Source: Azospirillum lipoferum 4B
GTDB lineage: Bacteria > Pseudomonadota > Alphaproteobacteria > Azospirillales > Azospirillaceae
Direction: 5' to 3'
Assembly (NCBI RefSeq): GCF_000283655.1
Contig: NC_016585.1
Span: forward strand, 377,001 to 441,000
DNA length: 64,000 bases
Part shown: piece by piece, positions 1-64,000 of the stretch
Layout of the letters: the number at the start of each line of letters is the position of its first letter
Position numbering within the stretch: position 1 is the stretch's first letter
Notes under the pieces: generated by a model
Told to the model about the DNA's origin: nothing
Seen by the model: only the letters and a program-made list of their open reading frames with translations
Databases searched by the model: none
Translations under genes and position numbers: made by a program

Positions 1-1526
1 TCCCAATGCCCAGCCATCAGCAGGCCGAGCTGGCTGACCGTCACCCGGTCATGGGGCAGCAGCGGGGTGAGGCGCCCGTGATAGGCGACGGTGACGCAGT
101 CGGCCAGCGCCAGGATTTCGTCCAGATCCTCGGAGATCAGCAGCACGCCGGCCCCGGCGGCGCGGGCGTCAAGCAGCCGGCTGTGGACATAGGACACCGC
201 GCCGATATCGAGCCCGCGCGTCGGCTGGCTCGCCAGGATCAGGTCCGGCCCATGGGCCAGCGTGCGGCCCAGGATCAGCTTCTGCATGTTGCCACCCGAC
301 AGCAGCTGCGTGCGGGCATCCGGTCCGGGGCAGCGGACGTCGAACTCCTCGATCACCTCGCGGGCGTAGGCCCGCGCCGCCCCCCGCCGCAGCACGCCGA
401 AGCGGGAAAAGGCGCGGTCGTGATAGCGCTCGGCGATCAGGTTCTCCCAAACCGCCATGGCGCCGACGAGGCCGGCGCTGTGCCGGTCCTCTGGGATGCG
501 GGCGACGCCGCGCCGCACCATGTCGGCCGGTTCGCCATGCTCCACCACGCTGCCTTTCAGCGACAGCCAGCCGGAGTCGGGACGGATCAGGCCGCTGACC
601 AGCTCGGCGAGCGCGGTCTGGCCGTTGCCGGACACACCGGCGATGCCGACCACCTGATGGCGCCGCACCGTCAGGTCGACCCCGTCCAGCAGCGGGCGGC
701 CATGGCCGGAGGCGACGGTGACGCCCGACAGTTCCAGCACCGGCTCGCCAGGGCTGAGCGGGGTCGGGGCAGGCGGCTTGACGCTGCGGCCAACCATCAA
801 CTCGGCCAGTTTGGCGCGGTCGGTGGAGGCGGTGGCGTGGGTGGCGACCAGCTTTCCGCTGCGCAGGACGGCGACGGTGTCGCTGGCGGCAAAGACCTCG
901 TTCATCTTGTGGCTGATGAAGACCACGGCGAGCCCGTCGGCGGTCAGCTTGCGCAGCGTGTCGAACAGCCCGGCCGATTCCTGCGGCGTCAGCACCGCGG
1001 TCGGCTCGTCCAGGATCAGGATGCGGGCGTCGCGGTAGAGCGCCTTCAGGATTTCCGCCCGCTGCCGCTCGCCGACCGACAGGTCGCCGACCGGCGCGTC
1101 CGGCCGAACCTCCAGCCCGAATCTCTGGGAGAGGTCGAGCAGCCGGCGGCGGGCCGCACCCCGGTCGGAGCGCCAGCGCCAAAGCGATTCGGTGCCGACG
1201 GCGATGTTGTCCAGCACCGACAGATTGTCCGCCAGGGTGAAATGCTGGTGGACCATGCCGATGCCGGCCTCCAGCGCCGCGCGGGGCGAGCCCGGCAGCA
1301 GGGGGCGGCCGAACGCCTCGATGCTGCCCTCGTCGGCGACGTAATGGCCGAACAGGATGTTCATCAGGGTGGTCTTGCCGGCGCCATTCTCGCCAAGCAG
1401 CGCCAGCACCTCGCCGGCGCGGAGCGTCAGCGAGATGCCGTCGTTGGCAAGCAGCGGACCGAAGCGCTTGGATATGCCGGCGAGCCGGAGGACGACCTCC
1501 GGCCCGCCCTTCACGGGTGATGACAT
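1..1526 (-). CDS. BMP-type ABC transporter ATP-binding protein, two ABC domains (3' end beyond window)
   Basis: Energises uptake of a nucleoside- or sugar-like solute at the inner membrane. The reading frame starts at ATG 1526 (MSSPVKGGPE) and is still open at base 1. Two ABC cassettes follow one another. The first has Walker A GENGAGKTT near residues 45-53, signature LSVGERQR and Walker B ILILDEPTAVL. The second has the degenerate P-loop GVSGNGQ and signature LSGGNMQK. This duplicated layout is that of RbsA/YufO proteins. The BMP-family binding protein lies 17 bp upstream in the same operon, which favours the YufNOPQ nucleoside-type system. The permeases should lie left of the window. The product class is well supported and the substrate is inferred. 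Confidence 0.9.
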   Translation of the reverse strand, partial: MSSPVKGGPEVVLRLAGISKRFGPLLANDGISLTLRAGEVLALLGENGAGKTTLMNILFGHYVADEGSIEAFGRPLLPGSPRAALEAGIGMVHQHFTLADNLSVLDNIAVGTESLWRWRSDRGAARRRLLDLSQRFGLEVRPDAPVGDLSVGERQRAEILKALYRDARILILDEPTAVLTPQESAGLFDTLRKLTADGLAVVFISHKMNEVFAASDTVAVLRSGKLVATHATASTDRAKLAELMVGRSVKPPAPTPLSPGEPVLELSGVTVASGHGRPLLDGVDLTVRRHQVVGIAGVSGNGQTALAELVSGLIRPDSGWLSLKGSVVEHGEPADMVRRGVARIPEDRHSAGLVGAMAVWENLIAERYHDRAFSRFGVLRRGAARAYAREVIEEFDVRCPGPDARTQLLSGGNMQKLILGRTLAHGPDLILASQPTRGLDIGAVSYVHSRLLDARAAGAGVLLISEDLDEILALADCVTVAYHGRLTPLLPHDRVTVSQLGLLMAGHW

Positions 1527-1543
1527 CGGGAATGCGCCGGGCG

Positions 1544-2584
1544 TCACATCGTCGACTTCGGCTCGGCGTCGTTGACCTTCACGGTGAACTTGCCGTCGCG
1601 GATCTGCTGCTCGCGCTCCTTGACCTTCGCCTTGATCGCGTCGGGAACCTTCGACTCGAAGGTGCCGAGCGGCGCCAGGCTGGAGCCCTTGTGCGCCATC
1701 ATGCTGTAGGGGCCGTAATCCTCGGCCTTGTAGCTGCCGGCCTTCACCGCGGCGATGGCGCGCTCCACCGACGGCTCCATGTGCCACAGGGCGCTGGCGA
1801 CAACGGTGTCCGGATATTGCGGCTGGGTGTCGATGACGTTGCCGATGGCGAGCACCTTGCGCTCCTTGGCCGCGTCCGACACGCCGAAGCGTTCGGCATA
1901 CATCACGTCGGCGCCGCGGTCGATCATGGCGAAGGCGGCTTCCTTGGCCTTCGGCGGGTCGAACCAGGAGCCGATGAAGCTGACCGAGAACTTGACCTGC
2001 GGGTTGACCTCCTTGGCGCCCTCCATGAAGGCGTTCATCAGGCGGTTGACCTCGGGGATCGGATAGCCGCCGACCATGCCGATCATGTTCGACTTTGTCA
2101 TGCCGCCGGCGACCATGCCGGACAGATAGGCGGGCTCCTGGATGTAGTTGTCGAAGACCGAGAAGTTCGGCTCCTGCGGCTTGAAGCTGGAGCCCATGAC
2201 GAAGGCGGTCTTCGGATAATCCTTGGCGACGGTGCGGGCGGCGCGCTCCACCCCGAACACCTCGCCGAACACCAACTGCTGGCCGGCTTCGGCATACTGG
2301 CGCATCACGCGCTCATAGTCGGTGTTGGCGACCGATTCGGCCCAGACATACTCGATGTCGCCACGGTCGGCGGCGGCCTTCAGCGCAACATGGATGCGGC
2401 TGACCCACTGCTGCTCGATCGGAACGGTGTAGATGCCGGCGACCTTCAGCTTGCTTTGCGCGAGTGCCGGCAGGGAGCCGCCGGCCACCGCCGCGAAGGC
2501 CACCGCGGCGACGCCGCACAGCACTGCACGGCGCGTCATTCCCAGAACCGTCATTGCCCGATCCCCCATCCCCCGAACCGACAT
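1544..2584 (-). CDS. BMP family ABC transporter substrate-binding protein
   Basis: Periplasmic receptor of the transporter encoded next to it. Start ATG 2584 is chosen because AAGGGGA lies six bases upstream; the frame is open further upstream but lacks a ribosome site. A signal peptide (TRRAVLCGVAAVAFAAVAGG then PALAQS) leads into the BMP fold: KVAGIYT, YERVMRQYAEAGQQLVFGEVFG, GSSFKPQEPNFSVFD, and later SFIGSWFDPPKAKEAA and DRGADVMYAERFG. Length (346 aa) is normal for BmpA/Med-type nucleoside or thiamine-like binding proteins. It is the first gene of the leftward operon; the ligand cannot be read from sequence. Confidence 0.88.
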   Translation of the reverse strand: MSVRGMGDRAMTVLGMTRRAVLCGVAAVAFAAVAGGSLPALAQSKLKVAGIYTVPIEQQWVSRIHVALKAAADRGDIEYVWAESVANTDYERVMRQYAEAGQQLVFGEVFGVERAARTVAKDYPKTAFVMGSSFKPQEPNFSVFDNYIQEPAYLSGMVAGGMTKSNMIGMVGGYPIPEVNRLMNAFMEGAKEVNPQVKFSVSFIGSWFDPPKAKEAAFAMIDRGADVMYAERFGVSDAAKERKVLAIGNVIDTQPQYPDTVVASALWHMEPSVERAIAAVKAGSYKAEDYGPYSMMAHKGSSLAPLGTFESKVPDAIKAKVKEREQQIRDGKFTVKVNDAEPKSTM

Positions 2585-2855
2585 CGTAAGTCCCCTTCGT
2601 CGCTGAGTATCGTTGGCCGCGTATCGTCGGCAGCAGTGCGGCTGACCCGCATGGTACATGAATACTCGGGAATGCTCCCGCTATCCATCGATCCCACCGG
2701 GGCCGCGCATGCAAATGCAATGAAAATGCCATCTGCCGGAACCGCCACGCGCTTTGTGGATGCGGTGATCCGGCCGGTCAGAATGCTGGCATGTGACCAT
2801 AAATAGGGCAACGCGTCTTGACGACTTGGTCAGGATTGCGGCGCGTCGCATTTAG

Positions 2856-2880
2856 CTCCCTCTCCCGGGGCGGGAGAGGG
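2856..2880. repeat. Short GC-rich hairpin of the interspersed palindrome family
   Basis: CCCTCTCCCG, a GGG loop and CGGGAGAGGG form a perfect 10-bp stem. It is the shortest member of the family also seen at 8631-8830, 11114-11222, 19815-19954 and 21914-22018. The surrounding gap 2585-2916 otherwise holds only the presumed promoter of the leftward BMP operon. No T-run follows on either strand, so a terminator role is not shown. Confidence 0.6.
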
Positions 2881-2916
2881 CGTTTATCGCCATATGCCAT
2901 TATCTTAGCGATCCGG

Positions 2917-3096
2917 TCAGAATCGCGACGTGTCGCCCTCCGACCCCTGGCCGCGCCTGCGAGCGTCGCCCCGGCAACGGTCTGAACAGTATTTCACCTG
3001 CTCCCACACCCGCTCCCACTTTTTCCGCCAGGTGAAAGGACGGTTGCAGACCGGGCAGATCTTGGCGGGGAGGTCGGCCTTCTTCACGCCCCTCAT
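2917..3096 (-). CDS. DUF2256 domain-containing small protein
   Basis: A 59-residue basic protein. It carries the DUF2256 signature almost intact: [38 protein letters not shown]. Four cysteines in two CxxC-type pairs suggest a small zinc ribbon; the biochemical role of the family is unknown. Its ATG (3096) overlaps the IclR stop codon as ATGA, so it is translationally coupled to the regulator and is its operon partner. It is short and easily missed in gene calls. Confidence 0.85.
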
Positions 3097-3992
3097 GCCG
3101 AACCGCCACCCAGCACCGCGGCAGGCCGGCGCAGAACCGGGTCGAAGGGATTGAGTTGGCGGCTGATGGCGGCGGATTCGCGCTTCAGGATGTCGACCAC
3201 CACCGGCAGCCGTTCCTCGTTCAGCCGCTCGCTGATCGTGCCGACGCTGAGCGCCGCCACCGCGTGCCCGTCGCGGTCCAGCACCGGAACGGCGACGCCG
3301 GACATGCCCGGCAGCAGGCCGGTGGAGCGGCTGGCATAGCCCAAATCCCGCACGCGTGCGATTTCCGTGCGCAGATAGACCTCGTCGATGATGCCCACGC
3401 CCTGCATGCGCGGCAGGTTGAAGCGGATCACCTCCTCCCGCTCCTCCGCATGCAGATAGGCGAGGATGGCGAGGCTGCCCTGGCCGACGCCCAGAGTCAC
3501 CCGGCCGCCGATGTCGCCGGTGAAGGACCGGATGGGGAAGGGACCCTCGCTGCGGTCCAGGCACACCGCGTCGAAGCCGCTGCGCACCAGCAGGAAGATG
3601 GTGTCGCGCAGGGTGGCGGACAGGCGCAGCAGGATCGGCCGGCAGATGTCGCGCAGGTTGTTGGGGTTGCCGGCCTGCGCCGCCAGACCGAACAGGTCGA
3701 TGCCCAGGCGATAGCGCTTGGTCGCGCGGTCCGGCTCCACCATCCCTTCCTCCGCCAGGATCTTCAGCAGGCGGTGGACGGTCGGCGGCGTGAGGTCGAG
3801 CGCGCGGGCGATGTCGGTCAGCCGCGCCCCCGTCTCGTTCGACGACGCCAGCAGCCGTAGGATCGCCAGCCCGCGCTGCAGGCTGGATTTCGCGCCCGTC
3901 TCGTCGCTGCCCGCACTCTCGTTCGGCTTGCCGCGGGTATCGGCGCTCATGCTCCGGCTCCGTGTGAAAATCGGTGATGTTTGCTGCACCAT
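3093..3992 (-). CDS. IclR family transcriptional regulator
   Basis: Likely controls the divergent transport and dehydrogenase operon that starts at 4141. An N-terminal winged helix ([45 protein letters not shown]) is followed by the IclR effector domain ([49 protein letters not shown]). The first ATG is at 3992; a second in frame at 3950 (MSADTRG) removes 14 non-conserved residues and is equally plausible. The 148-bp divergent gap should hold both promoters. IclR proteins commonly sense aromatic or short organic acids; the effector here is unknown. Confidence 0.9.
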
Positions 3993-4140
3993 CTATTCCG
4001 CATATCGGAATCTTTTGCAAAATCTTTTCTACTGACGGAAAAATCGGATTGACGCCATCGGGGGAGACGCTGAACCATCGGGTCATACAGGTGAGGCCCC
4101 GAAAGACAGTGGCCGGGTCAGCAAGAGGGAGAATTCCCCC

Positions 4141-5232
4141 GTGTCGTTCCTCGAATTGAAAAACATCACCAAGCGTTACGGGCCGCTGACCGCGGTCGGC
4201 GACGTGTCGCTGTCGGTGGAAAAGGGGGAGTTCGTCTCTCTGCTCGGCCCCTCCGGCTGCGGCAAGACCACGACCCTGCAGATGATCGCCGGCTTCGTCG
4301 AACCGTCGGCCGGCACCATCCGGCTGGACGGGCGCGACATCACGCGGGCCAAGGCGAACAGCCGCGGGCTGGGCATCGTGTTCCAGAGCTATGCGCTGTT
4401 CCCGCACATGACCGTGTTCGACAATGTCAGCTTCGGCCTGGAGATGCAGCGCGTGCCCAAGGGCGAGCGCAAGCCGCGGGTGGAAGAGGCGCTGTCGCTG
4501 GTCCACCTTTCCCCCTATGCCAAGCGCTACCCGCGCGAACTGTCGGGCGGCCAGCGGCAGCGCGTGGCGCTGGCGCGCGCTCTGGTGATCCGCCCGCCGG
4601 TGCTGCTGCTGGACGAGCCGCTGTCGAACCTGGACGCCAAGCTGCGCGAGGCGATGCAGTACGAACTGCGCGAGATCCAGCGCAAGGTCGGCACCACCAC
4701 CGTCATGGTCACCCACGACCAGGCGGAGGCCTTCTCGATCAGCGACCGCGTCGTGGTGATGGAGGCCGGGCGCATCACCCAGATCGACCAGCCCTATCGC
4801 ATCTACGAACATCCGGAGACGGAGTTCATCTCCCGCTTCGTCGGCAAGACCAATCTGCTGCCGGGCAAGGTTGCGACGGCGACCGGTGCCGGCGCCACGG
4901 TGTCGCTGGCCGGCATCGCCGTGCCGGTGGAAATGCCGGGCCTGTCGGTGGGCGAGACGGTGACGCTGTGCATCCGGCCGGAAAAGCTGCGGTTGACCCA
5001 GCCGTCCAATGGGTTGCTGACCGGCCGGGTCGCAGACCGCTTCTTCCTGGGCAGCCAGTGGCTCTATCACATCGACGGGCCGCTCGGCACGGTGATGGTG
5101 GTGACGCCGAACGACGGCTCCGCCCCCGCCGACCAGGGGGCGCCGGTGGGCCTTGAATGGACGCCGTCCGTGGTGCGCGTCCATCGCGGCGCCATGGCGG
5201 AGGCGCCCGATGTCGCGCTCGAGGTGACCTGA
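4141..5232 (+). CDS. Spermidine/putrescine-type ABC transporter ATP-binding protein (PotA-like)
   Basis: Cytoplasmic ATPase of a Pot-type importer. GTG start 4141 follows GAGGGAG. Walker [10 protein letters not shown] spans residues 36-44, the Q-loop is [11 protein letters not shown] near 83-93, the signature LSGGQRQR is at 137-144, and Walker B VLLLDEP is at 157-163. A C-terminal TOBE-like region ([20 protein letters not shown]) is typical of PotA/FbpC ATPases. It is first in a tightly packed operon that runs ATPase, permease, permease, [2Fe-2S] protein, two flavoproteins, binding protein. The stop overlaps the next start (TGATG). The order implies that the imported compound is oxidised by the co-encoded dehydrogenase. 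Confidence 0.93.
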
Positions 5233-6137
5233 TGAGCGCCGCCCTTCCCGACGCCGCCCCGGCATCGCCGGGCGACGAGACGCCGGAACGCCGCGTGCGC
5301 TCCGCCCCGCTGTTCCTGTCGGCGCCGGCGGCGCTGCTGTTCGTGGCGCTGGTGCTGACGCCGCTGTTCCTGACGGCGCTGCTGTCCTTCAACCAGTTCG
5401 ACTATGCGACCGGGCGCACCGGCGGCTTCACGCTGGAGCATTACCTGTCGGTGCTGACCGACGAGTATTACCTGGAGATCTTCTTCCGCACCTTCCGCAT
5501 CTCGGCGCTGGCGACCGCCATCTGCGTGGTGATCGGCGTGCCGGAGGCCTACATCCTCAGCCGCATGGGCAATCCCTGGCGCTCGATCTTCCTGCTGGTG
5601 ATCCTGGCGCCGCTGCTGGTCTCCGTCGTGGTCCGCGCCTTCGGCTGGAGCATGCTGCTGGGGCCGGAAGGGCCGGTGAACGCGGCGCTGATCGCGCTCG
5701 GTATCGGCAGGATGAAGCTGCTCTATACCGAAGGCACGGTGGTGGTGGCGCTGGTCCACGTCATGCTGCCCTTCATGGTCATCCCGGTCTGGACCTCGCT
5801 GCAGAAGCTGGACCCGGCGGTGGAGCAGGCGGCGCTGTCCTTCGGCGCCTCGCGCGGGACGGCCATCGTCCGGGTGGTGGCGCCGCAGATCCTGCCCGGC
5901 ATCCTGTCGGGAAGCCTGATCGTCTTCGGCCTCAGCGCCAGCGCCTTCGCCATCCCCGGCCTGCTGGGCGGGCGGCGTCTGAAGATGGTCGCGACCGTGG
6001 TCTACGACCAGTATCTCAGCGACCTGAACTGGCCGATGGGCGCCGCCGTCGCCGTGATCCTGCTGGCCGCCAACCTGATCATCATGCTGACCTACCACCG
6101 CATGGTGGAAGGCCATTACCGCCGCCGGCTGGGGTGA
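5232..6137 (+). CDS. ABC transporter permease (PotB-like)
   Basis: First inner-membrane subunit of the Pot-type importer, 301 aa. About six hydrophobic segments are visible, beginning with [20 protein letters not shown]. The EAA loop that docks the ATPase reads [22 protein letters not shown]. The start ATG overlaps the upstream stop, so it is translationally coupled. A longer in-frame start at 5157 lies inside the ATPase gene and is rejected. Confidence 0.9.
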
Positions 6138-6144
6138 GAATGCC

Positions 6145-6939
6145 ATGACCCGCAACGGACCCGTCGCCCTTCTTTTCCATGCGCTGGTCGTCATCTTCAT
6201 GCTGGCGCCGCTGGCCATCGTCTGCCTCGTCGCCTTCACACCCGAGAACACGCTGTCGCTGCCGACCAAGGGCTTTTCGCTGCGCTGGTTCGAGGCGGTG
6301 TTCCACCACCCCGACTTCGTCCAGTCCTTCTGGAACAGCCTGTGGCTGGCCTTCCTGGCGGCGACGCTGGCGGTGGCGCTGGCGGTGCCGGCCTCGCTGG
6401 CCATCACGCGCTGGGAGTTTCCCGGCCGCGGCTTCCTCAACGCGCTGTTCCTGTCGCCGCTGATCATCCCTCATCTGGTGCTGGGCGTCGCCATGCTTCG
6501 CCTGTTCGCGGTGATCGGCGCCACGGGTAGCTTCGGCTGGCTGGTGGCGGCCCATATCGTGATCGTCACGCCCTATGTGATGCGCCTGCTGATCGCTGCC
6601 ATCTCCGGCTTCGACCGCAGCGTGGAGCAGGCCGCGTTCTCGCTGGGCGCCAGCGAGGCGACGGTGTTCCGCCGCGTCACCCTGCCGATGATCCTGCCCG
6701 GCGTCACCGGCGGCTGGCTGATCGCCTTCATCAACAGCTTCGACGAGCTGACCATGTCCATCTTCATCACCTCGCCGTCCACGGTGACGCTGCCGGTGCG
6801 GATGTACATGTACGCCACCGAATCCATCGACCCGATGATGGCGGCGGTGTCGGCTCTGATCATCGGCATCACCGCGGTCGCCGTGCTTCTGCTCGACCGT
6901 GTCTATGGGTTGGACCGCATCCTCGTCGGCCAGCACTGA
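6145..6939 (+). CDS. ABC transporter permease (PotC-like)
   Basis: Second permease subunit, 264 aa, seven bases after the first. Six hydrophobic helices are visible; the EAA motif is EQAAFSLGASEATVFRRVTLP. The end ITAVAVLLLDRVYGLDR is characteristic of PotC/YdcV-type permeases. It forms a heterodimer with the product of 5232-6137. Confidence 0.9.
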   Translation: MTRNGPVALLFHALVVIFMLAPLAIVCLVAFTPENTLSLPTKGFSLRWFEAVFHHPDFVQSFWNSLWLAFLAATLAVALAVPASLAITRWEFPGRGFLNALFLSPLIIPHLVLGVAMLRLFAVIGATGSFGWLVAAHIVIVTPYVMRLLIAAISGFDRSVEQAAFSLGASEATVFRRVTLPMILPGVTGGWLIAFINSFDELTMSIFITSPSTVTLPVRMYMYATESIDPMMAAVSALIIGITAVAVLLLDRVYGLDRILVGQH

Positions 6940-6979
6940 GCATCCGCTCCGGCCGTCCTCTCTTCGGAGACCATTCATC

Positions 6980-7270
6980 ATGGCTTTGCTGCAGCGTGTG
7001 GCCGAACAGGGCCGGCGCGTGGTCCGCTTCACCCTCGACGGGCGCCCGGTGGAGGCGCTGGAGGGCGACACCGTCATGACCGCCATGCTCACCAACGGGG
7101 AGCGGCTGCGCCGCACGGAGTTCGCCGATGCCCCGCGTGCCGGCTTCTGCATGATGGGCGCCTGTCAGGATTGCTGGGTGCGGACGGAGGAGGGCGAGCG
7201 GCTGCGCGCCTGCGGCACCTTCATCGCCGACGGCATGCGGCTGCTCAGCAACGGGGAGTGGACGTCGTGA
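6980..7270 (+). CDS. [2Fe-2S] ferredoxin-like subunit of a flavin dehydrogenase (HcnA/opine-oxidase gamma type)
   Basis: A 96-residue electron-transfer subunit. It carries VRFTLDGRPVEALEGDTVMTAML and the cysteines of CMMGACQDCWVRTEEGERLRAC, the pattern of the small [2Fe-2S] subunits of hydrogen cyanide synthase, opine oxidase and D-hydroxyproline dehydrogenase. GGAGA sits nine bases before ATG 6980. Its stop overlaps the GTG start of the next gene, as expected for subunits of one complex. Confidence 0.85.
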   Translation: MALLQRVAEQGRRVVRFTLDGRPVEALEGDTVMTAMLTNGERLRRTEFADAPRAGFCMMGACQDCWVRTEEGERLRACGTFIADGMRLLSNGEWTS

Positions 7271-8856
7271 GCGGGGTTCTCCCTCCCGTCATCGTCGGCG
7301 CCGGTCCGGCCGGCATCCGCGCGGCGGAGCGGCTGGTCGCCGCCGGGCTGCGCCCGGTGGTGGTGGACGAAGCCGCGCGCTGGGGCGGCCAGATCTACCG
7401 CCAGCCGCCGGAAGGAGGCTTCACCCGGCCGAAGACGGCGCTGTACGGGTTCGAGGCGGGCAAGGCCGATGCGGTCCACCGCGCCATGGCGGCGATCCGC
7501 GACCGCGTGGACTACCGCCCGCGCACGCTGGTGTGGAACTGCGAGGATGGGGCGCTCGACCTGCTGTGCGACGGCGGCAGCGAGACTCTGCCCTTCAGCC
7601 ATCTGATCCTGGCGACCGGCGCCACCGACCGCGTGCTGCCCTTCCCCGGCTGGACGCTGCCCGGCGTTTTCACGCTGGGCGGATCGCAGGTGGCGCTGAA
7701 GTTCCAGGGCTGTTCCGTCGGCCGGCGGGTGGCCTTCCTCGGCACCGGGCCGCTGCTCTATCTGGTCGCCTACCAGTATCTGAAGGCCGGGGTCGAAGTG
7801 GCGGGGGTGTTCGACACCACCTCCTTCGCCGCGCAGGCGCGCGCCACCCCCGGCATGCTGCGCGACCCGGTGACGCTGGCGAAGGGGCTGCTGTTCGTCG
7901 GCTGGCTGCGCACCCATGGCGTGCCGATCCACAACGGCGTCCGACCGGTGCGTGCCGAGGGCGCGGAACGGGTCGATGCGCTGGTCTGGCGCGATGCCCG
8001 CGGGCGGGAGCGTCGCACCTCCTGCGACGCCGTCGCCTTCGGACTGGGGCTGCGGTCGGAGACGCAACTGGCCGACCTCGCCGGCTGCCGCTTCCGTTTC
8101 GACGAGGCCGACCGGGCATGGATTCCAGAGCGGGACGGGGCAGGGCGCAGCTCGGTTCCGGGCGTGTATCTGGCAGGCGATGGCAGCGGCATCGCCGGCG
8201 CCGATGCGGCGGAACTGGCGGGGGAGCGCGCGGCGCTGGCCCTGCTGGAGGATCGCGGGTTGCCGGTGGACGGTGCGCGGGTGCGGGAGCTTGACGGCCG
8301 GCTCACCCGCATCGCCGCTTTCCGCCGGGTGCTGAACGCCGCCTTCCCGTTCCCGGCGGATTGGGCCGACAGCATTGCCGACGACACCATGATCTGCCGC
8401 TGCGAAGGCGTGACGGCCGGCGCCCTGCGCGAGGTCGCCCGCAGCGGACAGGCCCGTGAGATGAACCGCGCCAAGGCGCTGACCCGCGCCGGCATGGGCC
8501 GCTGTCAGGGTCGCATATGCGGCGCCACCGCGGCGGAGCTGCTGTCCCGCACGCTCGGCACCGGCCCGGATGGCGTCGGGCGTTTGCGTGCGCAGCCGCC
8601 GATCAAGCCTCTTCCTATCGCGACCGTTGTCCCCTCTCCCCCCCGCTCACGCGCAAACGAAGTTTGCGCTGACGCGACAGGCGGACCAGAGGTCCGCCGA
8701 AAGCGGGGAGAGGGTCAGGGTGAGGGGGACGCATCGCGAGGATCCGGTCGGGTATCCGCAACGCCCCATCCCGCCACAAGCGCTCCGCCGCGCGTCCCCC
8801 TCACCCAACCCTCTCCCCGGGGGGGAGAGGGCTCCAGCGGCAGGGAGGTCGCATGA
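7267..8856 (+). CDS. FAD/NAD(P)-dependent oxidoreductase, HcnB/OoxA-like alpha subunit with repeat-derived C-terminal tail
   Basis: FAD subunit of the three-part dehydrogenase. GTG 7267 overlaps the upstream TGA (GTGA). An N-terminal Rossmann motif (VIVGAGPAGIRAAERL) and a second dinucleotide site (RRVAFLGTGPLLYLVAYQYL) are followed by a BFD-like cysteine cluster (MICRCEGVTAGALREV, GMGRCQGRICG) that ends the normal family. About 90 further residues, rich in P, G, R and S, are encoded by the palindromic repeat at 8631-8830. The true stop has been displaced into the repeat, and the ATGA overlap with the next gene is formed there. The tail is probably disordered. Substrate class (opine, D-amino acid or hydroxyproline-like) is inferred from homologous complexes. 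Confidence 0.85.
   Translation: MSGVLPPVIVGAGPAGIRAAERLVAAGLRPVVVDEAARWGGQIYRQPPEGGFTRPKTALYGFEAGKADAVHRAMAAIRDRVDYRPRTLVWNCEDGALDLLCDGGSETLPFSHLILATGATDRVLPFPGWTLPGVFTLGGSQVALKFQGCSVGRRVAFLGTGPLLYLVAYQYLKAGVEVAGVFDTTSFAAQARATPGMLRDPVTLAKGLLFVGWLRTHGVPIHNGVRPVRAEGAERVDALVWRDARGRERRTSCDAVAFGLGLRSETQLADLAGCRFRFDEADRAWIPERDGAGRSSVPGVYLAGDGSGIAGADAAELAGERAALALLEDRGLPVDGARVRELDGRLTRIAAFRRVLNAAFPFPADWADSIADDTMICRCEGVTAGALREVARSGQAREMNRAKALTRAGMGRCQGRICGATAAELLSRTLGTGPDGVGRLRAQPPIKPLPIATVVPSPPRSRANEVCADATGGPEVRRKRGEGQGEGDASRGSGRVSATPHPATSAPPRVPLTQPSPRGGEGSSGREVA
8631..8830. repeat. Long interspersed palindromic element inside a coding region
   Basis: Outer arms CCCTCTCCCC and GGGGAGAGGG enclose two perfect hairpins, GCGCAAAC-GAA-GTTTGCGC and GGCGGACC-AGA-GGTCCGCC. 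A second long inverted pair links 8704-8730 with 8794-8820 (GTGAGGGGGAC against GTCCCCCTCAC). The element supplies the last 70 or so codons of the flavoprotein ending at 8856, so it has been tolerated as coding sequence. Confidence 0.75.
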
Positions 8857-9980
8857 TGCGGGAACGGATCGACTGCGACGTCGCCGTCGTCGGCGGCGGA
8901 ATCGTCGGCGGCTCGGCGGCGCTGTTCCTGCGGCAGGCTGGGCTGTCGGTGACGCTGCTGGAACGCGACTGGTGTGGCGCCAAGGCCAGCGGCGTCAATT
9001 TCGGCGGCGTGCGCCGGCAGGGCCGTCCGCTGGAGCAACTGCCGCTGTCCCAGCGCGCCCATGCCATCTGGGGCCGCCTGCCGGAACTGCTGGGCACCGA
9101 CGCCGAATACATCCGCTCCGGCCATCTCAAGCTGGCGCGCAGCGAGCCTGATCTGGAGTCGCTGATCGCCTACCGCGAGCGCAGCCAGGGCTTCGGCCTG
9201 GGGCTGGAGATCATCACGGGCGAGGAGTTCCGCCGGCGCTGGCCGGCGCTGGGCGACCGGGCCATCGGTGGCTCGCTCTGCCCGGAGGACGGCCATGCCA
9301 ACCCGCGCCTCGTCTCCCCCGCCTTCGCCCACGCCGCGGCCGGGCTGGGTGCGGTGGTGCGCGAACAGACGCCGGTCGACCGGGTGGAGAAGGACGGCGA
9401 CCGCTTCGTCCTGCTGAGCGGCGACGATCTGGAGGTCCGCGCCCGCTTCCTGCTGAACACCGCCGGCGCCTGGTCCTGGCGGGTGGCGGAAGCCTTCGGC
9501 GAACCGGTGCCGCTGGAATCGCTCCACCCCAACATGGCGGTGACGGAGCCGCTGCCCCGCTTCCTCGACGTCAACATCGGGGTGGAGGGCGGCGGCGTCT
9601 ATGGCCGGCAGGTGCCGCGCGGCAACATGGTGGTCGGCGGCGGGCGCGGCTTCGCGCTGGACGCCGACCGCGCCCGGCCGCAGCGCGACGCCGTGCTGAC
9701 CCTGATGCGCGACGCGGCGGAGCTGTTCCCGCAGCTGCGCCACGCCCACGTCATCCGCTGCTGGACCGGGGTGGAGGGCTACACGCCCGACCGCAACCCG
9801 ATCGTCGGTCCCAGCCGCACCACCTCCGGCCTGTTCCACGCCTTCGGCTTTTCCGGTGCCGGGTTCCAGATCGGCCCCGGCGTCGGCCAGACGCTGGCCG
9901 AACTGGTCACCACCGGCGAGACGGCCATGCCGCTGGAGCCCTTCCGCATCGACCGCTTTCCGCCCTCAACTTCCGACTGA
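8853..9980 (+). CDS. FAD-dependent oxidoreductase, DAO family (HcnC/OoxB-like beta subunit)
   Basis: 375-residue glycine or sarcosine oxidase-fold flavoprotein, the substrate-oxidising subunit of the complex. The N-terminus DCDVAVVGGGIVGGSAALFL binds FAD. Later landmarks are GVNFGGVRRQGRP, LLNTAGAWSWRVAEAFGEPVP, GNMVVGGGRGFALD and the DAO C-terminal signature FSGAGFQIGPGVGQTLAELV. ATG 8853 overlaps the stop of the alpha subunit. With the [2Fe-2S] and alpha subunits it forms the alpha-beta-gamma set typical of opine oxidase or D-hydroxyproline dehydrogenase. Confidence 0.88.
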   Translation: MMRERIDCDVAVVGGGIVGGSAALFLRQAGLSVTLLERDWCGAKASGVNFGGVRRQGRPLEQLPLSQRAHAIWGRLPELLGTDAEYIRSGHLKLARSEPDLESLIAYRERSQGFGLGLEIITGEEFRRRWPALGDRAIGGSLCPEDGHANPRLVSPAFAHAAAGLGAVVREQTPVDRVEKDGDRFVLLSGDDLEVRARFLLNTAGAWSWRVAEAFGEPVPLESLHPNMAVTEPLPRFLDVNIGVEGGGVYGRQVPRGNMVVGGGRGFALDADRARPQRDAVLTLMRDAAELFPQLRHAHVIRCWTGVEGYTPDRNPIVGPSRTTSGLFHAFGFSGAGFQIGPGVGQTLAELVTTGETAMPLEPFRIDRFPPSTSD

Positions 9981-10019
9981 CCGCCTAAGACTTCACCCCT
10001 TGGCCCATTGGAGGACTGC

Positions 10020-11081
10020 ATGCCCAGCTTGCGTACCCTGTCGCTCACCGGTCTCGCCACGGTTGCCATCACGGCGGCCGCAGCCCTCTCCACCCCCGCC
10101 GCCGCCCAGACCAAGACGGTCTATATCGGCATGAACGGCGGCACGATGGAGAAGACCTACACCGAGCATGTCTTCCCCGCCTTCGAGAAGGCGACCGGCA
10201 TCAAGGTGGTCGTCGTCCCCGGCACCTCGTCGGACATCCTCGCCAAGCTGCAGGCGCAGAAGGACAATCCGCAGATGCACGTCGTCTTCCTGGACGACGG
10301 GCTGATGTACCGCGCCATCGGCATGGGCCTGTGCCAGAAGATGGAACCGTCGCCGGTGCTGGATCAGGTCTATCCGTCCTCGCGCATGAAGGGCGACATG
10401 GCGGTCGGCGTCAACATGGGCATGACCGGGCTGGCTTATAACAAGGCGATGTTCGAGGAGAAGGGCTGGGCGCCGCCGACCAGCTGGATGGATCTGGCCG
10501 ACGCCAAGTACAAGGGCAAGATCGTCGTCCAGTCGGCTGCCAGCAGCTCCTTCGGCCTGCATGCCTTCCTGATGTACAACCGCATCAAGGGCGGCAGCGA
10601 AACCAACGTCGATCCGGGCTTCACCACCTGGCGCAAGACCATCGGCCCGAACGTGCTGGAATACATCCCCAGCTCCGCCAAGATCGCGGAAATGGTGCAG
10701 ACCGGCGAGGCGGCCATCTTCCCGCTGACCCCGACCGGCGTCGGCACGCTGAAGGCAAAGGGCATCCCGGTGGAGTATGTCCAGCCCAAGGAAGGCTCGG
10801 TCGTCCTGATGGTCGGCGAATGCGTCGTCGCCAAGAACCCGGACAACGAGGCCGCGCAGAAGCTCGCCGCCTATCTGCTGAGCCCGGAGGCGCAGCTTGC
10901 CGCCCTGCAGTACGGCGCGCAGATTCCGTCCAACACCACGGTCAAGGCCCCGGCCGACGTCGCCGACGAGATGACCAAGTTCCAGGGCTACATGAAGACC
11001 GCCGTGACGGTGGACTGGGACGTCATCAACGAGAAGCGCCCGGACTGGAACCAGCGCTGGAACAAGGAAATCGAACGGTAA
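10020..11081 (+). CDS. ABC transporter substrate-binding protein (PotD/Fbp-like)
   Basis: Periplasmic receptor for the importer at 4141-6939. ATG 10020 has GGAGG six bases upstream; an upstream TTG in frame is rejected. A signal peptide (SLTGLATVAITAAAALSTPAAAQ) is followed by a cluster D-type binding fold: VYIGMNGGTMEKTYTEHVFP, FEKATGIKVVVVPGTSSDILAKL, GVNMGMTGLAYNKAMF, GWAPPTSWMDLADAKYKGKIV. It is the last gene of the operon and is followed by a palindromic repeat, which may stabilise the mRNA. Confidence 0.9.
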   Translation: MPSLRTLSLTGLATVAITAAAALSTPAAAQTKTVYIGMNGGTMEKTYTEHVFPAFEKATGIKVVVVPGTSSDILAKLQAQKDNPQMHVVFLDDGLMYRAIGMGLCQKMEPSPVLDQVYPSSRMKGDMAVGVNMGMTGLAYNKAMFEEKGWAPPTSWMDLADAKYKGKIVVQSAASSSFGLHAFLMYNRIKGGSETNVDPGFTTWRKTIGPNVLEYIPSSAKIAEMVQTGEAAIFPLTPTGVGTLKAKGIPVEYVQPKEGSVVLMVGECVVAKNPDNEAAQKLAAYLLSPEAQLAALQYGAQIPSNTTVKAPADVADEMTKFQGYMKTAVTVDWDVINEKRPDWNQRWNKEIER

Positions 11082-11113
11082 GGGGGGAGTTTATCTGGGG
11101 GGAGTTCTTGTAT

Positions 11114-11222
11114 CGTTGCCCCCACCCCAACCCTCCCCCGCTTCGCGGGAGAGGGGGTAAGCACGAGAGCGGCGGAGTTCCCTCTCCCGCAAAGCGGGGG
11201 AGGGGTGGGGAGGGGGCAAGCG
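11114..11222. repeat. Interspersed palindromic element
   Basis: GCCCCCACCCCAACCCTCCC pairs with GGGAGGGGTGGGGAGGGGGC across about 50 bp of spacer, with a small internal hairpin around CCCGCTTCGCGGG. It fills the gap between two convergent genes. It may act as a bidirectional transcription or decay barrier, but no T-run is present. Confidence 0.65.
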
Positions 11223-11232
11223 TTGCTTGTGC

Positions 11233-11715
11233 CTATTCCCTGCCATTCCCCAGCCACTTCTCCATCGCATAGTTGTGGATCGGCACGTCGCCGATCCGCA
11301 GCTCGCGGCGGGCCACCAGGGTGAAGCCGCGGCGCAGCAGGAAGGGGCGGGCGGCCTCGCTCGCCTCCACATGCAGGCGGGGATAGCCGAGCGCCGCGGC
11401 GCGGTCCTCCAGCAGGTCGACCAGTGCCGACATGGTGCCGCGCCCGGCCGCCTCCGGCGCGCAGTAGAGGAAGTTGATGTGGCCGTCCGGCTCCACATCG
11501 CTGAAGCCGACCGGCCGGTCGTCGTCATCCACCGCGACCAGGGCGACGCGGCCGTCGCCATAGGCCTCCCGCACCCGTTCCACCGTCGGCGCCAGCGCCG
11601 CCCAGGCCTCCACCTGCTCAGGCGTGTAGAAGCGCGGGCCTATGCCGCGGACGGAGCGGGCGTAGATCTGTGCCAGCACCGGGGCGTCTGACGGTCGGTA
11701 ATCGCGGATCCTCAT
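11233..11715 (-). CDS. GNAT family N-acetyltransferase
   Basis: 160-residue acyl-CoA-dependent acetyltransferase. It starts MRIRDYRPSDAPVLAQIYARSV, an N-terminal beta-alpha unit of the GNAT fold, followed by VALVAVDDDDRPVGFSDVEPDG. The acetyl-CoA loop is in CAPEAAGRGTMSALVDLLEDRA, and the end VEASEAARPFLLRRGFTLVARREL is the usual GNAT close. Start ATG 11715. It lies 35 bp downstream of the sugar dehydrogenase and may be co-transcribed. The acceptor is unknown. Confidence 0.85.
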   Translation of the reverse strand: MRIRDYRPSDAPVLAQIYARSVRGIGPRFYTPEQVEAWAALAPTVERVREAYGDGRVALVAVDDDDRPVGFSDVEPDGHINFLYCAPEAAGRGTMSALVDLLEDRAAALGYPRLHVEASEAARPFLLRRGFTLVARRELRIGDVPIHNYAMEKWLGNGRE

Positions 11716-11750
11716 CGGCCCCTGTCCTTGGCGCCCCGTCCATTTGGGGG

Positions 11751-12890
11751 CTATTTCGCCGGCGCCAGCCGCAGGACCGCGCCGTCGGAAGCGTCGGTGA
11801 TCACGTAGAGGGCGCCGTCCGGACCCTGTGCCACATCGCGGATGCGTGCGTCGAGCGGAATGCGCTCCGCCTCCTTCGCGCTGGTGCCGTCGATGGCGAC
11901 CCGAACCAGCCCCTTGGCGCTCAGGCCGCCGATCAGGGCGCTGCCCTGCCAGTTCGGGAACAGGCTTCCCTGGTAGAAGGCCATGCCGGATGGCGAGATC
12001 ACCGGCGTCCAATGAATCACAGCGTCGGTCAGGTCCTTGCGGGTCGGCGGGTCGGGGATGTCGCGGCCGTCGTAATGCTTGCCCCAGCTGACCAGCGGCC
12101 AGCCATAGTTCTTGCCGGCTTCCGGCCGGTTCAGTTCGTCGCCGCCCAACGGTCCCATCTCCGCGATCCACAGCGAGCCGGTGCGTGGGTCTATGGCCGC
12201 CGCCTCGATGTTGCGGTGGCCGTAGGACCAGATGGCGCCGGCCACCTTGCCTTCGCCGGCGAAGGGGTTGTCCTTGGGCAGCGAGCCGTCGCGGTTCAGG
12301 CGCACCACCTTCCCCAGCGTGTTGTCGCGGCTCTGCGCCGGATCGAATTTGTAGCGTTCGCCCAGCGTCAGGAAGATGTGGCCGTCGCCCGAGAAGACGA
12401 TGCGGGTGCCGTAATGGTTGCCGCCGTCCACCTTGGGCGACTGGCGGAAGATGACCTGGAAATTCTCGATCCCGCGGTCGGTCAGCGTGCCGCGCCCCAG
12501 CGCCGTCCCGGCGGTGCCGCCGTCGCCGGCCTCGGCATAGGCGAGATAGATCGTCCGGTTCTGGGCGAATTGCGGATCGACCGCCACATCCAACATTCCG
12601 CCCTGGCCCTGGACGAGAACCTTCGGCGTGCCGCCGAGCGGGGAGGAGAGGGAGCCGTCGCGCGCCATGATGCGCAGCCGTCCCGGCTTTTCCGTCACCA
12701 GAGCCCGGCCGTCCGGCAGGAAATCGATGCCCCATGGCCGCTCCAGCCCGTCGGCAAAGCGGCTGACCGCCACCGGGCCGGCGCTGGTCTGGACGGTCTT
12801 GATCACCGGCCCGCCGCCCGATTGGGCCAGGGAAGGCGAGGCGGCAAGGGCGGCAAGAAGGGCGGCCGACAGGGTCAGGGTGCTGCGCAT
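11751..12890 (-). CDS. PQQ-dependent aldose/sorbosone dehydrogenase-like protein (YliI family)
   Basis: Exported beta-propeller dehydrogenase expected to oxidise aldose sugars in the periplasm with PQQ. ATG 12890 has GAGGATC in front. A signal peptide (RSTLTLSAALLAALAASPSLAQ) is followed by the GSDH domain: LERPWGIDFLPDGRALVTEKPGR, GQGGMLDVAVDPQF, GGNHYGTRIVFSGDGHIFLTLGER, NTLGKVVRLNRDGSLP, SYGHRNIEAAAIDP, WPLVSWGKHYDG. The 379-aa length fits the family. PQQ use is inferred from the family. Longer upstream starts are rejected for lack of a ribosome site. Confidence 0.9.
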   Translation of the reverse strand: MRSTLTLSAALLAALAASPSLAQSGGGPVIKTVQTSAGPVAVSRFADGLERPWGIDFLPDGRALVTEKPGRLRIMARDGSLSSPLGGTPKVLVQGQGGMLDVAVDPQFAQNRTIYLAYAEAGDGGTAGTALGRGTLTDRGIENFQVIFRQSPKVDGGNHYGTRIVFSGDGHIFLTLGERYKFDPAQSRDNTLGKVVRLNRDGSLPKDNPFAGEGKVAGAIWSYGHRNIEAAAIDPRTGSLWIAEMGPLGGDELNRPEAGKNYGWPLVSWGKHYDGRDIPDPPTRKDLTDAVIHWTPVISPSGMAFYQGSLFPNWQGSALIGGLSAKGLVRVAIDGTSAKEAERIPLDARIRDVAQGPDGALYVITDASDGAVLRLAPAK

Positions 12891-13246
12891 CACGATCCTC
12901 CGGTTGGCAGGTTGGACTTCCAGATGGGGGTGCGTGCCGAACGGCCAAGGTTGGTTCGCCAAAAGAATCTCCGGCCGGCCGCACTGATGACGGCCACACA
13001 CTGTCATTCCTTTTTCGACGCTCGCGCCAGCCGGAACAGGTATTCGGCTGTCATGGGCTCCGTCCCGCTGATGGGATTCCCTTCGTCGTAAAGCGAGCCT
13101 GCGACCACTGGGGGAGGCGGCTTCCTGTCAGTCCAGCCGCAGGGGACCGGGCTGGGCGGTAAGATCATGCAGCAGCCCGCTGCCGGCGGAGGGGGCGAGA
13201 ACAATCCTGTGCTTCCCGGTGCCGGAGCCAGGGAAGCCGACCGGTC
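12891..13246. other. Intergenic stretch without a supported gene
   Basis: It separates the sugar dehydrogenase from the groEL terminator. A leftward 66-codon frame (13004-13204) is proline-rich at its start and has no recognisable domain or ribosome site. No other structure is evident. Confidence 0.5.
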
Positions 13247-13249
13247 ACA

Positions 13250-13286
13250 AGAAAAAAGAGGGGCCGCGCCGGTGTGGCGCGGCCCC
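13250..13286 (-). terminator. Rho-independent terminator of groESL
   Basis: Read leftward, GGGGCCGCGCC, a five-base loop and GGCGCGGCCCC form a perfect 11-bp stem, followed directly by CTCTTTTTTC. It lies about 60 bp past the groEL stop, in the right orientation. Confidence 0.88.
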
Positions 13287-13348
13287 GTCCAGGGAAAATC
13301 CAGTCCGAAACCGTTCGGCTGGGAGGCCTGTCGGGAAAGTTGCCCGGA

Positions 13349-15311
<1,963 letters not shown>

Positions 15312-15388
15312 GGTGTGACACTCCTTTTTCTTAAGCGAATGTCGGTCTTTCTCAAGCGCGCCCGAATGGGCCGTGCTTTCGGTTCGGG

Positions 15389-15416
15389 AATTTACTCAGG
15401 CCGGCCTTGCAGTCAA
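15389..15416 (-). promoter_or_regulatory. Predicted groESL promoter
   Basis: Read leftward, TTGACT and TAAATT are separated by 16 bases, 78 bp before groES. CTTGAC at the -35 also resembles the heat-shock sigma-32 -35, but the CCCCAT-type -10 is missing, so constitutive or mixed control is possible. Confidence 0.55.
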
Positions 15417-15910
15417 GAGGAAATTTGAAGAAGAAAAATCGGCTTTATTTGGAGCAATCGGGCAACGCAGAGTGCCCGTGGCCGCCGTTGCAGACACGGG
15501 AAAAGATATGTTCTTGGGATTTTTTGCGGTCGGCCGCGCCGGAGTTCAGCCGTTATCTCGGGCGCTCGCACTCTCCGGTCCGGCCGGTTGGGGAATGCAA
15601 GGGTCTGGTCGCTGGCATCGCACACATCCTCCGCAGAGCAACATGCAGGACACGGTCTTCGAATATGCCAGGGTCCGGTAGCGTGAGGCACCCCGGCGCG
15701 GGCAAAATCTAATCGAGCTTCAGCGGGCGTCAAGATGGGCGGCGACGCATCGAAACCCACTCTTCCGCTTCATATTTAATCTGCATCAACGCGGCGTCCT
15801 CCCGGCTGCGCTATACTGGCCAGCGTGAAGCACAGCGCCGGCCGCGGGCCGTTTGCGAAGGTCACGCCAAACAGCTCCGGAACCGGCGGCCACCAGAATG
15901 GGAGGACGCC
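15417..15910. other. Intergenic region between groES and an alcohol dehydrogenase
   Basis: Moderately lower in GC than its surroundings near 15415-15530. No open frame here has protein-like composition on either strand, and no repeat or RNA gene was recognised. It should contain the promoter of the rightward dehydrogenase gene, whose GGAGGA ribosome site is at 15901-15906. Confidence 0.5.
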
Positions 15911-16984
15911 ATGGTCATGATGAAAGCGGCGGTGTTCGTCGAACGGGGCCGCATCGTGCTGGACGACAAGCCGATCCCCGATGTCGGACCGCTCGACGCG
16001 CTGATCCGCATCACCACGACGACGATCTGCGGCACCGACATCCACATCCTGAAGGGCGAATACCCGGTCGCGCGCGGCCTGACCATCGGACATGAGCCGG
16101 TCGGCATCATCGAGAAGCTGGGCTCGGCCGTCAGCGGCTATCGCGAGGGGCAGCGGGTCATCGCCGGGGCGATCACCCCCAGCGGCCACAGCAACGCCTG
16201 CCTGTGCGGCTGTCATTCGCAGGACGGCGCCGGCACCAGGCATGGCTGGAAGCCGCTGGGCGGCTGGCGCTTCGGCAACAGCATCGACGGCTCCCAGGCC
16301 GAATATCTGCTGGTGCCCGACGCGATGGTCAACCTCGCTCCCGTCCCCGACGATCTGACGGACGAGGAGGTGCTGATGTGCCCCGACATCATGTCCACCG
16401 GCTTCGCCGGGGCCGAGCGAGGCAACATCCGCATCGGCGACACGGTGGCGGTGTTCGCCCAAGGGCCGATCGGGCTGTGCGCCACCGCCGGGGCCAAGCT
16501 GAAGGGCGCCACCACCATCATCGCCGTCGACGCCGTGCCGGAGCGGATGGAGATGGCGCGGTGCATGGGCGCCGATCATGTGGTCGATTTCCGCAGCGTC
16601 GATCCGGTGGAGGAGATCATGCGGCTGACCGATGGCCGCGGCGTCGATGTCGCCATCGAGGCGCTGGGAACCCAGGCGACCTTCGAGGCGGCGCTGCGCG
16701 TCCTGCGGCCGGGCGGCACGCTGTCCAGCCTCGGCGTCTATTCGGGCGACCTGCGCATTCCGCTGGGACCCTTCGCGGCCGGGTTGGGCGACCACACCAT
16801 CGTCACCTCGCTCTGCCCCGGCGGCAAGGAGCGGATGCGCCGGCTGATGGCCGTCGTCGCTTCCCGCCGGGTGGATCTGAAGCCGCTGGTCACCCACCGC
16901 TTCACGCTGGACCGGATCGAGGAGGCTTACGATCTGTTCGGCCACCAGCGCGACGGCGTGCTGAAGGTGGCAATCACGCCGTAG
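15911..16984 (+). CDS. Zinc-dependent secondary alcohol dehydrogenase (TBADH-like)
   Basis: NAD(P)-dependent medium-chain dehydrogenase, 357 aa. Zinc ligands are expected at C40 (TTICGTDIH), H61-E62 (GHEPVG) and the aspartate of CPDIMSTGFAG, the same pattern as Thermoanaerobacter/Clostridium isopropanol dehydrogenases. The structural-zinc cysteine loop is altered to NACLCGCHSQDGAGTRHGWK. The Rossmann motif is GPIGLCATAGAKLKGA. GGAGGA precedes ATG 15911. It is followed 118 bp later by an oxidoreductase on the same strand. Substrate is unproven. Confidence 0.9.
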   Translation: MVMMKAAVFVERGRIVLDDKPIPDVGPLDALIRITTTTICGTDIHILKGEYPVARGLTIGHEPVGIIEKLGSAVSGYREGQRVIAGAITPSGHSNACLCGCHSQDGAGTRHGWKPLGGWRFGNSIDGSQAEYLLVPDAMVNLAPVPDDLTDEEVLMCPDIMSTGFAGAERGNIRIGDTVAVFAQGPIGLCATAGAKLKGATTIIAVDAVPERMEMARCMGADHVVDFRSVDPVEEIMRLTDGRGVDVAIEALGTQATFEAALRVLRPGGTLSSLGVYSGDLRIPLGPFAAGLGDHTIVTSLCPGGKERMRRLMAVVASRRVDLKPLVTHRFTLDRIEEAYDLFGHQRDGVLKVAITP

Positions 16985-17102
16985 GCCGGGACCGTTGGGG
17001 GCCGGGCGCCGTCGCCCGGCCCTGGCCGATAGCCCCTTGGCCGCTCCCCGCCGGACGCCCATCTGCTGTGCCGGTTGCCAGCCTTGAGGAAGGGAAGAGA
17101 CG

Positions 17103-18119
17103 ATGAGGAGCCTGTCGGTCGGCCTGCTGGGATTCGGCCTTGCCGGGTCGGTGTTCCATGCGCCGCTGATTCTGAGCGAGCCGCGCCTGCAATTGAAGGC
17201 GGTCGCCAGTTCGCGTACCGACGACATCCGCCGCAGCGCACCGGGGGCGGAGACGACGACGGTCGAGGCGGTGATCGGCGACCCAAGCATCGACCTGGTG
17301 GTGATCGCCACCCCCAACACCAGCCATGCCCCCTTGGCGCGCGAGGTGCTGCTGGCCGGCAAGCATGTGGTGATCGACAAGCCGATGGCGACCACCGCGG
17401 CCGAGGCCGACGAACTGATCGCGCTGGCCGAGCGGCAGGGGCGGCTGCTGACCGTCTTCCAGAACCGCCGCTGGGACAACGATTTCCTGACGCTGCGCGC
17501 CTGCCTGGAGAAGGGCGAGGTCGGCCGGCCCTATCACTACGAGGCGCATTTCGACCGCTTCCGGCCGCAGATCAAGCAGGGCTGGCGGGAGCAGACGCTG
17601 GCCGGATCGGGCGTGCTGTTCGATCTGGGTGCGCATCTGATCGATCAGGCGCTGACCCTGTTCGGCATGCCCGACCGCATCCTCGCCGATGTCGGCGCCC
17701 AGCGGCCGGACGCGCAGGTCGACGACTGGTTCCACATCGTGTTGGGCTATGGCCCGATGCGGGCGATCCTTCATTGCGGGACGGTGGTCTGCCGGCCGGG
17801 GCCGCGTTTCCAGCTGCATGGCGACCGCGGCAGCTTCCTGAAGCACGGCATGGACGGGCAGGAGGCGGCGCTGCGCGCCGGTCGCATGCCGACCGAAGCG
17901 GATTGGGGCCTGGACGATCCGAAGAATCACGCCCTGCTGGTCAAGGCCGACGGAACGGAGCGGCGGGTGGAGCCCCTGCGCGGCGACTATCCCGCCTTCT
18001 ACCGCGGGGTGGCGGCGGCGATCCTCGACGGCGGACCGCCGCCGGTGACGGCGGAGCAGGCGCGCGACGTGCTGACGGTGCTGGAGGCGGTGCGCAAGGC
18101 GGCGGGGCTGCCAGCCTGA
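17103..18119 (+). CDS. Gfo/Idh/MocA family oxidoreductase
   Basis: NAD(P)-dependent sugar or polyol-type oxidoreductase, 338 aa. N-terminal Rossmann LLGFGLAGSVFHAPLI (YdgJ/IolW-like GxGxxG variant), then VVIATPNTSHAPLAREVLLAGK, the catalytic-lysine motif KHVVIDKPMATT, FQNRRWDNDFLT and DLGAHLIDQALTLFG. These features match the YdgJ/YhhX branch. GGAAGAG precedes ATG 17103. It converges on the permease gene ending at 18125. Substrate unknown. Confidence 0.9.
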   Translation: MRSLSVGLLGFGLAGSVFHAPLILSEPRLQLKAVASSRTDDIRRSAPGAETTTVEAVIGDPSIDLVVIATPNTSHAPLAREVLLAGKHVVIDKPMATTAAEADELIALAERQGRLLTVFQNRRWDNDFLTLRACLEKGEVGRPYHYEAHFDRFRPQIKQGWREQTLAGSGVLFDLGAHLIDQALTLFGMPDRILADVGAQRPDAQVDDWFHIVLGYGPMRAILHCGTVVCRPGPRFQLHGDRGSFLKHGMDGQEAALRAGRMPTEADWGLDDPKNHALLVKADGTERRVEPLRGDYPAFYRGVAAAILDGGPPPVTAEQARDVLTVLEAVRKAAGLPA

Positions 18120-18124
18120 GATGT

Positions 18125-19858
18125 CTATTCCCGCCAGGGCACCACGCCGGGCGGCAGGCGGCGGCCCAGCGCCCCGGCGGCGAGCATGGCGGCCAGCACG
18201 ACCAGAATGGCGATGACGCCCAGGGCGGCGCCCAGCGTCGGGCTGCCGCCTTCCTCCAGCGCATAGACGACGACGCCCAGCGTCTCCCGCCCCTGCGACC
18301 ACAGCAGGATGGAAACGGTCAGCTCGTTGAAGGCGGTCAGGAAGACCAGCAGCCCGCCGGCCGCCGCCGCCGGCGCGACCAGCGGCGCCACCACCGTCAG
18401 CAGGCGGCGCAGCGGCCCGGCGCCGAGCGCACGGGCGGCCTCCTCCACCGTCGGGTCGAGCGCGGCGCAGGCCGCCTGCACCGGTCGCAGGGCCAGCGGC
18501 ACGAAGCGGACCAGATAGGCCGCCAGGATGATCCACAGCGTGCCGTACAGGCTGAAGCCCAGCCCCGGCAGCGGCTTGAGGAACAGCAGGATACAGCCGA
18601 TGCCCAGCACCACCCCCGGCACGGCATGCGGCAATTCCACCAGCACGCCGACCGCGCGGGCGATCCGCCCGGCACCGCCGCCCCGCGCCATGGTGTGGGC
18701 CAGCGGGATCGCCAACAGGGCGAGCAGCAAGGCGGCCGATCCCGACAGCAGCACCGAATTGGCGAAGGCGCGCCCGACCTGATCGAGCGCCAGCACCTCG
18801 CGGTAATGGGACAGCGTCAGCGTGTCGAGACCGATGGGCAGGCCGTAGACCCGGACGAGGCTGGTCGCCAGCAACGCCGCCAGCGGCGCCGCGACCAGCA
18901 GCAGAAGAACGCCCCAGGCCATCGTCTCGACCGCTGCGCGGGCTGTGCCGAGCGGCAGCGGCGCCAGCGGGCGGGCGCCGCCGGGCAGGCGGGTGGCGAT
19001 GCGCGATTGCAGGATGGTCTGGGCGGCGATGCCCAGACAGGCGATGAGGCCGATCAGGGCAGCCAGCACCGCCACCTCGGGCAGGGCGGACGGGCCGAAG
19101 CCGGCAAGCCGCCGATAGATCAGCGTCGGCAGCATCGGGATGCCGGCCGGCACGCCCAGCAGCGCCGGAACCCCGAAATTCCCCAGCGCCGCGACGAAGG
19201 CCATGGCGAGCCCGGCGATTAGCCCCGGCAGGCAGAGCGGCAGCACCACGCCGCGCACCGCGCGCCATGGACCGGCCCCGGAGGCCCGCGCCGCCTCCAG
19301 CACGTCGCCGGGGATGGCACGGAGCGCCGCGCGCAGGGCGAGGAAGACCAGCGGGGCATGTTCGATCCCCATCACCAGCACCATGCCCATCGCCGACTGC
19401 ACCGGGTTCGGCGTGCCGACCGGCGGGGCGAGACCCAGCGGTTTCAGGATCGGACTGCCGGAGCCGGCGAGATGGGTCCAGGCCATCGCCACGATCTGCG
19501 GCGGGATCATCAGCGGCAGGATCAGGGCGAAGGTCATCGCCGTGCGGGCGCGCAGGTCGGTCAACCCGATCAGCAGGGCGAAGGGTCCGCCGATCAGCGC
19601 CGCCGCCAGAGTGGCTCCCGCGGCGATGGCGATGCTGTTGCCGGTGGCCCGCCAAGTGGCCGGGGAGTCCAGCACGCGCGCGATCACCGCCGGATCGCCG
19701 GCCTCCCACAGCAGGCGCAGGACCGGCAGGAGCACGAGCAGCCCGACCAGCAGCGGCCAGCCGGGGAGGGAGGACAGGGTGCTTTCCCCCGCCCTTCGAC
19801 CTACCGGGACGATCTCCCTCTCCCCCCCGGGGAGAGGGTCGGGGTGAGGGGGACGCAT
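18125..19858 (-). CDS. Fused double-domain ABC transporter permease (FbpB/AfuB-like)
   Basis: A 577-residue inner-membrane protein with about twelve helices in two homologous halves, the arrangement of ferric-iron or phosphonate-type permeases. EAA loops are EAARASGAGPWRAVRGVVLPL in half one and EEAARALGAGPLRRLLTVVAP in half two. The only usable starts, ATG 19858 or ATG 19912, lie in the palindromic repeat at 19815-19954. The first 25 or so residues (RPPHPDPLPGGERE...) are repeat-encoded, so the native start has been replaced. Its binding protein is just upstream at 19980-20966. No ATPase is adjacent; the one at 22036 may serve both systems. Confidence 0.85.
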   Translation of the reverse strand: MRPPHPDPLPGGEREIVPVGRRAGESTLSSLPGWPLLVGLLVLLPVLRLLWEAGDPAVIARVLDSPATWRATGNSIAIAAGATLAAALIGGPFALLIGLTDLRARTAMTFALILPLMIPPQIVAMAWTHLAGSGSPILKPLGLAPPVGTPNPVQSAMGMVLVMGIEHAPLVFLALRAALRAIPGDVLEAARASGAGPWRAVRGVVLPLCLPGLIAGLAMAFVAALGNFGVPALLGVPAGIPMLPTLIYRRLAGFGPSALPEVAVLAALIGLIACLGIAAQTILQSRIATRLPGGARPLAPLPLGTARAAVETMAWGVLLLLVAAPLAALLATSLVRVYGLPIGLDTLTLSHYREVLALDQVGRAFANSVLLSGSAALLLALLAIPLAHTMARGGGAGRIARAVGVLVELPHAVPGVVLGIGCILLFLKPLPGLGFSLYGTLWIILAAYLVRFVPLALRPVQAACAALDPTVEEAARALGAGPLRRLLTVVAPLVAPAAAAGGLLVFLTAFNELTVSILLWSQGRETLGVVVYALEEGGSPTLGAALGVIAILVVLAAMLAAGALGRRLPPGVVPWRE

Positions 19859-19954
19859 GGCGTGGATTTTCACCGGAGGGCCGGGGTGCGCGATTCTTGA
19901 GGATCCCTGCAACGCGCCCCCCTCACCCTAACCCTCTCCCCGGGGGGGAGGGGA
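19815..19954. repeat. Interspersed palindromic element overlapping a permease 5' end
   Basis: Same family as 8631-8830. GGGGAGAGGGTCGGGGTGAG near 19828 pairs with CTCACCCTAACCCTCTCCCC near 19922. It lies between the binding-protein and permease genes and provides the permease start codon. Confidence 0.7.
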
Positions 19955-19979
19955 TACTTCCTGCTTTGCACAAGCACCC

Positions 19980-20966
19980 TCACCCGCCGAACAGGTCGGC
20001 GAAGGCGCGCTTGTTCGCCTCGTCCTCGGCCAGGGCCTTGGCCGGGTCATAGGGCAGCAGGGTGATGGTCGCCGGATCGGGGAAGCCCGGCGGCGGGTTC
20101 ACGCCCGGCAGCGCCGGCAGGAAGCCCTGGCGGGAGGCAAGGTCCTGACCGTCGCGGCTCAGCAGGAAGTCGATGAAGGCCTTGGCTGCAGTGGGGTTCT
20201 TGGCGGTGCTGAGGATCGCCACCGGCTCGCTGACCGCGCTGACGCCCTCCTTGGGGAAGACGAAGGCGACGGGGGCGCCCTTCAGCTGTTCGCGGATCGG
20301 CAGGTAATCGACGACCATGCCGTAGAGCTTCGCCCCGCCGGCCACATCCTTCAGGATGCCGCCGTTGCCCTTCGCCGCGGTGACGGCGTTGCGCTGCAGC
20401 GCCTCGTAATAGGCCATGCCCAGCGACGGCTGCGCCTTGATCGACGCCATGTGGATGGCGGCGGCGCCGGAATAGAGCGGGCTCGGCATCACCGTGGTGC
20501 CCTTGGCCTCCGGCTTCAGCAGGTCCTGCCAGGAGGTCGGCTTCATCGGGGCGGCGGTGTTGTAGACGATGCCGGTGGTGATCAGCTTGGTGCCGAACCA
20601 GTAGCCCTGCGCATCGTGCGTGCCGGGGCGGTAGCCGGAAACGGGGGCGCCGGCATAGGGCTGCAGCCGCTTGTCCGCCTTCAGCGATTCCATCGTCACC
20701 GCGTCGGCGATCAGCAGCAGGTCGGGCTGCGGCGCACCGGCGGCGAACTCGGCGCGCAGCTTGTTCATCAGCTCGGTGGTGCCGTTGCGGACCCACTCCA
20801 CCTCGACGCCGGGGTTCTTCGCCTTGAAGGCCTCCACCGTCTGGCGGGCGTCCGGCTCCAGCTGCGAGGTGTAGAGCACCAGCTTGCCGGTGGCGCCGTC
20901 CGCCAATGCGGTGTGGCCGAGGGCAAGCGTCAGGACCGTGGCGAGGGTGGCGAGAAGCGCCTTCAT
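19980..20966 (-). CDS. ABC transporter substrate-binding protein (FbpA/AfuA-like)
   Basis: Periplasmic receptor, 328 aa. ATG 20966 follows GGAGACGACAG. Signal peptide KALLATLATVLTLALGHTALA. The mature part reads GKLVLYTSQLEPDARQTVEAF, FAAGAPQPDLLLIADAVTMES, TGIVYNTAAPMKPTSWQDLL and ATVMP-like VMPSPLYSGAAAIHMASI, a cluster D fold close to ferric-ion and 2-aminoethylphosphonate receptors. The classical FbpA tyrosine pair is not evident, so iron as ligand is uncertain. Partner of the fused permease downstream. Confidence 0.82.
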   Translation of the reverse strand: MKALLATLATVLTLALGHTALADGATGKLVLYTSQLEPDARQTVEAFKAKNPGVEVEWVRNGTTELMNKLRAEFAAGAPQPDLLLIADAVTMESLKADKRLQPYAGAPVSGYRPGTHDAQGYWFGTKLITTGIVYNTAAPMKPTSWQDLLKPEAKGTTVMPSPLYSGAAAIHMASIKAQPSLGMAYYEALQRNAVTAAKGNGGILKDVAGGAKLYGMVVDYLPIREQLKGAPVAFVFPKEGVSAVSEPVAILSTAKNPTAAKAFIDFLLSRDGQDLASRQGFLPALPGVNPPPGFPDPATITLLPYDPAKALAEDEANKRAFADLFGG

Positions 20967-21054
20967 CTCTGTCGTCTCCGTGGGAGCAGCGGGGAGAGCT
21001 GTGTCTTACGCCATGCCCGTGACAGGCGCGTGACAGCCAAGCCGAAAGCCCGAG

Positions 21055-21873
21055 TCAGTCGATCAGCTTTCCGTCCTTGAAGAAGGGGTAGGGGCCGTCA
21101 TACTCGCCGATCACCGCGGTGTGGCTGACCACGCCGGTGTCGGCGCGCCACATGTGGATCTGGTAGCCCGGCGGCTCCATCACGAAGGCGGATGGCGCAT
21201 CGTCGCGCAGATCGAGCGCCACCTGATGCGCGGTGGAGGGCGCGGTCGAGGCGATGGTGCCGGCCCAGCGCACCTGGATCGGCCGGTGAAGATGGCCGCA
21301 CAGCACCCGTTCCACTTGGCGATGACGGCGCACCACCGCGGCCATGGCGTCGGCGCCGCTCAGGCCGAGCCGGTCCATATGGCCGATGCCGGTGGCGAAG
21401 GGCGGATGGTGCTGGAAGACGATTGTCGGCCGGTCGGGCTGCTCGGACAGGCGGGCATCCAGCCAGGACAGGCGCTCCGCACAGACCTCTCCGGCGCCGG
21501 AGCCGGGCAGAACGGTGTCCATGGCGATCAGGCGGACCGGCCAGTCCTCCACCGTGTAGTGGAAGAAGGGGCTGTCGCCGACGCGCGCCGCCAGATCGGG
21601 AAAGGCGCGGGCAAGGCCGGCGCGTTCGTCATGGTTGCCCGGCACGGCGAAGAGCGGAATGTCGAGCGGACGCAGCAGGCCGAGCAGCCGCTCATACTCC
21701 TCCGCATGGCCGGCATCGACGAGGTCGCCGGTGGCGAGGATCACGTCGGGGCGGGGGTTGAGCGCCAGGACAGCGGCGACGGCACGCTCCAGGAAGGGGG
21801 CGGTGTCCACGCGCCGGTAGGCGAGGCGGCCGGGCGGCTTGATGTGGGTGTCGGTGATCTGGACGATGATCAT
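21055..21873 (-). CDS. Calcineurin-like phosphodiesterase (Icc/CpdA/GpdQ type)
   Basis: 272-residue di-metal phosphodiesterase. All ligand motifs are present: D8-x-H10 (QITDTHIK), G49-D50 (LATGDLVDAGH), G79-N80-H81-D82 (AVPGNHDE), QHHPPF and GHLHRPI. This class cleaves cAMP or glycerophosphodiesters. It is co-directional with, and directly downstream of, a complete ABC importer (22036-25834). A working hypothesis is uptake and hydrolysis of an organic phosphodiester, which the sequence cannot decide. Confidence 0.88.
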   Translation of the reverse strand: MIIVQITDTHIKPPGRLAYRRVDTAPFLERAVAAVLALNPRPDVILATGDLVDAGHAEEYERLLGLLRPLDIPLFAVPGNHDERAGLARAFPDLAARVGDSPFFHYTVEDWPVRLIAMDTVLPGSGAGEVCAERLSWLDARLSEQPDRPTIVFQHHPPFATGIGHMDRLGLSGADAMAAVVRRHRQVERVLCGHLHRPIQVRWAGTIASTAPSTAHQVALDLRDDAPSAFVMEPPGYQIHMWRADTGVVSHTAVIGEYDGPYPFFKDGKLID

Positions 21874-21913
21874 GGGTGGGCCTTGGGCTTAAGTGTTTGA
21901 TTTGGAGGCGGAT

Positions 21914-22018
21914 GCCCCCTCCCTAACCCTCCCCCTCTTCGAGGGAGAGGGGACTGCCGCCGCTTCGCATTAGGCACCCTCTCCCGCAAAGCGGGGGAGG
22001 GTTGGGGTGGGGGCAAGT
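21914..22018. repeat. Interspersed palindromic element
   Basis: GCCCCCTCCCTAACCCTCCC near 21914 pairs with GGGGGAGGGTTGGGGTGGGG near 21990, with an inner CCCTCTTCGAGGGAGAGGGG hairpin. It sits between the ATPase and phosphodiesterase genes and may modulate their relative expression. Confidence 0.65.
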
Positions 22019-22035
22019 CGCTGCAAAGGCCGAAC

Positions 22036-23085
22036 TCACGGCACCGCCAGCACCCTCGCCGGATCGACGCGCAGCCAAACCCGGTCGCCGCGACCCAGCT
22101 CGCTCCGCCCGAGGGTGTCCACCGTCAGCGCCGGCCCGTCCGTGGGCTCCACCACCAGACGGGTGCGGTCGCCCAGGAACACCGCGGCGGCGACGCTTCC
22201 GCCCAGATGCCCGTCGGCCTCCGATGCGAGCGCCAGATCCTCCGGCCGCACCAGCAACTCCACGGCACCGTCCGGCCCCGACCAGGGCAGCGTCGCCGCT
22301 CCAATCGACAGCATCCCGCCTTGCACCGTGCCGCCCAGCCGGTTCATCGTGCCGATGAAGTCGGCGACGAAGCCGTCGGCCGGCTGATAGTAAATCTCGC
22401 GCGGGGTGCCGATCTGCGCCACACGCCCCTTCGCCATCACCACGATGCGGTCGCCCAGCGCCATCGCCTCGCCCTGGTCGTGGGTGACATAGACGGCGGT
22501 GATGCCCAGACTGCGCAGCAACCGGTCGATCTCCAGCCGCAGGCTGTCGCGCAGCTTGGCATCCAGCGCCGTCAACGGTTCGTCCAGCAGCAGCACGCGC
22601 GGCCGCACCACCAGGGCGCGGGCCAGCGCCACCCGCTGCCGCTGTCCGCCGGACAGCTGGTCGATCCGCCGCCCGGCGAATTCGCCGAGATGCATCAGGT
22701 CCAGCATCTCCTCGACCCGGCGGGCGCGCTCGGGCCGGGGCAGCTTGCGCACCTTCAGACCATAGGCGACGTTCTCCGCCACCGTCATGTTGGGGAACAG
22801 GGCGTAGCTCTGGAACACCATGCCGACATTGCGCCGCTCGATGGGAAGCGCGGTGACGTCCTCCTCGCCGAACAGCACGCGGCCGCCGGGATCGGGGCTC
22901 TCCAGCCCGGCGATGATGCGCAGCGTGGTGGTCTTGCCGCAGCCGGAAGGGCCCAGGAAGACGATGGTCTCGCCGCCGCGGATGGTGAGGTCCAGCGGCT
23001 CCAGCGCGCGGGCGCTGCCGGCGAAGGTCTTGCCGCAGCGCTCCAGGCGGATCGGCACGGCGTCGAGATGGAAGCTGTCGGACAT
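22036..23085 (-). CDS. ABC transporter ATP-binding protein (PotA/FbpC-like)
   Basis: 349-residue ATPase of the LacI-linked importer. Walker [10 protein letters not shown] residues 45-53, Q-loop [12 protein letters not shown], signature LSGGQRQR 144-151, Walker B VLLLDEP, and a C-terminal TOBE domain (LLVRPEDLAL, VFLGDRTRLVVEP). It lies 12 bp after its permease. A second binding protein and permease without their own ATPase follow further downstream, so this subunit may be shared. Confidence 0.92.
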   Translation of the reverse strand: MSDSFHLDAVPIRLERCGKTFAGSARALEPLDLTIRGGETIVFLGPSGCGKTTTLRIIAGLESPDPGGRVLFGEEDVTALPIERRNVGMVFQSYALFPNMTVAENVAYGLKVRKLPRPERARRVEEMLDLMHLGEFAGRRIDQLSGGQRQRVALARALVVRPRVLLLDEPLTALDAKLRDSLRLEIDRLLRSLGITAVYVTHDQGEAMALGDRIVVMAKGRVAQIGTPREIYYQPADGFVADFIGTMNRLGGTVQGGMLSIGAATLPWSGPDGAVELLVRPEDLALASEADGHLGGSVAAAVFLGDRTRLVVEPTDGPALTVDTLGRSELGRGDRVWLRVDPARVLAVP

Positions 23086-23097
23086 CTGGAAGTGGCC

Positions 23098-23901
23098 TCA
23101 AACGGACGGACGGCCGCGCTTGGACAGACCCTGCAGCAGGATCAGGCTCGGCACGATCATCAGGAAGAAGACGAGGGTGTAGGCGCTGCCGATCTCGATC
23201 CGCAGCGAGGCATAGCTGTCGGCCAGCCCGACCGGCAACGTCTTGGTCAGCGGCGTATGCAGCAGCCAGGTCAGGTTGAACTCGCCCACCGACAAGGTCA
23301 GCACCATCAGCGATCCGGCCAGGATGCCGGAGCGGCAGTTGGGCAGCACCACCGTGGCGAAGCGGCGCAGGAAGCCGGCGCCCAGGCTGGCGGCCCCCTC
23401 CTCCAGCGTCGTCAGGTCGATGGAGCCCATCACCGCCAGCACGGCGCGGACCATGAAGGGCAGGGTGAACAGCACATGGCCGATCAGGATGAACAGCCAG
23501 CTGCTGCGCAAATCGCCCACGCCGCCATAGGTGACGATCAGCGCCAAAGCGGTGGCGAGGCCGGGAATGGCGACCGGCATCATCAGCAGTTCCTCCACCA
23601 GCCGGGCGATCCGGCCGGGGCGGCGCGCCAGCACATAGGCTGCCGGCACTCCCAGCACCAGCGTGCAGGCGAGGCAGGCAAAGGCGATCTGCAAGGACAG
23701 CAGGATGGTGCCGGAATAGACCTGCAACACTTCCTGTACCCAGCGCAGGGTGAGGCCGCTTTTCAGGCCGATGAAATAGTTGGCGGTCAGCCCGGCCAGC
23801 ATCGACATCACCATCGGCACGGTCAGCAGGGCGCAGACCAGCAGGGTGAAGCCCAATTGCAGCCAGAACCCCCAGCCCCGGCGATTCGACAGAGTCTGCA
23901 T
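23098..23901 (-). CDS. ABC transporter permease
   Basis: 267-residue inner-membrane subunit with about six helices. It begins MQTLSNRRGWGFWLQLGFTL; the EAA loop is EEGAASLGAGFLRRFATVVLP. ATG 23901 is five bases past the stop of the preceding permease, consistent with coupled expression. Similar to the second permease of 2-aminoethylphosphonate/putrescine-type systems. Confidence 0.88.
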   Translation of the reverse strand: MQTLSNRRGWGFWLQLGFTLLVCALLTVPMVMSMLAGLTANYFIGLKSGLTLRWVQEVLQVYSGTILLSLQIAFACLACTLVLGVPAAYVLARRPGRIARLVEELLMMPVAIPGLATALALIVTYGGVGDLRSSWLFILIGHVLFTLPFMVRAVLAVMGSIDLTTLEEGAASLGAGFLRRFATVVLPNCRSGILAGSLMVLTLSVGEFNLTWLLHTPLTKTLPVGLADSYASLRIEIGSAYTLVFFLMIVPSLILLQGLSKRGRPSV

Positions 23902-23906
23902 TGCCG

Positions 23907-24794
23907 TTACCCCGCCGCCGCAACCGATGTGCCGGCGACGCTGCGCGCCACCGCGAGCGCTGCCCAGGTGATGAGGCCGAGCAGGACGCTGAGCGCCGCC
24001 GCCGCGGCGATGTTCGCCTGGAGCGTGAATTCGGTATAGATCGTCATCGGCAGCACGTTGATCCGGGTGGCAAGCGTGAAGGCGGTGCCGAACGCGCCCA
24101 TCGAGGTCGCGAAGCACAGGGCACCGGCGGAGATCAGCGCCGGCTTCAGCGCCGGCAGGATGACGTCGGCCACCACGCGCCAGGGGGATGCCCCCAGCGA
24201 CCGCGCCGCCTCCTCCAGCCGCGGGTCCAGCTTCTCCGCCGCCGCCATCACCGTCAGGATGACGCGCGGGATCGAGAAATAGACGTAGCCCAGGAACAGC
24301 CCGGCCATGGAATAGGCGAAGACCAGCTTGCCCCCGGTCAGCGCCTGGGTGATCGTGCCGATCAGCCCCTGCCGTCCGGCCAGCATGATGACCATGAAGC
24401 CGATCACGACGCCGGGAAAGGCCAGCGGAAAGGTCAGCAGAGCCACCAGCAGGGCATGTCCGGGGAAGTGATGGCGCACCAGGAACAGCCCGGCGACGGT
24501 CGACACCGCCAGCGTCACCAGCGTCACCCCGGCCGACAGAGCCAGCGTGGACAGCAGGCTGTCGAGATGGCCGGGATCGACCAGCGTGGTCACATAGGCC
24601 GACCATCCCTCCGCCCCGCCGGCGCCGATCAGGATCAGGCGAACCAGCGGCAGCAGGAAGAAGGCCGCGAACACCGCCGCCGCCGGCGCCAGCAGGGCCG
24701 CCAGCCGCAGCGGTTCGCCCGTCCACCTCCCACCGGCCGGCGAACCTGTCGCCGGCCGGTGGGGGAGGGGAGCGTCCTGCACGCAGGCGCTCAC
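23907..24794 (-). CDS. ABC transporter permease
   Basis: 295-residue first permease. GTG 24794 overlaps the upstream TGA (GTGA) with GGAGG in front, which fixes the start even though longer frames exist. Helices begin at LRLAALLAPAAAVFAAFFLLP; the EAA loop is EEAARSLGASPWRVVADVILP. The first 20 codons contain a perfect inverted repeat (CACCGGCCGGCGA/TCGCCGGCCGGTG, 24728-24766) that could fold over the translation start. Confidence 0.88.
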   Translation of the reverse strand: MSACVQDAPLPHRPATGSPAGGRWTGEPLRLAALLAPAAAVFAAFFLLPLVRLILIGAGGAEGWSAYVTTLVDPGHLDSLLSTLALSAGVTLVTLAVSTVAGLFLVRHHFPGHALLVALLTFPLAFPGVVIGFMVIMLAGRQGLIGTITQALTGGKLVFAYSMAGLFLGYVYFSIPRVILTVMAAAEKLDPRLEEAARSLGASPWRVVADVILPALKPALISAGALCFATSMGAFGTAFTLATRINVLPMTIYTEFTLQANIAAAAALSVLLGLITWAALAVARSVAGTSVAAAG

Positions 24795-25834
24795 TTCACC
24801 TCCGCCTGATAGCGGTCCATGAAGCCCTTCTGCGCTTCGGCCATGCGGACCATGTCCACCGGCTTGGCGCGGGCATAGTCGGCGGCCGGCAGGAACTTGG
24901 CCGCGGTCTCCGGCGACATCGCCTCGGCCCGGACCGGGCGCATGAAGGCGTTGGCCCACAGGGTCTGGCCCTTGTCCGACAGTACATAGTCCAGAACCTT
25001 CTTGCCGTTCTCCGGGTTCGGCCCGTTCTTGACCAGCGCCATTACATAGGGGACCGACACGGTGCCTTCCTTCGGGATGACGAAGGCGACCGGGGCCTTG
25101 TCGGTATACTTGGCACGGTAGGCGTTGAAGTCGTAATCGATCAGGATCGGAATCTCACCCGACAGAACGCGGGCGTAGGAGGTCTGCTTCGGTACGATGG
25201 GCTGGTTCTTCTGCAAATCCTTGAACCAGCCGACCGCCTTGTCGAAGCTGCCGTAATCGCCGCCCAGCGCCAGATTGACCGCCACCGCGCCGACATAGCC
25301 GACGGCGGCGCTGGTCGGGTCGAGATAGCCGACCATGCCCGAATAGTCGGACTTCAGCAGGTCGGCCCAGCTCTGCGGCACCGGCTTGCCGCCCAGCGCC
25401 TCGGTGTTGACGAAGAAGCCCAGCGTGCCGCTGTGGATGGCGAACCAGTTGCCGTCGGCGTCCTTCATCCCGTCGGGGATCCCGGCCCAGCCCGCCGGCT
25501 TGTAGGGGGCGACGACGCCCGCCGCCTTGGCCTGGATGCCGACCGGCCCGCCGAGATAGACGACGTCGGCCACCGGCTTGTCCTTCTCGGCCAGCATGGC
25601 GGCGAGCGACTGGCCGGAATTCTTGTTGTCGAACGGCACGGTGATGCCGAGATCGGCCTTGATCGCCTTCAGCTGCGATGCCCAATCGGCCCATTCCGGC
25701 GGGCAGTTGTAGCAGATGGCGGTCGGTTCCGCTGCCGTGGCGGGGGCGACCGTGGCGGAGAGGGCGGCAACCAGCGACACAGCGCCAAGGGCGGCGCTCA
25801 GAAACAACGAGCGGGGCAGGAACGGCTTCAACAT
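24791..25834 (-). CDS. ABC transporter substrate-binding protein
   Basis: Periplasmic receptor of the LacI-linked importer, 347 aa. Signal peptide LPRSLFLSAALGAVSLVAAL to ATAAEP. The mature chain opens with an unusual ICYNCPPEWADWASQLKAIK, then NKNSGQSLAAMLAEKDKPVADVVYLGG, AIHSGTLGFFVNTEALGG and PVAFVIPKEGTVSVPYVMAL, a cluster D fold. Two cysteines four residues apart near the mature N-terminus could form a disulfide. It starts eight bases after the regulator stop. Ligand unknown. Confidence 0.87.
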   Translation of the reverse strand: MLKPFLPRSLFLSAALGAVSLVAALSATVAPATAAEPTAICYNCPPEWADWASQLKAIKADLGITVPFDNKNSGQSLAAMLAEKDKPVADVVYLGGPVGIQAKAAGVVAPYKPAGWAGIPDGMKDADGNWFAIHSGTLGFFVNTEALGGKPVPQSWADLLKSDYSGMVGYLDPTSAAVGYVGAVAVNLALGGDYGSFDKAVGWFKDLQKNQPIVPKQTSYARVLSGEIPILIDYDFNAYRAKYTDKAPVAFVIPKEGTVSVPYVMALVKNGPNPENGKKVLDYVLSDKGQTLWANAFMRPVRAEAMSPETAAKFLPAADYARAKPVDMVRMAEAQKGFMDRYQAEVK

Positions 25835-25841
25835 GATCGGG

Positions 25842-26942
25842 CTATCTCCGTTCGGGAAGCGTTTGGATCGGTTCGGAAGGCGCCGGGCCGAGCGATTCGC
25901 CCGGACGCAAGGTAAAGGGCAGCATCACGGCGCGACCCTGCAGGTCGCCGGAAAAGCCGGTGCGCAGGCATTCGAAGGCGGTGGCGCCCATGGCGCGGGC
26001 CGGCTGGACCAGGGTGGCGAGGCTGGGCGACATCAGCCGGCCGACCTCGATCCCGTCGAATCCGCAGACCGATACATCGTCGGGCACCGACAGGCCGAGG
26101 TCGCGCAGCGCCCGGATGGTTGCGAGCGCCAGCATGTCGTTGGAGGCGAAGAGGGCGGTCGGGCGCTCCGGCCCTTCCAGATGGGGGGCCAGCCGGTGGG
26201 CCAGCCGCAGATCGTTGAAATCGACCTCCACCACCGGACCCGGCGGCAGGCCGGCGTCGGCCAGGGCCGCCTGCCAGCCGGCATGGCGCCGGCGCGAGCG
26301 GTCGGACTGGCGGAAGCGCCCGGCGATCATACCGATGCGCCGGTGGCCGAGCACCGCCATCCGCTCCACCACCGCGCGGGAGGCCGCGACATTGTCGACC
26401 GACACATGGGCGCGGAATGGGCGTTCAGGCTGGTTATAGGCCAGGACGTAGGGCAGCCGCACCTCGTCCAGTGTGTCGAGCGAGCCGCTGCGGTCGGCGT
26501 CGGCGACGGTCAGCACCAGCCCTTCCACCCGGTTGGACAGCAGCCCTTCGATGGCGCGGGATTCCTTGCCCGGATCGTAATCGGTGGAGGCGATCAGGAC
26601 GCTGTAGCCTGCCTCCGCCGCCGCCTCCTGGATGCCGGCGACGCTCTCGGCGAAGACCGGATTGGTCAGCGACGGCACCAGCACGCCGACGGTGCGGGTT
26701 CGCGCCGCCTTCAGGCTGCGCCCGATGGTGCTGGGGCGGAAGGACAGGTCGGAGGCGGCGACCCGGACCTTTTCCATGGTTTCCGGCGTCGCATTGCCGC
26801 TGCCGTTGAGAACGCGCGACACGGTAGCGATGGACACCCCGGCGCGTGCCGCCACATCGCGGATCGTCGCCACGCGCTCCACCGCGCGGGCAGTGCCCCG
26901 CGGCGTCTGTCCATCCGTGAACCGCATCCCGTCCCGCACCAT
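25842..26942 (-). CDS. LacI family transcriptional regulator
   Basis: 366 aa. N-terminal LacI helix-turn-helix and hinge: VATIRDVAARAGVSIATVSRVLNGSGNATPETMEKV, then STIGRSLKAARTRTVGVLVP. The periplasmic-binding-like core includes NPVFAESVAGIQEAAAEAGY, RVEGLVLTVAD and the C-terminal DDVSVCGFDGIEVGRLMSPSLATL. It is the first gene of the leftward transport operon. Two LacI-type operators lie 80-115 bp upstream, implying autoregulation of regulator and transporter together. ATG 26942 is used; ATG 26927 is an alternative. Confidence 0.93.
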   Translation of the reverse strand: MVRDGMRFTDGQTPRGTARAVERVATIRDVAARAGVSIATVSRVLNGSGNATPETMEKVRVAASDLSFRPSTIGRSLKAARTRTVGVLVPSLTNPVFAESVAGIQEAAAEAGYSVLIASTDYDPGKESRAIEGLLSNRVEGLVLTVADADRSGSLDTLDEVRLPYVLAYNQPERPFRAHVSVDNVAASRAVVERMAVLGHRRIGMIAGRFRQSDRSRRRHAGWQAALADAGLPPGPVVEVDFNDLRLAHRLAPHLEGPERPTALFASNDMLALATIRALRDLGLSVPDDVSVCGFDGIEVGRLMSPSLATLVQPARAMGATAFECLRTGFSGDLQGRAVMLPFTLRPGESLGPAPSEPIQTLPERR

Positions 26943-27021
26943 CGAATACCCGTCCTTCCATCACCGGCCGATCCGGTGCGGGGCAGAGTGACGGCGGCGT
27001 GTTGCAATCGCGTGACGTCAG

Positions 27022-27056
27022 GAAAACGGTTTCATGAAGAATGGAAACGTTTCCAT
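27022..27056. promoter_or_regulatory. Tandem LacI-family operators
   Basis: A perfect 16-bp palindrome ATGGAAACGTTTCCAT (27041-27056) and a second site GAAAACGGTTTC (27022-27033) both match the LacI/GalR pattern with a central CG. Their centres are 21 bp apart, two helical turns on the same face. They lie between the regulator start and the tRNA gene. Confidence 0.85.
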
Positions 27057-27153
27057 GGGGCGGAATTGGAGCGTTGCGGTATCGTCGAAAAAGGCTGAAT
27101 TTAGTGTTTGCGTCGCCGCAGGGCTTGGACTATGTTCCACCTCCACCAGCGAT

Positions 27154-27230
<77 letters not shown>

Positions 27231-27244
27231 TAGATTTGCGATTT

Positions 27245-27285
27245 GCGCTAGAGCGTTGATTTCAAAGTTGAATCCGCTCTAGCGC
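27245..27285. repeat. Perfect 11-bp inverted repeat after the tRNA
   Basis: GCGCTAGAGCG and CGCTCTAGCGC flank a 19-base spacer that itself contains TTGATTTCAA/TTGAATC. The TAGAGCGNNTTGA...CGCTCTA pattern is a common dispersed palindrome in alphaproteobacteria. It may end tRNA transcription, though no T-run follows. Confidence 0.7.
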
Positions 27286-27588
27286 GTATCTCCCCCCACT
27301 TGGTTTTATCGCATTTTTTCGCTTCTGCCGGTGGACGGTAGCGGACATTGTCCGGTCGTCAACTCGCGCTCCACGATTTGCTGGCCGACGTGATGTGGCA
27401 ATCGGCGATGCGCCACGAATTGTCCAATCCCAGCCGACTCGGGCGCAACAGACACGTATGGGATGGTATTCCATCCATCGGTTATTGCCACACGAAGCCG
27501 AGGCAGGGGGCGGGGGCGGAAATTCCGGACAAGTCGGCAGTGCCGACGACTTACCGCGCCCTGGCGATCGACCCGGTGAGGGCGTTGT
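27286..27588. other. Intergenic stretch without a supported gene
   Basis: Between the tRNA-proximal hairpin and the PepSY gene stop. Frames on both strands are short, with mixed composition and no domain. Nothing further recognised. Confidence 0.5.
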
Positions 27589-29136
27589 TCATCCGTGCCG
27601 CGCCGGAGCCCCTCGCGGTTTGCCGATGTTCCGATAATGCGCGCCACCGAAACGGCGCCAGGTCAGCAACGCAAAGAGGCCTCCCGTCGCTAGAGCGGTC
27701 AGGTCGATACCCGCCACCCCCCACAGCCCGCGGGCCAGTGTCACACCGAGATGGGCTTGACTGGTAAGGGCGTTCATCAGCGGAAGAGCAGTCCACAGCA
27801 GCGCCGCCACGGCCAGTTGCTCACCCCAGGCTCGGTTAACGCCGTGCAGCGCCGGGTGCAGAGCCGCCAACAGCCAAGCGGCGAAGAAGGCGAGAACCTC
27901 CAGCGTCTCGCGGCTGGCCAGCCTGGCGGGCAGCAGGCGGTTGGCCCAGAAATAGACAGCTATCGCGATGGGCAGTCCGACCATGACCGCGAGATTGGCG
28001 CCATCAGCCAGACGCAGGCCGAAGGACGCCGCTCCCTCGCGCTTGCGCCGCTTGATGATCCAATAGACCTGTCCGGTGCCGATCATCGCGGTCCCCGCCA
28101 GCCCGCACAGAATCATCGCCAGCCGCAGCGGCGTGTCGGCGAAGCGCATCATGTGCAGGCCGTAGGCGCCGGCCCGCGTCGCCGCGGCACCGCCCGTTCC
28201 ATTCCATACCTTCAGCACAGCGCCGGTCGTGCCGTCGAACAGGATGGCTTCCGGGGTGATCGCCACCCGGTCGGAATCGGTGCGCTTGATGAGGATGGTG
28301 GCGGCGGCATCGCCGGGGTTGTCGACGACCACCCGTCCCGGCCGCCCGCCGTCCCAGCGCCGGATCGCCTCCGCCAGCAGCGGCTCGATGTCGGTGAGGG
28401 GCGCCTCCCGGTTTGAGGCGGGCGGCGGCACCGGTTCGGCATAGACCGCGGTGTTGAAGTCGGCCGGCCGGTCGCCGAACGCAGCCTGCAATCCCCAGGG
28501 CAGGTAGAGCAGCATCAGCGGCACCAGCCCAGTCACCGTGATCAACGCGTGATAGGGCAGAACCAGGATGCCGAGCGCGTTGTGGACGTCCATCCATAGC
28601 CTTGTGCGCGACCGGCCGGGGCGGAAGGTGAAGAAATCCCAGAAGACCCGGCGGTGGATGACGAAGCCGGTGATCAGCGCCACCAGCAGCGCCACCCCGG
28701 CGATGCCGACCAGATAGCGCCCGGCCGGGCCGGGAATCCGCAGGTCGAAGTGGAAGTAGTAGAGGAAATCGCCGCCGAAGGTCGCCCGCGCCTGCACCGG
28801 CCGTCCGTCCGCCGGCTCCAGCGCCAGCCGGCGGAAGCCGGGCTGCACCCCCGGCCGGTTGTAGACATAGACCTGGGTCGCGGTCTCCCGCTCGTCGGGC
28901 AGCATGATCAGCCAGCGGCGCGCCTGCGGCGCTTCGCGCGACAGGGTGGCGATGGCGGTGGCTGCAGCATTGGGGCTGTCCGTGGCCTCGACCCGTTCGG
29001 GCTGCATCCAGCGGGTGATCTCGTGGCGGGCATAGGCGGTGGTTCCGGTCAGGAAGACGCAGAACAGCAGCCAGCCGACCACCAGCCCGCCCCAATTGTG
29101 CAGCCACGTCATCGACAGGCGGAAGCTGCCGTTCAC
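27589..29136 (-). CDS. PepSY-associated transmembrane protein of a siderophore locus
   Basis: 515-residue inner-membrane protein. The N-terminal LHNWGGLVVGWLLFCVFLTGTTAY is the PepSY_TM signature. Further helices are at YLVGIAGVALLVALITGFVIH, ILVLPYHALITVTGLVPLMLL, LAMILCGLAGTAMIGTGQVYW and towards the C-terminus. Family members next to TonB receptors are implicated in ferric-siderophore reduction. It is last in the operon receptor-DUF3649-PepSY, and its ATG overlaps the DUF3649 stop (ATGA). Confidence 0.88.
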   Translation of the reverse strand: MNGSFRLSMTWLHNWGGLVVGWLLFCVFLTGTTAYARHEITRWMQPERVEATDSPNAAATAIATLSREAPQARRWLIMLPDERETATQVYVYNRPGVQPGFRRLALEPADGRPVQARATFGGDFLYYFHFDLRIPGPAGRYLVGIAGVALLVALITGFVIHRRVFWDFFTFRPGRSRTRLWMDVHNALGILVLPYHALITVTGLVPLMLLYLPWGLQAAFGDRPADFNTAVYAEPVPPPASNREAPLTDIEPLLAEAIRRWDGGRPGRVVVDNPGDAAATILIKRTDSDRVAITPEAILFDGTTGAVLKVWNGTGGAAATRAGAYGLHMMRFADTPLRLAMILCGLAGTAMIGTGQVYWIIKRRKREGAASFGLRLADGANLAVMVGLPIAIAVYFWANRLLPARLASRETLEVLAFFAAWLLAALHPALHGVNRAWGEQLAVAALLWTALPLMNALTSQAHLGVTLARGLWGVAGIDLTALATGGLFALLTWRRFGGAHYRNIGKPRGAPARHG

Positions 29137-29423
29137 GACCCGATCCCCGTCATGCTTGTCAACAGTGAGACCGCCGCCCAGGCCGCGGCCGTCAGGCCGG
29201 CGGTCCAGGCCAGGGCGCGCAGGGCGCTGGCGGCGGCGAACACCATCACCACGGTCAGGACGCAGGGCAGCAACCCTGCCATGGTGGCGGTGAGCACCGC
29301 CTCCGACCGGTCCTGCACGGCCGGCAGCGCCAGGGCCAGCGCCGCCGCCGTCCCCGCCGCGAGGGCGTATCCGCCGACGACGGCGGTCACGGTCCGCAGC
29401 GCGATCTCGGCCTTCCGTTTCAC
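29133..29423 (-). CDS. DUF3649-type small membrane protein
   Basis: 96-residue membrane protein with three helices (TVTAVVGGYALAAGTAAALALAL, MAGLLPCVLTVVMVFAAASALRA, AGLTAAAWAAVSLLTS). Size, hydrophobic pattern and position between a siderophore receptor and a PepSY protein match the DUF3649 iron-uptake family. It overlaps both neighbours by four bases. Confidence 0.8.
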   Translation of the reverse strand: MKRKAEIALRTVTAVVGGYALAAGTAAALALALPAVQDRSEAVLTATMAGLLPCVLTVVMVFAAASALRALAWTAGLTAAAWAAVSLLTSMTGIGS

Positions 29424-31924
29424 CAGGAATACTTCAGCGAGCCGATGACGGTGCGGCGCAGGCCGTAATAGCAGTTGGTCGCCCGCGAGCAGGCCGAGAC
29501 GAACTCCTTGTCGAACAGGTTGCTGGCGTTGACCGCCGCCTGCATGCCTTGAAGCTGCGGATGCAGATGGGACAGGTCGTAGCGCAGGGCGGCGTCCACC
29601 AGCGTGTGGGACGGCACCTTGAAGCTGTTGGCCGGATCGCCATAAGTGAAGCCGACATAGCGAACGCCGATGCCGCCGCCCAGGCCGGCCAGCGGGCCGT
29701 CCTGCACCGTGTAGTCACCCCAGGCCGATGCCGAATGGGTTGGCACGGCGACCGGCCGCTTGCCGCGGTTGACGTCGTTGCTCTTGGTCACCTCGGCGTC
29801 GAGCCAGGTGTAGCTGGCGACCGCGTTCAGCCCCTCGGCCAGGCTGATGCGCGCCTCCGCCTCGATGCCGCGCGACCGGAGCTCGCCGGTCTGGACGTTG
29901 AAGTTGGTGTGCTGGGGATCGGCGGTGGTGACGTTCTGCTGGGTGATGTGGAAGGCCGACACGGTGAGCAGGCTGTTCGAGCCGGGAGGCTGGTACTTCA
30001 CCCCGGCCTCATACTGCTGGCCGGTGGTCGGTTCGAAGGGCCTGCCGAAGAAATCGCTGCCGGCGGTCGGCTCGAAGGACTCCGAGTAGCTGGCATAGGG
30101 GGCGAGACCGTTGTCGAACAGGTAGAGCGCGCCGACCCGGCCTGTGAAGGCATCGGACTGCTGGGCCGAGGTGCCCTGGTTCAGCCGGTTGCGCTGCCGG
30201 GTCTCGGCCCAATCCTGCCGCCCGCCCATCAGCAGAACCAGCCCGCCCCATTTGATCTGGTCCTGGGCGTAGACGCCGGTCTGGGTGATGCGGGTGGCGA
30301 TGCTCTGGTAGATCGGCGGATCGGCGATCGACAGGCCATAGACGGGGTTGAAGATGTTGAGGGTCGGCGCGGTGGCCAGCCCGCGCACCGTGTCGCTCTT
30401 CAGACGCTGGTGGTCGACGCCTGCCAGCACGGTGTGGCGCAGCGGTCCGGTGTCGAAGGTCGCCTGGATTTGGTTGTCGATGGTCAGGTCGTCGGCGCGC
30501 TCGGTGAGCGAGAAGGCACTGCGCCGCATGGTGCGCAGGTCGGCCTGTAGGCCGGCGGCATAGAGACCCTTGTAGCTGAGGTCGTTGTGCAGGTAGCGCG
30601 CATTCTGCCGCACCGTCCAATGCTCGTCGAACCGGTGTTCGAACCGGTAGCCGATGCTCATGGTCTTGCGGTCCCATTCGTTGAAATTGGGATCGCCCAT
30701 GAAGAAGCTGGTCGGCAGCTTGCCGTTGGGGTTGTAAAGCAGGGTGCCCTGGGCCGGCAGGAAGTTCAGCGGCGAGCCGTCGAAATTGTCGCGCTGGTAG
30801 AGGCCGATGAGCGTCAAGCTGGTGTCGTCGGTCGGCTTCCAGGTCACCGACGGGGCGGCGGCCAGCCGGCGGCGCTCGGTGAAGTCGGTCTGCGTCTCGG
30901 TGTCCAGCCCGACGCCTGCGAAGCGGTAGGACAGCCGGCCGTCGCCGGTGACGTCGCCGCCGACATCCAACGCGGCCTGCTTGCGACCGTTGCTGCCGGT
31001 CTGCAGCAGGATTTCGTGCTTGGCGTCGGGGGAGGGCTGCTTGGTCACCATGTTGACCAGACCGCCGGGGCTGGCCTGCCCGAACAGAACGGAGGCCGGC
31101 CCCTTCAGCACCTCGACCCGTTCGAACAGGTAGGGATCGATGCCGGAGGTCAGATAGCCGCTGCCCTTCAGCCGCAGCCCGTCGAGATACTCGTTGAAGG
31201 ACACGCCGGTGGTGCCGTCGCCGCCGAAGCCGCGCACCGAGATGCCGTCACCGCCGAAGGAGGAGGATTCGCCGTTGCGCCCCGTGGTGACGCCCGACGT
31301 GTAGTTCAGGGCGTCCGCCAGATTCTGCGCCGCCTGGGCATCCATCTGGTCGCGGGTGACGACGGCAACCGATTGCGGCGTTTCCAGGATCGGCGTGTCG
31401 GTCTTGGTCGCGGTGGCGCTCTGGCGGGCGACATAGCCCACCACCGGGCCGGTCGCCCGCTCGCGCGTGCCCTGCACCGTCACCGGATCGAGCACCACCC
31501 CGCCGGTCTGCGGCCGCGTCAGCACTGCACGGCCCGGGCCGGTCATCCGGAAGGAGACGCCGGTGCCCGACAGCAGCCGGCGCAGCGCGTCGTCGGCGCT
31601 CATGGTGCCCGATACGCCGGGCGAGATCACGCCACGCGCCACTTCGGCCGGGAACCCGACCTCCCAGCCGCTGGCCGCGCTGAAGGCGTTGAGTGCGGTC
31701 ACCAACCCTTGAGGGGCGATGTCGAACCGCTGCCCCGCCATTTGCGCGCCCGAGGTTTGTCCGTTGGCCTGGGCGACCTGCCCGCCGGACTTCGCCGACG
31801 CCGCCAGGGCACCGTCCCCCGCAGCAGCTCCCACGACGATCGTCGCCGAACACAGCAGCATCGCCCGCAGCAGGGCCGCCCCCCGGCGCCCCCGTTCACT
31901 CGTTTCCATGCTCCCCCAACCCAT
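29420..31924 (-). CDS. TonB-dependent siderophore receptor with N-terminal STN signalling domain
   Basis: 834-residue outer-membrane ferric-siderophore transporter of the FecA/FpvA signalling class. ATG 31924 has GAGGAAAAG upstream; ATG 31909 is an alternative. After the signal sequence, an STN domain (RFDIAPQGLVTALNAFSAAS to GTGVSFRMTGPGRAVL) precedes the plug (ETPQSVAVVTRDQMDAQAAQ, VLKGPASVLFGQASPGGLVN) and a barrel ending in aromatic W. The STN domain would contact the FecR anti-sigma encoded just upstream. The 212-bp gap before it contains a short palindrome GCATTC-C-GAATGC (31992-32004) that could be a promoter-associated site. Confidence 0.93.
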   Translation of the reverse strand: MGWGSMETSERGRRGAALLRAMLLCSATIVVGAAAGDGALAASAKSGGQVAQANGQTSGAQMAGQRFDIAPQGLVTALNAFSAASGWEVGFPAEVARGVISPGVSGTMSADDALRRLLSGTGVSFRMTGPGRAVLTRPQTGGVVLDPVTVQGTRERATGPVVGYVARQSATATKTDTPILETPQSVAVVTRDQMDAQAAQNLADALNYTSGVTTGRNGESSSFGGDGISVRGFGGDGTTGVSFNEYLDGLRLKGSGYLTSGIDPYLFERVEVLKGPASVLFGQASPGGLVNMVTKQPSPDAKHEILLQTGSNGRKQAALDVGGDVTGDGRLSYRFAGVGLDTETQTDFTERRRLAAAPSVTWKPTDDTSLTLIGLYQRDNFDGSPLNFLPAQGTLLYNPNGKLPTSFFMGDPNFNEWDRKTMSIGYRFEHRFDEHWTVRQNARYLHNDLSYKGLYAAGLQADLRTMRRSAFSLTERADDLTIDNQIQATFDTGPLRHTVLAGVDHQRLKSDTVRGLATAPTLNIFNPVYGLSIADPPIYQSIATRITQTGVYAQDQIKWGGLVLLMGGRQDWAETRQRNRLNQGTSAQQSDAFTGRVGALYLFDNGLAPYASYSESFEPTAGSDFFGRPFEPTTGQQYEAGVKYQPPGSNSLLTVSAFHITQQNVTTADPQHTNFNVQTGELRSRGIEAEARISLAEGLNAVASYTWLDAEVTKSNDVNRGKRPVAVPTHSASAWGDYTVQDGPLAGLGGGIGVRYVGFTYGDPANSFKVPSHTLVDAALRYDLSHLHPQLQGMQAAVNASNLFDKEFVSACSRATNCYYGLRRTVIGSLKYSW

Positions 31925-32136
31925 CCTGGCTTTTCCTCATGATCGCGTCGTCTCGAATGGCCGGAGAGGCGCCGCAATTTGCGACTGCGACGCATTCCGA
32001 ATGCTATGCCGACCTGACGTTCGCGAACTGGGAAAAGCGGAAAAATATTTTTGGCGGGTTCTTGGAATCGCCACATGCACATGGACTGCGGCGGCAGAGG
32101 GCGGCAGAGGGCAGTGGCAGTGGAAAGGCCGCCCGG

Positions 32137-33225
32137 TCAGGAGCGCGGGCGCAGGATCAGAAGGGCGTCGGACACACGCAGCATCTCGGCCCGCACCAGT
32201 TCGGCCAGGGATGCCGCGGTCCTCACCGGATCGTCGAGCCGGTAATTACCGGTGATCCGCCGACTTGCCAGGCTGTCCGGAACAACGATCAGGCCCGGAT
32301 GGTAGCGGTCCAGTTCGCCCAGCACCTCGCCCAGCGGGCGGTCCTCGAAGACCAGCCGCCCATCGACCCAGCCGAGTGCGGCGGCCAGATCGGCGGGGTG
32401 CCCGGCGCCGATGGCCGTCGCGGTGACCGCCACCTCCTCTCCGGCGCGCAGGCGCACGGCGGGGCTGCCGGGCCGTGCGACATCGACCGTGCCGTGGCGC
32501 ACCGTCACCGTCACCCGGTCATCCAGATAGCGGACTGCGAAGGCGGTGCCGACCACGGTGACGACGGCCGGGCCGGCCGTGATCCGGAAGGGGCGGGTGG
32601 GATCGGGCGTCACCTCGAAGAATGCGGCGCCACGCAGCAACCGGGTGGACCGCTCGGTCTCATCGACATCAGCGGCGAGCGCCGTGCCGGTGTCCATCAG
32701 CACCCGCGAGCCATCGGCCAGCACCACGCGCTCCTGCATGCCGGTGGCGGTGCGGTGGTCGGCTTGCAGGCGCAAGGGCAGGTCGGCTGCCCATCCCAGC
32801 ACGACCGCAAACAGCGCGACCGCCCCCCACGCCGCCGCCCGTTTCGCCAGTCGGCCCATCGTCCGGCGCCGCGCCGGCTGGCGGGACCGCGATCGATTGC
32901 CCGATCGGGACCGCCGGGGCTGCGGCACCGGGGCGGGCATGGCCGCGTCGGCCGGCGGTGCGGAAGCCGGGCCGGCACCGGGCATGACATCCGGCGGTGC
33001 GATCGACGCCAGCGCCTCGGTGAGGAGGGGAGAGGCCCACATGCCCTGCGTCAGATTCCAGGCATGGGCATTGCGGGGATCGGCGGCGCACCAGTCGGAG
33101 CAGGCTTGGCGACACACTTCGTCCGCGTCATCTGCCTGCAGGCGGATGAACCAGTCGAGCGCCTGCTCCAGCGGCAGGGAGGGATCTGTGTCGTCAGGCA
33201 TGGAACCCGCGTGTGGTGCCGTCAC
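32137..33225 (-). CDS. fecR: FecR family anti-sigma/signal transducer
   Basis: 362-residue inner-membrane regulator that relays receptor occupancy to the ECF sigma factor. The N-terminal DUF4880 segment (ALDWFIRLQADDADEVCRQACSDWCAADPRNAHAW) binds sigma. A basic proline/serine/arginine linker follows, then one transmembrane helix (RAAAWGAVALFAVVLGWA) and the FecR periplasmic domain (ERVVLADGSRVLMDTGTALA, LLRGAAFFEVTPDPTRPFRI, VVGTAFAVRYLDDRVTVTV). Its start overlaps the end of the sigma gene. Confidence 0.92.
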   Translation of the reverse strand: MTAPHAGSMPDDTDPSLPLEQALDWFIRLQADDADEVCRQACSDWCAADPRNAHAWNLTQGMWASPLLTEALASIAPPDVMPGAGPASAPPADAAMPAPVPQPRRSRSGNRSRSRQPARRRTMGRLAKRAAAWGAVALFAVVLGWAADLPLRLQADHRTATGMQERVVLADGSRVLMDTGTALAADVDETERSTRLLRGAAFFEVTPDPTRPFRITAGPAVVTVVGTAFAVRYLDDRVTVTVRHGTVDVARPGSPAVRLRAGEEVAVTATAIGAGHPADLAAALGWVDGRLVFEDRPLGEVLGELDRYHPGLIVVPDSLASRRITGNYRLDDPVRTAASLAELVRAEMLRVSDALLILRPRS

Positions 33226-33797
33226 GGTCTTTCACCTAATAAGACGTTCGGGCGAGGAGAAATCCGTAATCCTTCGCGGTCGAGCCGGGCGAACATCTCC
33301 AGGCAGGCCAGCAGGGCGGTCTTCAGATCCTTCTGCACCGTGCTGACCGATACGTCGAGCCGTTCGGCGATCTCCGCATGGGACAGCCCTTCCATCCGGT
33401 TCAGCAGCAGGATGCTGCGCTGCCGCTCGCTCAAGGCCGCCAGGGCGGTTTCCATGCGGGCCAGGCGCTGGCGGTCGCCGGCCTCGATTTCCGGAGAGGG
33501 CGAGGGAGCGGCGACCTCCGCCATTCCCTCGTCTGTGACGTCCTGCACCACCACCGCTGCGTGCCGGCGCTCCCGCCGCAGATGGTCGAAGGCCAAGTTG
33601 CGCGCGGTCTGGAACAGGAAGGGAATGGGATGCTCGACCGGCCGCTCGCGTTCCGCCGCCCTAACCTTGAGATAGGCCTCATGCGCCAGATCCTCCGCAG
33701 TGGCCGCGCTGCCGACCATGCGGACCAGCAGGCGCACGAGCGCTCCCCGGTGCCCCATGAAAACGGCATCCAGGGTCGGCTTGGCGGTGTCAACCAT
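33222..33797 (-). CDS. fecI: ECF RNA polymerase sigma factor, FecI-like
   Basis: Drives transcription of the downstream receptor. Region 2 reads LVRMVGSAATAEDLAHEAYLKVRAAE and FLFQTARNLAFDHLRRERR; region 4 reads ALSERQRSILLLNRMEGLSHAEIAERLDVSVSTVQKDL. ATG 33797 (MVDTAKPTLDAVF) gives the usual ECF N-terminus; ATG 33824 adds nine residues. A perfect palindrome lies about 130 bp upstream. The sigma/FecR/receptor order is the standard iron-starvation signalling unit. Confidence 0.92.
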   Translation of the reverse strand: MVDTAKPTLDAVFMGHRGALVRLLVRMVGSAATAEDLAHEAYLKVRAAERERPVEHPIPFLFQTARNLAFDHLRRERRHAAVVVQDVTDEGMAEVAAPSPSPEIEAGDRQRLARMETALAALSERQRSILLLNRMEGLSHAEIAERLDVSVSTVQKDLKTALLACLEMFARLDREGLRISPRPNVLLGERP

Positions 33798-33924
33798 GCG
33801 CCACCGCACAGGGAAGCGGTGCATTCATGCGATGCTGTTCGGGCATGGCCTAGCCCCAATCCTCCACAAGCAGTGCGGCGTGGCCGCGCCATGACCGGTG
33901 CATGACGGCGTAACTGTAGTTAGA

Positions 33925-33941
33925 TTGCGAATTATTCGCAA
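33925..33941. promoter_or_regulatory. 17-bp palindrome, candidate Fur/iron-responsive box of fecI
   Basis: TTGCGAAT-T-ATTCGCAA is perfectly symmetrical. Read leftward it overlaps a possible promoter TTGCGA-N17-TACAGT. Position and symmetry suit an iron-responsive repressor of the Fur/Irr class. The exact regulator is inferred. Confidence 0.65.
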
Positions 33942-34156
33942 CGACATGTATCAAGGGGAGATGCCCTGAGGATGTTCATCCAGATCATCCTCAATGTCAG
34001 CCGCAATGGCCGGGTCCGCGGCCCCGCGAGGACAGACTTGCACCGCACGCACTGACGCAGTCGCAGGCTGGACAGCTGCCCCTTCGCATTGATGTCCGTC
34101 CAGTCTTTAGCATCCTGGTGTTGCAGCCTGCAGAACCGCAGCCGCTCATGGTGATT
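33942..34156. other. Gap between the fecI promoter and the transposon relic
   Basis: Frames here are short and without domains. The far end of the Tn7-like element or its flanking target duplication would be expected nearby, but no second TGT end or ATACG copy was recognised. Confidence 0.4.
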
Positions 34157-34517
34157 AGGGTCCGGACTCATAACCGGTAGGCGACGGTTGCCACGAAGTG
34201 GACGGCGGCCATGAAGTCGGTGGCGGAGCGGTCGTAACGGGTGGCGATGCACCGGAAATCCTTGAGGCGTCCGAACATGCGCTCGATGACGTTACGGTTC
34301 CGGTGGAAGTAGGGAGAGAAGCAGTTTTTCCAGCGCTTGTTGGCGCGTGGCGGGATATTGGGCGTGTTCCCCCCTTTGCCGCCGCTTTCCGAACGATGGG
34401 CGCGGACCGCCGTGGAGTCGATCATCACCTGGGCAGGCGCGGCCCACCCGCCGCTGCAACGCATGGAGGAGGTCCTCCCACACGCCCTTGGCCGCCCAGC
34501 GGACGAAGCGGTTGGGA
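34157..34517 (-). pseudogene. Decayed IS5-family (IS427-like) transposase remnant
   Basis: Terminal sequence AGGGTCCGGACTCA at 34157-34170 resembles IS427-group inverted repeats. Read leftward, HPNRFVRWAAKGVWEDLLHAL continues after a frameshift into MIDSTAVRAHRSESGGKGG. It then jumps to IPPRANKRW and VIERMFGRLKDFRCIATRYD...FVATVAYRL-stop. The N-terminus is missing and about 60-70 codons between GGKGG and IPPRAN are deleted, so the gene is dead. Its left-hand (N-terminal) end abuts the tnsA fragment. Confidence 0.82.
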
Positions 34518-34637
34518 TGACGGCACATCCTTCACGGTCAGCCAATGCTTGTAATTGTCGTCTCGTCCCGTGCCGCGCCCTTCCTTGTGGAAGAGGGCGA
34601 TCCTGTCCTCGTCGAATGCGTAACGGCGGCGAGCCAT
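34518..34637 (-). pseudogene. tnsA: Truncated tnsA (Tn7-like transposon endonuclease subunit), N-terminal 40 codons
   Basis: MARRRYAFDEDRIALF, KEGRGTGRDDNYKHWLTVKD and VPS match the conserved TnsA N-terminus (typically ...KEGRGQGxGxxYKPWLTVQDVPS). Homology stops at VPS where IS5 sequence begins; no nuclease domain remains. It lies 160 bp after the glmS stop and is transcribed in the same direction as glmS, exactly as tnsA is in Tn7 inserted at attTn7. Confidence 0.82.
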
Positions 34638-34707
34638 GGCACCGCCGGGGTACGGCTGCCTCTTTCGATGGCGCGCCGAATCCCCAGACGGTGCAAGGTC
34701 ATTCAGG

Positions 34708-34771
34708 ATGACGCTTTGTTCTCAAGTATGATGGTTTATTCTTCAGTATGAGACTTTATTCTCCGCAAACA
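34708..34771 (-). mobile_element. Right end of a Tn7-like transposon at attTn7
   Basis: Read leftward the end starts TGTTTGCGGAG at 34771, 24 bases after the glmS stop codon, and is preceded by the presumed 5-bp target duplication ATACG (34772-34776, plus strand). Three phased 20-bp units (34708-34727, 34728-34747, 34748-34767; plus-strand pattern ATGA-N3-TTT-N-TTCT) resemble TnsB sites. The outer one contains AATAAAGTCT and ACTGAA, as in the right end of Tn7. Confidence 0.85.
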
Positions 34772-34795
34772 ATACGATATTCAGCGCCTTTCGCT

Positions 34796-36622
34796 TTACT
34801 CGACGGTCACTGACTTTGCCAAGTTCCGCGGCTGATCGACGTCCGTCCCCTTCAGTACTGCCGTGTGATAGGCAAGAAGCTGCACCGGAATGGCATACAG
34901 CAGCGGCGCCACCAGCGGGTCGCAGGCCGGGAGCTCCACCGACCAGCGGACCTTGTCCTTCAGCTTGTCGATGCCCTTCCTGTCGGCCAGCAGCAGGACC
35001 TTGCCGGAGCGGGCGCAGACCTCCTGCACGTTCGACACCACCTTCTCGAACAGCGCGTCTGACGGCACCAGCACGATCACCGGCACATTGTCGTCGATCA
35101 GGGCGATGGGGCCGTGCTTCAGTTCGCCGGCAGCATAACCCTCGGCATGGATGTAGCTGATTTCCTTCAGCTTCAGCGCGCCTTCCAGGGCCAGCGGATA
35201 CATGGCGCCGCGGCCGAGATACAGCACGTCGCGGGCTTCCGACACCTCCTGCGCCAGTTCCTTCAGCCGCTCGTCATGGGCCAGGACATCGGCGGCACGG
35301 GCCGGGACCTCGCGCAGGGCGTGGGCGATCTGCTGCATCCGCTCCTGGTCGATGGCGCCGCGGGCGCGGCCGACGGTGACGGCAAGGCAGGCCAGCGTGG
35401 TCAGCTGGGTGGTGAAGGCCTTGGTCGAGGCGACGCCGATCTCCGGCCCCGCCATGGTGTAGAGCACCGCGTCGGATTCCCGCGCGATGGTGCTTTCCGG
35501 CGCATTCACGATCGACAGGATTTTCTGGCCCTGACGCTTGCAGTAACGCAGCGCCTCCAGCGTATCCAGCGTCTCGCCCGACTGCGAGATGAACAGCGCG
35601 ATGCCGCCCGGCGGCAGCGGCGCCTCGCGGTAACGGAACTCCGAGGCGATGTCGACTTCGACCGGGATGCGGGCCAGCGTCTCGAACCAGTATTTGGCGA
35701 CGAAACCGGCGTAATAGGCGGTGCCGCAGGCGACGATGGTCAGCTTTGACGCGCCGGCCAGATCGAAGGGGAAGTCCGGCAGAGTGAAAGTGCCGGTTTC
35801 CGGGTTGATGTAGGCGTTCAGCGTGTCGCCGATGACCTGCGGCTGCTCGTAGATTTCCTTGAGCATGTAATGGCGGTAGCCGTCCTTGCCGATCAGGGCG
35901 CCGGACACCGCGGTGGTCTTCACCGGACGGTCGACCACCGCGTCGCTGGCGTCATGGACGATGGTGGCGGCGCGGCTGACCTCGACCCAGTCGCCATCCT
36001 CCAGATAACAGATGCGGTTGGTCAGCGGCGCCAGGGCGAACGCGTCGGAGGCCAGATACATCTCGCCGTCGCCATAGCCGACGGCCAGCGGCGTGCCGTG
36101 GCGGGCGCCGATCATCAGCTCATGCTCGCCGGCGAAGATCAGCACCAGGGCGAAGGCGCCGGTGAAGCGCTTGAAGGCGGCGGCCGACGCCTGGACCGGC
36201 GTCATGCCCTGCTGGTCCAGGTAATAGGTGACGAGGTGGACGATCACCTCGGTGTCGGTGGCGCTTTCGAAGACATAGCCGTGGCCGGTCAGCTCGTCCT
36301 TCAGCTCCTGGTAATTCTCGATGATGCCGTTGTGAACGACGGCGACGCGCTTGGTCGCGTGCGGATGGGCGTTGTTCTCGGTCGGGCCGCCATGGGTGGC
36401 CCAGCGGGTGTGGCCGATGCCGACCGTACCGGACAGCGGCTGGTCGCGCAGCTTCATGTCCAGGTTGCTCAGCTTGCCCTCTGCGCGGCGGCGCTCGATA
36501 TGGCCGTTCACCAGGGTGGCGACGCCCGCGCTGTCATAGCCGCGGTATTCGAGCCGGCGCAGGCCTTCCACCAGCCGGGGGGACGCGTCGTGGATGCCGT
36601 TGATGCCGATGATGCCGCACAT
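34796..36622 (-). CDS. glmS: Glutamine-fructose-6-phosphate aminotransferase (isomerising)
   Basis: Makes glucosamine-6-phosphate from fructose-6-phosphate and glutamine, the first step of UDP-GlcNAc synthesis for peptidoglycan and LPS. 608 aa. Catalytic Cys2 follows the initiator Met (MCGIIGING), which fixes ATG 36622 against a longer upstream frame. The GATase domain (TRWATHGGPTENNAHPH) precedes two SIS domains (SQSGETLDTLEALRYCKRQG, STKAFTTQLTTLACLA) and the C-terminus DQPRNLAKSVTVE that TnsD-type proteins read as attTn7. It is 52 bp downstream of glmU. Confidence 0.98.
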   Translation of the reverse strand: MCGIIGINGIHDASPRLVEGLRRLEYRGYDSAGVATLVNGHIERRRAEGKLSNLDMKLRDQPLSGTVGIGHTRWATHGGPTENNAHPHATKRVAVVHNGIIENYQELKDELTGHGYVFESATDTEVIVHLVTYYLDQQGMTPVQASAAAFKRFTGAFALVLIFAGEHELMIGARHGTPLAVGYGDGEMYLASDAFALAPLTNRICYLEDGDWVEVSRAATIVHDASDAVVDRPVKTTAVSGALIGKDGYRHYMLKEIYEQPQVIGDTLNAYINPETGTFTLPDFPFDLAGASKLTIVACGTAYYAGFVAKYWFETLARIPVEVDIASEFRYREAPLPPGGIALFISQSGETLDTLEALRYCKRQGQKILSIVNAPESTIARESDAVLYTMAGPEIGVASTKAFTTQLTTLACLAVTVGRARGAIDQERMQQIAHALREVPARAADVLAHDERLKELAQEVSEARDVLYLGRGAMYPLALEGALKLKEISYIHAEGYAAGELKHGPIALIDDNVPVIVLVPSDALFEKVVSNVQEVCARSGKVLLLADRKGIDKLKDKVRWSVELPACDPLVAPLLYAIPVQLLAYHTAVLKGTDVDQPRNLAKSVTVE

Positions 36623-36674
36623 GGACCTGATGCTCCTGAAAAGATGCCGACCGGAGAGAAGACCCGAACCGACC

Positions 36675-38027
36675 TTAAGCCTTTTTCGCTTTCTCGTTTT
36701 GCTTCCGTTCGCGGAAACGCTGTGCCCAGCCGGCGTAAGCCTTCTGGCTGCCGCGGGCAACGACCAGGGCGTCGGCCTCCACCGCCATCGTCACCACGCT
36801 GCCGGCACCGACGATGGCGCCGTCGCCGATGACCACCGGGGCGACCAGCGCGCTGTTGGAGCCGATGAAGGCCCCGGCGCCGATCTCCGTCCGGCTCTTG
36901 GAGAAGCCGTCATAGTTGCAGGTGATGGTGCCGGCGCCGATGTTGGCCTTGGCCCCGACGCGGGCGTCGCCGATATAGGTCAGGTGGTTGGCCTTGGCGC
37001 CGGCCTCGATCACCGCGTTCTTCACCTCGACGAAATTGCCGATGTGGACGTCCGGGCCGATCTCCGCACCCGGACGCAGCCGGGCGTAGGGGCCGATGAC
37101 GGCGCCGCTGTCGATGCGCACGCCCTCCAGATGGCAGTAGGGCTTGATCTCCACCCGGTCGCCCACCGTCACCCCGGCGCCGAAGAAGCAGCCGGGACCG
37201 ACCACCACATCGCGGCCGAGCCTGGTGTCGACGCTGAGGAAGGTGCTGTCGGGGTCGATCAGGGTGGCGCCGTTGTCCATCGCGGCCTTGCGCAGGCGGC
37301 GCTGCAGCAGCTTTTCCACCTCCGCCAGTTCGGCGCGGGAATTGACGCCGACCACCTCGGCCGGGGCGGCCTCCACCACGGCGCAGGCCATGCCGGCGCG
37401 CCGCGCGATCTGGACGACGTCGGTCAGGTAGTATTCGGACTTGGCGTTGTCGTTGCCGACGCTGCCGATCAGGTCGAACATGCGCGCACCGTCGAACGCC
37501 ATCAGGCCGGCGTTGCACAGGGTGACGGCGCGCTCCTGCTCGCTGGCGTCGAGATATTCGACGATCTTCTCCAGCCCGCCGCGGGCGTTCAGGATCAGGC
37601 GGCCATAGGCGCCGGGATCGTCGGGGCGCATGCCCAGCACCACCACCGCCGGGTCGGCCGCCTGCCGGCGCGCCTGCACCAGCGCACGCAGCGTATCGGG
37701 CGTGACCAGCGGCGTGTCGCCATACAGGACGATCACGTCGCCGGTGAACCCCTCCAGCAGGCCGAAGGCTGCACGCACGGCGTCGGCGGTGCCGCGCTGC
37801 TCGTGCTGGACGGCGGTGGGGTAGGGGGCGACGGCGGCGGCGACGCTGTCCATGCCGGGGCCGACCACGACCACGACATGATCGGGGTCGAGCGCCTTCA
37901 CCGCGGCCAGCACATGTCCGACCATCGGCCGGCCGGCCACCCGGTGCAGAACCTTGGGCAGATCGGATTTCATGCGCGTGCCCTTGCCGGCGGCGAGGAT
38001 CACGCAGGCGAGCGGACGTTGGGCCAT
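36675..38027 (-). CDS. glmU: Bifunctional UDP-GlcNAc pyrophosphorylase/glucosamine-1-phosphate N-acetyltransferase
   Basis: Acetylates GlcN-1-P and then uridylylates it to UDP-GlcNAc. 450 aa. The nucleotidyltransferase motif is VILAAGKGTRMKSDLPKVLH; later QHEQRGTADAVRAA and LYGDTPL. The C-terminal left-handed beta-helix shows hexapeptide turns and GAKANHLTYIGDARVGAKAN, GAGTITCNYDGFSK. ATG 38027 (MAQRPLACVIL) is the normal start; the longer upstream frame crosses the promoter. Forms an operon with glmS. Confidence 0.97.
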   Translation of the reverse strand: MAQRPLACVILAAGKGTRMKSDLPKVLHRVAGRPMVGHVLAAVKALDPDHVVVVVGPGMDSVAAAVAPYPTAVQHEQRGTADAVRAAFGLLEGFTGDVIVLYGDTPLVTPDTLRALVQARRQAADPAVVVLGMRPDDPGAYGRLILNARGGLEKIVEYLDASEQERAVTLCNAGLMAFDGARMFDLIGSVGNDNAKSEYYLTDVVQIARRAGMACAVVEAAPAEVVGVNSRAELAEVEKLLQRRLRKAAMDNGATLIDPDSTFLSVDTRLGRDVVVGPGCFFGAGVTVGDRVEIKPYCHLEGVRIDSGAVIGPYARLRPGAEIGPDVHIGNFVEVKNAVIEAGAKANHLTYIGDARVGAKANIGAGTITCNYDGFSKSRTEIGAGAFIGSNSALVAPVVIGDGAIVGAGSVVTMAVEADALVVARGSQKAYAGWAQRFRERKQNEKAKKA

Positions 38028-38280
38028 GGTGGTGTTCCTGGTCGGACCTTGGGTGTGGACGGGACAGGGTGGAAGGAAATCGATCGATGAAAACGTCGTA
38101 CTTGAGCGGCGAAAGGTTAAGACATCACTGATCCTGCGGGCGACGCATCTTCCGGAGTGCGCACTGCGCCATCGGCAATTCCGAGAGTGGTGTGCCACAG
38201 CGCGCGAAGGAAGCCCAAGTCAACTTTTGTTTCAATCTGCAATAAACGAATGTTTCCAACGGGTTACCTGCCCAATTTTC
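38028..38280. other. glmU promoter region and probable prophage left junction
   Basis: Sequence changes from backbone to prophage within this interval, since the integrase gene ends at 38281. GC falls around 38220-38290. No tRNA or obvious direct-repeat core is visible and the other attachment site is outside the window, so the att core cannot be defined. Confidence 0.5.
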
Positions 38281-39201
38281 CTACGTTTTCCGTCGGTAAT
38301 TTTCCAGCTTCGCGATGGCGGCGTTCGCCCTTTGTCTCTGGTCCGCCTGACGTGTGTAAATTTCGAGGTTTTTCAGCGACATATGCCCGGTGATGGCCGC
38401 GATCTCCAGAGCCGAACAGCCGGCCTCCGCCAGCAGCGAGGCAGAGGCTTTCCGCAGTCCATGGAACACGTAACCCTTCAGCTCCCGATGAGCTTTGATT
38501 GCCAGACGTACGGCATTGGAAAATCCTATTCTGTTCCAGGGCTGTTCGGAAGCGGGGTTAACCAGTATTGTCACGGAGGTAGCGTTTCTCTTCCACTCCG
38601 TCAACTCAACCTTTAGGTCCGCGTGGCACGGTACCCACAGCCGGGTACCGGTCTTTTTCTGGGTAACCTGGATCGCGGAGCCGTCATAGTCATCCCACCG
38701 CATCTTGATCAGGTCGGATGACCTCTGGCCGGTGTAGAGCGCCAGCACCACGGCGCGGCGCATAGGCTCCTTGAAGTGGGTGAGGGCGAAATCGACCGCC
38801 CGGTCCGGCCACCGCTCCCATTCGCCGAGTTGCAACCGCTCGACGCCGGCGGCCGGGTTCGCCAGCACATATTCCCGGTCGACTGCGAACTTCAGCAGGA
38901 TCGACCACATGCTGACGATGCTGTTCGCCAGCCCCGGCCGGTCCGCGTAGCTGTCGCGCATGCCGAGGATGTGCCGCCGCCGGACATCACTGATCGGCAC
39001 ATGCAGCACCTCCTCGAACTTGCCGAGGACGCCCAGATAGTCCTTCTTCGTCGAGGAGGCGAGCTTGGTGTATTCGGGCGACCGCCGGTATTCCTCGACG
39101 ATGGCGCCCACGGTTCTTGGTTCGTAACGGCGCTCTGGATAGCGGTATTCTCTCACTTCACCGCTTGCCAGGCGCCGCCTTACGATTTTCTCGCGCGGCA
39201 T
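38281..39201 (-). CDS. int: Phage tyrosine recombinase (integrase)
   Basis: 306-aa site-specific recombinase that would insert and excise the prophage. A SAM-like N-terminal core-binding region (YTKLASSTKKDYLGVLGKFEE) precedes the catalytic domain. Active-site residues are R160 (LYTGQRSSDL), H247 and R250 (VFHGLRKASA), H273 (ITGHMS) and Y282 (EIYTRQ). It is the last gene of a leftward operon whose small upstream genes overlap one another. Position next to glmU marks the left end of the prophage. Confidence 0.93.
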   Translation of the reverse strand: MPREKIVRRRLASGEVREYRYPERRYEPRTVGAIVEEYRRSPEYTKLASSTKKDYLGVLGKFEEVLHVPISDVRRRHILGMRDSYADRPGLANSIVSMWSILLKFAVDREYVLANPAAGVERLQLGEWERWPDRAVDFALTHFKEPMRRAVVLALYTGQRSSDLIKMRWDDYDGSAIQVTQKKTGTRLWVPCHADLKVELTEWKRNATSVTILVNPASEQPWNRIGFSNAVRLAIKAHRELKGYVFHGLRKASASLLAEAGCSALEIAAITGHMSLKNLEIYTRQADQRQRANAAIAKLENYRRKT

Positions 39202-39355
39202 GACTTGCCCTTTCGAATGCCTGATCGGGATCGGCGAAACGCCGACCGCGGGGAGTGTATACCCGGTCGAATGTCTCTCTCAGGGTGCGGATCGCCTGTT
39301 CCAGATCGGCCACCCGGCGGCGGAGAAAGGCCAGTTCGCGTTCCTGGGCGTTCAC
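39158..39355 (-). CDS. Small coiled-coil phage protein, unknown function
   Basis: 65 residues from GTG 39355, overlapping the integrase start by 44 bp. MNAQERELAFLRRRVADLEQ continues as AIRTLRETFDRVYTPRGRRF, a heptad-like helix. Position upstream of int suggests an excisionase-like or structural helper, but no xis signature is visible. Confidence 0.5.
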   Translation of the reverse strand: MNAQERELAFLRRRVADLEQAIRTLRETFDRVYTPRGRRFADPDQAFERASHAARENRKAAPGKR

Positions 39356-39409
39356 CGGTCCGCCTCCCGCTTTTGCCGCTCCCTGCGGCCAGTCCGTTGA
39401 AAGGGCATG

Positions 39410-39760
39410 TCAGGAATCGTGACGAAGGATGCAGGCCGCGACCGCGTCGCGGTGCCTGCCATGGGTGACGTCCATCAGGGCCCAGGTGCCGGACCTGCTG
39501 GCGAGCTGGTCCGCGAGGCTGCTGAAATCGAGTGCCCCCAGCAGTGCCAGCAGGACCGCCCGCTCGCCGGAGGACAGGACGCCGAACAGCTGCTCTGCCC
39601 CCCGCCACACACCGCCGTCGGTCCGACTGTTGTGGGCGATCGCCGCCGCGGTGAGCATCGCCCAGCACGAGCAGCCGGCAATGAGGTCCGCCGGCAGTCC
39701 GAGGCGGCGGACCAGATCGCCGCCCGGTCCCGCGAGGAAATCCGACAGAGTCATGTTCAT
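39410..39760 (-). CDS. Phage hypothetical protein
   Basis: 116 aa from ATG 39760, with AGGAAC upstream and ATGA overlap with the preceding gene. Text includes MNMTLSDFLAGPGGDLVRRL, GVLSSGERAVLLALLGALDF and GTWALMDVTHGRHRDAVAAC. No family recognised. Its operon position between a ribbon-helix-helix gene and int suggests an early lysogeny-side function. Confidence 0.6.
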   Translation of the reverse strand: MNMTLSDFLAGPGGDLVRRLGLPADLIAGCSCWAMLTAAAIAHNSRTDGGVWRGAEQLFGVLSSGERAVLLALLGALDFSSLADQLASRSGTWALMDVTHGRHRDAVAACILRHDS

Positions 39761-39939
39761 GGCAGTTCCTCCCGCGCCAGTTCGGCGCAGTCGCGGTGGT
39801 AGCGCGCGGCGGACAGCAGACGCTGACGACGGAAGGGGAGGCTGGTGTTCCCCGCCTCCCGCTCGGCCCGGCCGGCTTCCTCCAGATGCCACTGGACGAG
39901 ATCGGCGACGATCACTGTCTCCTGCCCTGCGCCGGTCAT
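39757..39939 (-). CDS. Small phage protein, unknown function
   Basis: 60 aa, MTGAGQETVIVADLVQWHLE, then RLLSAARYHRDCAELAREEL. Helical and charged, with a YHRDCAEL motif. Start lies two bases after the upstream stop and its own stop overlaps the next start. No known domain. Confidence 0.55.
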   Translation of the reverse strand: MTGAGQETVIVADLVQWHLEEAGRAEREAGNTSLPFRRQRLLSAARYHRDCAELAREELP

Positions 39940-39940
39940 T

Positions 39941-40384
39941 TCAGTTCTTCAGCGGGCTGACCACGAAGCCGCGCCCGTATGGCCGCCGCGCCTCGCCCAG
40001 GAACTCCAGCACCGCTGCCGGCGCTGTGTAGGTTTGCAGGAACAGCCGCACCATCGCCGTGAGCGGCAGATCGGTGGCGTGGAACCGCTCATGCACCGCG
40101 CTGATCAGAACGTCGCGGTTCGCGTAGCCCTCCAGCTCGGCAATGTGATCGAGCAACAGCCAGGACGTCACGTCCAGTCGCATGGACGTCCGGTGCGAGG
40201 TCCGGCGGTTGGCGATCACCACGTTGTAGGTGACCAGCGGCGTCGCGCCGTCCTTGGGCAGTGCCGGCGCCATGTGGCGCAGCGTGCGCTCCATCTTCCC
40301 GGACAGATCGCCGAAGCTTCGGTCCATCGGCACGTTCTGCGGCCCGTCCCTGCGTTGCAGCGGGGCTTTGATCGCTCCCTTCAT
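39941..40384 (-). CDS. Ribbon-helix-helix-like phage regulator
   Basis: 147 aa from ATG 40384 with GGAGAGCG upstream. The central segment HRTSMRLDVTSWLLLDHIAE, LEGYANRDVLISAVHERF resembles the RHH_4 (PF13467) type of DNA-binding domain, followed by TDLPLTAMVRLFLQTYT. First gene of the leftward operon, directly downstream of the inverted operator at 40453-40491, so it may autoregulate. Domain call from pattern only. Confidence 0.6.
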   Translation of the reverse strand: MKGAIKAPLQRRDGPQNVPMDRSFGDLSGKMERTLRHMAPALPKDGATPLVTYNVVIANRRTSHRTSMRLDVTSWLLLDHIAELEGYANRDVLISAVHERFHATDLPLTAMVRLFLQTYTAPAAVLEFLGEARRPYGRGFVVSPLKN

Positions 40385-40452
40385 CGGTCGCTCTCCACAA
40401 CACCTGCATCCAAGGGTGCTGGCGTTCACGCCATACCCTGTATTAGGATGGT

Positions 40453-40491
40453 CGGTATACCGTGATTTCGTCAATGGCAAAAATCACGGTA
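40453..40491 (-). promoter_or_regulatory. Candidate leftward phage promoter/operator
   Basis: A perfect inverted repeat TACCGTGATTT (40458-40468) / AAATCACGGTA (40481-40491) surrounds TTGACG (leftward, 40474-40469), a plausible -35. The leftward string TTGACG-AAA-TCACGGTATACCG parallels TTGACA-T-TCACGGTATAGCG at 41381, so one repressor may bind both. Confidence 0.6.
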
Positions 40492-40815
40492 AAGCGATCA
40501 TTCTGGAGCCTCGCCTGTGTGCCGCTCGGCGGGGTTCACCTACGCCGCCGGTCGCAATCGCGCAACCTTCGGAAATGGTTCGAGAAAGGATGCACCTTTT
40601 TCTTTTGCTTGGCCTGGGTGGTGCCATAGGATGCCGCGGCCTCGCGCCTTCCCATCCAGGTAGGCGGAGGCAGGGAGACGCCATCTCCCCACCCACGCGG
40701 CTGCCAACCGCATCGATGAGCCGTGCTGAGCCAGGGCGCACACCCGTGCCCAGCCGCACACCTGTCCGCCTGCCGGGGCCGGCCCAGGTAGAGTGTTGAT
40801 TTATGGGGGTTGGCG
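40492..40815. other. Intergenic stretch of the phage immunity region
   Basis: No frame on either strand has protein-like content; long leftward frames are arginine/proline-rich shadows. No further repeats seen. Confidence 0.4.
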
Positions 40816-41028
40816 GTGCCGAACACACCGAAGAACGAAACGACCGAAGACGTATTGCATCGCAAGGCGCGCGAGGACCGCGCGGTCGAGCTGGTGACCC
40901 AGCTGTGTCGCCGCGAAGGCGCGGACAAGATCCTGCCCTTGATCGACCGCTGGATGAGAATGCGCCGGAGCCGAGCGGCTAGGTGCGCCGCTCAAGAACC
41001 CGGATCAGGGCATCGAAATCCTCGGTAG
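40816..41028 (+). CDS. Possible small phage protein
   Basis: GTG 40816 after GGGGG reads VPNTPKNETTEDVLHRKARE, then DRAVELVTQLCRREGADKIL and PLIDRWMRMRR, which looks like real protein. The last 16 codons overlap the 3' end of the leftward repressor gene. No domain recognised; it may be a pseudo-coding shadow. Confidence 0.35.
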   Translation: MPNTPKNETTEDVLHRKAREDRAVELVTQLCRREGADKILPLIDRWMRMRRSRAARCAAQEPGSGHRNPR

Positions 41029-41299
41029 ACCATGAGCGGAAGGTCCGGCGAGTCTTCACCTGCATTTCCCAATCGGGGTCGCCGTAGGCCAGCAGCTCGG
41101 CCAGCGACATGCCGGCGCCGTCCGCAAGCTTGGTCAAGGTGTCGATGGTGCTGTTCGCGCCATTGAATGCGTCCAGAACCGTTGTGGCTGGCAGCTTCGA
41201 TAATCCAGCCCAATGGTTCTTGGACCGCAAACGCTCTTTATGCGTCAGCAGAACACGATTGAGTGCTGCGGCGATGTCGGTCTTAGGCGCAGTTTCCAT
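40979..41299 (-). CDS. Phage repressor-like helix-turn-helix protein
   Basis: 106 aa from ATG 41299. A GTG at 41368 with AAGGGGG seven bases upstream would add 23 residues and is an equal candidate. DIAAALNRVLLTHKERLRSK, then LPATTVLDAFNGANSTIDTL and TKLADGAGMSLAELLAYG form a lambda-repressor-like HTH. It is divergent from the cro-like gene at 41417, the usual immunity arrangement, and is presumably the lysogenic repressor acting on the TCACGGTATA motifs. No protease-cleavage domain is present. Confidence 0.7.
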   Translation of the reverse strand: METAPKTDIAAALNRVLLTHKERLRSKNHWAGLSKLPATTVLDAFNGANSTIDTLTKLADGAGMSLAELLAYGDPDWEMQVKTRRTFRSWSTEDFDALIRVLERRT

Positions 41300-41380
41300 G
41301 TCGGCATTATGCGGACCTCGTGCAAAAGCGCGAGAACGCCGTACCGATGACTCTATCTCGTGCAACACCGACGCACCCCC

Positions 41381-41409
41381 TTGACATTCACGGTATAGCG
41401 TTGAATTCT
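41381..41409 (+). promoter_or_regulatory. Candidate rightward early phage promoter with operator
   Basis: TTGACA (41381-41386) is followed at once by TTCACGGTATA, the motif shared with the leftward operator, and by a weak -10 (GAATTC/AATTCT) 16-17 bases on. Repressor bound here would cover the spacer. Transcription would begin close to ATG 41417, so the cro-like mRNA may be leaderless. Confidence 0.55.
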
Positions 41410-41416
41410 GACGGGC

Positions 41417-41692
41417 ATGAAGCACGTCATGCACATCGATGCCTCGATTCATCGGATATGCGCCTTCGCCCGGCATCAGGGGTGGACCGCGCAGTCATTC
41501 GGCCGAGCCGCCGCCGTGCCGCCCAGCACCGCGCGTGACGTGCTTCGCCAGGAAGGCAACCCCACCGCCATGACCCTGCGGGCCATGGAGGCGGTGATTC
41601 CCCCCGACTTCATGACCGATCCCATCGCACTGGCCGCCAGCGACCTCTGCGCGCCCATCCTGGGAAAGCCGCGCAGGAAGAGGCGGAAATGA
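41417..41692 (+). CDS. Cro-like phage DNA-binding protein
   Basis: 91 aa, MKHVMHIDASIHRICAFARH, QGWTAQSFGRAAAVPPSTAR, then DVLRQEGNPTAMTLRAMEAV. An HTH is evident in FGRAAAVPPSTARDVLRQEG, and the tail KPRRKRRK is basic. First rightward gene beyond the repressor. A second in-frame ATG is at 41429. Confidence 0.65.
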   Translation: MKHVMHIDASIHRICAFARHQGWTAQSFGRAAAVPPSTARDVLRQEGNPTAMTLRAMEAVIPPDFMTDPIALAASDLCAPILGKPRRKRRK

Positions 41693-41725
41693 ACAGGGAG
41701 ACTCGGCAAGGCGCCACACCCTCGG

Positions 41726-42076
41726 TTGTTTCGGCGGGAAGCATCGCTCGCACTGAGCGACTGCGCAACCCCGAAGCTCCGGCTTGGCGGCGACACTGTC
41801 CCATCGCCGAATCAGGCGCCGGCCGCCCGGCCCGGTCAATCGGGAGCGTCCCGAGTCCGGTCCGCCGCGCCGTCCGTCGCCACAGCCACCGATCCGCCCG
41901 GTTCCTTGTCCGTACCGGCGGAACGGCTGCGGCCGGAGTCGCCAGCCGACTCCGGCCGCTTTCCCTGCCTGGGGTCTTCCATGGCCCCCGCTGATCTGGC
42001 CCTCACCGACGCGCAGCGCGCCACCGACCGCCTGTATGCCTTGCGGCCGGCATCCCCGCATCGGGGATCCGCATGA
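41726..42076 (+). CDS. Possible phage protein, weak evidence
   Basis: 116 codons with mostly G/C third positions. Low-complexity proline/serine-rich text (VPSPNQAPAARPGQSGA) ends in a more protein-like ADLALTDAQRATDRLYALRP. No ribosome site or domain. A competing frame from ATG 41689 overlaps the cro-like stop but looks non-coding. Confidence 0.3.
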   Translation: MFRREASLALSDCATPKLRLGGDTVPSPNQAPAARPGQSGASRVRSAAPSVATATDPPGSLSVPAERLRPESPADSGRFPCLGSSMAPADLALTDAQRATDRLYALRPASPHRGSA

Positions 42077-42749
42077 TCGGGCGTTGCCCGAAAGCCAATT
42101 CCCCTTCGGATCCCAGATCTATCCAGAAAACCAACGGCTTCCACCGTGAGGCCCGCCCGTTGACCCGCCATCGCGCCGGCTGCGCCATGGCGCGCGGCCC
42201 GCCGTGCGGCCGCTCGACGGTCGCCAGTCAGCCGCCCCCATCGACTTTGAAGACCGCGCCGCTTTCGGCCGCCAGACGGCCGGAAGCGATGCGCGTCTTC
42301 ACCCCCCGACGCCGCGCGCCCCCGCGCCGGTGAACCCTGGAGCTTTGCCCGATGGCATCGCCACGCGCGCCACCCTGACCGGCGCCGGCTTTTCCCCGTA
42401 AGCCCCCGTCATCCGGTGCCCAGCGTCCGCCCTTGCCGGTGGCCGCGCCGCACCCGTCTTGTCCCCACCGTTGCGCACCCGCGCGGCGGTGAACGCCGGA
42501 GCCTTGCCGTGAATCCGCGCGCCCCGCCCTGAGACGGGACGGCCCCGCCGAGGCCGCCCCGCTAGGACCGCAATCATCGCCCATGCCCCATGCCCCTGCC
42601 GTGCCCACGGCGGGAAAGCGGCGATCTGCGTCCAGAGGCTAACAGAAATCAGGATTAAAATCCGCTGTTCCTTGCAGCCACGGACTCGTGCGCCCGCAGG
42701 GAGCCGCATTGCCGCCGGCCGGCCACCGCGCCGCCGGGGAGGTGCCCCC
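42077..42749. other. Unassigned stretch before the replication gene
   Basis: No convincing gene. Two imperfect copies of a ~33-bp block (about 42319-42350 and 42476-42509, sharing CCCGCG, GGTGAAC and GGAGC-TTGCC) lie upstream of the replication gene. An A/T-richer patch sits at 42640-42665. An origin or an overlooked gene are both possible. Confidence 0.35.
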
Positions 42750-43616
42750 ATGTCCTCGCCATCTGCCTCGACCACCCCCGCAACCCCCGCCGCCAAACCG
42801 CAAGCCGCCTTCCGCGAGACCGTCGGCCGCTTCCGCTGCGCCGTTCTGGCCTGCCCGGCGCTGAAGCCGCGCGACAAGCTGGTCGCCCTGGTGATGCTGG
42901 AGCGCGTCAACCGCCAGATGTTCGAGGCGCTGGGCCTGCTGCTGACCTGGACCGGGGTGGAGGCGGTGGCGCGGCTCTGCGCCCTGTCCACCCGCGATGT
43001 GGAGCGGGCGCGCAGCGCGCTGCTGGCCGCCGGCGTCATCGTCCGCGACCGCGCCGGCGGCCGGGGCCAGCCCACCCGCATGCGCCTGTGCCTGGACTGG
43101 CTGGAGCGCGAGGACGGCCCGGCCGGCGACGCCCCCGATCCGTCCGACGATCCATCGCCCGACACCAGTGTCGCCGACGCGCGAGTCGGCCAAAGCGCCG
43201 AACGCCCGCCAACCGCCCCCGGATCGTCCGCCGGAACCGGCCTTCATCGACCGACACCGGAGTCGGCCAAACCCTGTGATAAAACCCGTGAACCCACGCG
43301 CGCGAGCCCACACGCGAGCGCCGGCACCAGCCCGCCGCCATCCGCCGCCGACATCGAGCGCGACGGCCACGCCCGAATCGCCCGCCGGATCGGCGCCGTC
43401 CAGCATGCGACGTGGTTCCGGGGATGCCGGCTTGGGCTATCCGGGGATCGCAGACTGACCGTCACCGCGCCGAATCGCTGCGTCGCCGACCGGATTCGGG
43501 CGGCTTACGAGCTGGAGCTGCTGCGGCTGTTCCAGGTCGAGGCGGTGGACATCGCCGTCGCCGTTCCGCCGATTGCCGCCGATTCGGCCTTCCCGCTGAT
43601 CGAGGGGAGGGCCTGA
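42750..43616 (+). CDS. Phage replication-initiator-like protein with DnaA-N-type C-terminus
   Basis: 288 aa; ATG 42750 follows GGGGAGG. A winged-helix replisome-organiser region (LKPRDKLVALVMLERVNRQM, VARLCALSTRDVERARSALL) is followed by a long P/S/D-rich linker. The C-terminal segment contains ATWFRGCRLGLSGDRRLTVT, APNRCVADRIRAAYELELL, which matches the DnaA N-terminal domain pattern (TWF...L.L.APN.F...WI...Y). Such proteins recruit host helicase to phage origins. A role in replication is inferred. Confidence 0.7.
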   Translation: MSSPSASTTPATPAAKPQAAFRETVGRFRCAVLACPALKPRDKLVALVMLERVNRQMFEALGLLLTWTGVEAVARLCALSTRDVERARSALLAAGVIVRDRAGGRGQPTRMRLCLDWLEREDGPAGDAPDPSDDPSPDTSVADARVGQSAERPPTAPGSSAGTGLHRPTPESAKPCDKTREPTRASPHASAGTSPPPSAADIERDGHARIARRIGAVQHATWFRGCRLGLSGDRRLTVTAPNRCVADRIRAAYELELLRLFQVEAVDIAVAVPPIAADSAFPLIEGRA

Positions 43617-43619
43617 GCC

Positions 43620-43898
43620 ATGCCCGTCCAGCTCGGCACCCTGTCACGCCGCCGGCCCGACCGGCAGTTCCGCCTGGATCTGGGTGATCCGCCCCACACC
43701 GCGCGCCACCGGCCGGTGCAGCCCCAGCGCGAGGGCGACGCCCTCTATCGCGCCGTCCAGGCCCTGCGCGCCGCCGGCCATCGGGTCTATCGCTGCGGTG
43801 CGCTGCACCGGGTGGACGAGCGCCTGTTGACCACAGCGGACCTGATCCGGATGCGCCACGCCGATCCGCGTTGCCGACAGCTTGAGGGGGAGCAGTGA
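43620..43898 (+). CDS. Phage hypothetical protein
   Basis: 92 aa starting three bases after the previous stop. MPVQLGTLSRRRPDRQFRLD, then QREGDALYRAVQALRAAGHR, VYRCGALHRVDERLLTTADL. The RRPDRQFRLD-coding DNA is repeated at 49963-49996. Unknown function. Coupled (TGATG) to the next gene. Confidence 0.6.
   Translation: MPVQLGTLSRRRPDRQFRLDLGDPPHTARHRPVQPQREGDALYRAVQALRAAGHRVYRCGALHRVDERLLTTADLIRMRHADPRCRQLEGEQ
43647..43680 (+). repeat. 34-bp direct repeat, copy 1
   Basis: About 30 of 34 positions match 49963-49996, both containing GCCGCCGGCCCGACCGGCA then TT-CG--TGGATC. The two copies bracket 6.3 kb of accessory genes. Confidence 0.65.
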
Positions 43899-44065
43899 TG
43901 GGCGCGCTGGGGCTGGTCTTCGCGTTGCTCGGCGCCGCCATGCTTGGCGGCTTCGGGTGGGAGCTGGGGCGCTGCGCCGCCCGCTGGCTGCTGGGGCGGC
44001 GGGCGGGCGTGACGATCCTGCTGCCGGGCCTGCGCCGGGAGCGCCAGCGATCCGATGCGGAGTGA
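43898..44065 (+). CDS. Small single-span membrane protein
   Basis: 55 aa, MGALGLVFALLGAAMLGGFG, then WELGRCAARWLLGRRAGVTI. One N-terminal transmembrane helix and a basic cytoplasmic tail. ATG 43898 overlaps the upstream stop. No family recognised. Confidence 0.55.
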   Translation: MGALGLVFALLGAAMLGGFGWELGRCAARWLLGRRAGVTILLPGLRRERQRSDAE

Positions 44066-44366
44066 CGCCGCCGGCCCGGTCAGGCGGCGCGGGGGGCGAT
44101 GCTGCGCTGGATTTCCTCGCCATGGTCGGCGGCGGTGACGGGAACCCTCCACGGATAGGGCAGATTGCCCGTCCTTCACGGTAGGCGGGCATTGGTTTCC
44201 TTGCGCACCTTCGGAAAAGTTACCTGTGACGCAGGGGCCTCTCTGCGCTTGACTCGGCGGCCTTTCGTAAGTCCCCTAAGGTTGTGTTTCCGCTGGTCCG
44301 GATCAATGGACGGTGGGGGCGGACTGCCGATAGGCAGGGTTGGAAAAGCGGCTTGGGGAAAGCGAG
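44066..44366. other. Intergenic region before the accessory module
   Basis: It marks the switch from densely packed early phage genes to accessory cargo. Presumably holds the promoter of the gene at 44367; a TTGACT at about 44249 lacks a matching -10. Confidence 0.4.
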
Positions 44367-45410
44367 ATGGCGACTGCGTATCACATGGTTCATTACCGTC
44401 GCTTCGACGCCAGCGATGTGGGCGTGCCGGGGGCCACGCTGGAAAGCCTGTGTCGGACGGCGCTGGGCCAGACGGACGCCTCGGGAGTGGCCCTGTGGGG
44501 GCGGGCGACGGATCGGCTCTACGATCCGGGCGACCCGAGCGAGCGGCAGATCGTGCTCAACAAAGTTGCTGACCTGTCGAGTGCCGTGTTCGGTGAGATG
44601 TGCCTCGTTCAGAAGCACGACTACCAAGCCCTTCTCGAAATGCAGGCGTCCCAGGTTCAGCTGTCGAACATCACCGTTGCCGAGATCTACAATCTTGCCG
44701 AACGGTCCGCTCCCAATGGCACGAAATTCATTCGCGGAATTTGCTATTGGATGGCGATCAAGAACCATCTGTTCTTCATAAAAACCCAGTCGATGACGGC
44801 CAATTTCCTTCAAGGTTATATCGACTGGCTGCTGAAAACCCGGACCTCCACCCTGGCGGCCGACGTGGCGGTCAGGCTCCAGGCTGAATTTGACAAGACC
44901 CAGATGGCCGGCGACATTGGCGATATCACCAGCTTGCGCGTCAGTGGGAAATCGGCTCCACAAATGGCCGTGATGCTTCCTGAAGAGGGACCACGGAAAA
45001 AAGCCGTCACGACGTCCCGCACGCTGTCCGAACTGTCCTATATGTCTGAGAAGGCCCGCTCCGTTGTGGAAGCCATCTTCGGCAAAGCGAAGACCGACGC
45101 CCTGGTCGACAGCCTTGGACCGGACGAGTATCTGGCGGTCGATGCGGCGGTGAAGGTGCGCGGTAAGCGGACGGTCCAATCGCGGGAGAAGCTCAAGGAT
45201 CTTGCCAGCGAGCTGGCCGAGCTGACGGAGGAGAAGGTTCAGATCGAGGGGAAAGACGGTAAGCTGTCGGACGAGGATGCGATCCTGCGGACGCGCATGC
45301 CGTTCAACCAGCCTCACCCCGGCAGCAGCATCCTTGAATTCGCCAACGTGGCGGAACAGATCCAAGAGGTGTATTCTCGTTTTGTTCACGATGGGAAGAT
45401 AGAAGCCTGA
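44367..45410 (+). CDS. Accessory-module soluble protein, unrecognised
   Basis: 347 aa from ATG 44367 with GGGGAAAGCGAG upstream (an ATG at 44340 lacks a ribosome site). MATAYHMVHYRRFDASDVGV, then LNKVADLSSAVFGEMCLVQK, FIRGICYWMAIKNHLFFIKT, LVDSLGPDEYLAVDAAVKVR and QSREKLKDLASELAELTEEK. No signal or membrane segment; mixed alpha/beta with a charged C-terminal helix. Translationally coupled (TGATG) to a four-helix membrane protein. The soluble-plus-membrane pairing in a prophage cargo site recalls two-gene defence systems such as Kiwa, with gene order reversed. That is a hypothesis only. Confidence 0.6.
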   Translation: MATAYHMVHYRRFDASDVGVPGATLESLCRTALGQTDASGVALWGRATDRLYDPGDPSERQIVLNKVADLSSAVFGEMCLVQKHDYQALLEMQASQVQLSNITVAEIYNLAERSAPNGTKFIRGICYWMAIKNHLFFIKTQSMTANFLQGYIDWLLKTRTSTLAADVAVRLQAEFDKTQMAGDIGDITSLRVSGKSAPQMAVMLPEEGPRKKAVTTSRTLSELSYMSEKARSVVEAIFGKAKTDALVDSLGPDEYLAVDAAVKVRGKRTVQSREKLKDLASELAELTEEKVQIEGKDGKLSDEDAILRTRMPFNQPHPGSSILEFANVAEQIQEVYSRFVHDGKIEA

Positions 45411-45979
45411 TGATTCAGAAGGTCACGATAGGCGCCGTATTGGCCACAGCCGCACTGTTCGGCTGGGGAGTGCCATTGCTGCGCCTGTTCGATGCCTTCC
45501 AACCGATGATCGTCGCGCTGTCCATCATGCTTGCCGCCATCCTGGTCCGGCTCAATCGCGGCATGCCCACGTTGGATTGGAAAAGCCTTGAGCCGGAGGA
45601 GCGTTCGCGACTCACCGGCAGCATCGTGGCGCTGACCAAGGAATACGCCTACATCGTGGGCATCAAGGCGGTTCTGATCACCACGCTTGTTTCCCTGACG
45701 GTCGTCAAGGAAGAGGCCAAGCTGTGGGGCGATTGGACCGGGCTAGGCGTATCCGCGGCGATCGGCGCCCTGGCCGCATTGAGCGTTGCCCGGATGGGCT
45801 ATGTGATCTGGCGGGATTACGACATTGTCCGACTGCAAAAGAAGCTGATCGATGCCTCAGGCGTTCGAGAGAAGCTGGAGGCCGAAACGAAGGCATCGAG
45901 CCAGAGGGTAGCCGATATTCGTTCGGCAGGATTAAGGAAGATTAGCTCTGCTGACCCTCAACCATGGTCGGAACAGTAA
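45410..45979 (+). CDS. Four-helix membrane protein of the accessory module
   Basis: 189 aa. Predicted helices near residues 7-24, 31-48, 79-99 (YIVGIKAVLITTLVSLTVV) and 109-134 (WTGLGVSAAIGALAALSVAR), then a charged C-terminal coil (IVRLQKKLIDASGVREKLEA). The ATG overlaps the upstream stop, so the two products probably act together, the membrane protein as effector or anchor. No family recognised. Confidence 0.6.
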   Translation: MIQKVTIGAVLATAALFGWGVPLLRLFDAFQPMIVALSIMLAAILVRLNRGMPTLDWKSLEPEERSRLTGSIVALTKEYAYIVGIKAVLITTLVSLTVVKEEAKLWGDWTGLGVSAAIGALAALSVARMGYVIWRDYDIVRLQKKLIDASGVREKLEAETKASSQRVADIRSAGLRKISSADPQPWSEQ

Positions 45980-45997
45980 TTGCGTTTGTGCATTGTG

Positions 45998-46027
45998 TTG
46001 AAAATTATTTCTTTATATTCATATAAA
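45998..46027 (+). promoter_or_regulatory. Predicted promoter in AT-rich cargo DNA
   Basis: TTGAAA and TATAAA spaced by 18 bases, a near-consensus sigma-70 promoter, about 250 bp before the Shedu-like gene. The whole 45980-46276 gap is AT-rich and gene-free. Confidence 0.45.
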
Positions 46028-46276
46028 GCCCATAAATATTTTGTGCAGCAGATATAAATTATTTCGTAATATATATGAAATTCTGCGAATAGAATTGTCT
46101 TATTATTAGTTACTTGAGAAAAATTGCCACTTGGGCGTGTTGGAGCTTGCTCGTCAAAAAATTAGTGAAACGTGCTGTTCGCTTATCGAAAGCGGCTCAT
46201 GGTTGATAGGTAAGAAGAATGTGGCATTATGTGGTGTTTCTGCGAGCGCTGAACTCTAAGGCCGAAAGGTGTTACC

Positions 46277-47503
46277 ATGGAAAGCTCTCTTGATAGGGAT
46301 GGAATGATTTATGCTGCAACCAATGATCTTATCGCTCGTTTGACGAGACATTATTATCAGCCGCTGTATAATTTTTTATCCCACAATCCTCATTTGATTA
46401 GTAAATTTACGGGTTTTTTGCTCAATCCTGAATACATTTCAGTATATTGGGGCAAGACACACGTTGCTGTTGAGTACAGTGGAAGCGAAGTTATTGACAG
46501 GCTTCCTGAAGAAGGGGTTGGGGATATAAAGATTTCTATCTTATTTAACACTGATAATATTTTGGAGGACATTATTGGTTTTAAATCAGACTCCAACTCT
46601 AATTTTGAAATCCCTCTTGCTGAGATGAATGAAGATATGATTTTTCCTACAAATAGAGGGTGGGAAAAAATGCATAATCTTGGCTGGAATGTTGAGGCGC
46701 AAAATAATTATACTTTTTTCAATATGAGATATCCTAAGCCTCAGATTGGAAAATTTTGTAGAATAGTCAATAGCCGTTTTTTTGATGCTGATGAAACGGG
46801 ATTGATTGTAAGGCATATCAAGTGGATGGATTTTTTTCCAATTTTTACTGAAAGGAGGGATGGAGCATTGTTGTTTGGATTTAACATTTCTAATGTTAGG
46901 CGTTTGGTTGAGAATGATGCAAAATACATTTACCCCATGCCTGACGATTTTAAGTACGTGCAATTGCCGAAAATTAACCGATTTATCGAGATTTGGGGAA
47001 ACAGAAGAAATAGAGAAACAGATATTACGTCATTTCTTTCGAAACCTGAAAACGAGTTCATTCTTACAATGAAATTTGGTGCGACGAGAATTGCATCAGA
47101 GCTTATATGCGAATGGCAAAGCGAGCGCAGAGAATCTATCAAGCCAGATTTTTTTGTAATACATCCTGATGGGTACGCTGATATTGTAGAGTTTAAATTG
47201 CCTGATATCGCTGGCGATGTTATTGTAGGAAGAAAAAATAGAGAAAGCTTTTCTGCTTGGCTAAACTCATATATTTCTCAAACAAGAAATTATGCAGAGT
47301 ATTTCGATGATCCAAATAACAGGAAGTGGTTTTTTGACAAGTATGGATTTAATGTTATTAAGCCTCGTCGCTGGGTTGTTGTTGGAAGGAGAGGGGATTT
47401 TGAGGGAGATATTTGGAGAAAGATTGTTTCTGACTATAGAGATATTAGTATAATGAATTTTGATGATTTGGTGGATGGGGTTTCGGCGCAATTTTATAAA
47501 TAG
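46277..47503 (+). CDS. Shedu-like anti-phage nuclease (SduA/DUF4263-type PD-(D/E)xK)
   Basis: 408 aa. The C-terminal third carries a PD-(D/E)xK core: E260, D291 in SIKPDFFVIHPDG, and E305-x-K307 in YADIVEFKLPD. A downstream helix SYISQTRNYAEYFDD has Q335, and RRWVVVGRRGDF follows. This order (KPDF, VE.K.P, Q..Y..YF, VVGR) is that of Shedu SduA nucleases. The N-terminal 250 residues match nothing I recognise and may be the sensor. Codon use and base composition are strikingly AT-rich next to 70% GC neighbours, so it is a recent transfer. ATG 46277 follows AAAGGTG. Confidence 0.8.
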   Translation: MESSLDRDGMIYAATNDLIARLTRHYYQPLYNFLSHNPHLISKFTGFLLNPEYISVYWGKTHVAVEYSGSEVIDRLPEEGVGDIKISILFNTDNILEDIIGFKSDSNSNFEIPLAEMNEDMIFPTNRGWEKMHNLGWNVEAQNNYTFFNMRYPKPQIGKFCRIVNSRFFDADETGLIVRHIKWMDFFPIFTERRDGALLFGFNISNVRRLVENDAKYIYPMPDDFKYVQLPKINRFIEIWGNRRNRETDITSFLSKPENEFILTMKFGATRIASELICEWQSERRESIKPDFFVIHPDGYADIVEFKLPDIAGDVIVGRKNRESFSAWLNSYISQTRNYAEYFDDPNNRKWFFDKYGFNVIKPRRWVVVGRRGDFEGDIWRKIVSDYRDISIMNFDDLVDGVSAQFYK

Positions 47504-47589
47504 ACTAATTGTAGAAAGCTCTATCATACCAATGTCATCTTATAACGCATTGTCTTGACGCCCCGCCCCCAACGGAGCGACCCTTCTCC

Positions 47590-47760
47590 CCGGAGCCTCA
47601 GAACCTCCACTTGGCGGCAGGCCGCCCGCGCGTTTTTCGCGATGCGGCCCTTTTCATGCCCGGACTCTGTCCGTAGCATGCCCCTTCGCCGGGGGTCGGA
47701 TAATACAACACCCGCAAGGGGAATAGTCCGGCCTGTCCAAGTCAGGTTCTGAACCCCCGG
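47590..47760 (+). ncRNA. C4-type antisense RNA leader, copy 1
   Basis: Arm TCAGAACCT (47598-47606) plus ACTTGG (47609-47614) pairs with antisense arm CCAAGT/AGGTTCTGA (47737-47752). Inside are helix GGCCGC/GCGGCC (47620-47625, 47644-47649) and the conserved core CCCCTT...AAGGGG, with CCGGACT/AGTCCGG. The same antisense arm can pair with TCAGAA (47775-47780) and GACTTGGA (47804-47811), which overlaps the Shine-Dalgarno of the gene starting at 47822. Homology to copy 2 begins at TTGACG 47555. Confidence 0.85.
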
Positions 47761-47821
47761 CACCAGGGCGGTCCTCAGAAGCCTTCCTGTCGCCGGCAAC
47801 GCCGACTTGGAGGGCTTCGCC

Positions 47822-48640
47822 ATGGAAAGCATGGGCGACAATGGGCAGATCATGCCCGCCTTATCACCAACCGACATCGATATCGCCATCAACGGCGAGC
47901 CGCGCATTCTGGATCTGCGCTTGGCCGAGGCGCTGGGCTTCGGAAGACCCCGCGATATCCGCCAATTGATTGAGCGGCACCGCGAGGCACTGGAAAGGCT
48001 TGGCGGAATTTGCGGCACCGTACCGCAAATTCGCGGACGGGGCCGCCCCGCCACCGAGTTCTGGCTGACGAAGAAGCAGGCCGTCTATCTCTGCACCAAG
48101 GCCGAGACCGAACGCGCCATCACCGTCACCATCCAGATCGTCGAGCTGTTCGACGCCGTGACCGGCGGGGCCGCGCATCCCGCCCTGGCGCCGGTCCTCA
48201 CCCGCGCTGACCTCGACGCCATCGACCGCCGCGCCCGCCGGATCGGGCAGGAGGAGGAGCAACGGGCGCGCTCCGCCCTGACCGACCGGGCGCTCGACCG
48301 TCTGCGCCGGGGCGAGCGGATCGACATCGCCTCGCTGTCCGCCGCCCGGCCGGATGAGCCCGCCGCTCTGCCCCCGCCGCCCGCCCGGACGCGCGAGGAG
48401 AGCATGGACCTCGCGCTTGCCCATCTGCGCGCCCTGCCGCCCGAGCTGCGGGAGGAGGGCTTCCGCCTGATGCACGCCATCAAGACCCACAGCGACGCCC
48501 TGAAGGCGCTGAAGGCCGCGACGGAGGCGATCAACTCCCCGCTCGACACCATCGCCGAAATCCTGGAACGCGAGGCGACCCTCATCCGCCAGACCATCGC
48601 CGCCCAGGCGGGCCGGGCCGGGCAGGGGGGCCGGGCATGA
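47822..48640 (+). CDS. Antirepressor-like phage DNA-binding protein, copy 1
   Basis: 272 aa. ATG 47822 lies seven bases after GGAGGG, the site masked by the leader RNA. The N-terminal domain has TDIDIAINGEPRILDLRLAE, then ALGFGRPRDIRQLIERHREA and a beta-hairpin GRGRPATEFWLTKKQAVYLC, resembling Rha/ANT-type antirepressor DNA-binding domains. A charged helical C-terminus (DAIDRRARRIGQEEEQRARS onward) is nearly identical to that of the paralogue at 53977. By analogy with P1/P7 ant, it would antagonise the prophage repressor. It is coupled (ATGA) to parA. Confidence 0.72.
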   Translation: MESMGDNGQIMPALSPTDIDIAINGEPRILDLRLAEALGFGRPRDIRQLIERHREALERLGGICGTVPQIRGRGRPATEFWLTKKQAVYLCTKAETERAITVTIQIVELFDAVTGGAAHPALAPVLTRADLDAIDRRARRIGQEEEQRARSALTDRALDRLRRGERIDIASLSAARPDEPAALPPPPARTREESMDLALAHLRALPPELREEGFRLMHAIKTHSDALKALKAATEAINSPLDTIAEILEREATLIRQTIAAQAGRAGQGGRA

Positions 48641-49257
48641 GGACGATCCTGGTGGTCCAGGGGAAGGGCGGCGGGCCGAAGACCGCCACCGTCCGCAATC
48701 TGGCCGTCGCGGCCGCCGTCGCCGGCCGGCGGGTGGGCACGCTCGACACCGACCCGCAAGGCTCGCTGACCCACTGGCACGGCCTGCGCCCGGCCGACGC
48801 CGCCCCGATCATCCACGAACAGCGCCCGCTGGGCGCGGTGACGGAGCGGCCGACTCCGCACGGCCTCGACCTGCTGGTGATCGACACCCCGACCGCGGTG
48901 GAGAATTTCCCCCAGGCGACCGCCCTGCTGTTCGACTGCGCCGATCTGGTGCTGGTGCCCGTCCGCCCCGGCCCGGAGGATCTGGTCAGCATGCAGGCCA
49001 TGCTGCCCTACCTGCGCGCCCGGCGCCGGCCGCTGCGTCTGCTGCTGAGCCAGGTCGTCCCGCGCCTTCGCGAGACCGCCGACGCCCGCGCCATCGTCTC
49101 CGCCATGGGGGCGGTGGCGCCGGTGGAGATCCCGCAGCTTCAGGAGGTGCCGCGCAGCTTCATCGCCGGGCTGGGCACCGCGGAGATCCCCGGCACCCGC
49201 ACCGGCCCGCTGTTCCGCGACCTCTGGCTCCACCTGTCCGCCGCGATGGAGGGCTGA
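48637..49257 (+). CDS. ParA-family partition ATPase
   Basis: 206 aa. Deviant Walker A VVQGKGGGPKTATVRNLAVA (K10, K15), with the canonical KGGxGKT changed to KGGGPKT. Then GTLDTDPQGSLTHW, a Walker B-like LDLLVIDTPTA and VLVPVRPGPEDL. ParA ATPases move plasmids or phage genomes. The proline before the P-loop lysine is unusual and could affect ATPase rate. ATG 48637 overlaps the upstream stop. A DUF3102/ParB-like gene follows. Confidence 0.85.
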   Translation: MRTILVVQGKGGGPKTATVRNLAVAAAVAGRRVGTLDTDPQGSLTHWHGLRPADAAPIIHEQRPLGAVTERPTPHGLDLLVIDTPTAVENFPQATALLFDCADLVLVPVRPGPEDLVSMQAMLPYLRARRRPLRLLLSQVVPRLRETADARAIVSAMGAVAPVEIPQLQEVPRSFIAGLGTAEIPGTRTGPLFRDLWLHLSAAMEG

Positions 49258-49261
49258 CCCC

Positions 49262-49960
49262 ATGTCCCGATCCGGTTCCGGGCCGAAGCACAATCCCAGG
49301 CCGCCCGCCCGCCGCAGCCTGGGCGACGCCCGCCTGTCGATGCTGGCCACCCCGCGCCCGCTGACCACGCGGGCCGAGTTCGCCGCCGACATCCGCCGCG
49401 AATGGTCGAACGCGCTGGAGGCGACCATCGCCGTCGGCCGCCGCCTGAACGAGGCCAAGGCGGCTCTGCCCCATGGCGAGTACGAGGCGATGGTGGCGAC
49501 CGACCTTCCGTTCAGCACCTCCACCGCCCGCAAGCTGCGCGAGATCGCCGCCTTCGTCGACGAGGGGCAGGTGCCTCTGGACCGTCTGCCGGAAGCGATG
49601 AGCACCCTTTACGCCATCGCCACCCTGCCGAACGACACCCGCCAGCAGGCCCTGGACGCCGGCACGATCCACCCGGCGGTGACGAGAGGGGAGGTAGAGG
49701 CGCTGAAGGTGCCGGCGGTGACGCCGCCGGCGCGCCCGCCGGCACCGCCCCCGCCACCCCGCGAGTCGCGCTTCGCCGCGGCGCTGTCGCTGCCCTGGAG
49801 CACGGACCCGGACGATCCCGGCGCCATCACCGTCGAGCTGGACGGCGTGCGCCGCTACCTGCTGGTGATGGTGGCGCCCGATCCGGCGGCGGCGGACGTG
49901 GTCCGGCATGTGGTGGAGTTGCATAACGCGGTGCTGCGGGGGGCTTCCGACGCGGCATGA
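49262..49960 (+). CDS. DUF3102/ParB-like phage protein
   Basis: 232 aa. Central segment EWSNALEATIAVGRRLNEAK, AALPHGEYEAMVATDLPFST, STARKLREIAAFVDEG matches the DUF3102 pattern (GxxLxEAKxxLxHGxFxxWV...FS..TA). A proline-rich linker (VTPPARPPAPPPPPRE) leads to a C-terminal alpha/beta segment. DUF3102 proteins accompany ParA in plasmids and phages, so a centromere-binding role is possible. Confidence 0.65.
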   Translation: MSRSGSGPKHNPRPPARRSLGDARLSMLATPRPLTTRAEFAADIRREWSNALEATIAVGRRLNEAKAALPHGEYEAMVATDLPFSTSTARKLREIAAFVDEGQVPLDRLPEAMSTLYAIATLPNDTRQQALDAGTIHPAVTRGEVEALKVPAVTPPARPPAPPPPPRESRFAAALSLPWSTDPDDPGAITVELDGVRRYLLVMVAPDPAAADVVRHVVELHNAVLRGASDAA

Positions 49961-49962
49961 CG

Positions 49963-49996
49963 TGCCGCCGGCCCGACCGGCAATTTCGTTTGGATC
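49963..49996 (+). repeat. 34-bp direct repeat, copy 2
   Basis: Matches 43647-43680 at about 30 of 34 positions. It lies just after the ParB-like gene stop and before the convergent vsr operon, and could encode a truncated RRPDRQFRLD peptide. Confidence 0.65.
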
Positions 49997-50033
49997 CAGG
50001 CATTGCAGGGATTGAAACAGATGGTTCCTGCAA

Positions 50034-50411
50034 TCAGTTTTCGCAGCCAAGCCAGCGGGACAGCTTTTTATTCAGGAAATCTGGATTGCGAGTCTCACAT
50101 TCCCAAATGGTCAGGACATCCCAGCCCAATGCGCGCAACTCTTGTTCTTTTCTGGTGTCTCTCTCGGTATTCTTTTTGAATTTATCTTCCCAGAAATCGG
50201 TTCTTGTCTTGGGGGTGGTTGAATATTTACATCCATCATGACGATGCCAGAAGCATCCGTGAACAAAGATCGCCTTCCGGAGACGAGGGAACACCATATC
50301 CGGAGTCCCAGGCAAATCCCGCCGGTGCAGACGATAGCGGTATCCAAGTGCATGCGCCAAGCGTCTGACGATCATCTCTGGTTTGGAGTCGCGCGGACCT
50401 ATGCGCGCCAT
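50034..50411 (-). CDS. vsr: Very short patch repair endonuclease (Vsr-like)
   Basis: Nicks 5' of T in T:G mismatches left by deaminated 5-methylcytosine. 125 aa. Catalytic D38 lies in LPGTPDMVFPRL, then AIFVHGCFWHRHDGCKYSTT with the metal/zinc histidines and cysteine, TPKTRTDFWEDKF and GWDVLTIWECE. The reading frame is open upstream of ATG 50411 and reads SPERSALM-ARI, the usual Vsr N-terminus, so translation may begin earlier at a non-standard codon. Fourth gene of the dcm operon, which explains its role. Confidence 0.88.
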   Translation of the reverse strand: MARIGPRDSKPEMIVRRLAHALGYRYRLHRRDLPGTPDMVFPRLRKAIFVHGCFWHRHDGCKYSTTPKTRTDFWEDKFKKNTERDTRKEQELRALGWDVLTIWECETRNPDFLNKKLSRWLGCEN

Positions 50412-50451
50412 GAGAGCAGATCGTTCAGGCGAGGGCGCAGCATCCTGCTTG

Positions 50452-51207
50452 TTAGGCGTTGGCTTGGTTGGCTGGTCTTCGTTCCGGGCGGAGATATTGA
50501 TGCTCCTTTATATATTTTATGAAGGCTTGAACGACCTCACGAAGGTAAGCCGCAACATTGTTTGAAAGTGCGCGTAGATCTTGCACGCCATCGTCTTGGC
50601 CGCATTCAGCAAAGGAAAGGTTTCCGTGAGCCAATTTGTTCCTTAGATGAACGATTAGGGCCATAGCTCCCAGATCATTCCTTATTTTACGTTTCACACC
50701 GCTTTTTGCCGTTGCGCTGATGTCGAGTCTGCATCCGATGCGATCGGCTATTCTAAATATGGCGGCATCGTCCCAATTTCCACCTCCACCCTTATCGATG
50801 TCGAAAGGGTCGACAGGCAACGCAGCAACCAAGTGATCACAGAGGACGAGCGCTTCTTCCAGGCGTTTATCCGCTCCCATATCGATATTGGTTCGGGCCA
50901 CATGCTTTACCCATTCCCGGCGCAGCTCGTTGGTGAGATCGCCGGGAGTCCAACGAGCTGCCTCCATTGCAGCTTTGCTTACGGCGTCCAGGCAACTTGT
51001 TATGCTCGCCTCTACAAGATTGTAGAGTTGTAGGTAGACGCCGGAATACAGGATTCTCTGCTGCTGGGTGGTCACTACAAAATTGTTTCCATCTCCAATG
51101 CGAGGTACGCCGGAGCGCACTACGGCTTCGATACCATCCAGAAAATCAAGATAGGCTGAAATCTCTCCAAATCTCTCCTCAAATTTATTTGAGAGTTCAT
51201 CAATCAT
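50452..51207 (-). CDS. HEPN-domain protein (MAE_28990/MAE_18760-like putative RNase)
   Basis: 251 aa, alpha-helical. The HEPN catalytic motif Rx4H is R189-N-K-L-A-H194 in LIVHLRNKLAHGNLSF. The N-terminal half includes RILYSGVYLQLYNLVEASIT. The family is seen in defence islands, often adjacent to DUF262 proteins. ATG 51207 overlaps the DUF262 stop by four bases, so the two are probably co-expressed partners. RNase activity is inferred from the motif. Confidence 0.75.
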   Translation of the reverse strand: MIDELSNKFEERFGEISAYLDFLDGIEAVVRSGVPRIGDGNNFVVTTQQQRILYSGVYLQLYNLVEASITSCLDAVSKAAMEAARWTPGDLTNELRREWVKHVARTNIDMGADKRLEEALVLCDHLVAALPVDPFDIDKGGGGNWDDAAIFRIADRIGCRLDISATAKSGVKRKIRNDLGAMALIVHLRNKLAHGNLSFAECGQDDGVQDLRALSNNVAAYLREVVQAFIKYIKEHQYLRPERRPANQANA

Positions 51208-52286
51208 AATGCACCTGTCAGAGCTTCCTTGACAAAATCCATTCTATTCTGAAGCTTGGATTTAACATTTGCTGCGTCTGATGTGGTTTTCTTTTTAAAA
51301 TCGTCTCCGTCAATCCATGGGGATACGTCTATTGCTTGCCAATTCTGGGCTAGTTGCGGGTTAATTTTCAGTGCAAGATAACTCCCAATGGCTATGGCCT
51401 CGAACCTCACACGCGGAGTGGTCGTCGCTCCAGCTGTTTTCTTGAAGCCATTTGGGAAGACACGCTCCACAAACTCCAATGTCTCGTAGAAACGCCGCCT
51501 ATAGATCGCCGAAAGCTCTGCCTCTTCAATGAACTTTTCGTTCATCCTCTTGGTGTAGTCGAATATAAACCTTGATGGGCTGTCCTTATAATTTTCCAGC
51601 CCATCCCCATAAGCAAAGAACCGAGCGACCAACTCTTCATTGATTCTCTCGTTTTTTGACTTCTTTGAGATTGGCGCAAGCCTACCTAGAATTTCGCTGT
51701 CGGCAAGCTCAGTGACCATATCTTGGAACAGGCCACGCAAAGCACCCCGGCGAACTTCCGCCGTGTTCGTGACCTTGCTCCCGGTGTTGATGCGCTCGAA
51801 CATATCGAAACGAGCTTGATCATCGGCATGCTCGTTCAGGACTATGCCTCTGATCGATCGATTTAAAATCTTGTTCTGACGAGATGGAAGGAGGTCAGAA
51901 AAATATGTGTGAGATATAGACGGAATTTCTTCAAGTTCGGTGAGCTTCAAATCATTGTTAACGTAATGCTGGATAGTCCTGAGGCGCTGAGAACCATCAA
52001 CAATTTCAAGCTGCCCACTTTCCATCTCCCAAAAAAAGATGAACGGTATGGGAAGCCCCATGATGATGGACTCTATGAAGCGGGATTGTCTTTCTGATTC
52101 CCAGGTGAATTCACGTTGATACTCAGGGATCACGAAACGCCCCTGGTTCATCTTGTCCGCAAGATACTCAACAGAGTACTCGGTCATGTAAAAATCAATG
52201 CGTCGAGAGCGCTCGATGATCTCGGTCTCTGCCGCCTCGGCTCTTTCCTGTGAGAAGAGGTTCCTTGTCCGGGGCGATCTCGCCAT
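51204..52286 (-). CDS. DUF262 domain protein (GmrSD-N/ParB-Srx-like NTPase)
   Basis: 360 aa. Hallmarks: VEYLADKMNQGRFVIPEYQR, EFTWESERQSRFIESIIMGL, PIPFIFFWEME and DGSQR at 97-101 (LEIVDGSQRLRTIQ), followed by FDMFERINTGSKV. DUF262 is the nucleotide-hydrolysing half of GmrSD type IV restriction enzymes and of several defence modules. No DUF1524 HNH domain is present; the HEPN partner may replace it. Third from the promoter side of a dcm-DUF262-HEPN-vsr operon it precedes HEPN directly. Confidence 0.82.
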   Translation of the reverse strand: MARSPRTRNLFSQERAEAAETEIIERSRRIDFYMTEYSVEYLADKMNQGRFVIPEYQREFTWESERQSRFIESIIMGLPIPFIFFWEMESGQLEIVDGSQRLRTIQHYVNNDLKLTELEEIPSISHTYFSDLLPSRQNKILNRSIRGIVLNEHADDQARFDMFERINTGSKVTNTAEVRRGALRGLFQDMVTELADSEILGRLAPISKKSKNERINEELVARFFAYGDGLENYKDSPSRFIFDYTKRMNEKFIEEAELSAIYRRRFYETLEFVERVFPNGFKKTAGATTTPRVRFEAIAIGSYLALKINPQLAQNWQAIDVSPWIDGDDFKKKTTSDAANVKSKLQNRMDFVKEALTGAL

Positions 52287-52348
52287 TTACTTTCTCCCAT
52301 TGACGGCCCCAAGCTACATAGCTCATCGACCGTCAGACGGGAAGAACT

Positions 52349-53464
52349 TTAGAACAAGGACAACTGCCCTTGAGGTGGGGGTAGGCCATCACGCACTTGA
52401 CTGAGATGGGTACGAATCGAATGCCCGATCGCCTCTCCCAGCTTCGGCGGAACTGCGTTGCCGATCAGCGTTCCCAAACGATTGAAGGTGACCTCGTCGT
52501 CAGCGTCGAGGAACTGGTAATCGGGAGGGAAGGATTGCAGAAGAGCAGCCTCCCTCAAACTGATGGCCCTATCCTGTTCGGGGTGCCCGAAACGACCGTT
52601 TCCGAAGCCATAGCACTGGGTCGTCATGGTCGGCGCGGGTTTGTTCCATTCCATCCGACCATAGACCGCTGGATACGTCTTGCCAGTCTTTCGCACATGG
52701 CATTTCGCCCGAAGGCTCTTGGGCCAATCGCGCCAAGTTCCGCCGGGCTTCGACGCGCGAATGCGGCGAAGGTTGATCGGGCTCAGGGACGAAGCGGTAT
52801 GGAGGCGATCATCAGGGTGTGTTCCTCCGGCGGTTATCGCAGGAAGTTCACCGATCACCTGCTTTACCGTGCGAAGGTCCTTCGTATCCGGCCCGGCCAG
52901 TTCGATCTTACCCAGTTGAGAGGCCAGGAGGACCAAGCGGCGGCGGTTCTGAGGCACACCGAATTCCGTACACAGCACCTCTCGCCAAGTGACTTTGTAG
53001 CCCTCTGCCTCCAGAGCCGCGACGAATTCCTTCCATATGCTCTGGTTGGCGAGACCAGGAACATTCTCCATCGTCACGATTTCGGGACGGATTGCGACCG
53101 CGAGCCGCTGGAATTCCCGCAGAAGGGTCCATCGGTTGTCTTCGGATTTACGGCTTTGCGAATAGGTCGAGAAGGGTTGGCACGGGGCACAGCCTGCCAG
53201 TACCCGAATCGAAGCCTCGCCGAACCACCCGATCACATCGTCGGCTGTCACGGCCGAGACGTCCCTGCATACGAACGTTGCCCCGGTATTGGTTTCCAGG
53301 GGGAAGCGGCATGAAGGATCGAGATCCACGCCTGCCGCGACATGCAGTCCGGCTTGTTTCAGGCCATAGGCGAGGCCACCAGCGCCACAGAACAGGTCAA
53401 CGACTGCGATCGAGTCGCTGCTGGTTCCTTCCGTCGATGTCGTCGTCTGGTCCATTTTTCTCAT
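52349..53464 (-). CDS. dcm: DNA (cytosine-5) methyltransferase, Dcm-like
   Basis: 371 aa from ATG 53464 (ATG 53455 also possible). C5-methylase motifs in order: I DLFCGAGGLAYGL, IV GCAPCQPFS with catalytic C95, VI TMENVPG, VIII QNRRRLVLLAS, and X IGNAVPPKLGEAI. The variable target-recognition region lies between VIII and X (LHTASSLSPINLRRIRASKP onward). First gene of the leftward operon; pairing with vsr confirms a 5-methylcytosine function. The recognition site cannot be read off. Confidence 0.93.
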   Translation of the reverse strand: MRKMDQTTTSTEGTSSDSIAVVDLFCGAGGLAYGLKQAGLHVAAGVDLDPSCRFPLETNTGATFVCRDVSAVTADDVIGWFGEASIRVLAGCAPCQPFSTYSQSRKSEDNRWTLLREFQRLAVAIRPEIVTMENVPGLANQSIWKEFVAALEAEGYKVTWREVLCTEFGVPQNRRRLVLLASQLGKIELAGPDTKDLRTVKQVIGELPAITAGGTHPDDRLHTASSLSPINLRRIRASKPGGTWRDWPKSLRAKCHVRKTGKTYPAVYGRMEWNKPAPTMTTQCYGFGNGRFGHPEQDRAISLREAALLQSFPPDYQFLDADDEVTFNRLGTLIGNAVPPKLGEAIGHSIRTHLSQVRDGLPPPQGQLSLF

Positions 53465-53744
53465 ACAGTCCGAAACACGGCGGCCGTCGTGAACACCAGA
53501 TCGGCAGCGTCCCGTGCCGCCTTCCATCCATATCTAGAGCCTTCGGTGGAAAGGGGCAACGACCCATCGAGTATGCGGTGCGAGGAAAAATCAGAGTAGG
53601 GTCCAGGAAATATCGTTTTGGATGTCGAAGAGGTCGGTTCATCGCTCCTCCTCGGCCTTGGGTTGTGCTGAGCGGCGGTCTATGGACAGAGGGAAGGTGA
53701 ATGCCATCCTTGACGCTGCGCCCCCAACGGAGCGATCTTTCGGG
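53465..53744. other. Divergent region between dcm and the second C4 leader
   Basis: Holds the presumed dcm promoter and the start of the second leader homology (TTGACG 53710, then GCCCCCAACGGAGCGA shared with copy 1). No gene supported. Confidence 0.4.
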
Positions 53745-53912
53745 CCGGAGCTTGATAACTCCCCACAGGCGGCAAGCCACCCGCGCGTTTTTCGCGATGT
53801 GGCTATTTTTATGCCTGGACTCTGTCCGGAGCATGCCCCTTTGCCGGGGGTCGGATAATACAACACCCGCAAGGGGAATAGTCCGGCCTGACCTGTGCAG
53901 GTTATCAGCCCC
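53745..53912 (+). ncRNA. C4-type antisense RNA leader, copy 2
   Basis: Same architecture as 47590-47760. Arm TGATAAC (53753-53759) plus CACAGG (53764-53769) pairs with CCTGTG/GTTATCA (53892-53907); helix AGCCAC/GTGGCT (53775-53780, 53799-53804). The core ATAATACAACACCC and AAGGGGAATAGTCCGGCCTG is identical to copy 1. Alternative targets are TGATAA (53930-53935) and GCACAGG (53958-53964), the latter overlapping AGGAGGG. Every variable helix differs from copy 1 by compensatory changes. Confidence 0.85.
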
Positions 53913-53976
53913 CGGCGCCAGGGCTGCCTTGATAAGCGGTCCTCCGTCGGTCATGCCGCACAGGAGGGCATTCGCC

Positions 53977-54780
53977 GTGGAAACCATGAGCGACAACGGG
54001 CAAGCTTTGCCCGCGTTATCAACGACCGATATCGACATCACGATCAATCACGAGCCGCGCATCCGTGACCTTCGGCTTGCCGAAGCGCTGGGCATGGCGG
54101 ACCGCCACGCCATCCGCCGGCTGATCGAGCGGCACATGGACGCGCTCGGTAGGTTCGGAGAGGTAATTTCCGACGCTGATCGGAAATTCGGGCGGGGCCG
54201 TCCGTCCATGAGCTTCTATCTCACCAAACGGCAAGCGCTCTACATCACGGCGAAGTCGGACACCGAGCGCGCCGCGCTGGTGACGATCCAGATGGTCGAG
54301 CTGTTCGACGCCGTGACCGGCGGGGCCGTGCATTCCGCCCTGGCTCCGGCCCTCACCCGCGCCGACCTCGACGCCATCGACCGCCGCGCCCGACGGATCG
54401 GGCAGGAGGAGCAACAACGGGTGCGCTCCGCCCTGACCGACCGGGCGCTCGACCGTCTGCGCCGGGGCGAGCGGATCGACATCGCCTCGCTGTCTGCCGA
54501 CCGGCCGCATGAGCCCGCCGCTCTGCCCCCGCCGCCCGCCCGGACGCGCGAGGAGAGCATGGACCTCGCGCTTGCCCATCTGCGCGCCCTGCCGCCCGAG
54601 CTGCGGCAGGAGGGCTTCCGCCTGATGCACGCCATCAAGGCCCACAGCGACGCCCTGACGGCACTGAAGGCCGCGACCGAGGCGATCAACTCCCCCCTCG
54701 ACACCGTCGCCGAAATCCTGGAGCGTGAGACGACCCTCATCCGCCAGACCATCGCCGCCCAGGCGGGCAGGGTGGGGTAG
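53977..54780 (+). CDS. Antirepressor-like phage DNA-binding protein, copy 2
   Basis: 267 aa. GTG 53977 aligns with ATG 47822 of the paralogue; ATG 53986 is next. A longer frame back to 53701 is rejected because it runs through the leader RNA. The N-terminal domain (NHEPRIRDLRLAEALGMADR, RPSMSFYLTKRQALYITAKS) has diverged from copy 1. From LTRADLDAIDRRARRIGQEE to the end the two proteins and their DNA are about 95% alike, suggesting recent duplication or gene conversion. Antirepressor role is inferred from the C4 leader. Confidence 0.72.
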   Translation: METMSDNGQALPALSTTDIDITINHEPRIRDLRLAEALGMADRHAIRRLIERHMDALGRFGEVISDADRKFGRGRPSMSFYLTKRQALYITAKSDTERAALVTIQMVELFDAVTGGAVHSALAPALTRADLDAIDRRARRIGQEEQQRVRSALTDRALDRLRRGERIDIASLSADRPHEPAALPPPPARTREESMDLALAHLRALPPELRQEGFRLMHAIKAHSDALTALKAATEAINSPLDTVAEILERETTLIRQTIAAQAGRVG

Positions 54781-54787
54781 GGAGCGC

Positions 54788-55024
54788 GTGGATACTCTCG
54801 CCGCGATGAAGCACCCGCCTCTGGCCAAGCGGGTGCGCCGCTCGACCGGGCTGTCGCAGACGGCGTTCGCCGAACGTTTCGGCATCCCTCTGCGCACGCT
54901 TCAGGATTGGGAACAGGGCCGCCGGGAGCCGGATGCTGCCGTGGAGTCCTACCTGCGCGTGATCGAGAAGGAATCGGGTATGGGCGCTCATGCCCTTGCA
55001 GCCGAACGTCTGGCAACAAAGTGA
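54788..55024 (+). CDS. XRE-family helix-turn-helix protein (HigA/NadS-like)
   Basis: 78 aa from GTG 54788 with GGGAG upstream (ATG 54806 alternative). KRVRRSTGLSQTAFAERFGI, PLRTLQDWEQGRREPDAAVE, SYLRVIEKE is a textbook HTH_3 of the type found in antitoxins and phage regulators. No toxin gene is adjacent. Seven bases after the antirepressor stop, so co-expressed with it. Confidence 0.8.
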   Translation: MDTLAAMKHPPLAKRVRRSTGLSQTAFAERFGIPLRTLQDWEQGRREPDAAVESYLRVIEKESGMGAHALAAERLATK

Positions 55025-55149
55025 GGAATAGTCCGAATAAAATTCTGGCCATTCAGCGTTAAGCAAGGAATTGGTAATCCTTTTTGGGCAAACAATCCTA
55101 ACTCCCCGGTCTGGCGCCATCGTGCCGGGGGATTGCCCGGAGGTTGCCC

Positions 55150-55425
55150 ATGTCCAAGTCCGCGTCGCTGATGCCGGTGTTCCTCGCCTATCAACAATTG
55201 GCCGGTTGCGCGGAATGCGAGACGGCCGACCGGTTGCGGGGCAAGTTGGAGCAAGCTCTGGCGGCCGGCGAGGTGGTGTCGGCCGACGACCTGTTCGCCA
55301 AGGCGCGCTATCTGCAGGATTGCGGGCGGATCGACCCCGGCCTGATTCCGATGGAGGCCCTGGACACGCTGGTGGCCGGGGTGGCCCGGCTGCTGGGGCC
55401 GGGGATGTCCCAGGCGGCGGCGTGA
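55150..55425 (+). CDS. Phage hypothetical protein
   Basis: 91 aa; GGAGG seven bases before ATG 55150. SLMPVFLAYQQLAGCAECET, ADRLRGKLEQALAAGEVVSA, DDLFAKARYLQDCGRIDPGL. Helical, with one CxxC. No family recognised; starts the rightward middle-gene cluster. Confidence 0.6.
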   Translation: MSKSASLMPVFLAYQQLAGCAECETADRLRGKLEQALAAGEVVSADDLFAKARYLQDCGRIDPGLIPMEALDTLVAGVARLLGPGMSQAAA

Positions 55426-55435
55426 GGGCTGGACC

Positions 55436-56203
55436 ATGGCCATCGCCTTCGCCCGCTGCGACACCCGCCGACGCCTCGACCTCGAAATCCTGGTGACCTG
55501 GGCGCTGCGCGACCAGCAGGCCGACCGCGTCCAGTCCGGCCTTTTCGACATCGAGGCCGCTGCGAACGATCATGGATGGGAACCGCAAGGGGTGAGCGGC
55601 GACGGCGTGGCCGAGCTGCTGCGCCGTCATGAAACCGGCGACCGGGTGGATGGTGGCGGGCCGGTGCGCGGCATCGCCGTGACGGTCCATCCCGATGCGG
55701 AAGCCGTCGCCAACGCGGTGGGGTGGCTGGATCCATGGCAGCGGCGCCTCGTCCGCTTCCATGGCCGCTCCGGCACCCGGCCGGACTGGCTGCCGCTGGT
55801 GCCGCCCCTGGTCGCGGTGAAGCGGCCGAGCGAAGCGCGCGGCCGCTACCGGCATGTCACGGCCGAGCGGTGGGAGTTCGTGCCGACCCGATCCGAGCTG
55901 GCCAAGCGCTACCTTCTGCGCGGCCAGTCGCTGTTCGACGCCCGCGGGCAGCGTCGGATCGTCGAGGAAGAGCGGGGCTTCCACTTTCGCACCTTCGGTG
56001 ATGGACGCCGGCAGGTGCAGGTGAAGTGGTGCCCGCTGGAGCCCGCCCACAGCGATGCCGAGATCGTCGAGGCCAACACCGATTATGCCGGCTGGCACGC
56101 CGGCATGACGGCGCTGCTGGAGCGGATCGGCGGCTGGGGCCTGCACGATCATGTGCTGACCGGCTTCACCGCGCCGGCTGCGCCATGGGAATATTATCCT
56201 TGA
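55436..56203 (+). CDS. Phage hypothetical protein
   Basis: 255 aa. MAIAFARCDTRRRLDLEILV, then IAVTVHPDAEAVANAVGWLD, ERWEFVPTRSELAKRYLLRG and VKWCPLEPAHSDAEIVEANT. Mixed alpha/beta, no recognised domain. Codon use is that of the phage backbone. Ten bases after the preceding gene. Confidence 0.65.
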   Translation: MAIAFARCDTRRRLDLEILVTWALRDQQADRVQSGLFDIEAAANDHGWEPQGVSGDGVAELLRRHETGDRVDGGGPVRGIAVTVHPDAEAVANAVGWLDPWQRRLVRFHGRSGTRPDWLPLVPPLVAVKRPSEARGRYRHVTAERWEFVPTRSELAKRYLLRGQSLFDARGQRRIVEEERGFHFRTFGDGRRQVQVKWCPLEPAHSDAEIVEANTDYAGWHAGMTALLERIGGWGLHDHVLTGFTAPAAPWEYYP

Positions 56204-56306
56204 CGAAAGGTCAATTCCTTGACAGGGTGAGCGGGACGAATTGCGTGTGAAGGAAGGCCCGCCCGGCAGCTGCCGCGGCGGGCCTTCCGCTGTCCGGGGG
56301 CTGGCC

Positions 56307-56561
56307 ATGCGGACCGAATGGGACGGCGGGCTGTGCCTTCAGCTCGGCCCGGTGGATCGTCACTTCGCCGTGCGCATCATCTACCAGGGCGGACCCTTCC
56401 GCGCCGACATCGAGGCCATCGAGATCCGGACCGCGCAGGGCTGGATCCGGGCGCCCTGGCTGATCGAGCTGGTGGAGGATTGCGCGCCTCTCTTCGACAT
56501 GCTGCGCGATCATGCCGCCGGCCGGCTGGCCGATGCGCGGGCGGTCGCACGGCTTCCCTGA
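56307..56561 (+). CDS. Phage hypothetical protein
   Basis: 84 aa from ATG 56307; the longer frame from 56241 has an unlikely N-terminus. MRTEWDGGLCLQLGPVDRHF, IIYQGGPFRADIEAIEIRTA, QGWIRAPWLIELVEDCAPLF. No family recognised. Confidence 0.55.
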   Translation: MRTEWDGGLCLQLGPVDRHFAVRIIYQGGPFRADIEAIEIRTAQGWIRAPWLIELVEDCAPLFDMLRDHAAGRLADARAVARLP

Positions 56562-56573
56562 CAGGACAGCAGG

Positions 56574-56756
56574 ATGGACGAGCTGATCCGCGAGGCGGTC
56601 GCCGCCGGTGCCGGCCTCACCCATGACAACGACCCGGCGGCGGTGTGCCCGTCGGACGGTGCGGTCGAGTTCTTCCGGCAGCAGGTCGCGGCGACGCTGC
56701 GCGAGCTGCCGGAAGACATGACCGTGGCCGAGCTGCGCGACGCGCTCGACGGATGA
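56574..56756 (+). CDS. Small phage protein, unknown function
   Basis: 60 acidic residues, MDELIREAVAAGAGLTHDND, VEFFRQQVAATLRELPEDMT. Overlaps the next start (ATGA). No domain recognised. Confidence 0.55.
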   Translation: MDELIREAVAAGAGLTHDNDPAAVCPSDGAVEFFRQQVAATLRELPEDMTVAELRDALDG

Positions 56757-57751
56757 GCCTTCCCGTCCTTCCGGGCGATCCGGCCGGACAGGACGTCAGC
56801 GACGCCCGCCACGCCCCGGCGCTGCGGCTGGACCGCATCCAGGAGCACCTCCTGGACGCCTTCTATGCCGGGCGCTCGGCCAACACGGTTCGGGCCTACC
56901 GGCGGGATCATGAGGATTTCCGGACCTTCGTGGCCCGGCAGGACGGGCTCGCCGCCTTCGCCGCCACCGCCGAACAGGCGGTGCGGATGCTGCTGGCGGT
57001 GGAACACGGGCAGGCCAACGCTCTGGCGCTGGGCTACCGCAACGACATGGTCCGGCGCGGCCTGCAGCCGGCCACGGTGAACCGCCGGCTGGCCGCCCTG
57101 CGGTCGGTGGTCAGACTGGGCAACACGCTGGGGCTGGTCAGTTGGGCGCTCGACATCGAGAACGTCGACTCCGTCACCTACCGCGACACGCGGGGGCCGG
57201 GGCGGGACGGCGTGCGGGCGATGGTGGCCCAGGCGAAGGAACGCACCGACGCCAAAGGCCTGCGCGATACCGCCATCGTCCGGCTGCTGCACGACGTGGC
57301 CCTGCGCCGCGGCGAGGTGGTGTCGCTGGACCTGGAGCATTACGAGAGCCGGCGCGGCACCGTCGCGGTGCTGGGCAAGGGGCGGACCCAGCGCGAGCGG
57401 GTCACCCTGCCGGCCGCCACCAGGACGGCGCTCGAGGCGTGGATTGCGGTGCGGGGGAAGGCCGCCGGACCGCTGTTCCACCGCCTCGATGCCGCCGGCC
57501 GAGGCACAGGGCGCCTGACCGGCGCCGCCGTGTACCAGGTCATCCGAGAACTGGGCGCCGGGGTGGGCATCGCCACCCGGCCGCACGGGCTGCGCCACTC
57601 GGCCATCACTGCGGCGCTGGACGCCAGCAACGGCAACATCCGGGCGGTGCAGCGCTTCTCGCGGCACCGGGACGTCCGGGTGCTGCAGACCTATGATGAC
57701 AACCGCGCCGACCTGGCTGGCCAGATGGCGGCGCTCATTGCGGAGGATTGA
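56753..57751 (+). CDS. Second tyrosine recombinase (XerC/D-like)
   Basis: 332 aa. A SAM-like N-terminal domain (IQEHLLDAFYAGRSANTVRA, YRRDHEDFRTFVARQ) and a catalytic domain with R186 (DVALRRGEV), K209 (LGKGR), H278 and R281 (RPHGLRHSA), H305 (FSRHRDV) and Y314 (LQTYDD). It lies inside the rightward middle operon rather than near an attachment site, so dimer resolution or genome inversion is more likely than prophage integration. GH at the third position is replaced by RH. Confidence 0.85.
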   Translation: MSLPVLPGDPAGQDVSDARHAPALRLDRIQEHLLDAFYAGRSANTVRAYRRDHEDFRTFVARQDGLAAFAATAEQAVRMLLAVEHGQANALALGYRNDMVRRGLQPATVNRRLAALRSVVRLGNTLGLVSWALDIENVDSVTYRDTRGPGRDGVRAMVAQAKERTDAKGLRDTAIVRLLHDVALRRGEVVSLDLEHYESRRGTVAVLGKGRTQRERVTLPAATRTALEAWIAVRGKAAGPLFHRLDAAGRGTGRLTGAAVYQVIRELGAGVGIATRPHGLRHSAITAALDASNGNIRAVQRFSRHRDVRVLQTYDDNRADLAGQMAALIAED

Positions 57752-57752
57752 C

Positions 57753-58259
57753 ATGGGCGAGACTGTCGCCGCTCCCGTGCGCCGGGTGCGCACCCAGGAC
57801 CAGGCTGCGGCTGTGGTGGGCCGGATCGGCGCTGCGCAGGTGCAGCTGAGCCGGCTGAAGGCCTCGCTGGACGTGGCAGTCGCACAGGCCAATCTCGCCT
57901 ATGAGACTGCGGCGGCGCCGCTGCGCACGGCCATCGCCGCCGACACGGAACTGCTGCGCGGCTACTTCGACGCCAACCGGGCCAGCCTGCTGAGCGGGAC
58001 CAAGAAGTCGGTGGCGCTGTCCACCGGCACCATGGGCGTGAAGAAGACGACGGCCAAGCTGGTGGTGGCGGACGCCGACACGCTGCTGACGCTGCTGGAG
58101 GAAGACCGCAAGCTGCGGCGCTTCATCCGCACCAAGAGTGAGGTCGACCGGGCTGCGCTGCTGGCGGAGCCGAAGGTGGCGGTGACCATTCCCGGCGTCT
58201 CCATCGAGGGGGGCGACGATGCCTTCTTCGTCAAGCCGCTGACGGTGTCGGCGGCCTGA
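57753..58259 (+). CDS. gam: Host-nuclease inhibitor Gam (Mu Gam family)
   Basis: 168 aa. Coiled helices VVGRIGAAQVQLSRLKASLD, VAVAQANLAYETAAAPLRTA, then GYFDANRASLLSGTKKSVAL, STGTMGVKKTTAKLVV, the typical Mu Gam central motif. Binds linear DNA ends and blocks RecBCD-type nucleases. Starts two bases after the recombinase stop. Confidence 0.88.
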   Translation: MGETVAAPVRRVRTQDQAAAVVGRIGAAQVQLSRLKASLDVAVAQANLAYETAAAPLRTAIAADTELLRGYFDANRASLLSGTKKSVALSTGTMGVKKTTAKLVVADADTLLTLLEEDRKLRRFIRTKSEVDRAALLAEPKVAVTIPGVSIEGGDDAFFVKPLTVSAA

Positions 58260-58332
58260 GTCCTAAGCTTGCGAAAACCCGCATTATCGCAAGCTGACCC
58301 CTGAAAAACGGCTGAAATCCAAGGGTTTCGCA

Positions 58333-59124
58333 ATGACCTCCCATTCCGTGACGATCGGCGCCGCGACGCTGATGCTGGGCGACTGCATCGAGCGGATGCG
58401 GGAGCTTCCCGACAGCTCGGTCAGCCTGGTGCTGACCGACGTTCCCTATTCCAGCGGCGCCACCCGCGAGGCCGGCCGCACCGCCTACGGCAAGACCATG
58501 ACGCGGTCGACCAAGGGCGGCGGTGACCGGTGGTTCGGTTCCGACAGCCTGAGCACGCGCGGCTTCCTCCACCTGCTGCGCAGCTGCGCCATGGAGTGGC
58601 AGCGGGTGCTGAAGCCGGGCGGCCATGTGCTGGCCTTCATCGACTGGCGCATGAGCGATCATCTGGCCGATGCCATCGACGGAGGCGAGGCCGCGCTGTT
58701 CCTCAATGGCCATGCGGCCGACGCGATGGAAAGCGCCGACCTGAAGCGGGTTGGGCTGCTGGTGTGGGACAAGACCTATTTCGGCATGGGGACGCATTTC
58801 CGCCACCAGCATGAGCTGATCCACCACTTCACCAAGGGCAAGGGTACGGAGCCGCTGCGCCGCAACGTGGCCAACGTGCTGCGCCATGCGCCGGTGCGGC
58901 TGGGCGCCCACCCGACGGAGAAGCCGGTCGGGCTGCTGGCCGAGCTGATCGGCACCGTCTGTCCGCCCGGTGAAACGGTGCTCGACCCGTTCTTCGGCAG
59001 CGCCTCCACCGGCCATGCCGCCCTGACCACGGGGCGGCGCTTCATCGGCATCGAGCGCGACCGGCGCTATTTCGAGGCCGGCTGGCAGCGGCTGGCCAAC
59101 CTTGCCGAGGAGATGGCGGCATGA
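58333..59124 (+). CDS. Phage DNA methyltransferase (N6-adenine/N4-cytosine, beta-type order)
   Basis: 263 aa. Catalytic motif IV is DVPY (residues 36-39, LVLTDVPYSSGA), a variant of DPPY. The SAM-binding motif is near the C-terminus (VLDPFFGSASTGHAALTTGR, FIGIERDRRYFEAG), and THPTEKP-like GAHPTEKPVGLL precedes it. Likely protects phage DNA from host restriction or marks it for packaging. The N-terminus GDCIERMRELPDSSV is usual for orphan phage methylases. Confidence 0.88.
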   Translation: MTSHSVTIGAATLMLGDCIERMRELPDSSVSLVLTDVPYSSGATREAGRTAYGKTMTRSTKGGGDRWFGSDSLSTRGFLHLLRSCAMEWQRVLKPGGHVLAFIDWRMSDHLADAIDGGEAALFLNGHAADAMESADLKRVGLLVWDKTYFGMGTHFRHQHELIHHFTKGKGTEPLRRNVANVLRHAPVRLGAHPTEKPVGLLAELIGTVCPPGETVLDPFFGSASTGHAALTTGRRFIGIERDRRYFEAGWQRLANLAEEMAA

Positions 59125-59387
59125 GCTTCGACCTGGAGGGGCTGATGGCCAACCTCAACACCCAGCGCATCGCCGTGGACGGCGTCATCTGGGGCTATCT
59201 GGTCAGCATGTGGATGTGGCTTGGCGATGTCCAGGGCGAGGCACAGCGGGTGACGGTTTACCTGTCCCTGGCCATCGTCCTGGGCCGCGGCGTGCTGTTC
59301 CTCCTTGACCTCCGTGCCCGCGCCCGGGGCCAGTCCAAAGTGTTCACGCGTGAACACTTTGACGGCGACCGCCCCCCCAAGCCGTAA
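59121..59387 (+). CDS. Small phage membrane protein
   Basis: 88 aa. Two hydrophobic segments: IAVDGVIWGYLVSMWMWLGD and VTVYLSLAIVLGRGVLFLLD. ATG 59121 overlaps the methylase stop. Its C-terminal codons (SKVFTREHFD) run through a 26-bp palindrome. A holin-like role is possible, but the position before terminase is not typical for one. Confidence 0.55.
   Translation: MSFDLEGLMANLNTQRIAVDGVIWGYLVSMWMWLGDVQGEAQRVTVYLSLAIVLGRGVLFLLDLRARARGQSKVFTREHFDGDRPPKP
59336..59361. repeat. 26-bp perfect palindrome, copy 1 (parS-like)
   Basis: CAAAGTGTTCACG followed by CGTGAACACTTTG. The inner TGTTCACGCGTGAACA is close in form to chromosomal parS (TGTT-CACGTG-AACA). No T-run follows on either strand. Confidence 0.8.
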
Positions 59388-59404
59388 GGCGGTTTCAGCC
59401 GCTC

Positions 59405-59430
59405 CAAAGTGTTCACGCGTGAACACTTTG
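59405..59430. repeat. 26-bp perfect palindrome, copy 2 (parS-like)
   Basis: Identical to 59336-59361, centre to centre 69 bp, and intergenic. Two exact copies suggest a protein-binding site such as a centromere or packaging/replication signal. Confidence 0.8.
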
Positions 59431-59456
59431 CCCGCTGACCAAGGACAGGCAACACC

Positions 59457-60203
59457 ATGGCCTACGCACGGATCCGGGCCTCTGCCCAGCAGGTGAAGGC
59501 GGCCATCCGCCAGTACGGCGACCAGCTCACCCGCTACGCGCTGCCGATGGCGCTGACCAGGACGGCGCAGGACGCCAAGCTGGCGGTGCAGCGGGCGCTG
59601 CCGGAGGCCTTCGACCGGCCGACGCCCTACACGGTCAACGCCACCTTCGTCCGGCCCGCCAGCAAGGCGGACCCGGTGGCCTGGGTGGGCTTCAAGGACG
59701 ACTGGGGCAAGGGCACGCCGGCGGCGCGCTACCTGCTGCCGAACGTCGAGGGCGGGCCGCGCCGGGACAAGCGGATGGAGCGCCAGCTGCGGGCAGCCGG
59801 TCTGCTGCCGGCCGGCATGTTCGCCGTTCCGGGCGAAGAGGCCAGCCTCGACGCCTACGGCAACATGCGGCGGTCGGAGGTGGTGCGCATCCTGTCGCAG
59901 ACCCGGGCCTTCGGGGAACAGGGCTACAGCGCCAACCGGAGCGACAGCGCCCGCAGCCGGAAGAAGCGGCGGCGCAACGGCTACTTCGCAGCATTGCCGG
60001 GCAACGCCGGCGGGCTGCCGCCGGGCATCTACCGGCGCGACGGCGCCGACGCCCGGCCGGTGGTGATCTTCGTCCGGGCGCCGAGCTACCGCCCGCGCTT
60101 CCGCTTCCACGACATCGTCGAGCGGGCGGTGCGGGCCACCATCGGCCGGCGGCTGGAGGAGGCGGTGCGGACGGTCAACGCCCGCTTCGCCGCCCGGCGG
60201 TGA
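59457..60203 (+). CDS. Phage structural/minor tail-like protein
   Basis: 248 aa. AQQVKAAIRQYGDQLTRYAL, PMALTRTAQDAKLAVQRALP, TPYTVNATFVRPASKADPVA and AARYLLPNVEGGPRRDKRME are reminiscent of minor tail/neck proteins of lambda-like phages, with a basic C-terminal helix. The assignment is by pattern and position just upstream of terminase. Confidence 0.6.
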   Translation: MAYARIRASAQQVKAAIRQYGDQLTRYALPMALTRTAQDAKLAVQRALPEAFDRPTPYTVNATFVRPASKADPVAWVGFKDDWGKGTPAARYLLPNVEGGPRRDKRMERQLRAAGLLPAGMFAVPGEEASLDAYGNMRRSEVVRILSQTRAFGEQGYSANRSDSARSRKKRRRNGYFAALPGNAGGLPPGIYRRDGADARPVVIFVRAPSYRPRFRFHDIVERAVRATIGRRLEEAVRTVNARFAARR

Positions 60204-60292
60204 CGGGTCCTTCCGGGGGGTACCACCCACGAGGGTAATTCGGGCCGCACCGGTCCACCCTCTGAGAAATTTTCGGATCGAGGTTTTTGTTT

Positions 60293-60823
60293 ATGTCCAA
60301 ACCGGGCCAACGGGTGAACCGGGCGGAGCTGGCCGACCTGTTCGGCGTCAGCCTGCCCACCGTCGACGCCTGGGTGCGCGACGGCTGCCCCTTCGCGGAG
60401 AAGGGGGCCAAGGGCCGGGAATGGGCCTTTGCGACGGCCGACGTTCACCGCTGGCTGGTGGACCGCGCCGTGGCCGACGTCGCCGCCGGCTATGAGGGCG
60501 AGATCGGCGTCATCACCGCCGACGAGGCCAAGCGCCGCAAGGCGGTGGCCGATGCGGTGGTGGCCGAGATCAAGGCCGACGAGGCGCTGAATGAGGTGGT
60601 GAACCGCCATGAGGCCGCGGCCGACGTCGCCGGCTTCTGCATTGGGCTGCGCACCGGCCTGTCCAACGCGGTGGCCAAGATCGCCGGCCGCGCCGCGGCG
60701 ATGACCGGGGCGCCGGAAATCCAGGCGATGGCCGAGACGGAAATCAATCGGGCCTTCGACGCCGCCCGCGACGAACTGGTCAAGAGCTGGGGCGCTGCGG
60801 TGGGCGATGAACCGGGGGCATGA
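60293..60823 (+). CDS. Terminase small subunit (Nu1-like)
   Basis: 176 aa from ATG 60293. The N-terminal winged-helix MerR-like motif NRAELADLFGVSLPTVDAWV, RDGCPFAEKGAKGREWAFAT and ADVHRWLVDRAV is typical of lambda Nu1, which recognises cos. A long helical C-terminus (KRRKAVADAVVAEIKADEAL) follows. Overlaps the large subunit start by 17 bp. Confidence 0.85.
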   Translation: MSKPGQRVNRAELADLFGVSLPTVDAWVRDGCPFAEKGAKGREWAFATADVHRWLVDRAVADVAAGYEGEIGVITADEAKRRKAVADAVVAEIKADEALNEVVNRHEAAADVAGFCIGLRTGLSNAVAKIAGRAAAMTGAPEIQAMAETEINRAFDAARDELVKSWGAAVGDEPGA

Positions 60824-62891
60824 GGCGGCGGCGCGGGTCAGCGCCCACCGTCACGGCGACTACCGGACCGGACGGGGCGAGCTGCGCCGGGCGCTGCTGG
60901 CCCTGTTCGACGGCAGCCTGAAGTTCCAGGAACGCATGAGCGGCTCGGTGTGGGCCGAACGCTATGGCTGGATCCCGAAGGGCACCGGGGCCGAGCACGG
61001 CAAGGTGACGCTCTACGGCTATCAACGCGGGCTGCTGGACGCCATGTGCGATCCGGCGGTGCCGCTGCTGACCGTGCTGAAGGCGGCGCGCGTCGGCTAC
61101 ACCCGCTGCGCCACGCTGGCGGTGGGCTACCACCTCCACCAGGACCCGACGCTGTGCGCCATCGCCCAACCCACCGTACCGGACGCCGAAGACTTCGGCA
61201 GCGGCGAAATCGCGCCGATGCTGCGCGACACGCCGGTGCTGAAGCCGCTGATGCGGCCGGTGAAGAAGGGGGAGAAACAGGACAACGCCGCCTTCTACCA
61301 GCTGAGCAACGGCGCCAGCGTGCGGGTGGTCGGCGCCGCGTCGGACGATGCCTTCCGCCGCTACTCGGCCCGCTTCCTGTTCGCCGACGAAATCGACGGC
61401 GACGGCTGGACGCCCGGGGCCAAGACCCAGGGCGACAAGCTGAAGCTGTTCTGGACGCGCGGCGAAACCTTCTGGAACCGCTCGATGGTGCGCGGCTCGA
61501 CCCCGCTGCTGTACGAGACCAGCCGGGTGTGGAAGCTGTGGCTCGCTTCCGACCAGCGCCGCTACTTCGTGCCGTGCCCGCAATGCTCGGACGCCGCCGG
61601 CCAGCTCGACGGCTGGCAGTATCTCGACTGGGGCGGGCCGGACGTGCCGCACGGGCTGAAATGGAGCCTGGACGCCGAGGGCGCCCTGGACAAGGTGTGG
61701 TACGTCGGCACCTGCGGCTGCATCATCGAAGAGCGGCACAAGGCGTGGATGGACGCCAACGGCGAGTGGCGCCCGACCGCCAAGGCAAAGGTGCCCGGCC
61801 ATGTCGGCATGCACCTGTGGACGGGCATGTCGCTCAACCCCAACGCCGCCTGGACGGTGATCGTCCAGGAGTGGCTGGAGGCGCAGGCCGATCCGGCCAG
61901 TCTGGTGCAGCCCTTCATGAACCTGCGGCTGGGCCGCCCCTACCGGGCGACCTACGGGCAGGAGGTCAAGAGCAGCAGCTTCATCGACCGCATGGAGCCG
62001 TACCCGGCCGAAGTGCCGGCGGGTGTCGAGTTCATCACCGTCGGGGTGGACGTCCAGTCCGGCACGGTGAACCCGCGGCTGGAGGCCTCCGTCTACGGTT
62101 GGGGCCGCGGGCTGGAGGTCTGGCTGATCGGCCATTTCGTCCTGGCCGGCGATCCGGCCAAGGGCGAGGTGTGGGCGGCGCTGGACGAGGGCGTGCTGCT
62201 GCGCCGCTACCGCAAGCCGGACGGCACCACGCTGGACGTGCGGGCCAGCTGCATCGACTCGGGCGGCCATCACACGCAGGAGGTCTACGCCTTCGCCAAC
62301 AAGCGCCGCTCCCGGCGGGTGTGGGCGATCAAGGGCCGGTCGGAAAGCCGGGGCCAGCGGGGCAGGGTGTGGCCGCGCAAGCCGTCCAGCAAGCTGGGCC
62401 ATGTCTGGTACATGATCGGCGGCAACGCCGCGCGGGACTGGGCCTATGGCAGCCTGGCGGTGGACAAGGCCGGGCCGCGCCATGTGCATTTTCCGCAAGC
62501 CGCCATCGACGGCGCCCGCGAGCTGGACGACGAGTTCTTCGCCCAGCTGACCCGCGAGAAGCTGATCGTTCCGCGCGGCCAGCAATACACGGTGTGGCAG
62601 AAGCCGGCCGAGGCCCATGAGGCCGGGGTGTGCTTCGTCTACGCCTATGCCGCGGTGTGCGGCCTGCAGGCCCTGTCCGGCAAATACGTCAAGCTGGGCG
62701 AGGCCGACATCGAGGCGGCACCGGCTGAAGCCGGCGATACGGCCGGCGAGACCATGACGGAATCGACTCCGGCCGACGCCATCGCCGCGGCGGTGGAGCG
62801 GGCGCGCCGGCTGAGCCGGCCGGCCGCAGCCGTCCAACCGGCGGCACCGACGCCGCCGGCCTCGACCGACAAAGGGGAACTCTACCTATGA
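60807..62891 (+). CDS. Terminase large subunit (lambda gpA/GpA family)
   Basis: 694 aa packaging motor and cos endonuclease. N-terminal ATPase: Walker A-like KAARVGYT (92-99, LTVLKAARVGYTRC) and Walker B LFADEID (191-197). The nuclease half carries FITVGVDVQSGTVNPRLEAS, SCIDSGGHHTQEVYAFANKR and the C-terminal FYAYAAVCGL-like region. A CPQCSD cysteine pair and CGC near 615-640 aa-equivalents fits the GpA zinc-like insertion. Overlaps both neighbours. A long leftward frame over the same DNA is a shadow. Confidence 0.93.
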   Translation: MNRGHEAAARVSAHRHGDYRTGRGELRRALLALFDGSLKFQERMSGSVWAERYGWIPKGTGAEHGKVTLYGYQRGLLDAMCDPAVPLLTVLKAARVGYTRCATLAVGYHLHQDPTLCAIAQPTVPDAEDFGSGEIAPMLRDTPVLKPLMRPVKKGEKQDNAAFYQLSNGASVRVVGAASDDAFRRYSARFLFADEIDGDGWTPGAKTQGDKLKLFWTRGETFWNRSMVRGSTPLLYETSRVWKLWLASDQRRYFVPCPQCSDAAGQLDGWQYLDWGGPDVPHGLKWSLDAEGALDKVWYVGTCGCIIEERHKAWMDANGEWRPTAKAKVPGHVGMHLWTGMSLNPNAAWTVIVQEWLEAQADPASLVQPFMNLRLGRPYRATYGQEVKSSSFIDRMEPYPAEVPAGVEFITVGVDVQSGTVNPRLEASVYGWGRGLEVWLIGHFVLAGDPAKGEVWAALDEGVLLRRYRKPDGTTLDVRASCIDSGGHHTQEVYAFANKRRSRRVWAIKGRSESRGQRGRVWPRKPSSKLGHVWYMIGGNAARDWAYGSLAVDKAGPRHVHFPQAAIDGARELDDEFFAQLTREKLIVPRGQQYTVWQKPAEAHEAGVCFVYAYAAVCGLQALSGKYVKLGEADIEAAPAEAGDTAGETMTESTPADAIAAAVERARRLSRPAAAVQPAAPTPPASTDKGELYL

Positions 62892-63121
62892 CCGACGTCA
62901 CCATCCTGGAGGCGTGGCTCGCCGACGCGCGGGCCGCGCACCATGCCCTGCGGATCGGCCAGCAGAAGGTCAGCGTGCGCTTCGGCGACCGCGTGGTCGA
63001 ATACGCCCCGGCCAACGCCACCCAGCTCGCCAGCTACATCGCCTCGCTGGAGCGCCAGATCGCCGCGGCGAAGGGCCGGCGCGGTCCGGCGGTGTCGCCC
63101 TATGTCCGGATGATCGGTTGA
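62888..63121 (+). CDS. gpW-like head-tail joining protein
   Basis: 77 aa. MTDVTILEAWLADARAAHHA, LRIGQQKVSVRFGDRVVEYA, NATQLASYIASLERQI, the compact alpha/beta gpW pattern. Located between terminase and portal exactly as in lambda. Overlaps both neighbouring genes by a few bases. Confidence 0.85.
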   Translation: MTDVTILEAWLADARAAHHALRIGQQKVSVRFGDRVVEYAPANATQLASYIASLERQIAAAKGRRGPAVSPYVRMIG

Positions 63122-64000
63122 TGGCCACCGCTCCCGTCATCCTCGACCAACACGGGCGGCCTATTCCGCAGGCCGAGATCCGGCGGGCTCGGGCGCAGGC
63201 AGCGATGGGCGCCTTTCTCGCCGGATCGGGCAACGCGCCCGAGCTGCGCGACTGGACGCCGGCGGCGGGCTCGCCCGATGCCGACCTCGACGGCGACCGC
63301 CAGACCATCGTCGCCCGCGCCCGCGACCTGGAGCGCAACGACGCCCTGGTCTCCGGTGCGGTCCAGTCGCTGAAGGACAGCGCCATCGGCTTCGGTCTGG
63401 ATTTCCAGTCGATGCCGGACTACCGGGCGCTGGGCATCGGCCGCGACCAGGCGCAGGACGCCGCCCGGCGGATCGAATCCATCTGGCACGAGTGGAGCGA
63501 GGACCGCGACGCCTGCGACGTCACCGGCCAGCTGCCCTTCGGCGCGATGCTGCGCCAGTCGGTGCAGTCCGACCTCGTCGCCGGCGAAAGCCTGCAACTG
63601 GCCCTGTGGCTGCCGGAGCGGCAGCGCCGGCTGGGCAGCCGCTTCGCCACCGTGATGCAGACGGTGGAGGCGGACCGGCTGTCCAACCCGCAGGACCGCA
63701 TCGGCGATCCGCGCCTGCGCGACGGTGTCGAGATCGACGGGTATGGCGCACCCGTCGCCTACCATATCCGCAGCAGCCATCCGGGCGACCTGTTCATGCC
63801 CTGGGCGATGGCGGCGGCGGAGTGGCAGCGGGTGCCGTTGCGCGGGCCGGGCGGCCGGCGGGTGGTGATCCACTCCTTCGACCAGAAGCGGCCGGGCCAG
63901 CACCGCGGCGTTTCGGTGTTCGCGCCGGTGATGACCGAGCTGAAGCAGCGCGCCCGGTTCCAGCGGGCCGAGCTGCAGGCGGCGGTGGTCAACGCGGTGA
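63121..64000 (+). CDS. Phage portal protein (lambda gpB family), truncated by window edge
   Basis: Starts at ATG 63121, overlapping the gpW stop (TGATG), and is open to base 64000 (293 residues seen). ELRDWTPAAGSPDADLDGDR, QTIVARARDLERNDALVSGA, VQSLKDSAIGFGLDFQSMPD, then VMQTVEADRLSNPQDRIGDP and FDQKRPGQHRGVSVFAPVMT are standard lambda-portal landmarks. Forms the dodecameric DNA channel of the capsid. Confidence 0.92.
   Translation, partial: MATAPVILDQHGRPIPQAEIRRARAQAAMGAFLAGSGNAPELRDWTPAAGSPDADLDGDRQTIVARARDLERNDALVSGAVQSLKDSAIGFGLDFQSMPDYRALGIGRDQAQDAARRIESIWHEWSEDRDACDVTGQLPFGAMLRQSVQSDLVAGESLQLALWLPERQRRLGSRFATVMQTVEADRLSNPQDRIGDPRLRDGVEIDGYGAPVAYHIRSSHPGDLFMPWAMAAAEWQRVPLRGPGGRRVVIHSFDQKRPGQHRGVSVFAPVMTELKQRARFQRAELQAAVVNAV

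Follow-up and report, generated by a model that had tools for sequence, protein, structure and literature searches.

Two modules of the same build lie on the forward strand of the DNA analysed here, a stretch of 64,000 nucleotides from Azospirillum lipoferum 4B that is hereafter called the window. They are spaced 6155 bases apart and are 84% identical to each other. In both, a TTGACG motif stands first, then the leader segments a1 and b1 and a terminator-like hairpin; behind these come an RNA of about 82 nt, which contains the segments b' and a', the segments a2 and b2 and finally a gene (Table 1). The promoter of the modules is putative and was read from the letters; a consensus scan for sigma-70 promoters gave no match at either module, and a strict-rule terminator scan reported neither module's hairpin.

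Table 1. Parts of the two modules, with positions counted from the first letter of the window
Feature	Position	Strand	Remarks
Module 1 putative promoter, -35-like TTGACG	47555..47560	+	read in sequence; 43 nt upstream of a1
Module 1 leader	47590..47614	+	a1 TCAGAACCT 47598-47606; b1 ACTTGG 47609-47614
Module 1 terminator-like hairpin GGCCGC...GCGGCC, then CTTTT	47620..47654	+	read in sequence
Module 1 putative antisense RNA (RF02221)	47688..47769	+	cmscan; b' 47737-47742, a' 47744-47752
Module 1 core string 1	47700-47713		exact-match search, window
Module 1 core string 2	47716-47729		exact-match search, window
Module 1 a2 TCAGAA	47775..47780	+	complement of a'
Module 1 b2 GACTTGGA	47804..47811	+	overlaps Shine-Dalgarno-like GGAGG 47809-47813
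Putative target gene 1, Rha/antirepressor-like, 272 aa	47822..48640	+	weak profile matches
Module 2 putative promoter, -35-like TTGACG	53710..53715	+	read in sequence; 43 nt upstream of a1
Module 2 leader	53745..53769	+	a1 TGATAAC 53753-53759, in GGAG/CTCC hairpin; b1 CACAGG 53764-53769
Module 2 terminator-like hairpin AGCCAC...GTGGCT, then ATTTTTA	53775..53810	+	read in sequence
Module 2 putative antisense RNA (RF02221)	53843..53924	+	cmscan; b' 53892-53897, a' 53901-53907
Module 2 core string 1	53855-53868		exact-match search, window
Module 2 core string 2	53871-53884		exact-match search, window
Module 2 a2 TGATAA	53930..53935	+	complement of a'
Module 2 b2 GCACAGG	53958..53964	+	overlaps Shine-Dalgarno-like AGGAGG 53962-53967
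Putative target gene 2, paralogous to target gene 1	53977..54780	+	start GTG 53977 or ATG 53986

An earlier reading made from the sequence alone (the sequence-only reading) had placed both copies in one prophage, and a single virus record of 42,546 bases (G002), with 100% identity to the window between position 39941 and the window end, indeed contains both. An integrase and a large terminase, recognised downstream by PHROG matches, are consistent with a prophage. Related DNA in a second record (G001) has the same two-module arrangement, in which the address of module 2, that is, its variable segments, is the same and the address of module 1 is different. The DNA directly before each module resembles exchangeable cargo (window 46277-47503 and 50034-53527; L257:4400-8100 and 10400-14300). 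In the window, a Shedu SduA gene (PADLOC, 568 bits) stands before module 1, and genes for Vsr, a HEPN protein, a GmrSD/NsnA-like protein and a cytosine methyltransferase stand before module 2; in the G001 prophage, the respective places are taken by a caspase-domain protein with an HTH/M78 protein and by a 1091-aa TPR protein.

The proteins encoded at the end of the two modules are 79% identical over 264 aa and were typed by weak profile matches. PF09669 (Phage_pRha) was reached at E 4e-5 by the first and E 6.8e-6 by the second, in both cases under the Pfam cut-off, and PHROG 63 (anti-repressor Ant) at E 4.4e-5 and 1.5e-5, respectively. A PHROG Rha-like regulator was also matched weakly, and NCBIfam gave no match for either gene.

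Both RNAs match the full model of Rfam family RF02221 (sRNA-Xcc1; model positions 1-87), with 63.3 bits for copy 1 and 61.9 bits for copy 2 at a cut-off of 53; the founding sRNA-Xcc1, reported from Xanthomonas with ends mapped by RACE, measures 88 nt, near the 87 positions of the model (PMC2996969). The C4 family (RF01695) had no match above cut-off in the window and none at E <=10 in 53500-54100, where copy 2 lies; likewise, c4-a1b1 (RF03163) and isrK (RF01394) had none above cut-off in the window and none at E <=10 around copy 2. No RF02221 was reported in the C4 region of phage P1, and RF02221 is assigned to no clan, in contrast to C4 and c4-a1b1, which both belong to clan CL00128. The sequence-only reading had called these elements C4 leaders. 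What holds of this is the C4-type architecture with matched addresses; membership of the C4 family is not supported, since RF02221 was matched and RF01695 was not, which places the window RNAs outside the C4 family by profile.

Between the two copies, the variable segments change jointly at three sites, namely at a1 and b1 in the leader, at a' and b' in the RNA, and at a2 and b2 ahead of the gene. The paired changes described in the sequence-only reading were all recovered: a1/a' is TCAGAACCT/AGGTTCTGA in copy 1 and TGATAAC/GTTATCA in copy 2, b1/b' is ACTTGG/CCAAGT and CACAGG/CCTGTG, the terminator-like stem is GGCCGC/GCGGCC and AGCCAC/GTGGCT, and the segment at the ribosome site changes in step from GACTTGGA to GCACAGG. 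A downstream partner of a', the segment a2 (TCAGAA in copy 1, TGATAA in copy 2), was absent from that reading and is added here. The core that had been described as fixed is so within the window, where each core string occurs exactly twice and no third copy is found at <=2 mismatches. When the leader and the downstream part were dinucleotide-shuffled, none of 5000 shuffles of either copy attained all four complementary runs at their observed length, and single runs were attained in 0.1% to 10.7% of shuffles. The exact complement between b2 and the b' loop region, 8 letters in module 1 and 7 letters in module 2, is reached by 0.2% and 1.6% of shuffles, respectively.

Scans with the core gave at least 249 elements (collection loci and the window), and with 97 of the 249 dropped as duplicates or for incomplete flanks, 152 distinct elements with full flanks were obtained among the matches listed, the two of the window included. 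The test word was drawn from the P3 loop with two letters on each side, and the downstream zone was set at 98 nt; a best-complement search in wide ranges had separated own from mismatched partners weakly, which was resolved by using the P3 loop and proper flanks. In 77 of the 152 elements among the matches listed, the loop finds a complement of at least six letters on either side, in the leader as well as in the downstream 98 nt (mismatched partners, 3.0%), and in 72 of those 77 an ORF starts at the downstream match. A single 6-letter word from the P3 loop fits leader and downstream zone alike in 70 of the 152 listed elements (mismatched, 1.9%), or in 64 of 123 when the listed matches are counted by distinct loops; these mismatched rates are probably overestimates and not underestimates, as related elements share flanks. 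Among the matches listed, 89 elements have an ORF starting at the downstream match, and in 63 of them b2 and the start codon are separated by 7-11 nt. The second segment follows the same pattern in the 72 full cases among the matches listed, a' finding its complement in the leader in 83% (22% mismatched) and downstream in 76% (17% mismatched). Among the matches listed, a1 was found in 120 elements, and in 88 of these it is preceded by TTGAC at a distance of 25-65 nt (mostly 41-46). Start-site targeting is nevertheless not universal in RF02221, because 49 of the 152 elements among the matches listed have the leader match alone, 17 the downstream match alone and 9 neither, and a further 5 have the two-sided match with no ORF in place.

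The related prophage of G001 offers a close comparison. Its homologous module 1 (L241) is 89% identical over 919 bases and carries CAATGG, CCATTG and CAATGG as b1, b' and b2 where the window has ACTTGG, CCAAGT and ACTTGG; its a' is TTTCGA, with TCGAAA in both a1 and a2, where the window has TTCTGA with TCAGAA. In another close relative (L244) the leader is unrecognisable. Six loci (L001, L004, L013, L014, L071 and L088) have a nearly fixed loop of the CATGCGG type; their addresses lack the variation shown by the others, and their downstream ORF begins with MNPLCTVLPDLP or similar.

By minimum-energy folding, RNA 2 forms a closing stem P1, a P2 domain containing the core and a hairpin P3, and RNA 1 forms P1 and P3 with the outer P2 stem missing; in both, b' falls within the P3 loop and a' within the 3' junction. 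The a1 hairpin is present in the minimum-energy fold of leader 2 and not in that of leader 1. Covariation was assessed in an alignment of 67 elements, taken from the 123 with distinct loops among the matches listed. Because RNAalifold on the MAFFT alignment missed stem P1, the pairs were counted on an Rfam-like structure derived from a single row. In this three-helix fold, 89.4% of cells are standard pairs (71.9% shuffled), 202 cells are changed on both sides (65.7 shuffled) and 14 of 19 pairs show a two-sided change somewhere (11.1 shuffled), slid controls being lower as well, in the 67-element alignment, where kinship among the rows can by itself beat shuffles and the fold controls are accordingly not strict. 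Its covariation score is 0.437 in these 67 elements as compared with at most 0.135 for slid partners, a comparison biased in favour of the fold by mapping the structure from one row. Invariance of the core carries no weight in the alignment because the elements were selected by it. The proposal, made earlier from the two copies, that these stretches function as RNA is supported by the analysis.

The genes that follow the RNAs in relatives are of a recurring type. Pfam was scanned with 77 of the 89 references, 12 having been dropped by eye as short or cut ORFs or as being of the Xanthomonas kind, a choice that favours the antirepressor share. Among the matches listed, the 77 downstream proteins scored as pRha (16), KilA-N (11), P22_AR_C (11), AntA (9), Bro-N (9), ORF6N (9), P22_AR_N (7) and ORF6C (3), where one protein may score in several families and the two of the window are included, gene 2 from 54001. 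Every Pfam family with more than one of these 77 listed proteins is a phage regulator or antirepressor domain, the others being single. With several antirepressor-type families among the targets, the shared factor is the regulatory role of the gene and not its sequence family. For E. coli, 25 rows were listed out of 32 records, some of the strains being near-identical; 22 of the 25 have an antirepressor, KilA-N, Bro-N or P22AR gene under the match and 3 have no feature there. One locus (L061) matches phage Rac-SA53, whose ant gene starts 36 nt behind the match; the phage collection contains no near match to module 1 and none to L042.

Taken together, we consider it highly probable (about 0.85) that each of the two leaders works as a C4-type antisense switch around an RF02221 RNA which blocks translation of the antirepressor-like gene behind it. 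A single transcript from the TTGACG promoter would comprise a1-b1, the terminator-like hairpin, the RNA, a2-b2 and the antirepressor-like gene, and the RNA should be cut free from the leader transcript, as is done by RNase P in phage P1. The letters NCC occur within about 2 nt past stem P1 in 141 of the 149 elements with P1 found among the matches listed, which is compatible with RNase P cleavage and no proof of it. Once released, the RNA would bind b2, at the Shine-Dalgarno site, through b' of its P3 loop and a2 through a' of its 3' junction, and both contacts should block translation, so that the regulator would be left untranslated in the lysogen. As a'b' can also pair with a1b1, the short terminated leader may act as a sponge, or this pairing may feed back on transcription.

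The analogy is based on experiments with the C4 RNA of P1/P7, which are summarised in PMC5320573. Phage P1 is annotated in the order a1, b1, C4, a2, b2, icd, ant1, and its C4 RNA is built like the window RNAs: stem P1 closes it, P2 and P3 are hairpins, b' occupies the P3 loop and a' lies between P3 and P1. As in the window, b2 lies just before a gene, there in an antirepressor operon and here before a gene so typed by weak profiles. The two differ in P2, which is a short UUCG hairpin in phage P1 and a larger conserved AATACAA..ACCCGnAAGGGGAATA domain in the window, and in the leader, where 114 of 120 RF02221 elements among the matches listed could hold a1 in a small hairpin loop. Another kindred system is IsrK of Gifsy-1 (RF01394), reported as a short leader RNA running to a terminator, with read-through into an antirepressor gene and complementarity between the leader and the downstream RNA (PMC4825925). 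IsrK is reported in the same paper to activate anrP translation in trans, whereas the direction of the leader effect in the window is inferred. The a1b1 leader of phage P1 scores 35.1 bits with the isrK model (cut-off 50). At L020:2422-3753, two isrK-C4 pairs (RF01394 and RF01695) and an RF02221 RNA occur within 1.4 kb, so that both switch types stand side by side.

Among other explanations, the one that survives best, although we regard it as unlikely, is that the elements are mainly cis attenuators or self-regulators, in which a'b' on a1b1 sets read-through and the start-site match is secondary. It is favoured by the 49 leader-only elements among the matches listed, in which b1 and b' fit over at least seven letters in 94% as compared with 7% for mismatched partners, and by a T run of at least four between leader and RNA in 140 of the 152 distinct elements among the matches listed. 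Yet the loop word also fits downstream in the window and in 70 of the 152 listed elements, a match which attenuation alone would not maintain, and the downstream genes are of antirepressor type.

Most of the leader-only elements belong to a branch found, by record titles, in Xanthomonas, Rhodanobacter, Luteimonas, Lysobacter and others. Among the matches listed, the 49 consist of 37 of the Xanthomonas kind and 12 others, and cover 36 distinct loops. The XAC0095 scan used 37 of the 49, the 12 not of the Xanthomonas kind being left out, and 36 of these 37 listed downstream proteins match the XAC0095 family, the remaining one being SymE. The proteins with the 62-position XAC0095 domain at L126, L143, L149, L158 and L196 vary in length (255 aa at L126). 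Seven genomes (G011-G016 and G018) hold 4 to 7 copies each, and 16 loci other than L121 also have a SymE-like ORF farther downstream. Of the Xanthomonas integron cassettes, one that places sRNA-Xcc1 ahead of symE has been described as the most widespread, and divergent regulation was suggested for it (PMC12444791). When a start-site or coding-region target was sought to about 1 kb in the 49 leader-only elements, own and mismatched partners reached 7 letters at similar rates (24% and 22%), and at L121, directly before symE, no b2 is visible by eye. Since the branch shows no start-site target, the pair of leader and RNA probably serves a separate purpose there, or has a target elsewhere.

For the two copies in the window, the C4-type switch would entail that two 79%-identical regulators are silenced separately, as is expected from b' differing at 5 of 7 positions and a' at 3 of 7 between the copies, and each RNA is predicted from its sequence to silence its own gene only. 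Complementary runs are 6-9 letters long with the own partner and 3-5 letters long with the crossed one. Isolated a'b'-mRNA duplexes were computed at -29.0 and -27.1 kcal/mol for own and -18.2 and -19.9 kcal/mol for crossed combinations, the own mRNA being favoured by about 7 to 11 kcal/mol and the own leader by about 3 to 14. Co-folding of the full-length RNAs gave no clean separation: with the mRNA start region, RNA 1 reached -4.9 own and -8.3 crossed and RNA 2 -8.3 and -5.6, and with the leader RNA 1 reached -8.2 and -2.2 and RNA 2 -5.3 and -5.8. These full-length results, and the likeness of the paralogous genes (79%) and modules (84%), could be taken to mean that the two copies arose by duplication, that their RNAs continue to cross-regulate and that the differences are drift. 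We think this improbable, for the differences fall at matched positions across all three segments, the crossed complement runs are short as given above, and in P1/P7 cross-reactivity is said to be restricted by a deviation of as little as 4 nt (PMC5320573, citing Citron and Schuster). In the Xanthomonas-kin elements, an address is shared by 0 of 43 same-genome pairs and by 12 of 453 pairs from other genomes (15 loci without an exact core were skipped and 3 of 33 matches had no locus); as only about 1 of the 43 was expected, the result does not count as evidence that insulation is selected for.

A last alternative, that RF02221 is a trans-acting sRNA of virulence or host genes which prophage genes adjoin by chance, takes its support from papers describing it as integron-borne, HrpG/HrpX-controlled or endowed with many computed targets (PMC2996969, PMC12189769, PMC12444791), and we hold it to be very improbable, given that the covarying complement adjoins the RNA on the same strand ahead of genes from several unrelated antirepressor-type families and that at least 120 of the stretches lie in viral contigs.

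The literature searched on sRNA-Xcc1 differs from what is observed in the window, in that it treats an integron or virulence RNA with computed targets, and the Xanthomonas-kin copies stand before XAC0095 genes with no start-site match. Five clustered sRNA-Xcc1 copies in a Xylella genomic island (PMC12189769) and 15 copies in the genome of A. salmonicida J223 (PMC8780938) were interpreted as virulence RNAs. C4 and sRNA-Xcc1 are both annotated in Xylella, and the available portions of PMC12189769, the only paper in the literature searched to name both, draw no functional link between them. The Rfam 15 paper gives RF02221 two additional covarying pairs and mentions a further family, c4-2 (PMC11701678). 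In the literature searched, sRNA-Xcc1 was not found together with the term 'antirepressor', and a link could be present in Chen et al. 2011, the 2017 motif survey or the Rfam text. A two-copy C4-type switch on RF02221, a use not described in the literature searched, is well supported by the present analysis.

A module of this kind was also encountered beside a transposase. In E. coli GMM060 (NZ_CM183920.1; L314:11900-14500), an RF02221 module of 70.4 bits and a P22AR_C gene lie beside an ISL3-family transposase, and the segments of leader, RNA and start site match as read by eye. The module lies within GGGGTATTCGGGA-type inverted repeats, and the 2.6 kb unit recurs with 100% identity at 196623-199223; 13 places in this genome match the unit, of which two were seen as full copies. 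A transposon whose antisense switch is common to its copies could show multicopy inhibition.

A broader reading that joins these branches is put forward tentatively, as we rate it somewhat below even odds: RF02221 could be a portable, self-addressed switch, in which the RNA and its leader share a short address that also stands at the target start site where one is present. Prophages would apply it to several unrelated antirepressor families, the ISL3-type transposon of E. coli would hold the whole module, and the Xanthomonas-kin branch would have dropped the start-site target and kept the covarying leader-RNA pair before XAC0095 genes. If this is true, the Xanthomonas-kin branch would represent an antisense-controlled attenuator or a sponge pair with no mRNA target in cis.

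Overall, the main interest lies in the reassignment of RF02221 and in the branch without a start-site target. The C4-type switch gives a testable role to an Rfam family that has been annotated as a virulence RNA with computed targets, and it fits the copies in prophage regions. The elements provide a natural series of antisense addresses which may be orthogonal. They also isolate a question that reaches beyond phage P1, namely the purpose of the address copy a1b1 in the leader, since one branch retains just that part.
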